Source: Eublepharis macularius
Lineage: Eukaryota; Chordata; Lepidosauria; Squamata; Eublepharidae
DNA length: 64,000 bases
Direction: 5' to 3'
Assembly: GCF_028583425.1 (NCBI RefSeq)
Contig: NC_072791.1
Coordinates: 45,267,368-45,331,367 of the forward strand
The position numbers were made by a program, and so were the translations under genes. Positions 1 through 64,000 of this stretch are shown in pieces (position 1 is the stretch's first letter; every line of letters begins with the position of its first letter). The notes below the pieces were generated by a model, which did not search any database, was not told where the DNA came from, and was given only the letters and a program-made list of their open reading frames with translations.

Positions 1-1913
1 AGATTCATAGCACTTATACACAGGACAGAAGATAACTCTTCAACTGAATTAAACTTTCAAGACAAAAATATTTGTTTCTTCAAAGAAACATGTACCTGCA
101 CTGATAAGTGGAGAAAAAAAGGGGTGGCAGTTCTATACTTATAAGCACTAGAATATATTTCTGGGCATCACAAAATTGACAGCTGATTGCTGCAAAGGAT
201 TCATCATAAGAATTAGTTTCTTCCTGCTTAAGAGACTTCCACCTCTCATATCTAGAAGATATGGTGGCAAGAAATTCAAAAGAATTCTTAAATAGGTAGC
301 AAATAAACCTGAATGAGTACCCAACTTTCAATAATATCAGTAATATAACAAAATGCACTTTTCCACACCTAACACTAAATATTCAGACTAAAACCATTGC
401 ATAACATAATATGCCCGCCAATTATACCTTAAGAACAATACAAATTCATGGAAACTATTACATGCAACATACAAATTAAAAGCAGCAAAACTTTCTTCAC
501 TGCTGAACATGCTATTGCAATCCTATAAAAAAAATACATTATTTGGCTTTGTGTGAATTCTCCCTCCATGAAAACACCATTGGTCTTTCACAGTGTCAGT
601 AGTCACACATCGCAGGTAACACCAAATTATGACTTGGATTCAGTAGATATTTCTAAAGAAGAGTGGGGCAATTTTTGCTGAATCTCCCTCCTGTTACAAA
701 CCTCTAACTTCCCCCCTCATGCCTATCGTAGGGGGCTCACCTGTCCTGTAGGAAAGAAAAGGGGGTATTTTGGACTGCAGAGAGGGAAAGAAGTCCACTC
801 CACAGAAGGAAATTTATTTCATCTGTAGAAATTACCAGTGAGTCCAAGCATTTATGTTAATTTTGAATATACAGAATTCCTTAAAATCCCTTGTCTATAT
901 AAAGAATTGGGCACCCTTTCTATGACCTCCCTACCCACCCAGTTGTGTAGTCGTAAATCTGGGTAGCAGGTTAAGAATGAGATTTTAGTGTCTAGCCATA
1001 CATAAATTGGAACAAAGCTGAGGCTGCAGGAAGAGGCTTTAGGCTAAGCCCTGTCCTAAGGATTTACAGCACAGCTCAGAAAAGTTTCCAGGTGACTGAG
1101 ATGATCATGCTCAGCATGACCCTTAGTTACGAGGCATAGTAACTGACATGTTAGATGGCAGGCCATGCCAGGAGAATAATTCAGTCATTCACATACTGCA
1201 GGAAACTCCATATAGCTTGAAGGACAATAAGAAATCCATCTGAGTGTACAGACTGGGAACTCCCTGTTGATGTGCCACTGATCTATGTCATATTTTGATG
1301 AGAACAGAGTTTCAGGGGAAAATAAGCATCTGCCAAAGTACATCTGACTGCTTTATTAAAGGAAGATTCTGCCCTTAACAAAAAAAAAATTGCACAGTTG
1401 TGAACAAACCGCAACCAAGAAAAAGGCACAGGAAAGAGTTCACCAATTTGAGATGCAATCCATACTGTGTTTAGGTCAATGGCAATTCATCTGAATGTGT
1501 TAAAACTGGACGCTTAGCAAAAGCAATGAGGGTTCACACTGATATGTCAAGCCTCAAAGAAAGGATAATTGAGAAGATATGAGGGTTCATATAATGAATT
1601 CAGTTCCACACAGGATACCAGTCGTTCACACTGATGCCACATAGCTGAGAAGTGAACCAGCTACCATCAATAAAGGGTAGAAATTTATTTTTAATTCTAT
1701 CTTATCTTTTTCCTATGGTTCAAGCCTGAATAGTATTTCTAGAAAACTGGACCTTGAAAAATACAAATGAAGGAATAAAATCCTTCCCATGGATTCTACC
1801 TCTTGCACCTGCAATTATAGAAAAAAACTGTTTTGCAAGATCCTACGGGTAAGTAACAACTGGAGCTAATCCTGGAAGATGCATTGTTTCAATGACAAAA
1901 GTATATGCTTTGA
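1..1913 (-). other. TTLL5: TTLL5 intron 2 (partial)
   Basis: This is the DNA downstream of the first coding exon of TTLL5, read on the minus strand. I see no further TTLL5 exon: the next conserved segment of the family (the CIMWTGG / RRIPVLVF block) is not encoded on either strand here. The sequence is AT-rich with no recognisable repeat. A 92-codon minus-strand reading frame at 80-358 has no similarity I recognise and is probably chance. Confidence 0.6.
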
Positions 1914-1918
1914 CTTAC

Positions 1919-1995
1919 TCTGGCCCTTCCACCTCTACATCTTCCTCTGAAGACGAGCCCGTTTCTTCCAAGTCCCGAGCCATCCCCACTGGCAT
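1919..1995 (-). CDS. TTLL5: TTLL5, first coding exon (tubulin polyglutamylase TTLL5)
   Basis: TTLL5 adds glutamate side chains to alpha-tubulin and acts at centrioles, cilia and sperm flagella; the human protein is about 1,280 residues. Only its first 25 codons plus 2 nt lie here. The minus-strand reading begins MPVGMARDLEETGSSSED, which closely matches the human start MPIVMARDLEETASSSED, including the second in-frame Met at position 5. The exon ends with A|GTAAG, a good donor (cttac at 1914-1918 on the plus strand). The start at 1995 has a purine at -3. The upstream acceptor is not settled: candidates lie just before the ATG (ACAG|GCA) or further up (TTCTTCAG). The TTL catalytic domain is outside the window. 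The opposite strand carries a 136-codon ORF that is only a shadow of this exon. Confidence 0.88.
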
Positions 1996-2029
1996 TGCCT
2001 GTACACGTTTTCATAGAGCCCAAAAGCAG

Positions 2030-2767
2030 TGGCCTTTCAAAGATTTCCCTGAAGAATTAGTTGATCTAGCCAATCCAGTTTTCTATGGACAAAACAAGAC
2101 AAAAACTGAGCAAAGAACTCTGACATGCAAAGCAATCCTGCAGTGCTTCTGCCTAGTGGATAGCAATCAATTTGCTTACTATAGTGAGTGTGCTAAATTT
2201 CATTATATAAAATCCAAGTATAAATCCACTCTCTACTCGGATGTTTACTACGTTGCCTTGGTCAAATCACTCTCTCATAAGAGTGTCATGAGGAAAAACT
2301 GAAATATGCTACCCTGAGCAAGAATGGCAAGATATACATGTGAAGAAATAACAGTGGTCTCTTAAGCCACATCTGCACAGGAGCTTCTCACAAAAACTGG
2401 AGCCGCAAAGGTGTCCCTTCTCCAAATTAGTGCATTGCTAGTGTAATTTCCAGAGATCACATCACTTGGCATCACAATCTGTGCTTTAGAACAGTATGTA
2501 CATGCATAATTTAAAACAGAGAAACAACAGGTTGTAGCAGTTTTATTACGCTCAATCTTTCACCTGCCCTCCTCCACTCCAAACTGCTTCGTCCCTCCGG
2601 TTTTCTCCAGGCATGACTTATTTCTAGTCTCTGAACCCAGTTAAGAGAAAAGTAGTTGAGGGGAGGGCAGTCTGGGGGCAGTGAAAACAGGTGGAGGAAG
2701 GGCTCAATTTCTTCTTCCTGAGCACATCCCATCCTCTCTACCAGAAGCTGCCACTACTTCCAATCTG
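2030..2767. other. TTLL5 intron 1, left part, no feature seen
   Basis: No exon, RNA gene or dispersed repeat that I recognise. The 73-codon minus-strand frame at 2511-2732 shows no family signature. Confidence 0.5.
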
Positions 2768-3953
2768 ACCAAATCCAAAGTGGAACCCTACAACTGAGAG
2801 AAAATGTAAAGAACAATTATGACTTGTAATAAGGTATTTATAAATAGATGAAGCACAAAGTGCTAAGTGCTATTTCATATACATACAATATAAATACAAT
2901 ACTACACAATAAATATCTAAAAGTCCTACAAACATCCACAATCCATAACAAATATAATTAAACAGACGGCCAACAAGGTTCATTCATGGTGATGTGAAAA
3001 ATCAGACCGAGTTTGTTGTAGATTCTTTCTTTCTTCTCTCGCTGTAGGTGCATAGGGACAAGTTGTTACTGAAGGAAACAAATACTACAGTAGGTAAGTG
3101 TCCACAAAAATTACATTAACCATTTGTTTCTCTCCTTTATTGCAGGTGGAGCTGGAACCAGGGGAAAAGATTTCCCCCCCACAATCCCAACAAGGGGCCA
3201 GCTTGAACTTTTTGTTTCAGTAGGACAACTTCATCAGGGGTCGTTAATGCATCTGTAATGAAACAGGTACTATAATAAACTTTTTGTATCAACAACAGAG
3301 TGTCCCTATATTGTATATTCAATAGTAACTCGCCCACTGGCACACATGAGATCTCCTGTGTGTCAGAGTTCAGCACACTCCGTGCTCACATCTCAACAGT
3401 GCTCTCCCAAGAGGGGGACGATACCGTGAATTTAAAGGTACCAACACTGTGTTGACATGTAATGAAATGTTCAACTAGGGGAGCTTCCATTGTTTGTTGC
3501 AGTCAAAGATGTTTCAGATAAACTGCAAAAAACTTTACTGTAGAAGGAAGCATTCTGGATTCGTTACTTGAAAAGTCTGAAACCAAATGGGTTGAATGAT
3601 GAACTTTCCTTACTTATTTTCTGTAAGTCTGTAATATGACTTGTATGTACCTTTAAATCTCCCTCTCGTGTGTATAGAGAGAAAAGAAAGAAAGAATCTA
3701 CAACAAATGCTCAGTCTGATTTTTCATTCCACCATGAATGGACTTTGTTGGCCATCAGTTTAATCATATTTATTATGGACTGCGGATGTTTGTAGGACAT
3801 TTAGATATTTATTGTGTAGTATTACATTTATATTGTATGTATATAAAATAGCACTTCATCTATTTATAAATACCTTATTACAAGTCATAACTGTTCCTTA
3901 CATTTTCTCTCGGTTGTGGGGTTCCACTTTGGACTTGGTCTGTCTGATCGGGA
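2768..3953. mobile_element. 1.2 kb element with ~260-280 bp inverted terminal arms
   Basis: The left arm (2768-3050) and right arm (3670-3953) are inverted copies. Reading inward from both ends gives CCAARTCCAAAGTGGAACCC, then a shared AATGTAARGAACARTTATGA block, and the match continues to a TTCTTTCTTTCTT tract. I judge the arms to be roughly 90% alike by eye, apart from a 14-nt insertion in the left arm. A direct repeat of about 20 bp (cactacttccaatctgaYca, one mismatch) lies at the outer edges (2752-2771 and about 3971-3990) and may be a target duplication, although on the right it stands ~17 bp beyond the arm. The 620-bp centre has no long ORF but contains a hammerhead-like core on the minus strand. 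Inverted terminal repeats plus a hammerhead motif suggest a Penelope-like retroelement end, but a DNA transposon is not excluded. Confidence 0.65.
3214..3237 (-). other. hammerhead-ribozyme-like core
   Basis: On the minus strand the sequence reads CTGATGA, then the 12-nt AGTTGTCCTACT whose ends AGT/ACT can pair, then GAAAC. This is the conserved spacing of a hammerhead catalytic core (CUGAUGA, stem II, GAAAC). I could not draw convincing stems I and III around it, so it may be a relic or a split motif. Hammerhead motifs are known from the terminal repeats of Penelope-like elements. Confidence 0.4.
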
Positions 3954-4897
3954 GAGCTTCTTTGTCTATTGCACTACTTCCAATCTGATCAGTGGCACCT
4001 CATGTTCTAATACATTTGATAGCAACAGATACATCTATGGCAGATCTAACCACCCACAGACTTCACAGAGTGGAGCTTTCCCATATACCCTCCTGCTATA
4101 GCCCATGAAGCCCCCTCAAATGCTGTTCCTGGGAGTCAGCAGTTCTTTAGGACAACGTAGCGGCAGGGATCTGTAGTGGGAGGGGATAATCAGCAGAAAT
4201 CACTACCCTCTCTTCCTGCACATAGAAATGCCATTCTGTCAGGGAAGTTCCATGGTTGGATTCAAGCCTCTGTGCCTAATCCAGCCACAACTTGGCAGTC
4301 AAGCATGTCCTTATCAGATTTATTACATAATATACCTTTCCACGTGGTCTTACCCCACATGTTGACATGTGCCTCCTTCACCATATTCAACCCACTTCAT
4401 GAGATCAGATTACATGCAATAGCATAGGTTTTAACAAGATCAGGGAAATCTCATGGTAAAGACAGTGCTATTCCCACCAAGACACTAAAACAAAATGCAA
4501 ATAGTTCAACTCGAGTCATGGCTGCATTCACATATTGTTGGATACTGTACTGTCCTTGCTCTAGAGCAGTTATTTGCTATCTTATCCACATAGGAAAAGC
4601 CCACTGAGAACTATTGCTAAAGCACAACAAAAAGTCAGTATCCAGTAACATGTGGAAGCAGCCTCGTTCTGTTCAGCAGTGTCTCTTCATTCAACCAGGT
4701 GCCTGAAGTCTTCCCTCCTCTTGAAATCAAAGGGCAATCAACCCCCTTCTGTACCACGAAACATTTTTAAATTAATTAATTTAAGGCACTGCCATGCCGC
4801 TTTTCTCCCCAAGGAGTTTCCCGGTGACAGCCATTGAATTTTGACTGCACCAGGCTAAATATCGAGAAGCACAGGAAGAGGGAAAGACCAGCAGCTC
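3954..4897. other. TTLL5 intron 1, right part, no feature seen
   Basis: Unique-looking intronic DNA with no exon or recognised repeat. Short ORFs on the plus strand (3916-4101, 4176-4427, 4652-4837) have no family signature. Confidence 0.5.
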
Positions 4898-5020
4898 GGG
4901 TTGCCAACCTTCAGGTGGCACCTGGATATCTCCTAGAATTCAAATGGATCTCCAGGCTTCAGAGATCAGTTCCCCTGGAGAAAATGACTGTTTTGGAAGG
5001 TGAATTCTAACGAAATGCCA
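4898..5020 (+). repeat. truncated hAT-type MITE (GGGTTGCCAACC family)
   Basis: It begins gggttgccaacc and carries the family's internal marks (cctggatatctcc, cagagatcagttcccctgg, agaaaatgactg). The far end is missing and the sequence runs into the CpG-rich promoter. The same family has complete copies at 43420-43612 and 47817-48000 and a split copy at 39331-41098. Confidence 0.7.
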
Positions 5021-5364
5021 GTTCTCCCCAAAGGACCCGCTTCGCCCACGCATGGGAATCCCCATTTCTTGGGGTAGTGGGGTGCCGAAGGGCACTCGCT
5101 CTGACTCGGTCTCCTCTTTAGAAAACATCTCGTGAACTTAGCGGGCTTTGCTGCTCGGACACTCGACCCCCTGACCAGGCCTTGACCTCCTGAAAGGGTC
5201 CCTGGCTGCATCGAGAAAGCTCGACAAGCCCTGGGGAGGGAGGCCGGGAAGAGGCACGAGAAGCCGCCTCACATGAAGCGCCGCGGCCGGCCCGCCTATG
5301 CGATCTGGAGCTCTTCCGAAGCAGGCTCCGCAGAGCCCACGCTCCTATTCCCTCCGTGCCATAC

Positions 5365-5450
5365 CTGCTGCTTCATCTCCCTTTGAGGCCCGGTGACGGC
5401 GGTTCCTGCCGGCGCTTCTCCTGTTACTACAACAACCGAGAAGCAACCGC
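5365..5450 (-). other. TTLL5: TTLL5 exon 1 (5'UTR), approximate
   Basis: Minus-strand sequence ending in CAGCAG|GTATGG at 5365 gives a good splice donor inside the CpG island, placed correctly for the non-coding first exon of TTLL5. The transcription start is not visible, so the outer boundary is a guess. Confidence 0.5.
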
Positions 5451-5790
5451 CCCTCCCTCCTTCAAGACGCCTCTACGCAAGCGCCACCACACCCGATCCC
5501 CCCGCGCCTGCGCAATCACAGCCCACCCATTCCCCCGTCGGCCGCCTTTTTGCCTCTTCCAACATAGCACCATGAACGAATCGCACTGGACTCAGGAAAC
5601 CGAGGCACGAACTCCTCCTCGCTCATCGAAGCTTACGTCACAACGCCTTGGAAAGGATCAGGGCGTTTGATTGGCACGAGCGACGACCCACCCCCGTGGC
5701 GCGGAGGAGAGGACTAGAGATGGACGTCCAATCAGAAGAGAAGCCGCGCTTGACTGGCGGCTGCGCTGCGAGGGGCGGGGTTGCTGCTCC
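5366..5790. promoter_or_regulatory. bidirectional CpG-island promoter of TTLL5 and ERG28
   Basis: This is the only long CpG-rich stretch outside mobile elements. It lies between two divergent 5'UTR exons whose donors are at 5365 (minus) and 5834 (plus). Visible sites: an NRF1-like CGCGCCTGCGCA at 5503-5514, a CRE-like TACGTCAC at 5634-5641, an inverted CCAAT (ATTGG) at 5670-5674, CCAATCAG at 5728-5735, and a GC box GGGGCGGGG at 5772-5780. No TATA box is evident, which is usual for such promoters. The arrangement matches the head-to-head TTLL5/ERG28 pair of other vertebrates, so the two genes probably share regulation. Confidence 0.8.
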
Positions 5791-5834
5791 TCGGGCCGGA
5801 GACCGCTGAAGAAGCTGCTGCGTCCGAAGAGCAG
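5785..5834 (+). other. ERG28: ERG28 exon 1 (5'UTR), approximate start
   Basis: GAAGAAGCTGCTG...GAGCAG followed by GTAGAA gives a splice donor at 5834/5835, just downstream of the GC box. It has no start codon in frame with the protein, so it is a leader exon. The 5' boundary is estimated. Confidence 0.55.
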
Positions 5835-6450
5835 GTAGAACGATGCGGGAGTGGGAGCGTCTTTAAGGGGCGCGATGTGACGGGATGACTCTGGAGCCAG
5901 GCAGTGGGTGGCTGCGGGGCAGGAGCTGAATAGGAGAGAGATCTCTTGGGGAGGATGGAGTTATTTGAGCAGGTGTTTAACCTAAGGACATCAGTAGGAA
6001 AATGCCAGTGGTGAACAGGGGAGAATGCAGTAATTGGTTCTTCTGCAGGTAAAGGGTTTAGAATGCGATTGGGGTGATTGACATGCAATTGACTGACTGA
6101 CTGACTGCTCTGGGTTGACATGTAAACCAGTCCTTACCCAGAGGGAAGTCCACTGAGGCTTACTCCCACGTAAATTGAACCAAGATTGCAGCCTATGATG
6201 GTTTATTCACTGATCGTCTTTGGAAACATCATCCTTTATGCCCATATCTTTGTGGATGTTATGCGTGGGATTTCTACCCTTGTTTTTATTAAGGGATGTT
6301 GTGTAATGAACTGGGGATCCTTAGGGCAAGCTGTGCCTATAAAGGTTTTAGGAAGAAATGTTGCAAAATGTAGGGGAAGGGGGGTGCATATGAATTATGA
6401 TGTATGAGGGTAGCACGAATTCTAGACATTACCTTTGTTCCTATGAGCAG
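5835..6450 (+). other. ERG28: ERG28 intron 1
   Basis: GC-rich at its left end, then falling to background. It contains a (GACT)n-like run near 6089 and, around 6130-6200, a degraded copy of the common squamate CAATCCTATGC / CCACTGAGGCTTACTCCC repeat. It ends at the acceptor CCTATGAGCAG at 6450. Confidence 0.55.
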
Positions 6451-6468
6451 GTTTCGTGCCACTGCAAG

Positions 6469-6601
6469 ATGAGCCGATTTCTGAATGTTCTCCGTAGCTG
6501 GCTAGTTATGGTGTCCATCATTGCCATGGGGAACACAATACAAAGCTTCAGAGATCACAGCTTCCTCTCTGAGAAACTGTACACTGGCAAACCAAGCCTT
6601 G
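6469..6601 (+). CDS. ERG28: ERG28, coding exon 1 of 4 (ER sterol-biosynthesis scaffold Erg28)
   Basis: Erg28 is a small multipass ER membrane protein that tethers the sterol C-4 demethylation enzymes (C-4 methyl oxidase, C-4 decarboxylase, 3-keto reductase) in cholesterol synthesis. The gene is complete in this window: coding segments 6469-6601, 11784-11874, 17280-17398 and 18123-18202 sum to 423 nt, which is 140 codons plus a stop, the same length as human ERG28. This exon encodes residues 1-44 (MSRFLNVLRSWL...LYTGKPSL), nearly identical to human, with a first membrane segment at about residues 8-26. The ATG follows acceptor CCTATGAGCAG at 6450 after an 18-nt leader; the exon ends G|GTAAGG. 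All splice sites are GT-AG and all phases agree. Further membrane segments are at about 53-70, 78-98 and 103-123, and the C-terminus is KKRN. Confidence 0.97.
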
Positions 6602-6940
6602 GTAAGGTGCGCAGGTTGTCATATTTGCACTGCTGGAAGTATTGGAATCTTTACTTTCTGCACTGTATCTTGCCTTGATCTCTAAAAATGCTTATTTCAA
6701 TTTCAAATGTCTTCCTCAGTGTTGTTCTCTTTTTGCCTGATACCTGCTCACTGAAACACAAAAAGTAGCCAGCATTATTTCTCCTTTGCCAATGACAACT
6801 AAAGGCTACTTCATGCATTACAGACATAGCTGGCAAACCATAGTCATTTCAGTGCTATGACCTTCTTATGCCAGCCAGCTGCACATGGAATTGAAATGAG
6901 AGTTCCACACTGTACTTAATATAAAAATATGGCAAGATCA

Positions 6941-7110
6941 TACTATAGATTGTTTGTCCACCTTTCTCACTGAGACTCAAGGTGGATTACATATGGCTGG
7001 GACATCCAGTGAACAATACAACAGGGTTTGGAATTGCAGAAAAAATTGAAAAATAGACAAAAATCTGATACAGAGCTAAAACAATGCTGAAGCAAAGCAT
7101 AAGCAAGAAC
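6941..7110 (-). repeat. dispersed SINE/LINE 3'-tail repeat, copy 1
   Basis: The stretch tccacctttctcactgagac, then aaagcataagcaa, recurs at 48490-48640 with clear similarity. The segment is the reverse of a common SINE 3' region (CTCAGTGAGAAAGGTGGA). No target duplication was found. Confidence 0.5.
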
Positions 7111-7387
7111 ATACATGTTCAGGAAAAATAAACAGAAGTTTTGTGGCACTTTAATAGCTACCACAAATGTCCCACTTCTCCCAGCAATTCTCCATTTAAA
7201 TTGTTGCTTCTGCTGCTCCATGTATAATTATTTCCTTTTCATTCTCCAAGTCATTCTTGAATAGATCTTTAATCAGTTCATTTTCTTGGGGTATTAAAAT
7301 CTTTAATTACTAATTTTCTGTGTAAATAAATAATTATATATGGCAGAAGATATAAAACACAAAATATTTCTTCCCAACACCCTCTTC

Positions 7388-10300
7388 ATACATTTTTTTT
7401 AAAATACACTTTCTATAAGATGCGATAATACTTATGTTAGGATACATTTATATTCAACATTTTCATAACTAATCTATTTTGCAACTATATTGTTGGTTTT
7501 ATCATTGCTACATAGTCAATACTACATACTTTCACCTTCTACTTAGCTGAGATAACTTTTAACAAATGGATACTATATCAAAATATATAGGGAATCTAAA
7601 TTCATAGGGAATCTAAATTTTAATATATTCTGCAATTTTCCATGTATTTCCTTCCAATATTTTTGCCCTTTTGCAAGTCCACCACATATAAAAGGTTCCA
7701 TCTATATATTGATATTTCCAACATTTTCCTTTGTAATTTTTATCTACTTTCTCAATATCCTTTGGAATAACATACCATCTGCAAAACATTTTATACCAGT
7801 TTTCTCTTAACACCAGGCTGGTTATGAACTTAATTCCTTTTTCTCTTAACCGTTCCCATTGGTGCATAGGTATTTGCTCTCTAAACTTCAGCATTCATTT
7901 AATCATACTTTTTCCCACTTCTTCTGTTTGTAACTGAAGTAATAGCTTATATATCCATCATAATAAGTTACCTTTTTGTTTTGTAATCAGCTGTTTTATC
8001 TCTCTTAAAGCTCCGCCATCCATGTTAGTAATCTTCTTTAATCTTGAATTTTTTTTCCATCTGGATAGATCTGTTAGTAATAGGTCTTCTGATAATTGTT
8101 TTTAAAAAGATTACAATTTTGTCCAGTCACATTTATCCATCGATATTTAATATAATCAGTAGCTACTATGCATTCTGTACTGTTTATATTCTTGTTGCAT
8201 TAAAAATCTCATTTTTTTTCTTCTTCCTCTTAATTTTATATCCTGAAAAGGGTCCCTATTCTTCAATATGTTCCATTACATACTACAGAGATTTTTGTAG
8301 ATCCAAAACTGTTAAAAACCATATCATCTGAATATCTTTTCATTTTAAATTCTGTATCCTCCACTTTTATCCTTTTAATCCTTATATCTTATCTGATCTT
8401 TGTGGCCAAAGTCTTCATTGCTAATATAAACAATAGAGGTAAAGGAGGACAGCCCTGGCATGTTCCTTTTTCAATCAAAATTGCTTCTATTAATTTTCCA
8501 TTTATTAAAATCTTTGCTTTTTGGTTCAAGGCTATACCTCGCATCCAGTTCCAAAATTCCAGGTCACAGTCCATATTCTGAAGTACATTCAGTAAAAAAG
8601 GCCATGTTAAATTGTCAAATACTTTCTCTGCTTCTAAAAATAAGAATGCTGCTTTCTTTTTTTCTTATTCATGATTTTTTTTCTTATTCATGAATTATTC
8701 ATCTATTATAAATCATATATTGTCTTTCATGTACCTCTTTCATACAAAGCCTATTTGATCATTATATATTAGATTTGGTATGCATTTTCTTAATCTTTTT
8801 GCCACTATTGTAGCAAATATTTAATAATCTACATTCAGTAAAGAAATAGGTCTGTATGACTGTAATAGCGTTGCATCACTGCCTTCTTTATATATTAATG
8901 TTATAAATGCGTCTTGCCACATTGGAGGTATTGTCTTCCCTTCTTTTATCTTATTCGTAACTTTTTGTAATGGAATCATTAAAACTTCCTCAAAATGTTT
9001 ATAATACATTGCTGTCAACCCATCTGGGCCTGGTGCTCTACCCTTTTTCATACTTTTTATCACCTGGGAAATTTCTTTAATTGTTATTGTTTGGTTTTAA
9101 ATTTTTTGTATGTTCGGGTGTAATTGGGATATCTTTTAAATATTCTCTTATTCCACTTTCTGAAATAGACTTCTTTTTATATAATCCTGAAAAAACCTTA
9201 ATAAATTGTTCTTGTATTTCTTTTTCTGCATAAGTAAGTTGATCTCCTTTATATTGGTATGACTCTTCTTTCTTTCTCCTTCCTGAGACAGTACACCAGA
9301 TATCTGCCAGGTTTGTTAGCGTGTTCAAAATGTCTTTGTTTTAAAAATGTTAATTTGTTTCTGTCTCTCTTCCATTTCTAACAATATCTAACGAGTTTTT
9401 TAATTGTCCAATTTTTACTAATATGTTTTGTCAGGATTTTGTGTGTATGTTCTTGCTCCAATCTCTGGTTTTTTTCTGTTAATATCTTAGTTTGTTCTGT
9501 GTTTTGTCTTTTCTTCTTGACAGCAACTGCTAATAAAGTTCCTCTAATAAAGGCTTTGCTTGTTTCCCAAATTATATCTGAGGATATTCCTTTTGTATGA
9601 TTTATTTTTTTAAAATTCTTCCAGATCTTTTTTACACTTATTTATTACATCTTCTTGTAATAAAAGAGCAACATTTAATCTCCATCTCCCTCTTGGTTTT
9701 CTGTTCCATTGCTAAACTATCTCTATAGGGTTATGATCTGCAAATGTTTTCCGCTGAATCTCTGCTTAATCTAAATTCATTGTTAAACTTCTTGGTATCT
9801 GTATCCAACACATGTCTATTCGTGAATATGTTCAATGTCGATCAGAAAAAATGTAAAATCTGTCTTTTGGTTGTTTAGTCCTCCAGGCATCTTCTAACTT
9901 CAACATGTCCAAATATAGGAATACATTTTTCGGTAATTTCCCATTTTTAACATTTCTGGATATGTCCCTCTTTGGATCTAAAACTCCATCCATGTCTCAA
10001 AAAACATTTCTTCATTTTGGAATTCTAGCATACTTTGAAAGAAATTCTCAAAAAAATTAACTTTAGCATTGTTTGGCTCACATATTGTTGCTAACACACA
10101 CGCACACACTTTGCCTTCTAGGAGTTTCATTTTTAAAATTAAATATCTTCCCTCAGGATCTCTTAATTCTTCTGTTACTTCTAGTTGTGGCTTATTTATA
10201 TAAATAGCTACCCCGCGCTTTTTGTTTTGTTGCTGAAGCAAGATATACTTTACCTAACTTTTTATGGTTTAAGATATGCTCATATTTCTTCTTTATGTGG

Positions 10301-10790
10301 GTTTCTTGCAGGCAAAAAATACCTGCATTTTGCTTTTTAAGTAGTGTATTTCGTAGGAGAGTTCAGTCCATTAATATTAACTGATACTATTTATACTTTA
10401 TCAATTTTGTCCCAAAATTAATACCACTGCCGTTTCTTCTCCTGGACTCTTAAATAAACTTTACTTTAAATTGCTTAAAGATTTTCCTTCCGTTTCTCTG
10501 TGTCGATCCTCCGCTTGCAGTTCTTCAGCCAATAGCTTGGCTTGTTCTTCTGCTTTGGTTACTTTCCTTCCTACTTGATAAGTATATCTCTATTGCAAAC
10601 GGTATTTTCCAGTGGTATTTTATTTCCTTTTCTTGTAGGATCTTTCTCAGAAAGTCAAAATCTTTTCTTTTCCTTAACACACATGTTGGTAAGTCCTGAA
10701 AGATCTGCACTAATATTATTTTTTGAAATGCCGTAAGTGTGCAAATACAGTAATAAAAGTGAACAGTCTGCAAAGAGAAAAAAATTGTTG
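7388..10790 (-). mobile_element. L1 LINE, 5'-truncated, degraded
   Basis: It runs right to left in ERG28 intron 2, antisense to the gene. From its 5' side: an ORF1 C-terminal piece (10773-10525; FQDLP, RKRKDF, KYHWKIPF), an AP-endonuclease piece (10241-9978; KKRGVAIYI), reverse-transcriptase pieces (9063-8821: GRAPGPDGLTAMYYKHF, SYRPISLLNVDY; 8574-8389: NGKLIEAILIEKGTCQGCP), and the ORF2 C-terminal zinc-knuckle region (7894-7613: GTFYMWWTCKRA). These are L1-clade signatures. Many frame breaks separate them, so it is dead. The sequence is unusually AT-rich for the locus. The 3' end is near a T run at 7388; no target duplication was identified. Confidence 0.88.
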
Positions 10791-11783
10791 TGTGTGTCCT
10801 CCATGTAGCACCAATTAAGATTACATGGAGTGAACAAGAAGAAATTAATTGAAGTGAGAAATGGAGATGAATTTAAAACAAGAGGGAATTTATTTCATCA
10901 TTTATATATGAGATGGAGAGCAGGAACCCATTGTTACTGATCAGAGCATGTACATGCTCTGAAAATGAATGTATCCACCACATGGATAGCAGTCTCTATT
11001 TGCCCCTATACTTTATAGCCCCCTTCTAGGGCCTCCAAATCTTCCAAGAAAATTTGCAAGACTGGTACTAAACTCCATGACAGAGAAAAATAAGTGGATG
11101 CACAATTCCCATTTATTTCAAAATACTCATTTTGTTATATTTTCCCCATCTCAGGAATCTCATGTGACACACTGTGGGAATTATTGTGTTATTTAAGGGT
11201 CTGACAAATCCTGCCACATCAGAAGCTCAGGACCTTTCCAGACATTATGGCTTACTTAGAAGTAATGTGCAGCTGTCACTGAACAGCCCAGGTGACATCA
11301 TTTCCGCAAGAGTTCCCATTGAAGGGAATCACTCTTCAGCAACATTCAGGCCACATACCAGAATTGTTACAAAACTTAAATTCTTTCCCCCTAGCAAGCA
11401 CGGGTGTTTGGATGTTTTCCTAAGATGAGGCCTGTCTTAGACAGCTATTGGGCACATAATCGCTAGACACATTGCAAGTTCCTTCTTACCATTTTTAGTC
11501 TAGTGCTAACTATCCTAGCCACACTCCCAAAGATGGTACCCTTATTACCAACAGCTCAAAGGCTGTACCACTTGTGGTGGTGTTTCTTTAAATGCCATTC
11601 TTCCTACCTACTTAAATTCTGCATAGAAAGCAATCTTGCTAGTGTTGGCTAAGCATTTGTAAAGATCCATTGATCTTGTAGACTTTATGTCCTGTTCATG
11701 CCTGCAGTCTTGCTTTATTTTCTGGAGAGGGAAGAGATCAGAAAAGAAGGTGCTTTGATTCCATATTTGTTTTCTCTGCACAG
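10791..11783 (+). other. ERG28: ERG28 intron 2, right part
   Basis: No exon or recognised repeat. A polypyrimidine tract (tttgttttctctgcacag) leads into the coding exon at 11784. Confidence 0.55.
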
Positions 11784-11874
11784 TAAATGGCCTCCAGGCT
11801 CGGACCTTTGGAATCTGGACCCTGCTGTCATCTGTGATTCGCTGCTACTGTGCCATTGATATCCGCAATAAGAC
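11784..11874 (+). CDS. ERG28: ERG28, coding exon 2 of 4
   Basis: It encodes residues 45-75 ([20 protein letters not shown] then [10 protein letters not shown]), matching human [20 protein letters not shown] almost residue for residue. It holds the second predicted membrane segment. Acceptor CTCTGCACAG at 11783; donor AC|GTATGT at 11875. Phase 1 in, phase 2 out. Confidence 0.96.
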
Positions 11875-12084
11875 GTATGTAAAATGGATGCTGAAAGGGA
11901 ACAGAGCCTTGCCTCTCCCCACCCCCATTATGTACATACACCTGCCATGATAATTCTTTAATATTCCCTACAGGCAAATGCAAGCAACCCTTGTTTCCTA
12001 AACTCTCCTACCCAGTAGTTTCTGGAAAGGGTAGCAACTATTATTATCCTGAAATGCTTTGTTAACATAATGGACGAATAGGAA

Positions 12085-12260
12085 GGAAGGTTTATCTATA
12101 TGTATATCCTATTCCCACCCACCCCCTGACAGGGCCCAAAATAGTTTACAACATTAATTCTCCCCTCTTCCATTTGATGCCATTTGAGGTAGGTAAGGCT
12201 GAAAGAGAGTGACTAGCCCAAGGTTACCCAGCAAACTTTCATGGCAGAGATGTAGCTAGT
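12085..12260 (-). repeat. Sauria-type tRNA SINE (reverse)
   Basis: The reverse of the family core is visible: 'gaggtaggtaaggctgaaag' and 'gactagcccaaggttaccca', preceded by 'gggcccaaaatagtttacaa'. It lacks the tRNA-like head, so it is partial. Confidence 0.65.
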
Positions 12261-12490
12261 TATTTTAAATTATGGTATGTCTTTAATATGTGGTCGGGAA
12301 TCACTAAAGTAGATTCTCCTTCCTTCTCCAGCAGATAGCAAGGCAGATATTAGTTTGGGTAGTTAGGAAACCAGATAACAATTTTGCACCCGGTTTTAAC
12401 AAGGTTTATGGAATATTGATTCCATTCATGGGTTTGCAGTGGTTTCCAAAAAGAGTGTGCACGAACAGGCCAAACTTGCATTTTCATTTA

Positions 12491-13235
12491 ACTCAGCTAG
12501 AATCATAGGGTTGGAAGGGATCTCTAGAGTCATCTAGTCCAACCCCTTGCACAATGCAGGAAATTCACAAATACCTCCCACACACACACACACTCTCTCG
12601 CTCTCTCTATGCCCAGAAGATGGCAAAACACCATCAGGATCCCTAGCCAAACTTGCTGGGGAAAATTGCTACCTGACCCCAAGCTGGTGATCCTTGGGCA
12701 TGTAAGAAGGAGCCATGAGAACTAAGCATTGATGTAACCCTTCCTGCCCTCCCTCTCATGATCTTGCAAGGTTCACAGAATAAGCATTGCTGTCAGATGG
12801 CCATCTAGCATGTGCTTAAAAACCTCCAAAGGAGAGCCCACCACCTCCCAAGGAAGCTTGTTCCACTGAGGGATTGCTCTGTCAGGACGTTCTTCCTAAT
12901 GTTTAGCCAGAAACTTTTTTGATTTAATTTCAACTCATTGGTTCTGGTCTGACCTTCTGGGGCAGCAGAAAACAACTCCACACCATCCTCTATATGACAG
13001 CCCTTCAAGTACTTGAAGATGGTTATCATATATCATACCTCTCAGTGATGGTTATCATATCACCTCTCCAAGCTAAACAGACCAAGCTCCTTCAACTTTC
13101 CTCATAGGACTTGATCTCCAGACCCCTCACCATCTTTGCTTCCCTCCTCTGGACATGTTCCAGCTTGTTTATATCCTTCTGAAAATGTGGTGTCCAAAAC
13201 TGAACACAATACTCAGGTGAGGTCTAAGGAAAGCA
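12491..13235 (-). mobile_element. CR1 LINE 3' end, 5'-truncated
   Basis: It opens with agaatcatagggttggaagg and tcatctagtccaacccc, the reverse of the CR1 3' terminus, then continues through typical CR1 text (gttccactgagggattgctc, tggttctggtctgac, ctccagacccctcaccatct, ctggacatgttccagc, tccaaaactgaacacaatac). A short internal duplication (gatggttatcatat) occurs near 13018-13060. It includes a (CA)n/(CT)n patch at about 12580. Confidence 0.88.
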
Positions 13236-13504
13236 GAGTATTTTGATTTGTTTTTTGGTGCTAGGGGAAGAGAACTGCAAGAAGGCTGCAAATGAGACTA
13301 GACTACTATCTCAGTATTGAACTCTAATTAAAAGGCTTCTTGTGGTAGGAGCAGGAAGCTGAAGACGGGCACTTGATGAATTAAGTCGGAAGGAATTTCA
13401 GAGTAAGAAGGAATTTCAGAGTAGCTGATAACCTTTGTTAAAGCTAATGAGAGCATGAGAGTCTTGTTGGGTAATAGAGTAAGTTAAGGTATTTGAGATC
13501 CATG

Positions 13505-13712
13505 AACCAGTGTGGTATAATAGTTAAGAATACCCAAGTTCAAATCCCCTCTCTGCCATGGAAGCTTGCTGGGTAACCACTCACTCACACTCAGCCCTAC
13601 CTACCTCACAAAGTTGTTGTAAGGATAAAATAAAGGAGAACAGGACAATTTGCCCCTCATTGGGGGAAAAGATGGGGGTATGAATGAAGTAAATAATTAA
13701 AATAAAAATGTA
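13505..13712 (+). repeat. Sauria-type tRNA SINE
   Basis: The tRNA-like head 'ccagtgtggtataatagtta' is followed by the B-box-like 'gttcaaatcccc', 'atggaagcttgctgggtaac', 'acctcacaaagttgttgtaa' and a tail ending in aaataaaaatg. Same family as copies at 35252, 51460, 53712 and 62508. Confidence 0.8.
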
Positions 13713-13715
13713 GAC

Positions 13716-15363
13716 AATATACCTGCTCCAATTTCATTAACCAAAGCTTTCTGTAAACTAAAAAAATAATTTTTAGACTGTCTTCTGTTCTGGGCATCTT
13801 TTAAAGTCTTCCCTCCCTCATAAACCTTCACATGTCCCTTATTTTCTCACTGCTATTCGATATCCACATGTTCACAATACTTGGGCTATCTTGCAATAGA
13901 ATGCCTCCCTTTTCTGCTGTCAGCTGAAGTATGTCAGAAACTGATTGATGCTGCAATCTTATGGATCCTTCCCAGGAGTTCAGTGGGACTTACTTTGGGG
14001 TAAATATCCTTAGGGCAGTACTACAAATGTAAGCACACTTAGCTGGAAGTAAATCTTACTGAGACGTGGGAGTGAATATGCTAGAAGATTGGTGTTTCTT
14101 CTCTCGGAAATAAGTTTATACCTCTTCAGACATGCAAAAGTAAATTGTTTCTGTTTCTTATATAGTTCTAGGGTCTCTCTAGCCTAATATGTACTGTGTG
14201 AGAATCTGGTATAGGATTTGTACACAGCACTAAGAATGGAGTCCAGTGTTAGAGGTCAGAGCTTTGGTATAGTGCACCAACTTCCTCTCCTGTGTCCTTG
14301 TTGCTCTGTTCCTGTAGCCTTCCCTGATTGCTCTTCCCACCTTTTCTTTCTTCCCCTGCCCCAGTCCTTGCTAAAACATCCCCATTTATACAAAATCATC
14401 ACACTTGATGAGGGAGAAGTCTCACATGTAAGGCAATCCTATGCAAATACATAAATTGTGGCTGTGTAGCAGCATCTAGGCATTTTTGACCTCAAATCTG
14501 GATCCAGAGGGAATCCAAACACACAAAACCATCAGCCCCAGCAGATTTTTGAAATATATTTTTAATTTTAAACCTTCATTCTCTAATATACTTAAAAATA
14601 CAACCTTAAATTTTGCTTCTTTACAAAGTAAAACAACTTCAAAAGGACAGGTTATGCTTTCAAAATGCCAGTTGCCTTAAAAGTTATTTACAATTCAAAC
14701 AGTCAATCCTTCCAACAGACTTAAGTAAAATGTAGCTATTTCTTACTCAGTAGCAATTGTGCTACTTCAAAAGCATTGTGCTGTCCCCAATGCTCCTCTG
14801 TGCATTTGGACAGGCACAATTAACTGGAGCTTAGCTCAGGATTCTGTTCCAAATCCATCAGCAAATTCATCCTTCAGCTCTGCTGGCTCAACAGGAGTAA
14901 TGTGTGAAAAGCCACAAACTGCTTATTTTTTATCACTGAAGTTGGCCGCTTCGACTCCATTACCCAGAGTGGCAAGGAACTGCATGCTGAGAAGGGGCTA
15001 TTTGTACAGTCATTCTTCAAAGGTGAGCAATCCTCTTAAAGGAAAACCAAACATCCAAAAAAATCTGTTTCCTTCCCCAGAGCTTTGCAGTGGAAAATGG
15101 TAAATTGACAGCCCTAATAAGTACACCTTTAGCCCATGACAGGTTTTTTAAAAAAACTATAAGGCTGTGATCAGAGATTTGTAATTTGTAACTGCTGTAC
15201 ACCAAGTATCAAATAAGGTACAGCAGTGCTAAAGAATAATACTTTTATTTAGCTTTTCAGAGTGCACAATCATAAAAGTAAGTGGCAGATAAATAATCCA
15301 GACAAAATGAAAATAGGAAATGTAACAAGAGAAAGGCCCTATTCTCTCTTATTTTGTAGTTTT
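13716..15363. other. ERG28: ERG28 intron 3, middle, few features
   Basis: Mostly unique-looking DNA. Degraded pieces of the CAATCCTA / AGTGGGACTTACT repeat occur at about 13950-14075. ORFs at 14218-15103 have no family signature. No exon found. Confidence 0.5.
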
Positions 15364-15737
15364 GAAGGGATCTCTAGGGTCATCTAGTCTAACCCTCTGC
15401 ACAATGCAGGAAATTCCCAAATACCTCCTCCCCACACACACCCAGTGACCCTTGCTCTATGGCCAGAAGATTGCAAAACACTGTCAGGATCCCTAGCCAA
15501 ACTGGCCTGGGGAAATTGCTACCTGACTCCAAGGTGGCGATCGGCCTTAGCCTGGGCATGTAAGAAGGGGCCTGAGAACTAAGCACTGATGTAACCCTTC
15601 CTGCCCTCCCACTCATGATCTGCCTAGGATCACAGAATCAGCTTTGCTGTCAAATGGCCATCTAGCCTCTGTTTTAAAACCTCCAAAGAAGAGCCCACCC
15701 CGCCCCACCCCCAAGGAAGCCTGTTCCACTGAGGAAC
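15364..15737 (-). mobile_element. CR1 LINE 3' end, second copy
   Basis: It starts gaagggatctctagggtcat, then ctagtctaaccctctgcaca, and parallels the copy at 12491 through gatggcc/atctagc and aggaagcctgttccactgag, where it stops. It is shorter than the first copy and abuts a tRNA SINE. Confidence 0.85.
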
Positions 15738-15742
15738 CAAGA

Positions 15743-15935
15743 AGAACTATGACTCAGTGGTAGAGTACATCCTTTGGATACAGAAGGTCCCCGATTCAAT
15801 TAATGCCATTGGCAGATGTTGGAAAGAGCTTTCTCTGCCCAGGAACCTCAAAAGCTGTTGCCAGTTGGAGCAGACAATACTGAGCCAGATAGAGTAATGG
15901 TCTGGGTCAGTATAAGGCAGCCTTCTATGTTCATA
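15743..15935 (+). repeat. tRNA-derived SINE, second family
   Basis: The head 'actcagtggtagagtacatc' is followed by 'cagaaggtccccgattcaat', an A-box/B-box tRNA pattern, then 'gttgccagttggagcagaca', 'atactgagccagatagagta' and 'agtataaggcagccttctat'. Other copies are at 24210 (reverse), 38344 and 47035. Confidence 0.8.
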
Positions 15936-15960
15936 TATTGTAAGGCAGTACCTCTCTACA

Positions 15961-16300
15961 CTAGAGGTGGACACGAACCAAAATAGGAACCAAAGTTTGT
16001 CGTGCCAGTTCGTGTTTCGCAAACCAGCAGTTTGTCAGAGCCCATTTCTGACGAATGCCATGAACTTTAGGCAACTTCGTTTGGTTTGTTTTTTGATTCA
16101 TCACCACAGATAGCCTGGCGCCAATCAATCAGGCAACGGGGGTAGGGGCTTTCTGTAGACCTTCTGCTGCCCCAGAAGTGACATTTTCATGAACCAAATG
16201 ATCCGGTTTGTGAACCAGGGCAAGTTCATGAAAGTTCATGGTTCGTGAAACACGATGAACCACAAACTGCACAGTTCAGTATTTTCCTGGTTCTACATAA
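15961..16300. mobile_element. hAT-type MITE (TAGAGRTGGRCACGAACC family), degraded
   Basis: It starts tagaggtggacacgaacc, the same terminus as the right end (inverted) of the 710-bp copy at 45865-46574, and is rich in TTCGTG / CACGAA words in both orientations. The right end is blurred by a short direct repeat (tctacataataaact). The likely duplication, ctctacac/ctctacat, is imperfect. Confidence 0.6.
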
Positions 16301-17279
16301 TAAACTCTACTCTACATAATAAACTGATGATGAGACATTCACACGTTGATGCAGTTAAAACACAGGATGGCAGGGGCAGGATTCCAATAGCTGGCTAGCC
16401 TGGTCCTAGCCCTTCTTTAAATCCTTAATAAATCTAATGCACGATCTATTCTGCCATATTGATAACTGATCTTAAAAGATATCATTTCCCACTGTTCTCT
16501 CTTTACATGGATTCATTTAAAGAGATTATGAATGTGGGTTTTAAAATGTTTGAATTAAGTTCAGCTTTCTTTTTTAAAGAGGACTGAAAATACAATTATA
16601 CATTTAAAAATATTTTTATCTAGCCAAAAATTGAACAAATTGCCATTTTAGGACACAGCTGCTAATTTAGATTGTTCTATCCTTGCAGATTCTATTAATC
16701 TATTTTCAACTCATTTAGAAAATCCATTTCTTTTAAAAGCCTACTTAAGATTCTAAGGCTGCAATCCTAAGATTGCTTAATAGGGAGGAAATCTCACCGA
16801 AACTTGTTTCTTAATATATGTGCTTTGGATTGCACTGCAAGTATATTAGGAGTTTATTTAGGTTAGTATTATTCTACTATGTTATTAACAACACTTGTAT
16901 TTTTCCTCAGATGTTTTAATGTACATTTTGAGGCATTTAATGGTGTTTTCCACTTTGAGAACTCATTTGCATTGAAAAGCAGACAAATTCTCAGAAAAAA
17001 TTTAAAAATAGATCTGGATTAGCAGTAAGTCTAGGGACTACCTGTTCCACCTGTGGATTGTGAATGGCTGGAGCCCTTGGTCTTGCGCATTTGATGTGAC
17101 CTTTGAGCAAGAGAAGATCTCTGTAGTTTCCAAGAGATGCAGAAGCCAGTCAGGAATTTGGTTTTACTCTTCTTTGCAGATGGGCTTGCTTGGTTTCTGG
17201 TTTTGCTTTCTATACTCTGCATTCCCTAGTATCATTCTGAGCAATGAGCAATAATTCTCTTTTCCTGTACTCTCTGCAG
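16301..17279 (+). other. ERG28: ERG28 intron 3, right part
   Basis: It contains one degraded CAATCCTAAGATTGC repeat at about 16760-16845 and otherwise nothing I recognise. It ends in the acceptor TGTACTCTCTGCAG. Confidence 0.5.
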
Positions 17280-17398
17280 CCTCTATAACATCACACTTTT
17301 GACCTTCTTCATTGCCCTGGGCCACTTCCTCTCGGAAGTCTTTGTTTACGGCACAGCAGCTGCAACAATTGGTGTCCTGGCACCGCTTATGGTTGCAA
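17280..17398 (+). CDS. ERG28: ERG28, coding exon 3 of 4
   Basis: It encodes residues 76-114 (LYNITLLTFFIALGHFLSEV then FVYGTAAATIGVLAPLMVA), close to the human sequence. It contains the third predicted membrane segment and most of the fourth. Acceptor CTCTGCAG at 17279; donor GCA A|GTAAGT. Phase 2 in, phase 1 out. Confidence 0.96.
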
Positions 17399-17535
17399 GT
17401 AAGTACAGTTTTAACAGCCAACCTTCTTTGATGTTTTAATCATTATATTTATATGTTGCTGTTTCTCCAAAGAGTTCTTAAAAGTGTTTTACTGTATAGT
17501 CCTAAGCAGTTACCTAAGCAGTTACACCTCTCTAA

Positions 17536-17908
17536 GAGCTAAACTACAAAAGACGAATTACATGAGGACGCTCACGTGAAGGGAGTCAGAAAGTTAGTCG
17601 GGAAGCTGAATTTTAAAAGACAGATCAGAAGCCTCTGTCAATTTCACCTCTCTACATAGCTGCAAAAATTGCTCCTCAAAGGGTTTATTTCCTCTTCACC
17701 TCCTAGAAGGGGAAGTGAAACTGACAGAGTCTTCTGGAGATGAAGAGGAAATTAACAACCCCTCTGAGGAGAAATCTTTGCTGGCTCTGTAGAAAGGGGA
17801 AATTGAGAAAGCCTTCCAGTCTGTCTTTTAAAACTCAGCTTCCCAGCTAACATTGTGACTCCCTTCACGTGTGTGTCCTTGTGTAATTTATCTCTTGTAG
17901 TTTAGCTC
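17536..17908. mobile_element. 373-bp fold-back MITE, PIF/Harbinger-like
   Basis: The ends are GAGCTAAACTAC and GTTTAGCTC, and long inverted similarity runs inward (AGGACRCWCACGTGAAGGGA, GGGAAGCTGARTTTTAAAAG) so that nearly the whole element folds back. TAA flanks both sides (17533-17535, 17909-17911), the 3-bp duplication expected of PIF/Harbinger elements. It sits in ERG28 intron 4, 138 bp after exon 3. A relative is at 60903-61020. Confidence 0.78.
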
Positions 17909-18122
17909 TAAGCCTTAGAAGGGTGTAACTCTGCTTATGATAGCTCTGTTAGTCTTGAATGACCCTTTGAGTGATGGAGATTTGCTCAAGATCTCTAGGA
18001 AGGAGGAAATTGGACCCAGGTTTCCGCATATCCTAGTGCAACTGATCTGTCTTACAGGTGTTATAGTATTGTCACACTAAGGGGAATGTTCTCTGTTCCT
18101 TCTCATTTTCCATCTTTCTCAG

Positions 18123-18202
18123 GTTTCTCTATCCTAGGAATGCTTATTGGACTGCAGTACCTGGAAGTGGAAGCAGCATCACAGAATAAGAAACGGAACT
18201 GA
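18123..18202 (+). CDS. ERG28: ERG28, coding exon 4 of 4 with stop
   Basis: It encodes residues 115-140, SFSILGMLIGLQYLEVEAAS then QNKKRN, followed by TGA. The C-terminal KKRN fits a dilysine (KKXX) ER-retrieval signal. Acceptor CATCTTTCTCAG at 18122. Confidence 0.96.
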
Positions 18203-18890
18203 AGTTATGGCTCCCATATACTTTGTATCTGCCTTCAAGATTACATGATCTTCAAGTGTTACATTCCTGATCTTTTCTCTTCAGTCTGTAGTCTAACAAT
18301 CAGTCAGATCATTTTTGGTTTTGGACTTCTCCATCAGTCGTCTCCTCATTTTTAGTTGATTTTGACCTGAACAGGCAACACTTGATCTGTGACCAATGGC
18401 AGAACCCCAACCCTGAACAGCTGTTCCAAGCTAGATAAGGGTTTCCCAGATGGAGGCCACTGTCGTAAATGCCTTTGGCTCTGGAGGTAGAAAGGGGACC
18501 TGCCCATAATCGTGCCAAGCACAGATAATAGATTCTCCCTCTAGGGCACTTAGCAAGGGAGAAATGTAGTACTGCCAAATATCCATTGGAGATTGTTCTA
18601 GAGAGAGCATTAGCTGAACATTTCAATGGCATGCCATAAGCCTGTGCATTTGTCCATAAGCATGATTTGTAATAAACAAGGGGAAATTGTGCAATGGTGC
18701 AGCTTCTTTTTACATACTGGCAAGAATGGAAGATGTCAGATTCTCTCTTTCTTGGATTTTGCACAAGATACAATGGCTTTTTAAATTCCAAATTCCAGGG
18801 GGGGAGTCATTCTTTGCATCAATATTCAAAAACCATTTTGGTTCCTATTTTTTATTTGTGTAATAAATGTTATATATTGCAGTGCTCCTA
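18203..18890 (+). other. ERG28: ERG28 3'UTR with two candidate poly(A) signals
   Basis: AATAAA occurs at 18671-18676 and 18862-18867. The second is preceded by TTTATT at 18851-18856, an AATAAA on the minus strand, making a small signal readable from both strands. The 160-codon minus-strand frame at 18309-18791 is antisense to this UTR and is probably chance. Confidence 0.6.
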
Positions 18891-21599
18891 AATGCAGAAA
18901 GGATGTGGGCCATTCAGTTTAGGGGATGAATGTTGCTAATTTGGAGGTGATGGCAGAAGACCTCTTGAAAGGAAATTGAAGAAACCAAGAAGAGTATTTT
19001 ATTTCCCCTGACCCTACAGAAAGTTACCCCCTGAGATTTTTGTCTTGCTCACTTTAGTGATGACAAATACTGTGTAGTCACATAGATGCTGGTGCATCTC
19101 TTACAGAACTCCACAGGTAAGCGGAGTTCTCTCTTACTATAGGCCAGCACAAGGGTGGCCCTAATATAGAGACAGTGGATCAGGAATACTTGCCTCCGCT
19201 CTGTAAGTATCTTGGAGAAAGAAAAATTACCTCCACTATTGAGGAGGGCCTAGAGGTTGCTTTTCCTTTAATTAGCTGAGTGATATTTCTAGTATTCCCA
19301 AGTCCCCATCCCTGTCTACTTACTCAACTAGCCAGCCTGCAACTTAGTGTTTTGGTACTCAACAGTTCGGTTTAACCTGTATTTGCAATCAAGTTATGAG
19401 AAGGTCAAACAGTGGATACGTTTACTTTTTGATACAAGTTTAGTAATGAAATGGAAATTCTAGTATGTTAGTGATGGCACCCAGGAATCTGGAAGCAGAA
19501 TGTAGGACAGATTAATTATTATGCAGCACAATAATGTGATTGTTAAACTACTGACATTAAAAATCCAAAATTAGCAAATAGTATCCCAGTTCAACTCTTA
19601 TTCATTGAACATCCAATTGTTAAATATTTCAGCATACACAAGCAGAGAAGGGGGGAAATTAACTGCAATCCTGTGCAGAGTTAATCCACACTAACTGCAC
19701 TGAGTAACTCTGCATAGGATTGCAGTCGCTCATTTAGGACAACAAAATGGTTAGCCCTGGGCTCGTGTAACTGACAACCATATAGATTTAAGTTATATGT
19801 AAATATTATTTGGGACTGCACAGCTCTGAGAAAGCTCCACTCAAAGGTGGTTCAGTAAAGCCAGTATTAAAGATGTCATCTTCAGGAGGGAGATCAGCAG
19901 TGATTAGCCAATAGTTGAAACTGTCAGTAAAACGCTCCTTGCTTGCACTAACGTATTCTCTTTTCTACCTGGTCCTGTAGGGAGTTAAGCTTTTTACTGC
20001 GAAGAAGAGCTAGGAACTAATAAAAGAACTAGAAGATGCATCAAATGTACAATGGCCCCCTGCAAGTTCAATGTTCATAGATCAGAAATACTGAAGAATG
20101 AGGAATAACGAACATCTAAACTGGAGCTGCTAAGCCAACCATCAGAATACAAATGCTCAAAGCAACTAAGCATCGAGGTCACAGAGGCAGAGACCAGAGG
20201 GGTTACAGCTAGAAATCACCGGCACTGTAAAATTAGAAGCAACAATGGTATGGTTTAGATGCACAAGTTGACAAAAAGAGAGTTTTATGAAACTAGAAGA
20301 AAGGAGGTGGCTAGCTGCCATTTATGGCCATTGTTAAACTTAGCCAGCTCACTGAATCTAGCACTGACTTACAACTAAGTAAACAAGACTGGGTCATTTA
20401 GACTGAGGTCAAGCAAGACTAAAGATCACAGACTTTCAAAAGGACATTGTACCCTATGTTTTGGGCTTAAGGAAGAGTGCTTTCCTTCTATCTTCCCATA
20501 AGTGTATCTCTGCATGAGTAACCTCTTCCAATCACCGAAATGCCCAGAACAATGACTTCCATAGAAATGCAGGGTAAGAGTTCTTAACTTTCATACTGTT
20601 AAAAAGTAAGCCAGGAGCAAAAGAATGAAGTGTGCTTCAGCTATTGGAAAGTTAGGAAACATTAACTTACAGTGCAATCCTGTGGCCACTTTCCAGGGAG
20701 AAAACCAGACCTGAGGACGGAGTAGACCTGCTTAGGATAGCTCCCTTGATCCCAAGTGCATTATCAACAGAAGACCTGAATGTTTGTTACAAACCATTGA
20801 GGTGGGGAACATGATAAACTTGTTCAAGAGCTTATGTAAGACATTTTTGTAATTTTTGTTTCACCTCTAATTTAATTACATACAAAAATACACTCAAGTG
20901 CAAGTAGTGAAGTATTATCTTATTGAAAAATCACACACTTCACACCAGTCAAAGCAAGAAAATACAAGCTGGCCATGGGGGGATTGACAAAATCTAGTTC
21001 TTAAAAAATATACTATTCGTAATAAAGCAGTGCTTTTAAAGCCACGGCTCAGAACCTCTCCACTGGCTGAAAGCTTGTTTTATGTGGCTTGGGCCTCCAC
21101 AAATTATTTAGATTAGGCTCAGTGGGGACTTTTCAACTGTTGCAAACCTGCAAGAAGGTTAAGAGAACAGCAACAAAATATATCAACTCCAGGAATCATT
21201 CTTGCTCAGCCGTGTTGCCAGCAGACCCTCACAGACAAAGTACTCTGGCATATTGGGAGGGAGGCACAGCGGGAATCTAAGTGCTATTTGACCACAGAGA
21301 CCAAAAGGGGGGGTCTAGGGGTAGTAACTAGAAGGCCAGCAGTGGAAAGATTTCCAGAGCAAGGCAGCATGGGGTGACTTCACGGGGGAGGAATATGCAG
21401 GTATGTATTAATCTCCATGATGAAGAACAGTAGAAAATGTTTACTGATCATGGATTTGGAAGCCCTGATACAGATTTCCCACTAAGAAAGAACAGGTTTA
21501 ACCAAACCCCTTGCAAAGAAAAGTTAACAGGTGTATATGCCAGTCCAACTAGGTCCCATTCAATGGGAGAAGGAAATGATAGGGATCTATTTTGTTCAA
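18891..21599. other. ERG28-FLVCR2 interval, no gene seen
   Basis: Convergent intergenic DNA or long FLVCR2 3'UTR. A short inverted repeat lies at 19672-19733 (aactgcaatcctgtgcagag versus ctctgcataggattgcagtc), the palindromic CAATCCT element common in this window; another degraded piece is at about 20665-20750. No exon or RNA gene found. Confidence 0.45.
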
Positions 21600-21805
21600 T
21601 TCATTTCATTTCTATCCCATTCATTCTGCAAGTGGTTTCACAGCATTATTCATACAGTTCCACACACCCCATTTTATCCTCACAGCAACCCTGTGAAGTA
21701 GATGAGCTAAGAAAAGGACTGGCCCAAGGTCACATGGCTGAGCAGATTTGAATTGGGGACTCCTCAGTCCAAATCCTGCACTCTGTTCCCTGTAACACTC
21801 TGGTT
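21600..21805 (-). repeat. Sauria-type tRNA SINE (reverse), degraded
   Basis: Reverse-family marks: 'cagcaaccctgtgaagtaga', 'ctggcccaaggtcacatggc', 'tttgaattggggactcctca' and 'ccaaatcctgcactctgttc'. Confidence 0.7.
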
Positions 21806-22226
21806 TTCTTTCCTGAGTTGCAGTGGGACAGGCTGGGGACTGACGGTGGATGGGGAAAAGCTGTAAAGCATTTTGTAAAATTGGGAAGTGCTGTAGGAAG
21901 ATTTGTTTTTGTTCTAGAATCTGAAAACGCTTCTTAGAGGCAGCCTTTCACGTGATTCTGTCTGGAGAGTTTTCACACACACACAAAATGCAATTTTTGC
22001 TATATAGGATTTCCAAACTAAATCACCACACAACTTGGCTTTAAGGACACGTCATCTGGGTCCAAACTCACAACGTATTTAATAAATACCAGGCACAATC
22101 CATTGTACTGCACTTGTTCAATGATCTGATGGAAGGAGTTGTGTGATAGAACTTCTCCTGAGTGCACCATTTACTTTGATTGGAAACCATCCTAGGATTT
22201 CTTACAGATCAAGGTGCGTGAGCAAG

Positions 22227-22390
22227 CAGGGGGTTTTTTTCTGGGAAAAGAGGTGGCGGAACTCTCAAGAGGGAAATGCGGAAGAAACACACAGGATTCT
22301 TTGAAATAATATTTTCAAGCACTACTGCTGAGTGTTTTTAAGAGGTGCCGGAACTCTGTTCCACCGTGTTCCCCCTGAAAAAAAGCCCTG
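22227..22390. mobile_element. 164-bp hAT-type MITE with exact 8-bp duplication
   Basis: The ends are CAGGGGGTTTTTTTCTGGGA and GAAAAAAAGCCCTG, and the inner inverted words AGGTGGCGGAACTC and AGAGGTGCCGGAACTC also occur. tgagcaag flanks it on both sides (22219-22226, 22391-22398). The CAGGG terminus and 8-bp duplication are hAT hallmarks. It has no coding capacity. Confidence 0.8.
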
Positions 22391-24209
22391 TGAGCAAGTG
22401 CGTATTACGTGTATTTGTACTACACAGCAGGTTCAGCTCTCACAACTCTTTCAAAACACAAACACTTCCATCTTTTGGTCCATAATTTAAGCTGGGTTTG
22501 TTTTCCTTCCATGACAGAGTTCCATGAAATGTCCATGTTTTTCTTACCTGGCCACAAACCAGCCCATTCATAGTATGTCACAACATACCAACTTATCAAT
22601 CATACATGCTGGTGCTTCTCAAGTACTTGTTAAAAATTAGTTACCACAAAACATTTCAAGAGTATAACCACAATTTGTCTAAAATATTCACATTGCAAAA
22701 CTATTATCCATTAATTTAAAAAATCTTGACTGAGGTTATAAAAATAAATATTCTATTAAAGTGGAAGTTTTGAAGAGGCCTAGAAGCCTCAGAGCACTTT
22801 CCCATAAACTCTATAAACGCACTTGCATCTCAAGGGCTGGATTTTAAGTAGGGCTGCTCACAGAGCAAGTGCTTTCTGGTTCTCCCTAAGGAGCAAGGAT
22901 CTTCCTCCGGATCCAGCGGATGCCTCATCCTTCAGATCTACTTTTCCAGTACACCAAGTAAAAGGATGTACAGATGACAGAATTGATTCCATGTTGAATA
23001 GGACGGAAGCCAGCAGACAAGTCCATCTTCTTCCATCTGATCTTTTCCATCAGTCACTGATTTGCCTAATGCCAGAGCAAAAATATGAAGCTGGCTCGAG
23101 TGAGGGTGACTCCCACTCCCACGTACTCCTGTCAGCAACGTAAGCAGTTTTCTGGATGGGCTCTGGATGCCAGGCCACTTATATATGTGGTAGGAAATGC
23201 AGCTGTAGAGATGAGAATGCAGGGTGACAGTAACCATATCTAGCTCTGTCCCTCAGACCTTTAGATATTTGATTCCTCATACAGTGGCACAGTGCTGGTC
23301 TGAGGCACCTCTCCCAAGGTCTTCTGAAAGTCAAAAGAAAAAGGGGGGCACAGGGATAAAAAAAAATTACTACAGAGCTCACTGAAATGGGCCATGACAT
23401 TTAGTGGTATATGCCTGCTGGTAAAAACATGAGGTCCTGCTTGGTGTTCAAATATATATTAAAGGTAAAGTAGAGATCCAAAGAAAGATGGAGGTAGAAC
23501 AAATGGTGCATAACCCACATTGTTGCTCAAGAAGAGTCATTATAAGCAAAGCCAGCAAGTTGTATGATCTATACATGACTTCTCCCAAAGAAGCATGGGA
23601 ATTTTAATTCAGCCACAATTCTAAGTACTTTCTGTTAGAGCCTTAGCCTCACCCTGTCTCTCAAGAACGACAACTCCAGAGATTCCTAAGAACAGTAGAT
23701 AGATTATTAATTCAGCTAAGTCTGTAGGGAAGATAAGTTCTGTTGCTCTGGGCCCAATGCAATACAGAATGCTGGCGCAGAGCATTCATCAGAACTTGGC
23801 AGAGTACAGAAGCAAAGAAGTGCCGCCATGATCATCCTTGCACTGCTGATGTGCTAGAAATAGACACCACATTAAATTTATACTACTTAATGTCACTGAT
23901 ACATCTTATCCACGGACTGGAGTCCTTCAAAATGTCACAAGCCTGTCCATCACTCCAAGATATGTCTGAAAGGCAAGTGGCATCTCAAATAAAAAGATTT
24001 GTTAATGACAGACATGAACCACGCTTGCTACCATGTTCACTTGCTCCCTCCCTCCTTAGTTCATGTGTGAAGCATGACTGAAGGTTTCCTGGTTTCTTAA
24101 TCCTTTTCCGAAACTTCCAGTTTGCTGGGTTTTCCAAATGCAGGTGCCTGAATCAACTGAGATTTAAATCAGGGTCCCAGTTTGTGGGGAAGAAATAAAG
24201 TATATGAAT
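22391..24209. other. ERG28-FLVCR2 interval, no gene seen
   Basis: No recognised exon or repeat. Minus-strand frames at 22938-23400 and a short acidic frame near 22850-22930 were considered for the FLVCR2 end and set aside. Confidence 0.45.
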
Positions 24210-24420
24210 ATGTGATGCTGTCTTAGACCAAAGTCGGACTACTAGCCCATATAGCTCAATATTGCCCACACTGATCAGCTGTGGCTATTCAGAGCCTCAG
24301 ATACAGAAAGGTCTTCCCCAACACTTGCAACCTCCCTTCAAGTGGAGGTGATGGCAACTGATCCTGAGACCTTAGTGGAAAGATGCAGGCTTTGCTGCTA
24401 TAAGTCACAGCTCCTTGAAT
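24210..24420 (-). repeat. tRNA-derived SINE, second family (reverse)
   Basis: The reverse 3' marks 'gatgctgtcttagaccaaag', 'ctcaatattgcccacactga' and 'ggcaactgatcctgagacct' are recognisable but degraded. Confidence 0.55.
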
Positions 24421-27400
24421 TGGTCCAGGCTCCAATGTTGAAATTTCATAGCAATTTGGGGTTTAAAGGCATCCAAAACCAGGAACTCTTTGATCATGTT
24501 GTGTGCATAAAGGAGGTGGTGCATCAGGTTCATGCCAGTCACAAACAGAACTCTTTATTATGATGTGTGAACACTCTCACAGACAGCAAAATTGCTTATG
24601 TATGTAAGGTCTTTCGTCTTTCCCAAAACAATCATTTGGGCTTGGTCAAATAAATACATTTTTAAAGAAGATCATTTATAGCAAGCTTCCCCTCCCCATT
24701 GAATAAGAAACAGAGTAATGTCCTGTTTTAGAGACTGAAGGGGAACCATGCTCAGCAGAGCAAAAGACAGAATAATCTCTGTCTCCTCCTCGAAAGCCAG
24801 GATTTGGAGATCTAAGCATTACTTCATCACATATTTACAGAATTTCACTATTGTGATAGAATAAGTGCCAAAAATGCCAGTGGACAAATAGCCACCGGCT
24901 AGGAACCACTGCCAAGTTTTAAAACTCAGTCCAAGCTTTACATAGCTAGAGCATGTTCTTTTTACATCACCCCCTGCCTGGCCCTTACTATGGCCTTCCT
25001 TTGTATGAAATTAACGACACTTTGTTGCCTTATCATAGCTCTGTCATTAAGATGCATCATTTATGATAATACAGTGCTCAGTGAAGAAGAAAAGACATAA
25101 ATAAAACGGCATTACTAAAGACATTTAGAGGCTTGTAGCAGATGACCAGTGACCCAGACAGTAACTAGCAGCAGAATGTACATTAGCATTCCTAGAAACT
25201 GCTTAAGGACAAGACAAAACTCAATGCAATTATAGGTTTATTTTGCATAGCATCTCTTGCATAAAGAGACATAACAGAGTTTTAAGAGATCATTGTCCCA
25301 CTGGAAACAGCAGCTGTAGAGAAGATTTCAAGTGAAGCAGAGGGAAAGCTCTTGCCCAGGCGGCATTTAGAAACAGAAAAGCTTAGCAGCTGATCTACTG
25401 AAAACACAGCAGAAACAATAGGCTGGCTAGAATAAAGATGGGGGTTGGATTGTTTTTAAGACTGCTAAATATTGTATCACCTTTTATCTGGTTCCATAAA
25501 CAAGCAAAGTATTGATGAAGTCTGAATTCACACTTTTCCCTACATTGGCACTTACCTTATATTTAGCTACTGGGGGTGGGGAAGGAAGGGTTAAGAGCTC
25601 TGTCAAGATATATTGCCAGAAATTGCAGACAGTGCAAAACAAAACAGGAATATGCAGCAAGTTCACATGGAAAAACCAGCCACCTCATTCCATGCCATTT
25701 ATCCATTGTACATCATAGAGCATTTTTTTAGATCCAGCTGCCCAAAAGACCCCCTACTACTCAAGACAACCTCGCAGTTGAAAATGTTATGTTACAAGTA
25801 CACTTGAGTATTCCAAGCACTCCTTCTCTGTCAGTTAATGAGAAGTTCCCATATGAGAAAGCCCCCATGGTCTCTCTCATACAGGAATGACATATATCCC
25901 TAGTTAGCTCCACTTGTACAAACTGATCAGGAAAAAAATTAACAGGCTTTACTCCTGTGGGCAGCTTTTGCCCTGGGAAGACATAAAGCTGTCTACCTTT
26001 ACTAGGATTGCAGCTTTTTTCTTTCTATCAAAGCTTCTGTGCTTTTGAACAGTTTATGACAAGCAAACATTCAATATTTTGTTGAAAATTCACTATTCTC
26101 AACATGGAAATCCAGGAACACAGACAGCTGTAGGCTGCTGAATTTCTGCAAGCTCAGCAGCAATCTGCAGTCCCTAAAGGAGGCAGCTACCTACACCTGT
26201 GAACCCCCACTGAACATGAATGGTGATTTGCCACGTTAAGCGCATGGCTGTTAATTGCAGAGACACACGAACACGAATCCCAAAAGCAAGTTTGCAGAGC
26301 ATTGCCACTGTTTAACTGTGGCACTTTCTGACACAGAATATTTAAATATATGATCAGGTTTTTCATTTTACTGAGCTATATAATTAGTGCTGCTACTATT
26401 TAAAATTCATTAAATGGTATGATTGGCCTATGTAAGATGCCTAATTCAGTTCCCCTTCCTCTGGAATGGGAGACTATGAATTCATGGCGAAAGACTCCAA
26501 AACTTAATTGGACATTGTTAGCTCCGAACTGCAAGCTACAAGTCTGTCCACATACTTAAACTAGGTTTACAACTTTAATACAGGATTAGTCTAATTAAGA
26601 ATTTGCACCTGGTGTTGCACTCAAAACTCCTGCCCTTCTGAAGTGGCCCACCAAGAAGGAAAATAGCTGGTCTTTGGAGTGCTATGAATAATCAACACTT
26701 TTAGGCCAGACTGACAAAATAGGAAGTCCCAACTCTGAACAGTGAGATGCTACTACCCAAATATGGAATCACTAGGTCATGAATGAAACTAATGTGTGGT
26801 ATTTGAAATATACCTTAGGGGATTCAGGGAGTCGTTGTTATCACTACATCTTGCAAATGATGGATTAGAAACAGTATTTTGAGGTAGCAGTTGTGTTCAT
26901 GTCACATTTTGCAAGCGGCAGTGCCAAAAGTAGAGGTGATGTCAGCAAGTTTTCAGAATGTCCATTGCATATCACCCGCAACAACAAAAGTATAAAAAGA
27001 TACCTTGCAAGATTTGTCAATATTCAATGCTTGTTACTCATCAGTCAAACAGAGTTTTCTCAAGGATACAGCCATGCTTTCTCAAACCCATCTCAGGCAA
27101 TTTCTACCAATTCTTATTTTAATGGCTTCAGGAAGGATTTAGGTCAAATTGGCAATTCATTATTGCATTTCTTAGCCTTTGCCCACTGGCTGGAATTTTT
27201 TTCAGACTGCTGAGCATTGAATGTGCAGGCACATCTTTGAACAAGAGGAAAAGGGAATTAAAGCTCGGGGAAAGACAAACAGCAAAAGCATCTCCAACAA
27301 GAGCAGCAAGCAACAATAAGTTGACCTCTTCAAACAAAGAAGTGGAATTACTGTTCACAAGCAGAATATTTTATCAGCTGCAGGAACTATAACCCAAAGA

Positions 27401-27531
27401 AGCACCAACCCAGCAGCTGTTTTAACTGAAGGACAACAATCCCTTTGACTAAAGGGGGAGGCTTTAAGCTCTACATCAGGAGCAAATCCAGTAAAAGTGC
27501 AACTTTTCTCCACCAGGCACTTGCCCATTTC
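24421..27531 (-). other. FLVCR2: probable FLVCR2 3'UTR and flank
   Basis: If the terminal FLVCR2 exon at 27532-27582 is right, this is its 3'UTR and downstream DNA. Minus-strand AATAAA candidates (TTTATT on plus) are at about 25237-25242 and near 24553. No repeat family recognised. ORFs here show no family signature. Confidence 0.4.
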
Positions 27532-27582
27532 TTACAGATCTTGTCTATATCTAGTATCCTCTTGCATTTCCTGCTGGGAATA
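27532..27582 (-). CDS. FLVCR2: FLVCR2, proposed terminal coding exon (exon 10)
   Basis: The minus strand has an excellent acceptor, CTGCTGTCTCTTCTCCTAG, followed in the required phase 0 by 16 codons, YSQQEMQEDTRYRQDL, and TAA. Exon 9 ends in phase 0 after QNANLNNEQT at a consensus donor. Human FLVCR2 ends with a poorly conserved acidic tail (KANKETLENKLQEEEEES...), so a short acidic last exon is expected here. The match to the human tail is only in character (MQED against LQEE), so the call rests on splice quality, phase and the prompt stop. The alternative is read-through of exon 9 into its intron, adding about 23 residues. Confidence 0.5.
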   Translation of the reverse strand, partial: YSQQEMQEDTRYRQDL

Positions 27583-30500
27583 CTAGGAGAAGAGACAGCA
27601 GTGGAGCTAAAAAATTTTAAAGGGCAATGTGCTGACCATCATTCCAGTCACATTCCACAAAAGCAAAATCTGCTCCAGCAAGGATTTCTGAAAACTAACA
27701 CCTCGCTCCAATCCCTTTCTCTCTAAACTTTGACACAGTTGGCAGGTGTCCCAAGAATCAACTGCTAAGTTTATCTCTAGGTTGTTGCATGCATCCCTTT
27801 AATCCATGGCTGTGGATAATTTCCTAGAGACAAGTTCCAGTGTGCCAGAGGGAAGAGGTAATTAAATGCAATTAAATTCCACCTTTCTCCCTATAAGGTA
27901 GAAGATAAAATCCTTTAGCATGCATAATTTGTACACAAGTCATTGGTCCTCTCTTTCTTTTCCACCAATATCTTGCAAGATCCTTTTCCCATAAATTCTA
28001 CTAAAGTCCTGAGGCTATCTGACATTTTTAAATTTTGCCTAATGTTTACTTTCACCCTTACTACTTGCTTCTCATGTCAGCCCTACTGCCAACTACTGGT
28101 TTGGTGCTGGTGCAGCCTCAAATATTAGGTTGGATAAGCAGGTTAGTGTGATTATCCTACCTTTGCTCGAGAATTACTGAGGAGGGATGGGAAATGATGG
28201 GGTTAAGGTACAAACGCCATAATTCGTTATCTGATTGGTACTACCCTGGAGTCTCTGTAACAACAGCCACATGTCACCATTCCAGAAAAAAGGACAGAAC
28301 ACAAAGCAAACAAGTCATTCATGGTCGGAGGAAGATGGTACATCTTAGCAGAACTGAAGGCAAATGAGCCTCTTCATATGTTGCCCTAAAATACTACCGG
28401 GTTTTCAGTTGTCAGATGGCAGAAAATCTGATGAAATCAACTTCTACAACTAGCCCGTAATACTAAATCTAACCTTTTAGGCCCTCTCCTATAAAAATGT
28501 TTCACTGTAGGTAGGGCTGTATCAAATATTTGCATGCAAACATTTTCAGAGATGCATAATGCTTTTCTCCACACACAAGACACCCTTTTCACATCTGTGT
28601 GTAGATATTTGTATCTGCTGCTACTTCAGCTTTCTTTTTTTTACTATATGATCCCAGACAATCGGGCAGCATCTAATGGATGTTATGATATCATAATGCT
28701 ACATGTCAAAGAAAAACAACAAAAAGATAATTCAAAATGGGCATGAAGCTCACTGTAATTATATTGCTCCCACTCTGGGTGGGCAGGAACAGCCAGAATG
28801 GGTGCGGTAGGAACTGTTGTCACCAATCTAGCAGGTCCTACTCCACCCGCAGTTGCTGTATACGAACTTCTCCTTCTGCAGGCTCCACTTTCCAGAGCCA
28901 TCTCATGAATACTTTTGCCCAGTCATGAGGCTCTGGCTAAAAATCTCCAAAAGGCAGTGGCATTATTCCCTGGATGTGAAAATGTGCATTAAAAGCATGC
29001 ACACATCCATTTCAGTTCAGCTTTCTCTATAGCTCAATCACAGTTAAAGACCATCCACTTACCAAGACATCAGGCCAGGATGTGGAATAGAATCTTTAAT
29101 TTTTCTACCCACTGTGCCTCAACTCAAAGTTCATGGTGCTATTGCTTATTACAAAGGCATAACAGGCAAACAAATGAGCAGGTGAAGCTTTCCCATTACT
29201 ATATTCCTATGCCAGGAAAAAAAATTCCACTACAAAAGTTCTGTTTTTCCATGTCACTATTAACAACATAAGACCTTTGCTGGGAGGGGCGGAGTTGGCA
29301 ACCTTAGTCAAGAGGTAGGTAACATCGGCAGTGTTTCTACTTGCCTTTTACATAAAAGAAGCATATAACGGTCATCCAACATGGAAAAGACTTTTGGCCA
29401 AACAGATGAGATTCTCTGATCTGTAACTGATCTCATATTTTAAACAATAGAATAGTTCTCACTATTCTGCCCTTCATGTTTAACATGTTTCATAAAAGAA
29501 GCCTCCTTCATGGGGGATTACAAAGAAAATTAAATCAAGGGCAAGGAATGAAGAGAGATTAAACAAAATGTTTGTTGAAAACCAACGTAAAATTTCTTCT
29601 CCAGCACATTTTCAATCAGCGCATCGATCCAACACTGGATTTTTTAAAAAAAATTAAAAGAGTGGGAGAGGAGAGGGATGGAAAAGATGGGAGAGGGATA
29701 GAGAGGGAGTGGCTGGATAGACAACAGTAGCCAATCACAATGAAATGGGCTAGTAGAAGGTGGGAGGGCAGAAGAGGGCAGAACACTAAAAGACAGAATA
29801 AAGCGTGTGCACAGGGAAAGAGCCAACTGGGAACTGGATTTTTTAAAAAAAGACAGGGTATGAGCACTCCCAGGAAAGCCACAGAAAAGTCTCATAATAG
29901 CTGGATTGACTACTTGTGGCAGCAAATAGGGTACAGATGGTCCCAAAAAATATTGCAATATGGGAACCAAACTGTCAAAATTGGCTCATGCAGAATGGAT
30001 TTCAGTTTGGGTCACTGAACAAAGTTCACTGCAAGTGTCCTGAAAAAAGAGTTCACAGCCAGTGAGAAAAACTACTTGCAAAGGAAACTACCAATTTCTC
30101 CCTCTCTCCTTAAAGTTTTTCTTGGCTTAAGAGTAGATGAAGGACACTGTAAGAATTAGGACACAATTCAGTTGTCTTCCTCCTTTCCTGTACAAGCTTA
30201 TATTCTGCATGACATGGAAGCATAGGATTCTATCCTAAGCACTGCAAGCGGTCCTCAACCACATTAAATGGCAAATTCCCTGTTTCCCCCTTCTGCTGCA
30301 GTTTTCTGCGTCCCCCAGAATTGTGCCCCTGTGGCCTGTAGACAGCCAGGAACATCATGTGGATCAAAATGCAAGGGGCTGCCATGAGAAAGGGAATATC
30401 AGCAAAAAATGAACTTCCCCCTCTTCCATGGGAGGGAGTGCCTTCTGTGAATGGAATGGGAAGTTGGAAGCCAAGCTGTAGTATGCAGTATCTTCATTGT

Positions 30501-30825
30501 TTACTTTGGGCATTTTTTTGATGAAATGAGAGAACATCTAAGTAGCAGGAAGGCTGCTGTGCTGCTAAAGCCTTTTTATTGCCAATGCCAAATAAAAGAT
30601 TCTGCCCCTAGAGTCTCCTTTCTTTGAAGATACCAAATTGCAATTCCCTAATCTTCACAGAGATCATCAGATCAGTGCTTTGGGATCTCTGTATCTCAGG
30701 GAATGGCTGCCTGAATGTGTCATTTCCTAAACATTTCTCCCTTCCTGTAATCAAGCTGATTACATTTTGCATTGTACTTTTGCATCCTGACTTCCTTCTT
30801 TGGAACACCTCTCCCACTGACTGAG
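27583..30825 (-). other. FLVCR2: FLVCR2 intron 9, left part
   Basis: No recognised repeat except a fragment of the hAT MITE end (ggagttggcaaccttag) near 29290. A purine-rich patch lies at 29655-29770. Plus-strand ORFs have no signature. Confidence 0.45.
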
Positions 30826-31088
30826 ATAATAATAACAACAACAATAACAACATTTGATTTATATACTGCCCTTCAGGACAACTTAACACCCACTCAGAGC
30901 AGTTTACAAAGTATGTTATTATTATCCTCACAACAATCACTCTGTGAGGTAGGTGGGGCTAAGAGTGCTCTGGAAGAGCTGTGACTGACCCAAGGTCACT
31001 CAGCTGGCTTCAAGTGGAGGAGTGGGGAAGCAACACGGTTCTCCAAGTTAGAGTCCTGCACTTTTAACCACCACACCAAACTGACTCA
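30826..31088 (-). repeat. AAC-tailed tRNA SINE, copy 1
   Basis: On the minus strand: tRNA-like head (GAGTCAGTTTGGTGTGGTGG), body with CCAGCTGAGTGACCTTGGGT and CCCACCTACCTCACAGAG, then CTGAGTGGGTGTTAAGTTGT, and a GTTGTTATTGTTG tail seen as aacaacaacaataacaac at the left end. Sister copies: 53353, 58778 and 61187. Confidence 0.8.
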
Positions 31089-31099
31089 GGGATTTCCAT

Positions 31100-31230
31100 T
31101 CCTACTTATAGCTAATGAAGGGAGCTTTGCCTCTCAAAAGCTTATACCCTGGAAAATCTTGTAGATCTTTAAGGTGGAACTGGATGTGAATCTTGCTCTT
31201 TGACTGCAGACTAACTCTGCTACCCTCATA
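31100..31230 (+). repeat. dispersed repeat with hammerhead-like word
   Basis: It contains ctaatgaagggagctttgcc, then tctcaaaagcttataccctg, gtagatctttaaggtgg and ctgcagactaactctgctac. This family is common in squamates. CTAATGA, a hairpin (GGGAG/CTCTC) and AAAAG look like a decayed CTGATGA-stem-GAAAG hammerhead-like core. I place it with Penelope-like termini only tentatively. Confidence 0.5.
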
Positions 31231-31462
31231 GCAGAGAGTACTCACTCCTCATAGATCCTCTGTGGCATCAAGGAAGTGTGCTGTGTGTCATGCTCTGTTG
31301 CCTCCTAAAGGAGAACACCTAGCAGCACCCAAACCTGTTAACAGCTGATGTGACAGTGAAACTTTCTTAAGCTGGCACAATTATTCATCATAAGCAAAAA
31401 AAAAGTCTCACAGGTGGAGAAAATGACCTTAAGCTACTGGCAGAAATGCATTGTTTACTCAC

Positions 31463-31518
31463 AGTTTGTTCATTATTCAGATTGGCATTTTGTCTCCGGA
31501 GATCAGCTTTGATGAACA
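31463..31518 (-). CDS. FLVCR2: FLVCR2, coding exon 9
   Basis: It encodes VFIKADLRRQNANLNNEQT (first codon shared with exon 8), matching human AFIKADLRRQKANKET. This is the cytoplasmic C-terminal tail after the last membrane helix. Acceptor ATGTCCTAG before 31518; donor ACT|GTGAGT at 31462. If the donor were not used the frame would stop about 23 codons later. Confidence 0.9.
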
Positions 31519-31959
31519 CTAGGACATCGCGGGAAGAGAAATCAGAGTCAGAAAGTCACCAGGTAGGTCATAAGCAGCTGTTACACAGTGACATCTGATT
31601 CAGGGAGCATAGAAGAACAGTGCATAAAACTTGGAAAGAACAGCTAATGGGTTGTGGGGAGAATAAACCCTTCTTAAAATTTTGGATTTCTTTCAGCAAA
31701 TCTTCTTAATATACTGGAGGTTTGTCAACCTGATGCCCTGACCATTAGTGGAAGCATACAGCGCTGAAAACTTTAGTAAGAAAAGACAAAATTGTAAGCA
31801 TCTTCTCTTGAGTGACTGGGGAATCAGATGGAAAGCTATCTGGTCCCAGAGCTTCAGCTGGATATCTCTAAACTAGCATGTATTAAGCCGAAGCACCAAT
31901 ATAAATACTGTATCAAGCAACCCAGAAACGGGTGGACAACTTTTGGAGGGTATAGTTAC

Positions 31960-32071
31960 CAGTTATAACAGTGCCAAGTGACAGGAAGGCACAGAGGAAG
32001 AGGTTTCCTGCTCGGGTCCCAAAGTTATCAATGATCTGTCCTTGGCTGATGGTGAAAATTATTCCGAAGAT
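31960..32071 (-). CDS. FLVCR2: FLVCR2, coding exon 8
   Basis: It encodes [20 protein letters not shown] then [17 protein letters not shown], against human [20 protein letters not shown]. It covers the last two membrane helices and their short loop. Acceptor TTTTGCTAG; donor ACT G|GTAACT, a slightly weak donor. Phase 0 in, phase 1 out. Confidence 0.95.
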
Positions 32072-33197
32072 CTAGCAAAACAGTAAAAAGGATTAGCGGA
32101 ACCTGAGCAGAAAAGTACAGATATATGCACTTGGCCACCCAAACTCCTTGGTTATCCAACTATATTACATGCCACCACTTACTGCAGAAGTCACATTAGC
32201 TATCTTTGCACCATTAGATCAAAGAATGGAACATTAATGGCTGTTGATTAGAATGGTCAGAGTAGACAGCATCTTGTCAAGGGTGCATCATGAGTGCCAA
32301 TAGCGGAATGTGCCCTAGGCTGTTAGAATCATCTCCAAAGCAATTGAGTCAGGATACTGTTGGGGACAAAATACTAGGTTACTTAGCAGCGCAGTCCTAT
32401 GCAGACCTCAATATAGTAAGCAATGCAGTGTAAGCAATGCAGTGTAAGACACTTTATATAAGAAAATATGTTCTTACATTGGCAGCTGGAAGTTCCCCCT
32501 TTAACACATTTTTGTCTGACAACTGGTTACAGAAGAGGTCAGAATTACAAAGCACTTTGTACACAGAAAACCTCTACACAGCTGATACTTAGTAGCACTC
32601 AAGCTGCAGTATAACCTGTTCAGCTCAAGAGAAGACTTTTATTAGGGATAAAGTCTTTCTTACAATGATTGTCTTGTTCTCTTAAATAGATATATTTGCA
32701 TTTGTTTTCTGTTTTTCCTCCCCATACTATGATCTCAACCCAACTGCATTATTTTGTCTTACTAAGAATCTTTGCTGTTAGATTCAGATGTTACTGTATC
32801 TTGTAATCCTGTCACTTTGACTGAAAACATTTATCATATGTGTAATCTGTTTTGGATCCATGTAAGAAAGGTGGACAATAAACACAAAAAAATAAAAAGT
32901 AGTACATTACTCTTATTATTACGGAGAATAAAATGCCTTCTCTGCTAGGAAGATAAAGACTGCAACTTGCTGATATGTCTCTCAGTCACAGAAATGGGGT
33001 TTTGAATGCTGCCGTGAAGATTTTTCTTAGCAAACCATCAAAGGCAGAGAAGACTGCATTCCAATACTGGATGACAGCATGCATTATGAGAAAGAGTTGG
33101 ATTGATCAAAAGATTGAGTAATATTCCTGTGAAATAGTAAGACCAAGTCTAGAGGGTAGACACATTTTCCTGTTATATTTACTGAATGAAAACTCAC
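32072..33197 (-). other. FLVCR2: FLVCR2 intron 7
   Basis: It contains a SINE-like 3' tail at about 32795-32900 (gttttggatccatgtaagaa, then aggtggacaataaacac) and a small tandem (gtaagcaatgcagt, two copies) near 32418-32445. No exon. Confidence 0.5.
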
Positions 33198-33303
33198 TTG
33201 TGCAGATACGTTAAGAAGACCGGATGACGTCCCTTCTGACTCTGGGTATGTTAATTCTGCAGCGTATTCAAAGCCCAATGGTAAGTAACCTGTCATGAAA
33301 AAC
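33198..33303 (-). CDS. FLVCR2: FLVCR2, coding exon 7
   Basis: It encodes [20 protein letters not shown] then [15 protein letters not shown], almost identical to human [20 protein letters not shown]. The GYLPLGFE...ELTYPESEG block is a signature of the FLVCR family. Acceptor CTTGGCAG; donor CAA|GTGAGT. Phase 2 in, phase 0 out. Confidence 0.97.
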
Positions 33304-33667
33304 CTGCCAAGAAAGATGGGGAAACAAAACCATTCAGTAGCAGCTACATTGGACTATGTCTTCCTGGTGGTTAATCCTAGAATGATCAGAGATGCATTTT
33401 TAAAAATAGTGCTGTTCCATGCCCCGTTTTGCTCAAGCCTCAAAAACACTGCCCCACCGGCTTCATATAGGCTTTTCATTCATTCACACTCTCCAATGCA
33501 AGATGTTCAGATTAATCAGCGACAGGAAAGGGTGTCGTGGCTGTTATGGATGTTTCATAGCTGTCACTGTGCCCAGGGATCCAGGACACAGCAAAATGCC
33601 TCCTGAGGGCAACTCTCTGCTCAGAAAGGAGGACTGAACATGGGCAAAAAAGGAAGCTTGAACTTAC

Positions 33668-33778
33668 CCCAGTGCACCTGCAGTCACAAAGACTATCCAG
33701 ATGTATCCCAGCTCCAAAGTAAAAGTATACACCACCATGCCTACAAGTGACATGACATAAACCAACAGCGTCGTCTGC
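33668..33778 (-). CDS. FLVCR2: FLVCR2, coding exon 6
   Basis: It encodes (K)[20 protein letters not shown] then [17 protein letters not shown], against human [20 protein letters not shown]. It covers two adjacent membrane helices of the C-terminal MFS half. Acceptor CTGTTACAG; donor GG|GTAAGT. Phase 2 in and out. Confidence 0.96.
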
Positions 33779-35043
33779 CTGTAACAGACAAAGTCTCATC
33801 AGGCTTAAATACCTTGTTCTCAACACTTTGAACTTTCCACACCATATAAAACCTAGTTCTTCCCAAACTGAATGTGAACACAAATCATGGTGCAAAGCAG
33901 GATGTAGCTGCTCACAATCTATGGCTAACCTGCAATCGTAATTTCCTGCAGTGTAAAACAATTTTTTAAAAAATCCCTTCAAAACAAGCTCTTTGTTGTG
34001 CAGAAAAAAAATGTTTGTTGGCATACATATGGTTAATTTTCAAAGGGGTTCTCTTTAATGTTCCACATGAAAGCTGTTGTGTTTCTGTAGAATGGCAACA
34101 AAAATAAATACAATATTTTTTCTACCGGTGAAGCCTTTTATTTATTTATTTTAAATATATTTATAAGTATCTCAAAAGGAATAAGTCTTTTCCACTGAGT
34201 CAATTATTTATTTCTTAAATTAAATTATCTTTTATTGCTGGAAGACAACCAAAGCAAGACCCAACTCCTAACAGAACCACATAATAATAATGGGACAGAA
34301 CTGAGCAATTTGCTCACTCCTGGAAATGGCTGTAATCAGGGACAAAACTGCAGGTTTTAGGATTTAGATTTTGGTAAAAGGGATAGATGGTGCTGGACAC
34401 AGAAAGAGAACAGAGCATATAAACTGGGATGAGGTAAGTCAGTGCAACTGAGGAATACAGGCACCAGGAAGGGGTGCAAGAACTATGTGGTTTCTTGAGC
34501 CTGCACTCACATCTATAGACAGTCAGTAAGTAGTTGGTTATTGTGAGATGGGGCTAGACTCCACAACAGATATCAAATTCTGACCTTGCAATGGAAACCC
34601 ACAAACACATGGAAGACATACAACCCTGTATTTTGGAAGCAAAACTTTTTACACAGTCAGTGGTGTTTCCTGGCAGGGCTTTCCCCCAGAGTGTGGATCC
34701 CTCCACCCACCAGCAGCCAGGCTTCCCAGCTGGCAGTCATCCTCAGGGCTTTCCCTCCTTCAGCTGTCGGGTCAGCTGGACTCCAGGTGGGTGTTGTCAG
34801 GACGCAGGGGGGAAGGCATTGGGCAGTTCAGGCTGTGCTGCGGACATACATCTTGTTCCTGCAAACTCTGCAGGGTTGAGGATGCCTTAAGTCACTCTGC
34901 TGCACCACTCAAGGATAAGCTACCTCCTGCCACCCCAGTGACCGGAAAAGGAGCCCCAAACACAAACCACACCAGTTGCAACAAAAGAACTTTGTCAGGC
35001 TATGCAAAGGAGACACATGAGACTCTAGTGAGACACAACCTGT
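33779..35043 (-). other. FLVCR2: FLVCR2 intron 5, right after exon 6
   Basis: No recognised feature. Two overlapping plus-strand ORFs at 34586-35105 lie in GC-richer DNA but have no family signature and differ in frame. Confidence 0.45.
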
Positions 35044-35250
35044 CATTTTATTTAGACATTCACTCCCCACTTTTCTCACCAATAGGGACCCAAAGTGGCT
35101 TATAATATCATTCTTCTTTCCTCAGTTTTATTTGCACAGCAACAATCCTGTAAGGTAGTTTAGGCTGAGAAAGGGTGACTGGTCCACAGTCACTGAGATT
35201 CCATAGCAGAATGGGGATTCAAACCTGGGTTTCCTAGATCCTAGTCCTAG
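35044..35250 (-). repeat. Sauria-type tRNA SINE (reverse)
   Basis: It shows ttctcaccaatagggaccca, aagtggcttataa, then tcctgtaaggtagtttaggc, and gactggtccacagtcact. It stands head to head with the next copy. Confidence 0.75.
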
Positions 35251-35251
35251 A

Positions 35252-35482
35252 GCCACTATGGTGTACTGGTTAGACAGACCAGAATCTGGAAGACCCAGGT
35301 TTGAATCTCTGCTCTGCCACGCAAGCTGTCTGGGTGACCTTGGGCCAGTCACCAACACTCAGCCTGATCTCACGGAGTTGTGCAGATAAAAATGGAGGTG
35401 AAATTAATGCTGTAAACCATGTTGGGTCCTCACTGGGGAGAAAGGCAGGGGTATAAATGGAGTGAATAAATAATAAATAGTT
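35252..35482 (+). repeat. Sauria-type tRNA SINE
   Basis: The head gagccactatggtgtactgg is followed by cccaggtttgaatctctgct, gcaagctgtctgggtgacct, tgggccagtcac, and the tail ggggtataaatggagtgaat with aataaataataaat. It is nearly full length. Confidence 0.82.
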
Positions 35483-36429
35483 CAACGCTCTAGTTTCTAC
35501 CCTAGACTGGCTTTCATTTCCAGCTGCACAAGTAGTCTTGGCATTCTTTCATTTCTTGCTCATACACCCTGGCATTCTTTCGTTTCTCGCTCATACACCC
35601 TGCCCACTCCCCTCTTGAAAGAAGCATTAAGGGTTTTGCACAATGAGCTGTAGGGAAAGGGGCCCTCCCTGAGAAAGTCACTCAGAGACAGCTCCACAAA
35701 GAAGCACTGCAGAACTGAAGACACATGCCCTATTCTCTAGATGCTGTCTGGGGGTAGGAGGGGTAGAAAGAGAAGAGCACAGTATCATGCAGCTACCAGA
35801 ATGGCTAATCTTCCTTCAGGCAATTTTAGGACAGTCTCTCATAAGCCAGGAAAAGCTACCTGGGATCCCTTACAGGTTCATTTTTTTATATTTCCTTGGT
35901 GACTTTTCCCCTCTGCTTTCTCTGGAGATCTTTCTCTAAGGGCAACAAAGAGTTGCATGTGTGTGTTGGAGTGTACGTGTAGTTAACTCAGTCCTTGGTT
36001 TTAGAGGCAGCATGCCACTGAATAGAAGTTGTTGAGGGGAAAGGGGCAGAGCTATTTTGTTCATGCTCTGCTTGTAGGCTTCTGGAGAGCGGGGGGGGGG
36101 GAAGGCTACACTGGCATATGGTAAGCGACCATAGAAAACATGCCTAAATGGACCCTTGGTCTGACCAACAGGCTGCTCTTATGGCAATTAAATCTTTCTG
36201 CCTTTTTTCTTCCATAACTCCAAATTCACTCAGCCTAAAGATGTAGGCCTCATCATCTTTGGAAAAATAATGATCTAAACATCTAAAGCCTGAAAGAATT
36301 CGGCTGAACTCAAAACTTGTCAGGCCCTGCTCCCTATAAAAGAAGCCTTCAATCTACAATAGCAATATAATCGATCCTTAGAATGGTGCAACTCTACTTA
36401 GGATTCTACAGTTCATCTCTCAGACCACT
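35483..36429. other. FLVCR2 intron 5, no feature seen
   Basis: A short direct repeat (ttggcattctttcatttct / ctggcattctttcgtttct) lies at about 35538-35595. Otherwise unremarkable. Confidence 0.45.
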
Positions 36430-36590
36430 GAGCAAGCCTAAGAACCTAAGAGCACTGCTAGATCAGACCAGTCCATCTAGTCCAGCAGCCTGTTTTACAC
36501 AGTGGCCAACAGACTTGCAAGTTCCCCAGTGGGGGCAAGGGATCCCCCACTCTCTACCCTCTGCTACCTCTCACTTAGCTGGCAGGGGTA
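36430..36590. repeat. dispersed repeat (CTAGATCAGACCAG...CCATCTAGTCCAGCA)
   Basis: The text taagagcactgctagatcag, accagtccatctagtccagc, cctgttttacacagtggcc is a common squamate repeat resembling a LINE 3' terminus. Class uncertain. Confidence 0.5.
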
Positions 36591-36779
36591 AGAAAGGTAT
36601 GGGAATGCAGTGCTGGGGGCAAAGGGTGTTCCAACATGTTCAAGGGCACCCCCACATGTGCTCTCATTAAACCAGGAATGCTGCATCGTGCCATTCCTGG
36701 CTTGATGTGAACATTGGACTATAAATCCAAACGGAAAACATATAAAGTTGGAGACAATAGATAACAGAGAAGGAATTCA

Positions 36780-37786
36780 CAACTACTTATGAATTAAAAT
36801 CATTAAAACTATTCAAAAGCAAGGTGGCACCCATATTTTGAGGGATGGACTATTAAGAATATGGTTTCAATGTAGAAATAGGTTAAGTCCACCGACTTTG
36901 CTAATAGATGCCTATTATGATGCTACTACGAGAAATAAAAAAGACCATATGAACTATGAGTATATGATGGATAAGCAAGGGAAAATAAAAACATGGCAAG
37001 AAATTCAATCACAAGGAAAAATATCTCATGGTTGATATATTATGAATTGGTATCCAAACTCAAAGAACAACTATCCAAAGAAGGTGGCTGATTAAGAGAT
37101 AAAACAATGTTTAAACAACTAATTAGTGGAGAGTCTTAGGAAAAATATACCAAATATACAATAATATATATGCCACAGAATCAGAGCAATCAAAAATTGC
37201 ATGATAAAGGACACTGCAAAAGCTAACAAGGATTATAGTAGAAGGTGCTGGAAATGTCAATGTAAGGATGCAACATTCTATCATATGTGGTGGACATGTA
37301 AGAAGGCAAGAAAATATTGGCCAAAATTCTTGGAGAGAGGCAAAAGGTTTTAAAGTTTTGCTTTGAGCTGAACTCTAAAAATATGTTATTAAATATTTTA
37401 CCTAGTAATATTATAAAAGCACACAGCAAACTTTTTAAGTATATGGTGATAGCAGCAAGAGTAATATATGCAGCAAAATGGAAGACAGAACCTTGTTCAG
37501 ATGGAACTGAGTGGATGAACAAATTGTATGAATATGTGTCTATAACCAAATTAACTTCTTATATACATAACAGACCAATTTTAAAATTTTGAATATAAAA
37601 TGTTGAGTGTATGTAAATAAAGAGATGGAGAGGACAAACAGTTGGTAGTATAATATATGCTGCTATATATTCTGTTTCTATTATTTTTATGTACTGTTAT
37701 ATTTTGCTGGTTATTCTATGCATTGTTTACTGTCTTTACTGTTTACTATTTTTTCCTTTCAAATAAAATTTAAAAGTTCAAAAAAA
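36780..37786 (+). mobile_element. L1 LINE 3' end, 5'-truncated
   Basis: It carries the C-terminal ORF2 region with the zinc-knuckle pattern CWKCQCKDATFYHMWWTC at about 37240-37300, then degraded ORF2, a 3'UTR, and AATAAAATTTAAAAGTTC ending in an A run at 37780-37787. It is antisense to FLVCR2. It is broken and much AT-richer than its surroundings. No target duplication found. Confidence 0.83.
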
Positions 37787-38129
37787 GAATATTTCCTTTA
37801 GTCTTTCCTTAATCTATTCATTAATTTTATTGCATGCCCTCAAGTATCTAGTGTTTTGGGGGTCTGTTGCCAGTTGGCTAAGGGGGAGAACAGATGCAGT
37901 GCTGGCTCAGCGTTTAAGGGTACATGACCTGCAAGCTCCTGTAGGAGCTGAAGGTTATCACCTGTTCTAGTCTTGTCTCCTCGATGGGTCTGCCCTCACT
38001 TCCCCTTCTGGTTAGCAAACTACATGCTGAGATGTCTCAGGTCAACACAGCAGTTCAAGTTCCACTACAGGAAGAGCTCCATCAAAGACTAAAATCCACA
38101 ACAATCCATCAAAGACAGACTATTTTATT

Positions 38130-38290
38130 GCAGTTTATCACTGACACCTTTCCTCCAAGCAGCACAAGCCTGTGTGCATTCCTCCATTTTATTCTCATTA
38201 CATCCCTGTGAGATGCAGGTAGGGTAGAGGTGTGACTGGCCCCAAATCAGCAATTTCATGGCCAAGTGAGGATTTAAATCCAGATTTTTC
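38130..38290 (-). repeat. Sauria-type tRNA SINE (reverse), degraded
   Basis: Reverse marks: tccattttattctcattaca, tccctgtgagatgcaggtag, gtgtgactggccccaaatca, gaggatttaaatcc. Confidence 0.6.
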
Positions 38291-38343
38291 CTGTCTAGAG
38301 CTCAAACCAGACGGTCTGGTGAGAGATCTACCCACTGGGGACA

Positions 38344-38560
38344 GTCAGTGGCTCAGAGCTGGAATATCTGCTTGGCACAGAGAAGGTCTTAGGTTCAATC
38401 CCTGGCAACTCCAGTTTTAAAAAGTATTAGGTGGTAGGTGATGCGAAAGACCTTTACCTGTGACCCCAGAGAGCTGATGCCAGTCAGAGTAGATAATACT
38501 GAACTTGACAAATGATCTGACTCAGTATAGGGCAACTTCACATAACCATGTGACCTCAGC
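38344..38560 (+). repeat. tRNA-derived SINE, second family
   Basis: It shows gtcagtggctcagagctgga, agaaggtcttaggttcaatc, cctggcaactccag, then agctgatgccagtcagagta, gataatactgaacttgac and gactcagtatagggcaactt. Confidence 0.78.
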
Positions 38561-39478
38561 CACAATAGGGCACACTCGTTTATGTCCTCCCTTCTCTTGA
38601 CCAGCTTGCACTGAGCTTTTGCAGCATACCGAGCATTTTACTTTGGCCTTCTCTTCTGTCATGTCAACAGAAAGTTTCTGCCTTCCTCCATCGGGTAAAT
38701 CACGAGATCAGCTATAAGCCCTGTGCAAGCCATGTGGGCCAAAAGTAAGGCTCTCTGAATTTCACTTCCCCTTGTGCAAGTTCCTTCTGCATCCCTTAAA
38801 TGCACTGCAGCTGTTCCCTTCCTTGCCAAATTGGCAACAGAGTCTTCCTCATCTTGTCTGACTGTGAGAACCATAACTGTGGAGCCTCCTGTGTTTCATC
38901 ATCCCAGCAGGGCAAGAATAAGCAATTTTGTATGGCTGACTGATGGCTGGGAAGGCTGAGGCAAGCAAAGAAAAGACACGAAGAGACAACAGCAGAAGAC
39001 TGAGGCATAGCAAGAGTGAAGGTAACGCTCAGAGCAGAGATACGGTTTAGTAGGTAACAGTAAGACTTAGAGCCACTTGACATGTTACAGTCAGAAGGGT
39101 TATGTCCCATCCAGTATATTCCAGGCACTCAAAATATCAAAAAAAACCCTGTAAGAACATCTAAAAACCACATTAGCAAATACACATCACCAACACTGTA
39201 ACAATCCAGGAAAGGCCTGCTAGAATATGCAGGCGTGCTTTTAGGGTTGCCAGGTCCCTTTACCCACCCAGCAGAAGCAGAGGGGGCTTGGCACTCACCT
39301 GTCTTCTCTCCTCGTATGGGTACTCCCAGTTAGAGTTGCCAGCCTCCAGGTAGTGGCTGGAGATCTCCCAGAATTACAACTGGTCTCCATGCCACAGAGA
39401 TCAGTTCACCTGGAGAAAAAGGCTACTTTGGGGGGTGGACTCTATGGAATTATGCCATGCCAAGGTCTTTTCCTTCCC

Positions 39479-41000
39479 GATTCGGTTTCGTTTTCTCAGC
39501 CATGCCGGACGCTCCTCTCGGCTGGTCTGGGAGGAAACGACCGGGCACCCTGACCGGGCGGCTGACCCGCAAGGATTAGCCCCCAGGACTCCCAGGGAGG
39601 GAGCCAGGGTCCGGGACGCGGCGGGAAGAACTCCCCGAAATCAATGCGGGGGGGGAATTGCCCGTTTGTCCCTATGGAGGCCGGCAGATGTGCGCGGCGC
39701 CTCGAGTGCCGCCGGGCAACGAGAAACGGCAAGTAAAAGAAACAGGCGGAAGCCTGTAAACAAGCGAATCCCTTCTGTTCTACAAGCGTTTGTGAAGGAG
39801 AGGTTGATCTGAAGAAGACTCGCTCTTCCCCTTCGTTGAGTTCCAGAATTTTGTTGGCGCCCCCCCCCCCAAATGGCAGCAAAGAGGCAAAGTCCCGCTC
39901 TCGGTAAGTCAATCTCGGCTACCTTGCAGAAGGGGGAGTCGCTCGAAGAGTTGGTACGCAGGGCGGTGGTGGAAGCTATAAAACCCTTTGTTGACAAGCT
40001 GAACGAAACTGATCAAAGGGTGGGCTTAATTGAAAGCGAGGTGAAAACCATTAAGGCAGCAGCGGGGGGGGCAGAAAAGTCTGCTCTGGAAAGTGCGTCA
40101 CTTGTGAAGGCTACAAAAAAGGACCTGAAGTTGGTGGAGAACCAGCTGATCGGGCTACAGGTGGAACGAACGCAGACAATTTTGCGTCTCCAAAACGTGA
40201 AAGAGGAGGAAAATGAGGATCTGTGGGATTTGGTCTCGGAATTACTGGCGACACCCGCGAGGACGACTAAAGAAGAGGTTAAAAGCGCCATTTTGGAGGT
40301 CCGTCGGGCTTCTTCAAAATATGCAACAAAGCGACAGTTGCCTCGTGAGATCATTATTGACTTTTCATCTAAAAAGATTCGGGACACCATCCTATATAAC
40401 TCATACAATGCGGATTTGGACTTTATGGGTTTGAAAGTCAAGATTTTGAAGGACGTTCCATTTCTAGTCCGGAAACGGCGTTTTAAATATAAAAAGTTTG
40501 TAGCACTTCTGAGGGACCATGGAATAAAGTACAAATGGTTATTCCCGGAAGGAATATGGTTCAGATATAAAGATCAGGCCTATAAGATATTATCAGAAGA
40601 TCAACTAAAGGATTTTGAGAATAAAAACCCAGAACTCTGCTGCACCAAGAACGAAGAAAAGGAGGAGCCGGAGGGGGGGGGGAGGAGGAGAGCATCGCAA
40701 CAGCAGTTGCACAGAGAGAATTGCGTCCGGGACCTAGAAGGGGGAGGAAAGTTTAACCAGAATTTGAAATGTTTATTCTCTGTATGATTAACCACTCCAT
40801 CATTATTTTATGGAGCTATTTTTGTATTGACAGTATGAAGGGAAACATTGAAGTGTAGTGTTTAGTGTTTGTAGTTCATTCCCCCCCTTTTCTTTTTCCA
40901 CCCCCCCTTTGTCCCTTCCCTCTCCCCTTTCCTTGTGATAGTTTTGTGTAGTGTTTTGTAGCTATGAAAAATAAAAAATTTATTAAAAAAAAAAAAAAAA
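39479..41000 (+). mobile_element. ORF1-only L1-like element (half-LINE, HAL1-like)
   Basis: This 1.52 kb element has a CpG-rich 5' leader (39479-39872), one intact ORF1 (39873-40787), a 3'UTR of about 190 nt with pyrimidine runs, AATAAA-like ends (aaaaataaaaaatttatt) and a pure A tail. The 17-bp duplication aaggtcttttccttccc flanks it exactly (39462-39478, 41001-41017). No ORF2 sequence is present between ORF1 and the 3'UTR. This is the structure of mammalian HAL1 'half-L1' elements, which depend on the ORF2 enzyme of a full L1. The intact ORF, kept CpGs, clean tail and perfect duplication indicate a recent insertion. Confidence 0.85.
39873..40787 (+). CDS. L1 ORF1p-like RNA-binding protein, 304 aa, intact
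   Basis: L1 ORF1p trimerises, binds L1 RNA and acts as a chaperone during retrotransposition. In order: a short basic N-terminus (MAAKRQS), a coiled coil at about residues 22-105 (repeated L/V heptads through ESEVKTIKAAAGGAEKSALE and KDLKLVENQLIGLQVE), an RRM-like region at about 103-185 (TILRLQNVKEEENEDLWDLV, then PREIIIDFSS), and the C-terminal domain at about 186-250 with the hallmark RKRRFKYKKFVALLRDHGIK and YKWLFPEGIWFRYK. A low-complexity tail rich in E, G and R follows and ends CLFSV. The ATG follows a C run (39862-39871), and the context AAATGG is good. It is encoded by a mobile element and is not a host gene. Confidence 0.85.
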   Translation: MAAKRQSPALGKSISATLQKGESLEELVRRAVVEAIKPFVDKLNETDQRVGLIESEVKTIKAAAGGAEKSALESASLVKATKKDLKLVENQLIGLQVERTQTILRLQNVKEEENEDLWDLVSELLATPARTTKEEVKSAILEVRRASSKYATKRQLPREIIIDFSSKKIRDTILYNSYNADLDFMGLKVKILKDVPFLVRKRRFKYKKFVALLRDHGIKYKWLFPEGIWFRYKDQAYKILSEDQLKDFENKNPELCCTKNEEKEEPEGGGRRRASQQQLHRENCVRDLEGGGKFNQNLKCLFSV

Positions 41001-41106
41001 AAGGTCTTTTCCTTCCCCAAACCCCACTGTCTCCAGGTTTCTCCAGGTTTCACCCCCTAGATCTCCAGGAATTTCCCAACTTGGAGCTGGCAACCCTACT
41101 CCCAGT

Positions 41107-42318
41107 GTGGCACAATGATGTTATTTCCAGGAGTGACCTCATCGTGCAGTGTCCAGGAGTGCTCCCACGCTTCGCACTGAGCTAATTTGAGCCTCATCTG
41201 GACTCTTTGGGGCCAAAATCAGCCTGGTGCAAAGCATAAGAGTGCTCCCAGGCCCTGCACAATGACATCACTCCAGGAAATGACATCATCACATCACACC
41301 AGGAGCATACCTGAGAAGTCATAAAGAAGGATTTCCTTTCCTATGAGTACTACCTACTCCTACTTTAACATACAAAGCGGCCTTCACATTTCCCTGGGGA
41401 AAGGACCTGTTTCTCCAAGACGAATTCACTTCACTCCAGAACATTATTCCTTGATCTTCATGAAAACAAACCTCTGATAAAAGGGGCAGATAAAGGGGCA
41501 CTTGGGTTCTTCTTACTCACTTTCTACAGCCAACTCTGTGGTTTGAACTCTCAGGCAAAACGCCCCCTAAACACAAAATAAATAATTCACCCACTTAAAA
41601 ATGGAGATCCAGTAAAGCTTTTGATTTCCAACAAAATCTGTATCTGAGCCCAGATTATAGTTTCACACAGTGCAACAATCAGTTCAGAGAACAGTTTTAA
41701 TGACCTATCCTTAAGGCTTAAAGGCAAGCCAGCCAGCTAATTTCAAAGCAAGCATGGGACTGCGTATTCTTTAATACTTTCTACTAAAGAAGATTGACAG
41801 ATTTCATTACTAAAACAGCATGACTTCTCATGCACATTTGGAAAGAGAAAATAAAGTTATTTTGCATTAACAATGGAAGAATGTTGAGGTGTTTAAACAA
41901 TCCTCAAATACATGTTCATGAATAAACACTTTTTAAAAACATCCAGACACAAATCTTGTGTCAAAAAGCATGAACAAGAAAAAATACAGCTAGAGGAAAG
42001 GGTCCACACAACTTTGTTGAGGCTGTTGTTACTTTTGTATTCTCAGAACAAGGAGTGGGCAGCACCAGAAAATGACTGCCAAGGTCAGACATGAGAATGA
42101 CTAAACCCAAAATGGCTGCTGTAAAGGAACAAAATGTAGGGAGGTTCTAAGCCGAGCATCTTCCTACATTGGAAGCAGCTGTTTCCAAATGGATGCTCCC
42201 TGCAGACACAAGGTGATGCCTCCTGGACTTTTCTGAAGCAGCTGCTGATACAACAAGATAAAGACAGGACTGGCTCTTTGCTTTGGAGAAAGGTACCTTT
42301 GGGATGAAGGAAGTGGGT
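41107..42318. other. FLVCR2 intron 5, no feature seen
   Basis: Unique-looking intronic DNA; a few tandem-like phrases (tgacatcatcacatcac near 41282) but no recognised repeat or exon. Confidence 0.45.
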
Positions 42319-42335
42319 GCCAGAAAACAAACAAG

Positions 42336-42413
42336 ACAAGGTAGAACCTTTATTGGCATAACCGTAACAGTGTCGAAAACAAGTGGAGCCTTTTAATTGT
42401 TAAACATTCTAAA
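42336..42413 (-). mobile_element. 78-bp LINE 3'-end fragment with 17-bp duplication
   Basis: It is bounded by the perfect repeat gccagaaaacaaacaag (42319-42335, 42414-42430). On the minus strand the insert ends TTATGCCAATAAAGGTT, the style of an L2-type LINE 3' terminus. It is an extremely 5'-truncated retrotransposition event. Family assignment is tentative; the duplication is exact. Confidence 0.6.
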
Positions 42414-42430
42414 GCCAGAAAACAAACAAG

Positions 42431-43411
42431 GGTGCCATGGTGGGATCTACTAATAATAGGGTTATTAATCTAAAATGATTCTGTTTTCATCAACAGGCTA
42501 TCGGCATTATACCTCTGATCCTCAGCAGAAAGCTAAAAGTTATGTAGGAGACACTGGGGCCCCAACAATGTTCTCCCTACCCAGCATCTTCCTCAAACTA
42601 AGGCAGGTGTGAGAATTAACAGGTAATGGTGGTGTTCTTAATTTGTCATCCTATCTATTAATTTTCCCCTGCAAAAATTTCCTCTTTGATTTCAAAAAGA
42701 GGATTTTCGTTCAATGACTGAAAAGAACAAAAGTAAGCTTGGAGAGAAGGGTGCTTACAGGGAAGAATCCCACCCACTCTCTTGAAGGTTTTCCTTGACT
42801 TTTAATTCTAGTTATTTCAAAAAACATGGGTTTGAAAACATCTTTGCCAAAATATTGTATGATTCTATCCTTATACACCATCTTCACATGTTCACTCTGT
42901 TTTTCTGCATGACTTGGCAGCAGTGACCTCCAGCCTTTGAGACCTGGGATCCACCATTAACCCCTAGGTGAGGGATCTCCAATCTTTTTCAGCCTGTGGG
43001 CACATCTGGAATTTTGAGAGACGGTGATGAGCACTATATCAAATTGGTTACCACAGGAGGTAGAGCCAAACCCAAAATGGCTGCCATGAGAGGGGGAGCT
43101 GAATAAAATACTTCCCTTCTCACACTTCTTGGGAAGAAGGAAAGCCTGAAGGAGAAATGAAACCACACATTGACTAAGAAAATCCAAGTGCTTACCAGTC
43201 CCTCTTGATCCTCCTGTGAAAAACCCTTTCATTTGAATGAGGGCAGCTAATAACAAGCCCTGACTAATAATGGCCTCACCTACTTTCTGAAAAGCTCAGT
43301 GGGCGCCATGGTGCCCACAGGCACCACACTGGGGAACCCTGCTGTAGATAGCAACATGGGATTCCACTAAGCTGCAAGCATGTGACTTCCCAGTTACAAG
43401 TCAAGGAGGCA
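42431..43411. other. FLVCR2 intron 5, no feature seen
   Basis: No recognised repeat or exon. The segment at 42966-43345 has the feel of an old LINE or SINE (gggatctccaatctttttca; ccatggtgcccacaggcacc) but I could not classify it. Confidence 0.4.
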
Positions 43412-43419
43412 GCCAGAGT

Positions 43420-43612
43420 CAGGGTTGCCAGCTCCAAATTGGGAAATTCCTGGAGATCTGGGGGGGGGGGTGAAACCTGGAGAAAGTGGGGTTTGGGGAG
43501 GGAAAGGACCTTGGCACAGCATAATTCCATAGAGTCCACTCCCCAAAGTAGCCTGGAGACCAGTTGTAATTCCGGGAGATCTCCAGCCACTACCTGGAGG
43601 CTGGCAACCCTA
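43420..43612 (-). mobile_element. 193-bp hAT-type MITE, complete
   Basis: The ends are CAGGGTTGCCAGCTCC and GGAGGCTGGCAACCCTA, with the exact 8-bp duplication gccagagt at 43412-43419 and 43613-43620. It is the reference copy for the family split at 39331. It includes a run of ten G at about 43461. Confidence 0.85.
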
Positions 43613-44236
43613 GCCAGAGTTATCATCTCACCAGTGGTCAAAACCAGGGCAGAGGACCTCAGACTAAGGAAACCAGGCACAGGAAACACAAGCCGAGTAC
43701 CAGGTGTACCATAACGAGGAACTAGATACAGGTCCTAACAGTGAAGGAATACTCTCCACTGATGAGAAATCTCATCTCACCATCCTTGATGCTTTTCTCT
43801 GCTTGCACACAGAGAGAGAGAGGAGGTGCAGTGTCCTTGCTCTCTATGCACACGTTAGCAAAAATTTCTTACAAAAAGGGGGAGGCTCTACAGGGGCCTG
43901 TAACTCAACATGCAGGGCTCTGTGACCCACCCGAACATCTCAGTTGATGGGTTGAAGATCACTGCTTTAGATCTGCTGTATAAAGCATTATGTTGAAATG
44001 CTAAAAGCTAAATTACCAGCTTCTGCTATGCATGGTGGATATTTCCATGCAGCAGCACAGTTGCCCTCTGGCGAGAGCAAGTTTACAGTTCCTTGAATAT
44101 ATGTGAAGTGAGTCATGCCACCAGTAGTATAGAACTGTGAAAATTTGCAGGGTGTGGTAACTGAGAGGACGTATCCCTATGTTTTGGGGTCATAACAGCA
44201 CTAACTTGCAAAAAAAAAAAAAAGATTCACTACCAA

Positions 44237-44384
44237 TGTATTGTCGAAGGCTTTCACGGCCGGAGAACGATGGTTGTTGTGGGTTTTCCGGGCTGTATTG
44301 CCGTGGTCTTGGCATTGTAGTTCCTGACGTAGTTCCTACAATGCCAACACCACGGCAATACAGCCCGGAAAACCCACAACAACC
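44237..44384. mobile_element. 148-bp fold-back of a Penelope-like terminus
   Basis: It begins tgtattgtcgaaggctttca and then reads ggttttccgggctgtattgc, turns at about 44320-44330, and returns as gcaatacagcccggaaaacc to caacaacc. The 12-bp duplication attcactaccaa is exact (44225-44236, 44385-44396). The same terminus occurs at 61548-61777 and 54030-54083. I assign it to Penelope-like elements from remembered squamate repeats; the fold-back form and its duplication are seen directly. Confidence 0.7.
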
Positions 44385-44702
44385 ATTCACTACCAACCTT
44401 GAACAAAATTTTCTTTGCCTGGTTTTCCACACCATCCAACAATTCCATCCCAGCCTTTTCTTAGCCTTTCCAGTTTTGTGAAGGATGATACAGGAATCTG
44501 TACCTGCCTTCTGGTCTTCTTGCAATATTTCCTTTGTGTGTTTCCATTTGTACTTATAGTTTCAGACCTTTTGATTGTTGGCTATTTCTTTCTCACAATT
44601 CCTCACCCCAAGATGGCAACAATACTCATCTATGAAAAAGTATCTGAGATGGAAGGCTGTTTTGCAATATCATTTTCTCCCCTTCTACCAAGAAATGCAA
44701 TT

Positions 44703-44940
44703 TTATTATTTATTTTACCACATTTTGTCCAGTCCTTCCTCCAAGAAACTCAGGGAGATGTACATCATTCTTCCCTCCTCTATGTTATCATCACACCAAC
44801 CAACCTGAGAGATAGCTTAGGCTGAGAGAGAATGATTCACCAAAGGTCACCCAGAAAGCTTCATGGAATACTGAGATTTGACTCTCCTAGATCCCAGTCC
44901 AACATCTTAACTACTACACCACACTGAGTCTCTGAGTACC
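44703..44940 (-). repeat. Sauria-type tRNA SINE (reverse)
   Basis: Reverse marks: ttattatttattttaccaca, tgagagatagcttaggctga, caccaaaggtcacccagaaa, gactctcctagatcccagtc and taactactacaccacactga. Confidence 0.75.
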
Positions 44941-45864
44941 AGTTGGTAATCACCATCAGCTCCATTTTCCTCTTTACCCTCACTAACTCCATTGGCACAT
45001 TCTGCCTGTACAGAACTCACAGAACTCCACAACTTCCTTCTTAATAACATTCTCCCCCACCCAGCCAATTCAGAATGCCTATGCCAAAAATCACCTGACA
45101 CCATTATTACACTGAAGCTATCACAGGCAGATTTCTGCTTTAGCCCTCAGTTTTGAATATTCACCATCAAGTTTCAGGGCAGATGATATGTTGTATTTGC
45201 TCTATGATCAATAAGGGATTTTCTTCCACTGTATACACTTTGGCTGCAACTTCTAGAGAAAAAAGGGCTTTTTAACCCTTCCTTCCCATGCCATTTCCCC
45301 TCTGAAAATCGCTACCTTCAGGCTGATTTGACTCTGCTGCAGAAATAGGGTTGCCAGCAAGTCTGTTAAAAAAAAAGAATACCTTGCACCCTTAAGAGAG
45401 GCTTAATAGGATGTTATCTGATGTTGCTTACCTTCACAGCACAAAAAACTTTAACTGTCCCTTTCCACACATTAAGCCTCTGTTAAAAGAACAGGACGTT
45501 GTTCTCTAGGCCTGCGCCAAACTTAAGTGGAAAGAATACAGTTCTCATCCAACTTTCACACTGGAGCTTGCAAGTGGCAATTTGAGGAGGGAACCCCCCT
45601 TCCCAGTCTCTCTCAGAAAACGACAGCCCCAGCAGCTGCTATCTGTAACAGCTTTAAAATTACTGGATTACATGATATCATGTAACTCTGCCCAGAGTAC
45701 CTCCCATTGTGTTGATCCAGGCATATTATTTTCCTCATCCTCCTTTCTTGCTCCATCAACTCCATTATGAAAGGGAATGGGTACATGAGAGGTATGCAAA
45801 AGAGTGCCATAGTTAACCTTCCTCACTTTCCCCATGCAGCCTTGATCTAAATCAAGGTCCTAAG

Positions 45865-46574
45865 CAGACATGGACATGAACCAGAAAAAAACCAAACCAT
45901 AGAGTTCATGATTCGTGGGGTTTCCACGAACCACTAACCACAAACTGGCATGAAACTGGCCCAGTTACAAACCAGTTCATGGTTTGTGGGGTTTAAATGC
46001 CCCTTTCCAGCAGGGAAGGGGGCATTTAATCGTTTAAAGGGCCCACCTGCCAGCTGATAGTTTAAAGGGTCCTGCCCCTTGCAAGCGGCAGGGCCCTTTA
46101 AACTCCCCAAACTGCAGTGCCCACCCCCACCCCCAGCCCCTCATCTTCCCCCAAGCCCCAGCCCCCCACTTACCTTCCCTCTGATGCTGGGGTGATGGAG
46201 GCCTCCTTCACTGCCCTGCAGGCTCATGCAGCAGAGAAGGCCAAAAACGCCCTTTCTGCCCCTCAAATGGCAGCCACCGCTCCACCACCCCAACATCAGA
46301 TGGAAGGTAAGTGGGGTGCTGGGGCTTGGGAGGGGGCTGGGGGTGGGCCGTTTAAAGGGCCCTGCAGCTTGCAAGTGGCAGGAAAAGTTTAAATGGCCAT
46401 TTCCCCCAGGGAAATGGCCACTTAAACTGGCCCTTTAATACAAACCAAACGAACCAGTAGTCCAGTTCGTGGAAGTTCATGGAAATGAGCTTCCATGAAC
46501 CCTGGTTCGCGAACCCCGAACCGGACTGGTTTTTGAGATTTTTTGGTTCGTATTTAGGTTCGTGCCCATCTCTA
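45865..46574. mobile_element. 710-bp hAT-type MITE with exact 8-bp duplication
   Basis: The ends are CAGACATGGACATGAACC and GGTTCGTGCCCATCTCTA, inverted copies with a few changes, flanked by gtcctaag at 45857-45864 and 46575-46582. Inner inverted pairs include CCATTTCCCCCAGGGAAATGG and AAAGGGCCCTGC words. The GC-rich centre (46100-46400) yields short ORFs on both strands that reflect its inverted structure and are not genes. A smaller relative is at 15961-16300. Confidence 0.85.
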
Positions 46575-47034
46575 GTCCTAAGTAGCTATTATTCAGTATT
46601 AAACAACAGGAGGATCCAATCACAGATGTCCCAATATTTCATCTGATTTGGCACACAGGTGTTATGCCCCCTCCCTGTCCCCAGGAGCCATTATCTATGG
46701 CAGTGGTCCAGTTACAAAGACCTGGTGAAAAGGGGGGACTTCCCCTCTGCCTCAATACGGCTTTCTGCCATTGTCTTTTAAATGAGACCCACATGCATAG
46801 CAAGCATGCATCTAGATCTTTCCAGGTATTTTACACTGCACACATGAACACAAGTTAAAGCACTCTGATAACAAGGACACAGCATCACCATATGAAACAG
46901 CTGCCCTAAACTTGCTTTGAGGAAGAAAGCAATTATTTGATACCAATTTCCCCAATCAGGTTCTGAAACTGGAAGTGAATCTAACTGGAGATAAATAGAC
47001 TGGGAGAGGGCATTTTCAGGGGAGGGCCCTTACT

Positions 47035-47178
47035 GCAGTGGGAGAGCATCTACTTTGCATACTGAAGGTCCAAGGCTCAATCCCCAGCAAGTCCTGTTAA
47101 AACGATCAGGTAGTAGGTGTCATGCAAATAGGTGTCATGATATACCAAAAGGGTCTGGCTCAATATAAGGCATGTGTT
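47035..47178 (+). repeat. tRNA-derived SINE, second family
   Basis: It shows cagtgggagagcatctactt, tgcatactgaaggtccaagg, ctcaatccccagcaagtcct, aacgatcaggtagtaggtgt and gctcaatataaggcatgtgt. The 3' half has a deletion. Confidence 0.75.
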
Positions 47179-47498
47179 CAGCAGAAACAGAAGGGATTAA
47201 ATATTCCTACCTCTTCTGTGCTATAAAGCAAACTACAAGTTACATTTTTCATGAGTTCCCCATAGGGACTTGCAGCCATACTGCAAGTCCAAGTGGCAAC
47301 TTGTGTGTAAAAGTCCAAGACCGTGGCAACTTTGAGGGGCTCCTGCCTTCCCCCCCCCCGCCCCGCCTTTCAGCATTTATTGGTTGGATAACCAGATTTG
47401 GTATATACCTGAATTTCCCCCCGTATTATCAGGCTAATGGCCCTTTCCCTTCTCCAAACCAAAGACAGAAAGGGGAGGAGGTGGTACAAAGGACTTAC

Positions 47499-47602
47499 TT
47501 GTAGGTTTTTGTTCTGTCCAACCAGATGCCTGAAATTAAAGCTCCAACCATGCCAGATACTATAATTGTAAGACCAATCCTGCCAGCATTCAACTCTTCT
47601 CC
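47499..47602 (-). CDS. FLVCR2: FLVCR2, coding exon 5
   Basis: It encodes [20 protein letters not shown] then [14 protein letters not shown](K), against human [20 protein letters not shown]. The [11 protein letters not shown] motif is the cytoplasmic loop signature of MFS transporters in the second half. Acceptor GTTTTACTTCAG; donor AA|GTAAGT. Phase 0 in, phase 2 out. Confidence 0.97.
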
Positions 47603-47816
47603 CTGAAGTAAAACAAAGAAAAAGAGAGAGGACAGCTAATCTTCATTTGCAAGAAAACGGTTTGTTCATTGCAAGGGTAGGCTGGGCAGGTGCAATTGCC
47701 AATAATGGACAGTTTTTGCAATGGAGGGAAGTGAGCACTGGGGTCTCACAAGGATCAGTATTGGCACTGGATACTAGAAAAGGATTTTGGAATCCCTACT
47801 GGGGAGGCAAGCAGCT

Positions 47817-48000
47817 AGAGATGCCAACTTCCAGGTAGTACCTGGAGATCTCCTGGAATTACAAATGATCTCTAGACAACAGAGTTCAGTTCCTCTGGAA
47901 AAAAGAGCTACTCTGGAGGGTGACCTCTATGGCATTCTACACCCATGAGCTCCCTCCACCCCCGACTCCACCCCCAAAATCTCCGGAGTTGGTAACCGTA
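47817..48000 (+). mobile_element. hAT-type MITE (GGTTGCCA family), third copy
   Basis: It runs from agagatgccaacttccaggt to gagttggtaaccgta. The flanks caagcagct and ccagcagct give a duplication with one mismatch. It is older than the 43420 copy by its changes. Confidence 0.75.
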
Positions 48001-48477
48001 CCAGCAGCTGGGCAGCAGGGAGTTGCAAAAGGAATCCAGTTGCCAAGCCCTGCAGGGGCAAGCCAGGGTTTGTGTTCCTACATCACACAGGAAATGATGT
48101 CATTTTCCAGCTATTTGGTTGGCACAGGTGCACTTCATGCACATGCCTCAGAATTGCCTCTCCCATTTCACTGTGCCTCCCCCCTACTCGTGGGGGGAAT
48201 GGGGAGAGGGGGGGAGAGAACACATGCACACCCTGGGTGAAGCACCTTCCAGCAACTTTTCTGCAAATCATGCTGTCTCAGCCCTACTTTGCACATGAGA
48301 ATGAAACTATAGGGCAGAGATGAAAAGTACAACTTGGCACCCTGGAAGAAAATACTAATTAGTTTTACAGAAGCTTCTCTTCCACTTCCAAAATGATCAT
48401 ACACTCTCACCCTTTTTATTTTATTAGTGGTAATATTTTCTTACTTGAGTTAGTGTCATCAATGTTTATTTGTTTAT

Positions 48478-48640
48478 AATTTATAGTCCACCTTTCTCAC
48501 TGAGAATCAAAAGGAATTACATAGCATAGGTTAATGCAATCAGTGGCTGAGACACGACATAAACAGTATAATAGGTACAGATAGCATAAATTCAAACACA
48601 GAGCCAAAACTGCCCTGAAACAAAACATAAGCAATTTGAT
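48478..48640 (-). repeat. dispersed SINE/LINE 3'-tail repeat, copy 2
   Basis: tagtccacctttctcactga, gaatcaaaaggaattacata, then cagagccaaaactgccctga and acaaaacataagcaa align with 6941-7110. Confidence 0.5.
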
Positions 48641-48902
48641 TTTTGTTTTGTCATTCTGTGGGGGGAAATCAGTTACTTTATAGAAAAATCAAACAAATAT
48701 AGTGAGAGAGGTTCAAAGGCAATTTCAAGCCTCAACTATGCCTTCTTAGATGCCCACCTTAATTCTTCATTCTTTTCCTTACTAGGGAGATGCCAGAGCA
48801 GCATATCACAGAAGTCTATCATTTTGCAAGGGCCAATATTTGAACAGCTCGATATCAAGAGAAAGGCAAATCAGTGCAAAACTTTTGAATGGAGTCACTT
48901 AC

Positions 48903-48970
48903 CGGATAATGCATCATCACCATGCGGTTTAACAAAGTTGAAAGAGCATAGAAGCAGCCTGTGTTCAAGC
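48903..48970 (-). CDS. FLVCR2: FLVCR2, coding exon 4
   Basis: It encodes (G)LNTGCFYALSTLLNRMVMMH then YP, against human GLNAGAFYALSTLLNRMVIW. It is a 68-nt exon in the first helix of the second MFS half. Acceptor CTTCCAG; donor CCG|GTAAGT. Phase 1 in, phase 0 out. Confidence 0.96.
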
Positions 48971-51459
48971 CTGGAAGACCGATAACAAGACAGCCAAATC
49001 ATAGCATGCTCTAGTTTACAGGGGCAATATGCCTACCTAAACAGCCAGGCCCTCCAGCATAGAAGTCTATCTAAAAACCTGTTGCTTGTCTCAGGTCATC
49101 CAGAGAGTTCAGAACTGAACTGGCATTTGAACCCTTCTCAGAGTTCGGTGGTACCCTTAGACCAGCATTCTTGTCCTATTTATTTTAGTTTTTCCCCTCA
49201 CCAACTTGATACAAAACTTCAGATGTTTTTTCTAAATATACACACAAGCCATTCCTCTTCCTGCAACTGTGTACTTGGTTTACTGAAGAGACAAACCTTA
49301 AACAATGCTAAATGAAGACAAAGAATCAAGATAACGACCACAAAGAAGACAATGTGTGATTTAATTTTTTTTTGCCCAAAACTAAATAACTGAAAGCTTG
49401 TAAAAAGTCAAAAAGTTCAAACTTTTAGAGTAAAAAATAAAAAGTAAAAATCTTGGAAGCAGAATGTGGCACTAATTGTCCCGCTTCTTCAGATGACTTC
49501 CTACAGGAAATGGTATAAATTAATTGGACGTTCCCTAATGTTCCACCCACTAAAGCCAAACAAGTTAACCTGACAGAGCACACTTTTATTGCAGCACAAA
49601 CATCTCCCTTTTATATACCACACTGATAAGTCAGAGTTGAGATACCAATTACACCAGGTGACTAAGAGATGCCCCACCCAAGTCATCGTATCAGGGTCAA
49701 AAAGCACTCAGAGCTGCTGAGTTGTTCTTGGCCGAGACCTCACTTGCAACCCATTTCCCTCATCTAGAGCCAACAGAGAATATTAGCAAGATCACAGTAG
49801 CCCAGATCTATGAATACTTCCACATAAATCCATAAGCATCCAAGAAAAAGCTGCTATGATTTTCCAAAGGAAGAGTCTTTTACAGTGGAAAACTAGACCA
49901 GAATAATAACCGGAAGTGTTAATGCATTAGTGCGGAATTTGATATTTTTTTAATGCAAAAATTACCAATTCAGGGGAGGGGGCAAAATTTCTGCTGCAAT
50001 ATAGGACAATTAGATCTAGACTGGAAAAACAGCACAGGGGAAAGGGAGTGTTAAACTCCCTCTCCCTGTGCCATCTCTCCAACCTGATTCAGTCCCTGAC
50101 AAGTTCCTCTGAAGTTTTTTTAAAAATCCATGGATGTATCCGAGTTTTTATTAGTTAGAGGGAAACAGTAAGAAGACTACAATCAGGTGACCTGCCTGCC
50201 CTAATTATTTCTGCTGACATCCATGCCTTCATTCACCATCAGTATTGATTAGGTCAGGGCCTGCTTTTCTCTTCAAAGCTGCCTGCTACTGAGGACCCCA
50301 TCCACAATAAGAATAATAATTTGGTCACATTGCTGAGGAATCCAAAACTGGTATGGGGTGACTCTTCCTCAAAACTGCTAAGGCAATGAAGGCATTACAT
50401 AGTTTATCTAACACACAGTATCACAAGCTGCAGAATGGAAAGTTACAAAGATGGGTAATACAGTAGAAGAAATTTTAAGAACAAGGCAAGTAACCCCCTA
50501 AGTGCAAGTGTGCCACATGGCAGTGACCTCCTAACATTTCTGTTTTCCTAACAGGAAAGACTACGACATCTTCCTAAAACAATCAGCAAGTCAGTTACCA
50601 AGGGAGTGATAAGATGGGCAGGAAGCTGACAGAACACATTCCAATAGACCTGTAAAGAACATAGAGAGGAACAGTGTACCTTGCCCTTTACAACATATTC
50701 TTTTGGCAGGCCTTCTCACAGAAAAGGAGAGGCACTGAGGAACAGCCTTGATGCCAAATCTCGGGCAAGAAACTGTAATGGTCAGATATCTCCTGCTCTC
50801 ATCCTTTGTATGTGTCATTCCCATAAAACTGCATCTCACCCCCACTCCCCAACTGCAAGTGACTAACATCAGCAGAAGACTTTACAGTTGCTTAATCTGG
50901 AAGTCTATTGTCAATGCGTGAACAAAAACAACAACACATAGCATCTCAGTCAGTCCTTCTGTATATTTGAAGAGAAGCCACCTTAAAGCAAATGTACTTT
51001 TTATTATGGGAGCCAGTAACTGTACAATTGAGGTCCATTTCTTATGTAACTAACAATAATTTTCTTTTAAAAGATGAATTTGGAAACATAAAGGGGGAAG
51101 TTGGGCAGCCACATGCAATACTAGAATCCAAGTTTTGCAGGACGTACTTAAGGCAAGTCCATAAACTGACCATATTGATAATCTTGATCATATGAAAAGT
51201 TTCCTTGCCTGCCCCATGCATTCTTGAGGTGCACCTCTCATTAGTATGCAAGCTCCTCATGGAAGATAACATGTGACAAACACCTTCCTCGCTATTAGCA
51301 AGTACTGTAGTGTCAACCCAAAGATGCATGAATGTCCCATCTTTTCTCTGAACCTCGTTATCCTAAATTATTATTATACTAGGGGGAGAAATCACCTGCC
51401 CCCAAAGCAGCATTATTACTAAATTCATGCTTTCACTCATACTTCCATTCCCAACAGCC
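48971..51459 (-). other. FLVCR2: FLVCR2 intron 3, right of exon 4
   Basis: No recognised repeat family or exon between here and the SINE at 51460. Short ORFs on both strands have no signature. Confidence 0.45.
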
Positions 51460-51810
51460 TGTGTTGTATAGTGGTTAATCAACCAGGCTTGGATCCCAAC
51501 TAGTACAAGTTCAAAGACTTACATTTGTGGAACATGATTTCCCTGCCTATCTCCTTCTGCGGGAACCCATAATTCCCCAAAACATCCAGTTCCTGGTTGT
51601 CCCCTAGATTTTTAGAGGACACTTCAAACCCCCAGATTCACATCTTCGCTGTCATGAAGCTCACTAAGTGACACTGAGCTAGTCACAGTCTCTCAGCCTA
51701 ACTCACCTCACATGACTGTTATGATGACAAAATGGGGGGAACCATGTACATGACCTGAGATCCTTGAAGAACAGACAGAATAAAAACCTAATAAATTTCC
51801 TATCACAATT
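51460..51810 (+). repeat. Sauria-type tRNA SINE carrying an internal insertion
   Basis: The head agcctgtgttgtatagtggt and the later body agctagtcacagtctctcag, cctaactcacctcacatgac and gaaccatgtacatgacctga are separated by ~110 nt of unrelated sequence (about 51535-51650). Confidence 0.65.
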
Positions 51811-52843
51811 TAAGACAAAACAATTTTTTCCCTGAAATATACCTAGCATTATAAAAAGCTAATTTAGCCACAGTACTATATGGCTACAAATCTCTTAAAA
51901 GACATCTACCATCTGTTAAAATGAACCTTTCTCTTCCCTCATGGTTGATTGTTTTGAATCGCTTGGCATTCTGCAGTCCCTGTATCTCTGTTACAAAACT
52001 GCACGTCAAGGACGACAGGGGAAAGAGATTACAAGGAGTCTTTTTCAAGTCCAGGAACCGGAAAAGACTAAACATATTCTGATACCATCAGTTGGCATTT
52101 AATCAAATGCCTTAGATAAAGTGAGAAAATCTCTCAGGAAGGTCCATTTTCATTCCTTTGAGGGCTACTTATTAGTAACTGATCCTTGCTGCTTTCTTCG
52201 AAATCCCATTCCTCCAAATTAAAGGGGCAAAAACCAAGGTTTCTCTCTGAAAGTTGTTCTTCTCCATTTTCTCAAAAGAATTCAGAAGTAGAACAATACT
52301 AGGACTGTCTCTAGTAACTAATTGTGATGCTCAGAGCAGCAGAGATGACTGGACATAGAAAGAAAAAGACTCCACAGTACCAAATGTGAAAGGATGAAGA
52401 AATGCTGAAACACCCTGCAAAACAAGTTTTACCTCAAGAAGATTACTAGACTGTACACATGAAAAGAGTAAAAGGGATTCACTACATCTTTATCCAGCTT
52501 GAGTTATTCAACAAAACTGAAGCCTTATTTCAAAGACCAGTATGAAGACTCTCTTTTAAAAACTGCTTTATAGCTATTCCTCAAACAAAGTGATTGCTAT
52601 AGCTGAATAGAACCCCAAGGGAACAAGAGGCATGTTGATCATTTTCTCACCTGCTTGGTAGGCAGATAGTGAGAAGAGTGAACTAAGATGGGAAAAGAAA
52701 ACTATACTGGGTAAAACTGGCTTTTTTTCCCAGTAGTGGCAGACTCTTCTGTCCTGTTACCTTTGCTACCTCAATTTTGGCCTTCCAGAAGTTGGTCAAG
52801 GCTATTATTCCATAGAGCATTTGATGGTTTTATTGCCTAACCT

Positions 52844-53047
52844 GGGCCGATTCCAGACAGCCCTCCCCATGCCGAAACGTCGCACGTCGTCGCACGGAAA
52901 ACGCGAAATATCGTGTTTTCTCACGCGAGTTTTGCGCGATGCCGCACGACATCGTGCAAAACTCGCGCGAGAAAACACGATATTTCGCGTTTTCCACACA
53001 ACAATGAGCGACGTTTCGCCATGAGGAGGGCCGTCTGGAATCGGCCC
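52844..53047. repeat. 204-bp CpG-dense near-perfect palindrome
   Basis: The ends are GGGCCGATTCCAGACRGCCC and its reverse complement. The arms continue inward as ACGTCGCWC, GGAAAACGCGAAATATCGTG and TTTTCTCRCGCGAGTTTTG, meeting near 52945. The arms differ at only a few sites. CpG density is far above that of the surrounding intron. No clear target duplication; flanks CTAACCT and TGGTTG are themselves loosely complementary. It looks like a young MITE of a class I do not recognise. Reading frames on both strands here are by-products of the palindrome. Confidence 0.8.
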
Positions 53048-53350
53048 TGGTTGTTTTAAATATGCTCTTGAGTTTGCTCTGTTGGTACTGACAAATGAGT
53101 AGAAACAGACTGACTGACTAAATAAAGTAGTAAAAGAAGAAGTTGCAGGCAAGAGAGACGAAAACTAAAACTGTAGTAATCGTGTTTAGAAAAAAATAAT
53201 AAGGAAGTGAATCAGCGCTTTTCATGCATCTTCTGGAAGAAATGAATGTTTGAAATATTAACAATCTGAACTGGAAATATATATAGCTGTGGCTTAAATG
53301 AAAGGCCAAAAAGAAATAGAATCACATACAACCCTCAACTAGGGCAGGGA

Positions 53351-53606
53351 TAACAACAACAACAAAAACATTTAAACTATATACTGCCCTTCAGGATAAC
53401 TTAACGCCCACTCAGAGCGGTATACAAGGTGTGTTATTATTGTCCTCACGACAATCACCCTGTGAGGTGGGTGGGGCTGAGAGAGTTCCGAGAAGCTGTG
53501 ACTGACCCAAGGTCACCCAGCTGGCTTCACGCAGAGGAGTGGAGAATCAAACCCAGTTTTCCAGATTAGAGTCCTGCCACTCTTAACCACTACACCAAAC
53601 TGGCTC
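53351..53606 (-). repeat. AAC-tailed tRNA SINE, copy 2
   Basis: Left edge taacaacaacaacaaaaaca, then ctgcccttcaggataactta, gtgtgttattattgtcctca, cccaaggtcacccagctggc and, at the head, taaccactacaccaaactgg. Full length. Confidence 0.85.
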
Positions 53607-53711
53607 TGAATAATCTGAAAAGCCAAGAAAGGGGATGCATTAAATGATGACTAAATGCTGGATGTAACACTGGCAGCAAATCTCCTCAAGCAAGTATTGG
53701 TATTGGACTGC

Positions 53712-53925
53712 ACAATGTTGTGTAGTGGTTAGTAACAGACTAGGATTTACAACACCTGGGTTCAAATCCTTGCTCTACCATGGAAACTTACTAGGTGACC
53801 TTGGTCCAGTCAGACACACTCAGCCTAATCTACTTTCCAGGGTAGCTATGAGGAGAGGAGAACAATGTAAGCCACTTTGTGGAGCAAAGCGAGGTAGGAA
53901 TGAAATCACCAATAAATAAAACAAA
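53712..53925 (+). repeat. Sauria-type tRNA SINE
   Basis: The head tgttgtgtagtggttagtaa is followed by cctgggttcaaatccttgct, ctaccatggaaacttactag, gtgaccttggtccagtc and a tail ending aataaataaaacaa. Confidence 0.82.
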
Positions 53926-54029
53926 CTTAATGTAAATTTGTTTTTTTTAAATAACTTATTGAATTAGTTTTATTTTGGTTTAGAATGCCTGTGCTTTTAT
54001 TCAGGAATGTGTCAAAGTCACTTCTTTAT

Positions 54030-54083
54030 GGTTGTTGGGGGTTTCACCATCGTTCTCCAGCCGTGAAAGCCTTCGACAATACA
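54030..54083. mobile_element. 54-bp Penelope-like terminus with 12-bp duplication
   Basis: It runs from ggttgttgggggtttcacca to agccttcgacaataca, the same terminus as in 44237-44384 and 61548-61777 but as a single arm. The 12-bp duplication tcacttctttat is exact at 54018-54029 and 54084-54095. Confidence 0.7.
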
Positions 54084-54220
54084 TCACTTCTTTATATTTA
54101 ATCACTATATTTATGGCCTTGAGCGCACAAAGACAGTCAAAATATTCTCATAAATAAAATGAATAAATTAAGGAAGAACAGTTATTCTGAATTCTTTCCA
54201 AACAGAGAAGGGAACCTCAC

Positions 54221-54361
54221 CATAACTAACTACCAACAGCACAAAATTGACATTGTGAAATAGTCGCAGAATAGATTGCAGATAAGAATATTCCTCAGGT
54301 GCTGCTGTGTGGATCAAGGCCTGGGCCCGACTTGGAGGATACTGTGGCTTTTCCTGGAAAA
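54221..54361 (-). CDS. FLVCR2: FLVCR2, coding exon 3
   Basis: It encodes (V)[20 protein letters not shown] then [20 protein letters not shown] and LLVVSY, against human VFKEKPKYPPSRAQSLSYAL. It contains the large cytoplasmic loop between the two MFS halves ([11 protein letters not shown]) and the start of helix 7. Acceptor GCTTGTTTTCAG; donor TAT G|GTGAGG. Phase 1 in and out. Confidence 0.97.
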
Positions 54362-54806
54362 CTGAAAACAAGCACAGAAGCGTAAGTCAGTGACACAGTA
54401 ATTTAGTGTACCTGGTAATAGACAGCAATCATGGTGGCACAAGTGTAGAATCTTGCGGAACAAATCTTTATTAGCACCCAAACTGTGATGTTCACAGTGC
54501 AAGTCTTCTTGTCCACCACATGGTTTCTGAATAGGGCGGTCAGGCCTTTTCTGGCAGCTTTGTTTGCCTGCCGCTCTGATTGGCAACAAGATAATTTTTT
54601 TAAAAAAAAAGAGCAACATCAGCTACATTTTGATGTCACTTCTGGAGAAAACCCAGAAATGACATAGGGTAGCTCTAGAAATTGCTGGAAACTATTTCTG
54701 GAGATTCCTACAGCTACCCTATGTCTCTTCTAGGGTCCCCCCCCACACCCAGAAGTGATATCCCAATATAGCAATATTGCTTCTCCCATTTTCCTACCCC
54801 AACCCT

Positions 54807-54995
54807 ATGTTATCTGGAGTTCTCCCATAATTAAAACTGATGTCAGACTACATAGATCAGGTCCCTGGGAGGAAAAGGTGGTTTCAGAGGGCAAATTCTA
54901 AGGCATCACATTCTCACTAAGCTCCCTCGTCTCCCCAAACTTCCTCCAAGACCTGCCCCCAAATTTCCAGGGATTCCCCAAGCCAGAGTAGGTAG
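54807..54995 (+). repeat. hAT-type MITE (GGTTGCCA family), degraded copy
   Basis: gttatctggagttctcccat, tagatcaggtccctgggagg, aaggtggtttcagagggcaa, ctccctcgtctccccaaact and ttccagggattccccaa follow the family order; both termini are decayed. Confidence 0.6.
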
Positions 54996-55484
54996 TTGTT
55001 CTCCATAAACAAAAAACATTTCCTAGAATGTGTCTGGCACTCCTGAGCAGTCACACACCACTCAGGACAAGTTCCTTAAAACAATCACAGGCTTGGTTCA
55101 AAAGCAGCATGCAATCATGGTTTCAATGGTAGTCCGCATGGTCATCTGAACATGGACCACTCCACTAACGACAGTGTAAAGTTAGTTTATTGACCACACT
55201 GTTGATTTTTTGTGGTGAACAATACACACATTCTGGTTTAATCCTGGTTTGTTCCCTGGCACTGCCATCACTTCTGTACAATCCAGGATACCACCTGGCT
55301 TTCTGCAGGTGAGGTGGGGGGAAACAGCAAAGGCTTAAAAGTGATTGGCCTAAGTAATGATAGATTACTGGAGAAAAGCAGTTTATCTTTTTTTATGGCA
55401 GTAATAAAGATTTTAAGGTTAAGGAAAGAACAAGTTGGAGAGGGACTTTTCCCCCTTAAAGGAGATTTTTGAGAGGGAGATAAT

Positions 55485-55685
55485 GACAGATTAGTGGCCC
55501 ACTCAAAGCGGTGAACAAGGTCAGTGTTATTATTATCCCCGCAATACAGCTGGGGAGCTGGGCTGAGAGGAGTGGCTTACCCAATGCCACCTACTGAGCT
55601 CACGGGAGTGGCAGGATTCAAACCAGCAGCATGCTGATTCACAACCCAACCACAAAACCACTATGCTACAGATATGCTACTGAAC
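55485..55685 (-). repeat. tRNA SINE (reverse), degraded
   Basis: cactcaaagcggtgaacaag, gttattattatccccgcaat, cttacccaatgccacctact, and ggcaggattcaaaccagcag fit the AAC-tailed/Sauria body in reverse. Confidence 0.55.
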
Positions 55686-56899
55686 GAGATACTTTATCCC
55701 TGTTGAAGTTATTGGTGATTTTACAACTTTGTAAAATAGTTTGGGGGAGAGGTAGACATTCTGATGGCTCCATAATGTCCTTTCCATGTTCCTCCTCCAA
55801 AGTCCTCCAAAGACAGGCATGAGAGAGTTTAAAGGGACTGACAAACCCTGACAATCACACCCTTTAGGGCACTGGAGACCTGAATTCTGGCTCTTCTGCT
55901 CCTCCAGTTCAACCAGACTTGTGTCCTGAGAGGTTTCGGCCATGCCAACATCATTTCCTGTTCTTTCCATTCACCCTATGTGCATGACTGAGCACCTTGC
56001 ACAATACATTCATAATTCTCATCCACCCTTACTTCCCCTAACAACCGCACATGCCAGGACAGTCTGTGAATGTGTCCGTTATGCAGAAGACAGAAAATGC
56101 TGCTAATCAGCATCATCCACCCAGTCATGTTGGTCAGTCAGACATAGGAGACTGCTGTTACGCAATCAGAAGTAGGCCTTAGGATCACATATTCCCTCTT
56201 TTTCAAAGCAAGCCTTAACCTTACATCAATGTACAGGGTATTAAATTTGATTAATGCTAGCTTTGGAAAAGTTGACCTAGTTGCTTAAGGCAGCTAAAGG
56301 CCAAACATATTCCTGGAGTTTTACTGTAGCAAAGCTTCCTTTCCTGCTTTGTGCTGAGCAATGTCCTAATGGCTACAGGAATTCAGATCAAGATAAAATT
56401 ATTATTGTAACTTACAGTTCATAGGTGTTTTATAGTAATATAATATATACATATACATTTTTAACTTCCCCCTTCAATTCCATCTCATTTTACTGTAATT
56501 TTTATAATGTATATCAATGAAAATGCCACATACATTATACATTATACATTATCCAGAAATTTTGATTTCCACTTTACAATGAATAGTATCCAGTTTTTTG
56601 CAAATCTATTTTGGCTGTTCCTTCTTTTTTACGGTTCCTTGAAGCCAATGGTCTTAGACTGGAGTAATTCTCCATAAAATTGAGCTGTAAAGCAGTAACT
56701 AGTTCAACGCTGTCTGTTCCCACACAATTTTTAGATACCCTAACAATATCACTCTCAGGTCTCTTACAGCATAATCCTAAGCAGAGTTACTTCAGACTAA
56801 GCCCACTGAACTCAATGTTAATATTCCATAGCCTGTCACTTCTCTGATCACAACTAAGATCTGTTCCCAAAAGGGAATTAATACTGAATAGTCGCAAAA
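55686..56899 (-). other. FLVCR2: FLVCR2 intron 2, no exon
   Basis: It contains a small tandem (acattatacattatac near 56533) and a piece of the CCTAAGCAGAGTTACT repeat at 56763-56820. Nothing else recognised. Confidence 0.45.
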
Positions 56900-56904
56900 T
56901 ACAT

Positions 56905-58060
56905 GCATTATGTGTGTTGTGTGCCATCAACTTGCCTCTAACCTATGGCGACCCTATGAAGGAAAGACCTCCAAAACATCTTATCATTAACAGACTTGCT
57001 CAGATCCTGAAAACTGGAGGACATGGCTTCTTTTATTGAGTTAAATCATCTCATTTTAGGTCTCGCTCTTTTCCGACTCCCTTCCGCTTTTCCTAGCATT
57101 ATTGACTTTTCCAGAGAATCTTGTCTTCTCATGATGTGACCAAAGTACGATAGCTTTAGTCTTGTCATCTTAGCTTCTAGGGAGAATTCAGATTTGATCT
57201 AATATCTGTCTTTTTGGATGTCCATGGTATCTGCAAAACTCTCCTCCAGCACCACATTTCAAATGAATCAATTTTCTTCCTGTCAGTTTCCTTCACTGGC
57301 CAACTTTCACATCCATACATGGAAATGGGGAATACCATAATTTGGATTATCTTGATCTTGGTTCCCAGAAAGACATCTTTATCTTTAAGGATCTTATCTA
57401 GCTCCCTCACAGCTGCTCTTCCAAGTCTCAATCTTCTGATTTCTTCATTGCAGTCCCCCTTTTGGTTGATGATTGAGCCAAGGAATAGAAAATCTTGAAC
57501 AATTTCAATTTCCTCATTCTGAACTTTAAAATTATGTAATTCCTCATTACTTTTGTCTTCTTGATGTTCAGCTGTAATCCTGCTTTGATGCTTTCTCCTT
57601 TAACCTTCATCAGTAGCTGTTTCAAGTCTTTACTATTTTCTGCCAGTAACATGGTGTCATCTGCATATTTCAAATTGTTAATGTTCCTTCTACCAATTTT
57701 CACTCCACCTTCTTCTAGATCTAATCCATCTTTCCTTATGATATACTCTGCATAGAAGTTGAACAGGTAGGGAGATAATATGCATCTTTGTCTGACACCC
57801 TTGCCAACTGGAAACCATTTATCCAGAGTACAAATTGCACGTCAAAACAATCAGATGTTGTGGCACCCCCATTTCTTTTAAGACTCTCCATAGCTTTTCA
57901 TGATTCACACAGTCAAAAGCTTTGCTGTAATCTATAAAATACTGGCTCATTTTCTTTTGAAATTTTCAAAAGCAAATGGTGTCCATCCATTTCTTTGTAC
58001 AGTGAAATTTGATCACTTTCAAACCAATGCTTAATACCTTTTTTCACACCAAACAGTTGG
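56905..58060 (-). mobile_element. BovB (RTE-clade) LINE, 5'-truncated and broken
   Basis: It reads right to left. The minus strand encodes YADDTMLLAENSKDLKQLLM with QLNIKKTKVM, then KIKIIQIMVFPISMYGCESW and FEMWCWRRVLQIPWTSKKTD, all BovB reverse-transcriptase C-terminal signatures; upstream, DYSKAFD-like text appears at about 57920-57940. The 3' end at the left shows the gtgccatcaacttgcctcta and ctatggcgaccctatgaa sequence of BovB tails. Several frame changes break it. It is sense with FLVCR2. Confidence 0.88.
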
Positions 58061-58349
58061 GTCACCAAACATTTCTGTCATCAAAAACTCTCAATTACAA
58101 ATCATCGATGCCAGAGATGTCAATCCTAGGCTTCATACTTCTTTAAATCTTTCCCAAGTTTCTAAGGTAACCTGAAAGGAATGTTTCATTTTTTCCACTC
58201 CTTATCACAATACAATATGATGTCACTAAGATTAATACCCAACTCTTCTTGTATTGATTTTAGAGCTTCATTTGGTCTATACCATATTGCTTAATCTGAC
58301 AGCTTCTATGCTGAGTAATAGGCTTGAACATCTGTATTTTTTTACTCAC

Positions 58350-58491
58350 CAAAGATAACCAAGATGAAGAGTGCCGATGCCACAGCTGCAGTCATAAAGA
58401 ACATTATGCTTATGTGGTAGGCTAGCTTCTCCTTATCTTGCACATTGGGAACCAACACTGGAGGAAGGAGGAACCCCACAGCAATGCCAAG
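58350..58491 (-). CDS. FLVCR2: FLVCR2, coding exon 2 (MFS transporter; choline/haem)
   Basis: FLVCR2 is a plasma-membrane major-facilitator carrier, linked to choline uptake at the blood-brain barrier and earlier to haem; loss causes Fowler vasculopathy in humans. Eight certain coding exons (2-9) lie on the minus strand between 58491 and 31463, totalling 840 nt or 280 codons, equal to human residues about 224-503, with every phase consistent. This exon encodes [20 protein letters not shown] then [20 protein letters not shown] and LFILVIF, against human LGIAIGFLVPPVLVPNIEDR. It spans parts of helices 5-6. Acceptor GTTTTTTAG; donor TTT G|GTGAGT. Exon 1, which should end in ...FGNQ in phase 0, is not in the window. 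Confidence 0.97.
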
Positions 58492-58777
58492 CTAAAAAAC
58501 AAAAACGTTTGATGATATTTATCATCCCGTCATAAACACTTGTCTTTTCTTTTGTTAGATAATGTAGAAGGAAATTGCATTAATCTGTGTGTGTTCTGGA
58601 CTCAGTTACCCTATTTATTCCATCTTTTTCCAGATGTCACAGTTTAAGCCAATGCAAAAATATACATTGTTTCAGAAGTTCAGGCAGCAATCCTAAAAAC
58701 ATTTTCCTGGATTACACTTCATTGGGAGGGGGAATGGGATTTACTGTTGAGCAGGCCTACTTAGGATTGGTCTCTCA

Positions 58778-59036
58778 AAACAACAACAACAACAACAACA
58801 TTCAATTTATATACTGCCTTTCAGGACAACTTAACACCCACTCAGTACAGTTTACAAAGTGTGTTATTATTATCCTCATGACAATCACCCTGTGAGGTGG
58901 GTGGGGCTGAGAGAGCTCCAAGAAGTTGTGACTGACCCAAGGTCACCCAGCTGGCTTCAAGCAGAGAAGTGGGGAATCAAACCCAGTTCTCCAGATTAGA
59001 GTCCTGCCACTCTTAACCACCACACTAAACTGGCTC
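58778..59036 (-). repeat. AAC-tailed tRNA SINE, copy 3
   Basis: The (aac)n tail at 58780-58800 is followed by ttcaatttatatactgcctt, cttaacacccactcagtaca, cctgtgaggtgggtggggct and the head ccacactaaactggctc. Full length. Confidence 0.85.
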
Positions 59037-60902
59037 AACAAAAGATTAAAAATATACTAAACCTACTGAGAGATCCCCTGAAGTAAGCATCTATTGTAGG
59101 AAGGATCGGTTGCCTCATATTTTGTCCATAAATAATTTGAAACTACATTCATATCTGCTCAATTTTGTATTGCCTCTAGCACATCCCAACTTAAACATGA
59201 CTTGCCTTTTGTTTCAAGGCTGTTCATCTTCATGTTCCAGAAGATCTTTGTGTTCAAAATTAAGAGAATTGGTAACTAGAAGTGCCACCCTAAGCAAAGT
59301 TATACCATTCTAAATGTAATTACTTTAATGGAGTTAGAAAGGAATAACTCTGTTAAGAAGAGCACTGTAAAAGGATCTGGGCAAGAAAGGAAGAATCTAC
59401 TGTATCATGTTTACCAGTGCCCTCAATCTCCTGGTTATAAACTGGTCTGGTCATGGCAGTATAACCTTTATCTTGACCAACAGACTGAGACTCTGTGCTG
59501 ATTTGGACAGTCTGTATCACAACAATACCATTTGCTAGCTGTACAAATGGTTTCATAATACCAGCAAAATAGGAGCGCTACTGAGAATCTGCAGACTGAA
59601 ATATAGGTAGCCTTTACAATATGAAAAATATGAGTGGAATTAATCTAATTTTGTTCCCTCTCTTGTATTCAGTTGGGGAAAATTTAAATTCTGGAATTCA
59701 CTTTATGTCACATTTGACCTTTCAGATATGAACTAATGTCCACTGCAGAGCCAAGAATACCATCTAAGCCACAAATCATTAACTCCCACAATGTTTGTCA
59801 AGAGTTCTTCATCAGCCACATACTGTCCTGAAACTCTTCCTTATCTCACAAGCAGGGTGCCTTGGAGTTCACCATTATCATAGTGTCACACATCTTGAGA
59901 TGGTCTGAAAGGGAACAGATTTGCCTGATTATGTGGATCCACAACCTCATTACACTGTGTCAAAAGTTAAATAACTGGTTTTAGTACACAAACCAACTTC
60001 TAGCTCACAGGAAAAATGTTCAAGAACTATATATATTGTTTTAAATTTGTATTGTTTATATTTGAATAAAAGTTGTATTATTTAAAAAAATAACTATATA
60101 GTGTTCTCAGTATGAAAATGTCTTCAAACCACTATTGTGTTAATCTTCAACAAACTATCATACTAGGTAACTATTACTGTTTTGTAGAGTGGGAACAGAC
60201 ACTTAATATATTTCCAACCAAAGAAGGGATTTGAACTGGAATCACTTACGAATGCCATAATCCAACACCCTAGCCATTGCTAACCTTGAGAAACAGAATC
60301 AATTTCCCCATTTGGGGCAGCCAGGAAATTGACAGGGGGATGCTGATTCTGTATGTAGATAAGTTCTACCTATTCAGCAAAGACAAGAAAAGATTGACTG
60401 TATGCTCATTTGTGGATCAAACTCCACAAGAAATGAACACTGGCACAGGATGGCCTATAGACACATTCATGCATGATAGCTCCATCCATTGCTAGAAGCC
60501 GTAACTGCTAAATAGAGCCTACATACTCAGAGGCAGCTTACCTCTGAAAAACAGGGTGTGAATTTGCCCTTTACGCCTGGGTTGTACACGTTCTGAGGAC
60601 ATCTACTGGGCAGCTGGGTTGTCTCTGTGGAAACAGGATGCTGGACCACAGCTCTTCTCTTTCTTAAAGCCCTTCCCATTAAGTGTGGGTAAGGTTTTTA
60701 GGAATGTATTTATGTTTCTGTATACATATGCATCAGCAATTTAGATGAGAGAGGAAAAGCATAGCAGCAAATCACAAGCTTGATGTGTCTACAGGCCATC
60801 CTGTGCCAGTGTAAAGTAGTCCTCCAGGAAGCTGCAGCATTAGATCTTGCTATACTTACTATTTATTTTGCTCACACAACAGTATTCTACACATCCCACA
60901 TA

Positions 60903-61020
60903 GGGCCAAGCTACAAGTGACGAATGACACTTGAACGGCAAGTGGATTGAGTGGAGGGAAAGTGAACAGGGAGAAATACACTTGCTGTTCAAGTGTCGTT
61001 CGTCACTTGTAGCTTTGCCC
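60903..61020. mobile_element. 118-bp fold-back MITE, PIF/Harbinger-like
   Basis: The ends GGGCCAAGCTACAAGTGACG and CGTCACTTGTAGCTTTGCCC are inverted, and the arms continue with AATGACACTTGAACGGCAAG against CTTGCTGTTCAAGTGTCGTT. ATA flanks both sides (60900-60902, 61021-61023). Its terminus matches that of the 373-bp copy at 17536. Confidence 0.75.
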
Positions 61021-61186
61021 ATATTTAAAAGACAAAGAATCCTCCATTTTCTTGCTATGGTTTCTTACTCTTTTTGACATACCCAGCTCAAATGGAAGGT
61101 GGGACAATCACTTCTATGCATTCTGTAGCAACAAACTGAATGACATCCTTAGGACTGCATCACAGACTTATACTTGGCCTAACAGA

Positions 61187-61452
61187 TAACAACAACAGCA
61201 TTCAATTTATATACCATCCTTCAGGACAACTTAACGCTCGCTCAGAGTGGTTTACAATGTATGTTATTATTATCCCTACGACAATCACCCTGTGAGGTGG
61301 GTGGGGCTGAGAGAACTCCGAGAAGCTGTGACTGACCCAAGGTCACCCAGCCAGCTTCAAGCAGAGGAGTAGGGAATCAAACCTGGTTCTCCAGATTAGA
61401 GTCCTGCCGCTCTTAACCACTACACCAAACTAGTGTACACCAAACTGGCTCT
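61187..61452 (-). repeat. AAC-tailed tRNA SINE, copy 4
   Basis: Tail taacaacaacagca, then ttcaatttatataccatcct, ctcgctcagagtggtttaca, ccctgtgaggtgggtggggc and a head with a short duplication (caccaaactagtgtacacca). Confidence 0.83.
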
Positions 61453-61547
61453 GTCAGTGGGGTTGCACCAATGTCATAGGAAGTCATGCCACTGTAAACA
61501 GAAGCAATCTGGGATAAAGTAAAACAAAGATGAAGGAACACCTTTAA

Positions 61548-61777
61548 TGTATTGTCGAAGGCTTTCACGGCCGGAGAACGACGGTTGTTGTGGGTTTTCC
61601 GGGCTGTATTGCCGTGGTCTTGGCATTGTAGTTCCTGACGTTTCCTGTGACACTGAGAGATCTCTGTCTTTTGATGCTACACCTCTGAAGATGCCAGCCA
61701 CAGCTGCTGGCGAAACGTCAGGAACTACAATGCCAAGACCACGGTGATACAGCCCGGAAAACCCACAACAACCATCG
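61548..61777. mobile_element. 230-bp fold-back of a Penelope-like terminus
   Basis: The left arm reads tgtattgtcgaaggctttca to aactacaatgcc-type sequence; the right arm is its inverted copy ending ccacaacaaccatcg. The ~65-nt loop holds tttcctgtgacactgagaga and gatgctacacctctgaagat. The 11-bp duplication aacacctttaa is exact (61537-61547, 61778-61788). Unlike the 44237 copy it keeps the loop with a hammerhead-like core. Confidence 0.75.
61685..61716 (+). other. hammerhead-ribozyme-like core
   Basis: CTGAAGA (61685-61691), then a hairpin with perfect 6-bp arms GCCAGC (61693-61698) and GCTGGC (61706-61711), then GAAAC (61712-61716). This is the hammerhead core order with one change (CTGAAGA for CTGATGA). 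Stems I and III were not established. Confidence 0.45.
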
Positions 61778-61788
61778 AACACCTTTAA

Positions 61789-61905
61789 GTCTAATCAGTT
61801 TATTCAAGCATAAGCTTTCATGAGTCAGGTACAGATTGGTATGCCATCAGCTAATGTCTTTACATCCTGCCAACACCTCTCTGTGTCTCTCAATCACTTG
61901 TAAAG
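61789..61905 (-). repeat. dispersed repeat end (ATGAAAGCTTATGCTTGAATAAA)
   Basis: On the minus strand: CTGACTCATGAAAGCTTATG, then CTTGAATAAACTGATTAGAC. It is the end of a common amniote repeat whose intact form has a CTGATGA, hairpin, GAAAGC motif; here the hairpin is gone. The Penelope fold-back at 61548 is inserted in its tail. Confidence 0.55.
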
Positions 61906-62507
61906 GGAATTGACTTGCATCAAGTTCCACAGTCTAACTAAAAAGTTCTCAAAGGGGCATTTTTGGGTCCGAAAGAACAAGGCTACAAGAAGATTAAAAA
62001 TAGTTATGGCATCCCACCATCTGCCAGTCCACTGGGCATTGGGCAACTGCCTGGCAGTTCATACAGCCAGTCTATCTGCAGCACATCCTGAATCTCATGC
62101 TAGCTACTTTTGTTCCAGAAGCTAGTGTGCCAGCATATGATAGATCAGAGAAAGCCTGAAGTTTAAATATCCCTCTTACTATCTCTTCAGTTTACAAGTT
62201 CTTGACCTCCAGACACAAACATGTGGCTGGTGCATTCACCGCGAGATAAAGGCAACTCAGTCAAAATTCTTTAGTGTTATGGTGGGCAATCCTGCACTTG
62301 CACCTAGTTAACAGGCAGCCTCTGATTTTACTTTTGTTGGTAGAGCAGAAGACAAAGGGCATTTGTACAAGCAGTTCTAAGAGCACTTTTTTAATTCGGA
62401 AAGAGAGACCTTTGTGAATGTTGTTAGATTATAGGTAAAAAACAGAAGACAGGAACCTTCTCAACAATGCTAGTTTTGCATTCTGTTTACTGATACAAGA
62501 AGTACGC

Positions 62508-62735
62508 TAGTATGATGTAGTGGCTAGAGTGTCAGGACAGGACCTAAAAATCACAGGTTCAAATCCCCACTTTGTCACGGAAGCTGGGTGACCTTGGGCC
62601 CGTCACACAATCTCTGCCTAGCTTTCCTCACAGGGTTGTTGTGAGGATTAACTGGCAGAGAGAACTATGTTCGTCACTTTGGATGGATTCCCACTGGGAG
62701 GAAAGGCAGAATATAAAATAAATAAAATTAAGTTT
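62508..62735 (+). repeat. Sauria-type tRNA SINE
   Basis: The head agtatgatgtagtggctaga is followed by cacaggttcaaatccccact, ttgtcacggaagctgggtga, ccttgggcccgtcacacaat, tcctcacagggttgttgtga and the tail aataaaataaataaaatta. The best preserved copy of the family here. Confidence 0.87.
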
Positions 62736-64000
62736 GTTAAAAATACAACGTCTGCTATTACCGTCACTTCTGAAAGCAGCCAGCAGTCACCTTTCAGTGA
62801 TGACTGCTAAAGAGATAGGCAGACAGGGTTGGGGTTTTTTTGGCAGGGGGGCATTTTGCCATAATTAAAATGAAACCGAAATGTCTGTTTATAGGAAAGG
62901 AATAGACAAGGTTAGCCAAGCCCTTCAGGTTTTTAGAAAACCAATGCACGTTTGTCTGGGCAAGATGTGCAATATAAACTTGCCTGGCACACTGCAAACC
63001 TTTGCTATATTTTCTGAGAACATGTTTCATTTTTACTTAAAGTATGTGTTGCAGCCAGCTTTTATTTTCTCAGGTAACTAGTGTAACACACTCAATCCTA
63101 AACTTCAACATGCTTGCCATGTGTATTATCTTTTTAATTTGTAGGCTCAAAATCTTATTTTGTAACAGATCTTCTAAGTACGAAGGTGTGGGGCATTCCA
63201 CATTTCCACCCAGTTTCTATGTTCCCTTGAGCATACTCCTGCTGATCTTTACAAATCTGCAATTACTTTAAAAATTGGTTCTGTGGATACAGAACATTTC
63301 AAGGGAAGGGGTCAAAGATTGTAGCAACTCCTGTTGCTGATTGTATGTTTCCAGTGTTTCATAGTTTCAGTGAAGACATCAATTTTGCATACCAAGAAAG
63401 GAATCTGGGAGTCAGGTGGAGCTATGAAGGAAGTACACACAAGAATTTATGAAGGGTGGTCACCACCACACCCAGGTACGAAGTCCTAGACACTTCTTGG
63501 AATAAGAAACCTCCTTTTTTCACAGTAAAAAAAACTGGGGAAAGCACACTAGAGCCCCACTAGCCCCCTTCACGCAATTAGCTATACACAGTTTACCATT
63601 TCGCTTTCCACAGATACAAACACATCACAATCTACATGCCTGACTTCCTTTTTACTTGTATGAAAATCTCAAGATCCCATACTCCCCTTTGCATATACAC
63701 AATACAATCTGTGTTGTAAGTACAGCTTTGTAAGAAAACGGCTAACTGAACTAGGGATTTTCCAAGGGTAGAAAAGATATTAATCAATTATTTGATCTGC
63801 ATTACCTGAATATGTTAGCATCTACCAAGAGGTTACTCTAAAATTAATGGCCTAACTTAGATATTGAAAAGCAGTACACATCAGATAAAAGCTGCGTAGC
63901 ATCCTTCTTCAGGTCCAGCTCCTACATTATTGTTTTTAATAATTTATAACAAAATGCATATTTTATGGATGGTGGGCGTGTGTGCCTGACCCTTTCCAGA

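Follow-up and report, generated by a model that had tools for sequence, protein, structure and literature searches.

A 1,522-bp element made up of a leader, ORF1, a 3′UTR and an A16 tail lies in the window, which is the whole 64,000-nucleotide stretch of Eublepharis macularius DNA analysed here. It belongs to a family, called family A below, that on sequence comparison is very probably (about 0.86) a HAL1-type non-autonomous LINE living as a parasite of autonomous L1s outside mammals. The family is multicopy and ORF1-only, ends in an A tail, and sits between target duplications at what look like L1 sites; its ORF1 appears to be under purifying selection, and L1s with long ORF2 frames are found in the same genome. 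Half-L1s, which carry only the L1 gene for an RNA-binding protein and rely on complete L1s for the copying enzyme, are known from mammals, and here they form a young, abundant family in a gecko.

The half-L1 is inserted in a MITE, and the original prediction held that the target duplications of both elements are intact. Indeed, the 64-kb window has just two occurrences of AAGGTCTTTTCCTTCCC, at 39462 and at 41001, which form a perfect 17-bp pair bracketing 39479-41000. Within 39000-41500, CTCCCAGT is found at 39323 and again at 41099, an exact 8-bp pair bracketing 39331-41098. The predicted layout of leader, ORF1, 3′UTR and pure A tail with no ORF2 holds to the base. The features are as follows.

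39323..39330, no strand: left 8-bp target duplication of the MITE (CTCCCAGT), exact pair with 41099-41106
39331..41098, no strand: hAT-type MITE split by the half-L1, with terminal inverted repeats, an unbroken copy beside L083 and other pieces in the window
39462..39478, plus strand: left 17-bp target duplication of the half-L1, exact pair with 41001-41017
39479..41000, plus strand: full-length half-L1 of family A1; the best 40 copies start at its base 1 or 3
39479..39872, plus strand: 5′ leader, presumed internal promoter, with C11 and AA at its 3′ end, then ATG
39873..40787, plus strand: ORF1 of 304 codons with ATG start; matches LINE-1 ORF1p; compared with A2 by dN/dS
40064..40071, plus strand: G8 tract inside ORF1, a slippage hotspot with 8-13 G among copies
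40673..40682, plus strand: G10 tract near the ORF1 end, whose length fixes the C-terminal frame (about 287, 294 or 304 aa)
40788..40984, plus strand: pyrimidine-rich 3′UTR, directly 3′ of ORF1 in the copies read, ending in AATAAAAAATTTATT
40985..41000, plus strand: pure A16 tail, read from the sequence
41001..41017, plus strand: right 17-bp target duplication of the half-L1, exact pair with 39462-39478
41099..41106, no strand: right 8-bp target duplication of the MITE (CTCCCAGT), exact pair with 39323-39330

The terminal AATAAAAAATTTATT occupies 40970-40984 and is followed by 16 A. The MITE has the ends TAGAGTTGCCAGC and TAGGGTTGCCAGC and measures 229 bp without the half-L1. An unbroken full-length 229-bp copy, 93.5% identical, lies in the flank of locus L083 and represents the empty site. 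The 8-bp duplication, terminal inverted repeats, short length and multiple copies are those of a MITE; its hAT label is our assumption from the 8-bp duplication and the termini, with no transposase matched. Other copies or fragments of the MITE, 79-94% identical, are located in the window at 43421-43612, 47816-47936 and 4900-5009. The window also has pieces with distant similarity to L1-type ORF2, at 7649-10341 (minus strand), 37207-37589 (plus) and 57545-57808 (minus).

Copies of family A in the genome

The searches covered the assembly from which the window comes, 2.24 Gb in 72 contigs. The best 40 copies scored are 97-100% identical, near full length and located on 16 contigs; the 41st match is a 41-bp piece. 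Counted as places of 32-mers and not as checked elements, matches with at most two mismatches number 1,653 for ORF1, 1,629 for the 5′UTR and 1,200 for the 3′ end, against 0 for the reversed patterns, so the element is not a single copy. An exact 32-mer near the 3′UTR end has 252 places. In C1:1-125 Mb, the ORF1 k-mer lies 387-396 bp upstream of all 21 exact 3′-end k-mers, and the first eight loci taken for the 3′ k-mer are all full length. A further 20 loci with an exact ORF1 k-mer and without an exact 3′ k-mer were taken with only 700 bp upstream of the k-mer; all 20 run from ORF1 into the 3′UTR and the A tail, and in two of them, L095 and L098, the 5′ half is missing from the sequence read. 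The 32-mers of ORF1 and leader thus have about 1,650 near matches each, and the ORF1-to-3′UTR junction is common to the copies sampled.

Frequent 5′ truncation was considered and set aside. In C1:1-125 Mb the exact 5′UTR 32-mer is kept 1,155-1,170 bp upstream of 20 of the 21 exact 3′-end k-mers and 727-783 bp upstream of 85 of 100 exact ORF1 k-mers, the rest being perhaps mutated or truncated. Young copies are thus nearly free of 5′ truncation, which means many promoter-bearing insertions. Two of the 67 other copies read show no difference from the window copy at the compared sites (gaps ignored), in agreement with the predicted recent activity.

No ORF2 of its own was found in any of the 68 A1 copies read, out of about 1,650 k-mer places, so the related copies sampled are not mostly ORF2-bearing. 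A tblastn search of these 68 copies with EN, RT and C-terminal pieces of local L1 ORF2 gave matches only near L036 and L041, both outside the element, and we read them as L1s in which a family A element landed. Nesting is mutual: L036 and L041 are A1 copies inside ORF2 stretches of L1s, and L069 has an A2 copy inside an L1.

A second subfamily, A2, was seen in L069/L113 and in L007, and has 365 k-mer matches in the genome. The best 39 other A2 copies are 97-98% identical to L069 in a search with its 706-bp piece. At the DNA level A2 and A1 are about 83% identical, and they have the leader, ORF1 and ORF1-3′UTR junction in common. Since the two share this junction, their ancestor was already ORF1-only. 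In L007 (C1:109800109-109804629) an A1 copy adjoins an A2 copy.

These copies bear on the simplest alternative, in which the window element arose from a full L1 by a one-off internal deletion that happened to leave the ends intact. HAL1-type elements presumably start by such a loss, and the ORF1 is homologous to local L1 ORF1s. However, the element has about 1,650 k-mer relatives, with the same junction in those sampled, A2 has that junction at about 83% identity, and the ORF1s of ORF2-bearing L1s sampled are only 19-33% identical to the A1 ORF1. The isolated deletion is refuted by this evidence, and we give it practically no probability.

ORF1 and the selection on it

The original prediction described an intact 304-codon ORF1 with coiled-coil, RRM-like and C-terminal domains. 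The frame is literally open over 39873-40787, but the last about 30 codons are read in a frame that the G10 tract sets. As to the domains, residues 44-255 match the LINE-1 ORF1p structures 2yko, 2ykp and 2ldy (phmmer, best E 9.3e-5 for 2yko), although the match to the Pfam L1 RBD model, at 18.5 bits, falls short of that model's curated threshold of 22.4 bits. Scores against local L1 ORF1s reach 92 bits (blastp, set of 13 sequences). The N-terminus is a long helix, presumed to form a coiled coil, with the RRM-like and C-terminal domains after it. An alignment-free AlphaFold model is poor, with a mean pLDDT of 42.9, and does better in a helical segment around residues 24-100.

The G10 tract ranges from 6 to 13 G among copies. 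In the best 40 A1 copies, ORF1 encodes 304/305 aa in 22, 293-295 aa in 11 and 287/288 aa in 7, and both A2 copies read end in ...RELRP(G/A)PRRGRKI, which is the 293-295 frame of A1. This other-frame C-terminus (2/2 A2 copies, 11 of the best 40 A1 copies) reads ...RELRPGPRRGRKV/I or near it. The ancestral C-terminus was probably a different one, and the last about 30 residues of the 304-aa product would stem from poly-G slippage.

The best 40 copies, ranked as they were by similarity to the window copy, overstate the intactness of ORF1: the G8 tract has 8 G in 40/40 of them against 10/25 of the others with a readable tract. Among 26 copies with a readable start that were not chosen for likeness, 10 have an open ORF1 of at least 287 aa and 16 a broken one. 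In 15 of these 16, the frame stops at codon 78-79 or 113-115, as frameshifts at the single G8 tract would give. Differences in the length of the G runs may include assembly errors.

The original prediction proposed that ORF1p itself is selected for, and the comparison of dN/dS among copies favours this. In the stronger of two tests, A1 and A2 give a dN/dS of 0.16 over 251 codons with transitions weighted 3 (bootstrap 0.10-0.25) and 0.11 unweighted; with the L007 copy of A2 it is 0.135 over 183 codons (bootstrap 0.07-0.24), and 0.09-0.16 over weights 1-5. Each of these values, all below 1, compares one A2 copy with the window copy, and changes after insertion should raise the ratio rather than lower it. 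The other two frames of the same DNA in the L007 comparison give 1.46 and 2.90. Within A1, of the changes in codons 1-255 of 68 copies that recur in at least 3 copies, 10 are non-synonymous against 15 synonymous; the expectation is 2.46 to 1 (p 0.0014). Those common to 2 copies are 8 to 6 (p 0.25), and singletons, at 30 to 23, are also under the neutral ratio (p 0.023); the contrast between shared and private changes is not significant (Fisher p 0.23). These figures support the view that ORF1p has been under purifying selection, with a dN/dS of about 0.15, during the ORF1-only life of the family. Since the ratio is low and the ancestor of A1 and A2 was ORF1-only, ORF1p appears to be selected without ORF2. 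The family is thus a natural experiment, in that serving an ORF2p from the same RNA cannot be what ORF1p is selected for here. Comparing ORF1-intact with ORF1-null copies also makes the cis role of ORF1p testable.

A different account would make family A a SINE-like parasite, with ORF1 a passenger whose protein adds nothing while L1 moves the RNA via its A tail. L1 ORF2p can mobilise A-tailed RNAs without their own ORF1p, and broken ORF1s are common (16/26). Against this stand the dN/dS of 0.14-0.16 between ORF1-only subfamilies, set beside 1.46 and 2.90 in the other frames, and the concentration of broken frames at two places (15/16), which fits shifts at the G8 tract. We regard a passenger ORF1 as quite improbable, and keep to a HAL1-type element with an ORF1p under selection.

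The distance between A1 and A2 is uneven along the element: JC 0.16 in the leader and 0.12 in the 3′UTR, with about 0.5 at synonymous sites of ORF1. It seems that the non-coding parts are more constrained than the synonymous sites, or that A1 and A2 have recombined. In the A2 copy at L069:2198-3270, 222 bp of the leader are tandemly doubled and 99% alike, like tandem promoter units.

Insertion signature and candidate partner L1s

Exact target duplications of 12-22 bp (median 17 bp) flank 35 of 40 copies, counting that of the window and 39 others. The five without such a duplication are L013 (9 bp), L028, L043 and the pair L046/L047. The first base of the duplication is A in 28/35, and the preceding base is C or T in 30/35 and A in 0/35; this A-start after C or T resembles what an L1 endonuclease site gives when read from the opposite strand. 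The same-flank pairs L046/L047 and L090/L091 are duplicated segments, so the independent insertions number 39 of the 40 copies and 19 of the 20 ORF1-anchored loci.

L1s with an ORF1 followed by EN/ORF2 are present in the genome (L056, L058, L060, L065, L070, L072-L075, L102). One of them, in L101/L102, has an open ORF1 of 287 codons and a stop-to-stop ORF2 frame of 1,244 codons. Another has an open frame of 1,330 codons and seems 5′ truncated; for the L1 at C1:125.345 Mb, a long open frame, a clean 3′ end and an apparent 5′ truncation were noted. The frames of L074 pass into unrelated sequence after ORF2. None of the L1 stretches read is fully intact. By blastn, family A has only short matches to six L1 stretches, the terminal ~25 bases among them. 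Before the A tail, L1 3′ ends read for example AATAAAAATTTTTATT and AATAAAAAATTATT. Several L1 copies end in AATAAAAA..TT(A)TT before the A tail; the motif AATAAAAA..TT in this position is clear in 5 of 12 L1 3′ stretches (L099, L104, L109, L110, L111) and present as variants in three (L106, L108, L112); it was not found in the other four (L101, L103, L105, L107). The corresponding end is AATAAAAAATTTATT in A1 and often AATAAAATTTATT in family B (see below). The motif shared by A1 and L1s is suggestive of partnership, and part of it is an ordinary poly(A) signal.

The missing enzyme could instead come from another LINE clade, CR1, L2 or BovB, which are reported as abundant active LINEs of squamates (excerpt of PMC6050309). 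However, the A tail, the 12-22-bp duplications and the insertion site are all L1-like, the ORF1 is of the L1 kind, and the 3′ terminus resembles that of several local L1s, the only 3′ ends compared. A source outside L1 is therefore highly improbable, and an autonomous L1 is the preferred donor. With L1 as the donor, a 1.5-kb RNA encoding only ORF1p would be transcribed from the internal promoter in the leader, and ORF1p trimers would coat, in cis preference, the RNA that encodes them. This RNP may then capture ORF2p from an autonomous L1, and ORF2p would nick an A-rich site and, in target-primed reverse transcription, copy the RNA starting at its A tail. The expected outcome is duplications of 12-22 bp and mostly complete copies.

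Known systems and further ORF1-only families

Mammalian HAL1 was reportedly described by Smit in 1999 and by Bao and Jurka in 2010. HeT-A of Drosophila telomeres is a gag-only non-LTR element that obtains its RT from elsewhere; by description, it differs from family A in its clade and its telomere specificity. According to the excerpts at hand, HAL1s derive from L1 but have only ORF1, originated several times among mammals (PMC5753468), carry an A tail and target duplications (PMC5322556), and depend on the RT and EN of L1 (PMC5753468, PMC5322556); rat HAL1 keeps an internal promoter on insertion (PMC8535693, also in excerpt). Family A shares with them the L1 ORF1 without ORF2, the A tail and the target duplications, and is likewise a multicopy ORF1-only mover with an L1-type ORF1p. 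It differs in its host clade, in having at least two ORF1-only families in one genome, and in the low identity (19-33%) of its ORF1 to those of the local L1s sampled. We file it as belonging to the HAL1 kind and not as a descendant of mammalian HAL1, which is known here by description only. Among the literature matches listed, with Bao and Jurka 2010 outside the comparison, there is no paper on a squamate HAL1. Local autonomous L1s resemble family A in ORF1 homology and in several 3′ termini, but have EN/ORF2 after ORF1. L1TD1, a domesticated ORF1 of mammals (excerpt of PMC4161310), is likewise an ORF1-derived protein without ORF2, but it is a host gene and not a mobile multicopy family.

The Pfam model of L1 ORF1 identified 22 loci among 150 scored of 9,780 candidates, and 11 of the 22 form a second ORF1-only family, B (L057, L059, L061-L064, L066, L068, L071, L076, L077). 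Its element is about 1.64 kb long (about 885-2520 of each locus), 92-97.5% identical, and has both ends in 11/11. Duplications of 15-20 bp are found in 9/11, and L059, L062 and L071 have a 326-aa ORF1. In L061 and L062 the ORF2 matches fall beyond the bounds of the element, and a 32-mer of B has 56 matches in the genome.

Families A and B could descend from one ORF1-only ancestor as a single old clade. In favour of this, L067, whose ORF1 is nearest to that of B, also has no ORF2 match in 3.2 kb. However, a tree with an A+B clade is rejected, if weakly (AU p 0.022 and 0.040; long branches), and the A1 ORF1 scores 59-92 bits against most ORF1s of ORF2-bearing L1s (L056 53.5) and only 50-55 bits against B. 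A common ORF1-only ancestor is thus rather unlikely, and A and B are likely independent in origin. On independent origins, we lean slightly towards a wider view: ORF1-only L1 lineages may arise repeatedly and live long here, with two or more families of independent origin, namely A and its two subfamilies, B and perhaps L067, side by side. At least A would have kept its enzyme-less ORF1p by selection, so that ORF1p, beyond helping ORF2p, would serve as a cis-acting gene of the very RNA that it coats. The ORF1 of L067 (about 950-2300 of the locus, minus strand) is 32-34% identical to that of B, and L067 is perhaps a third ORF1-only family.
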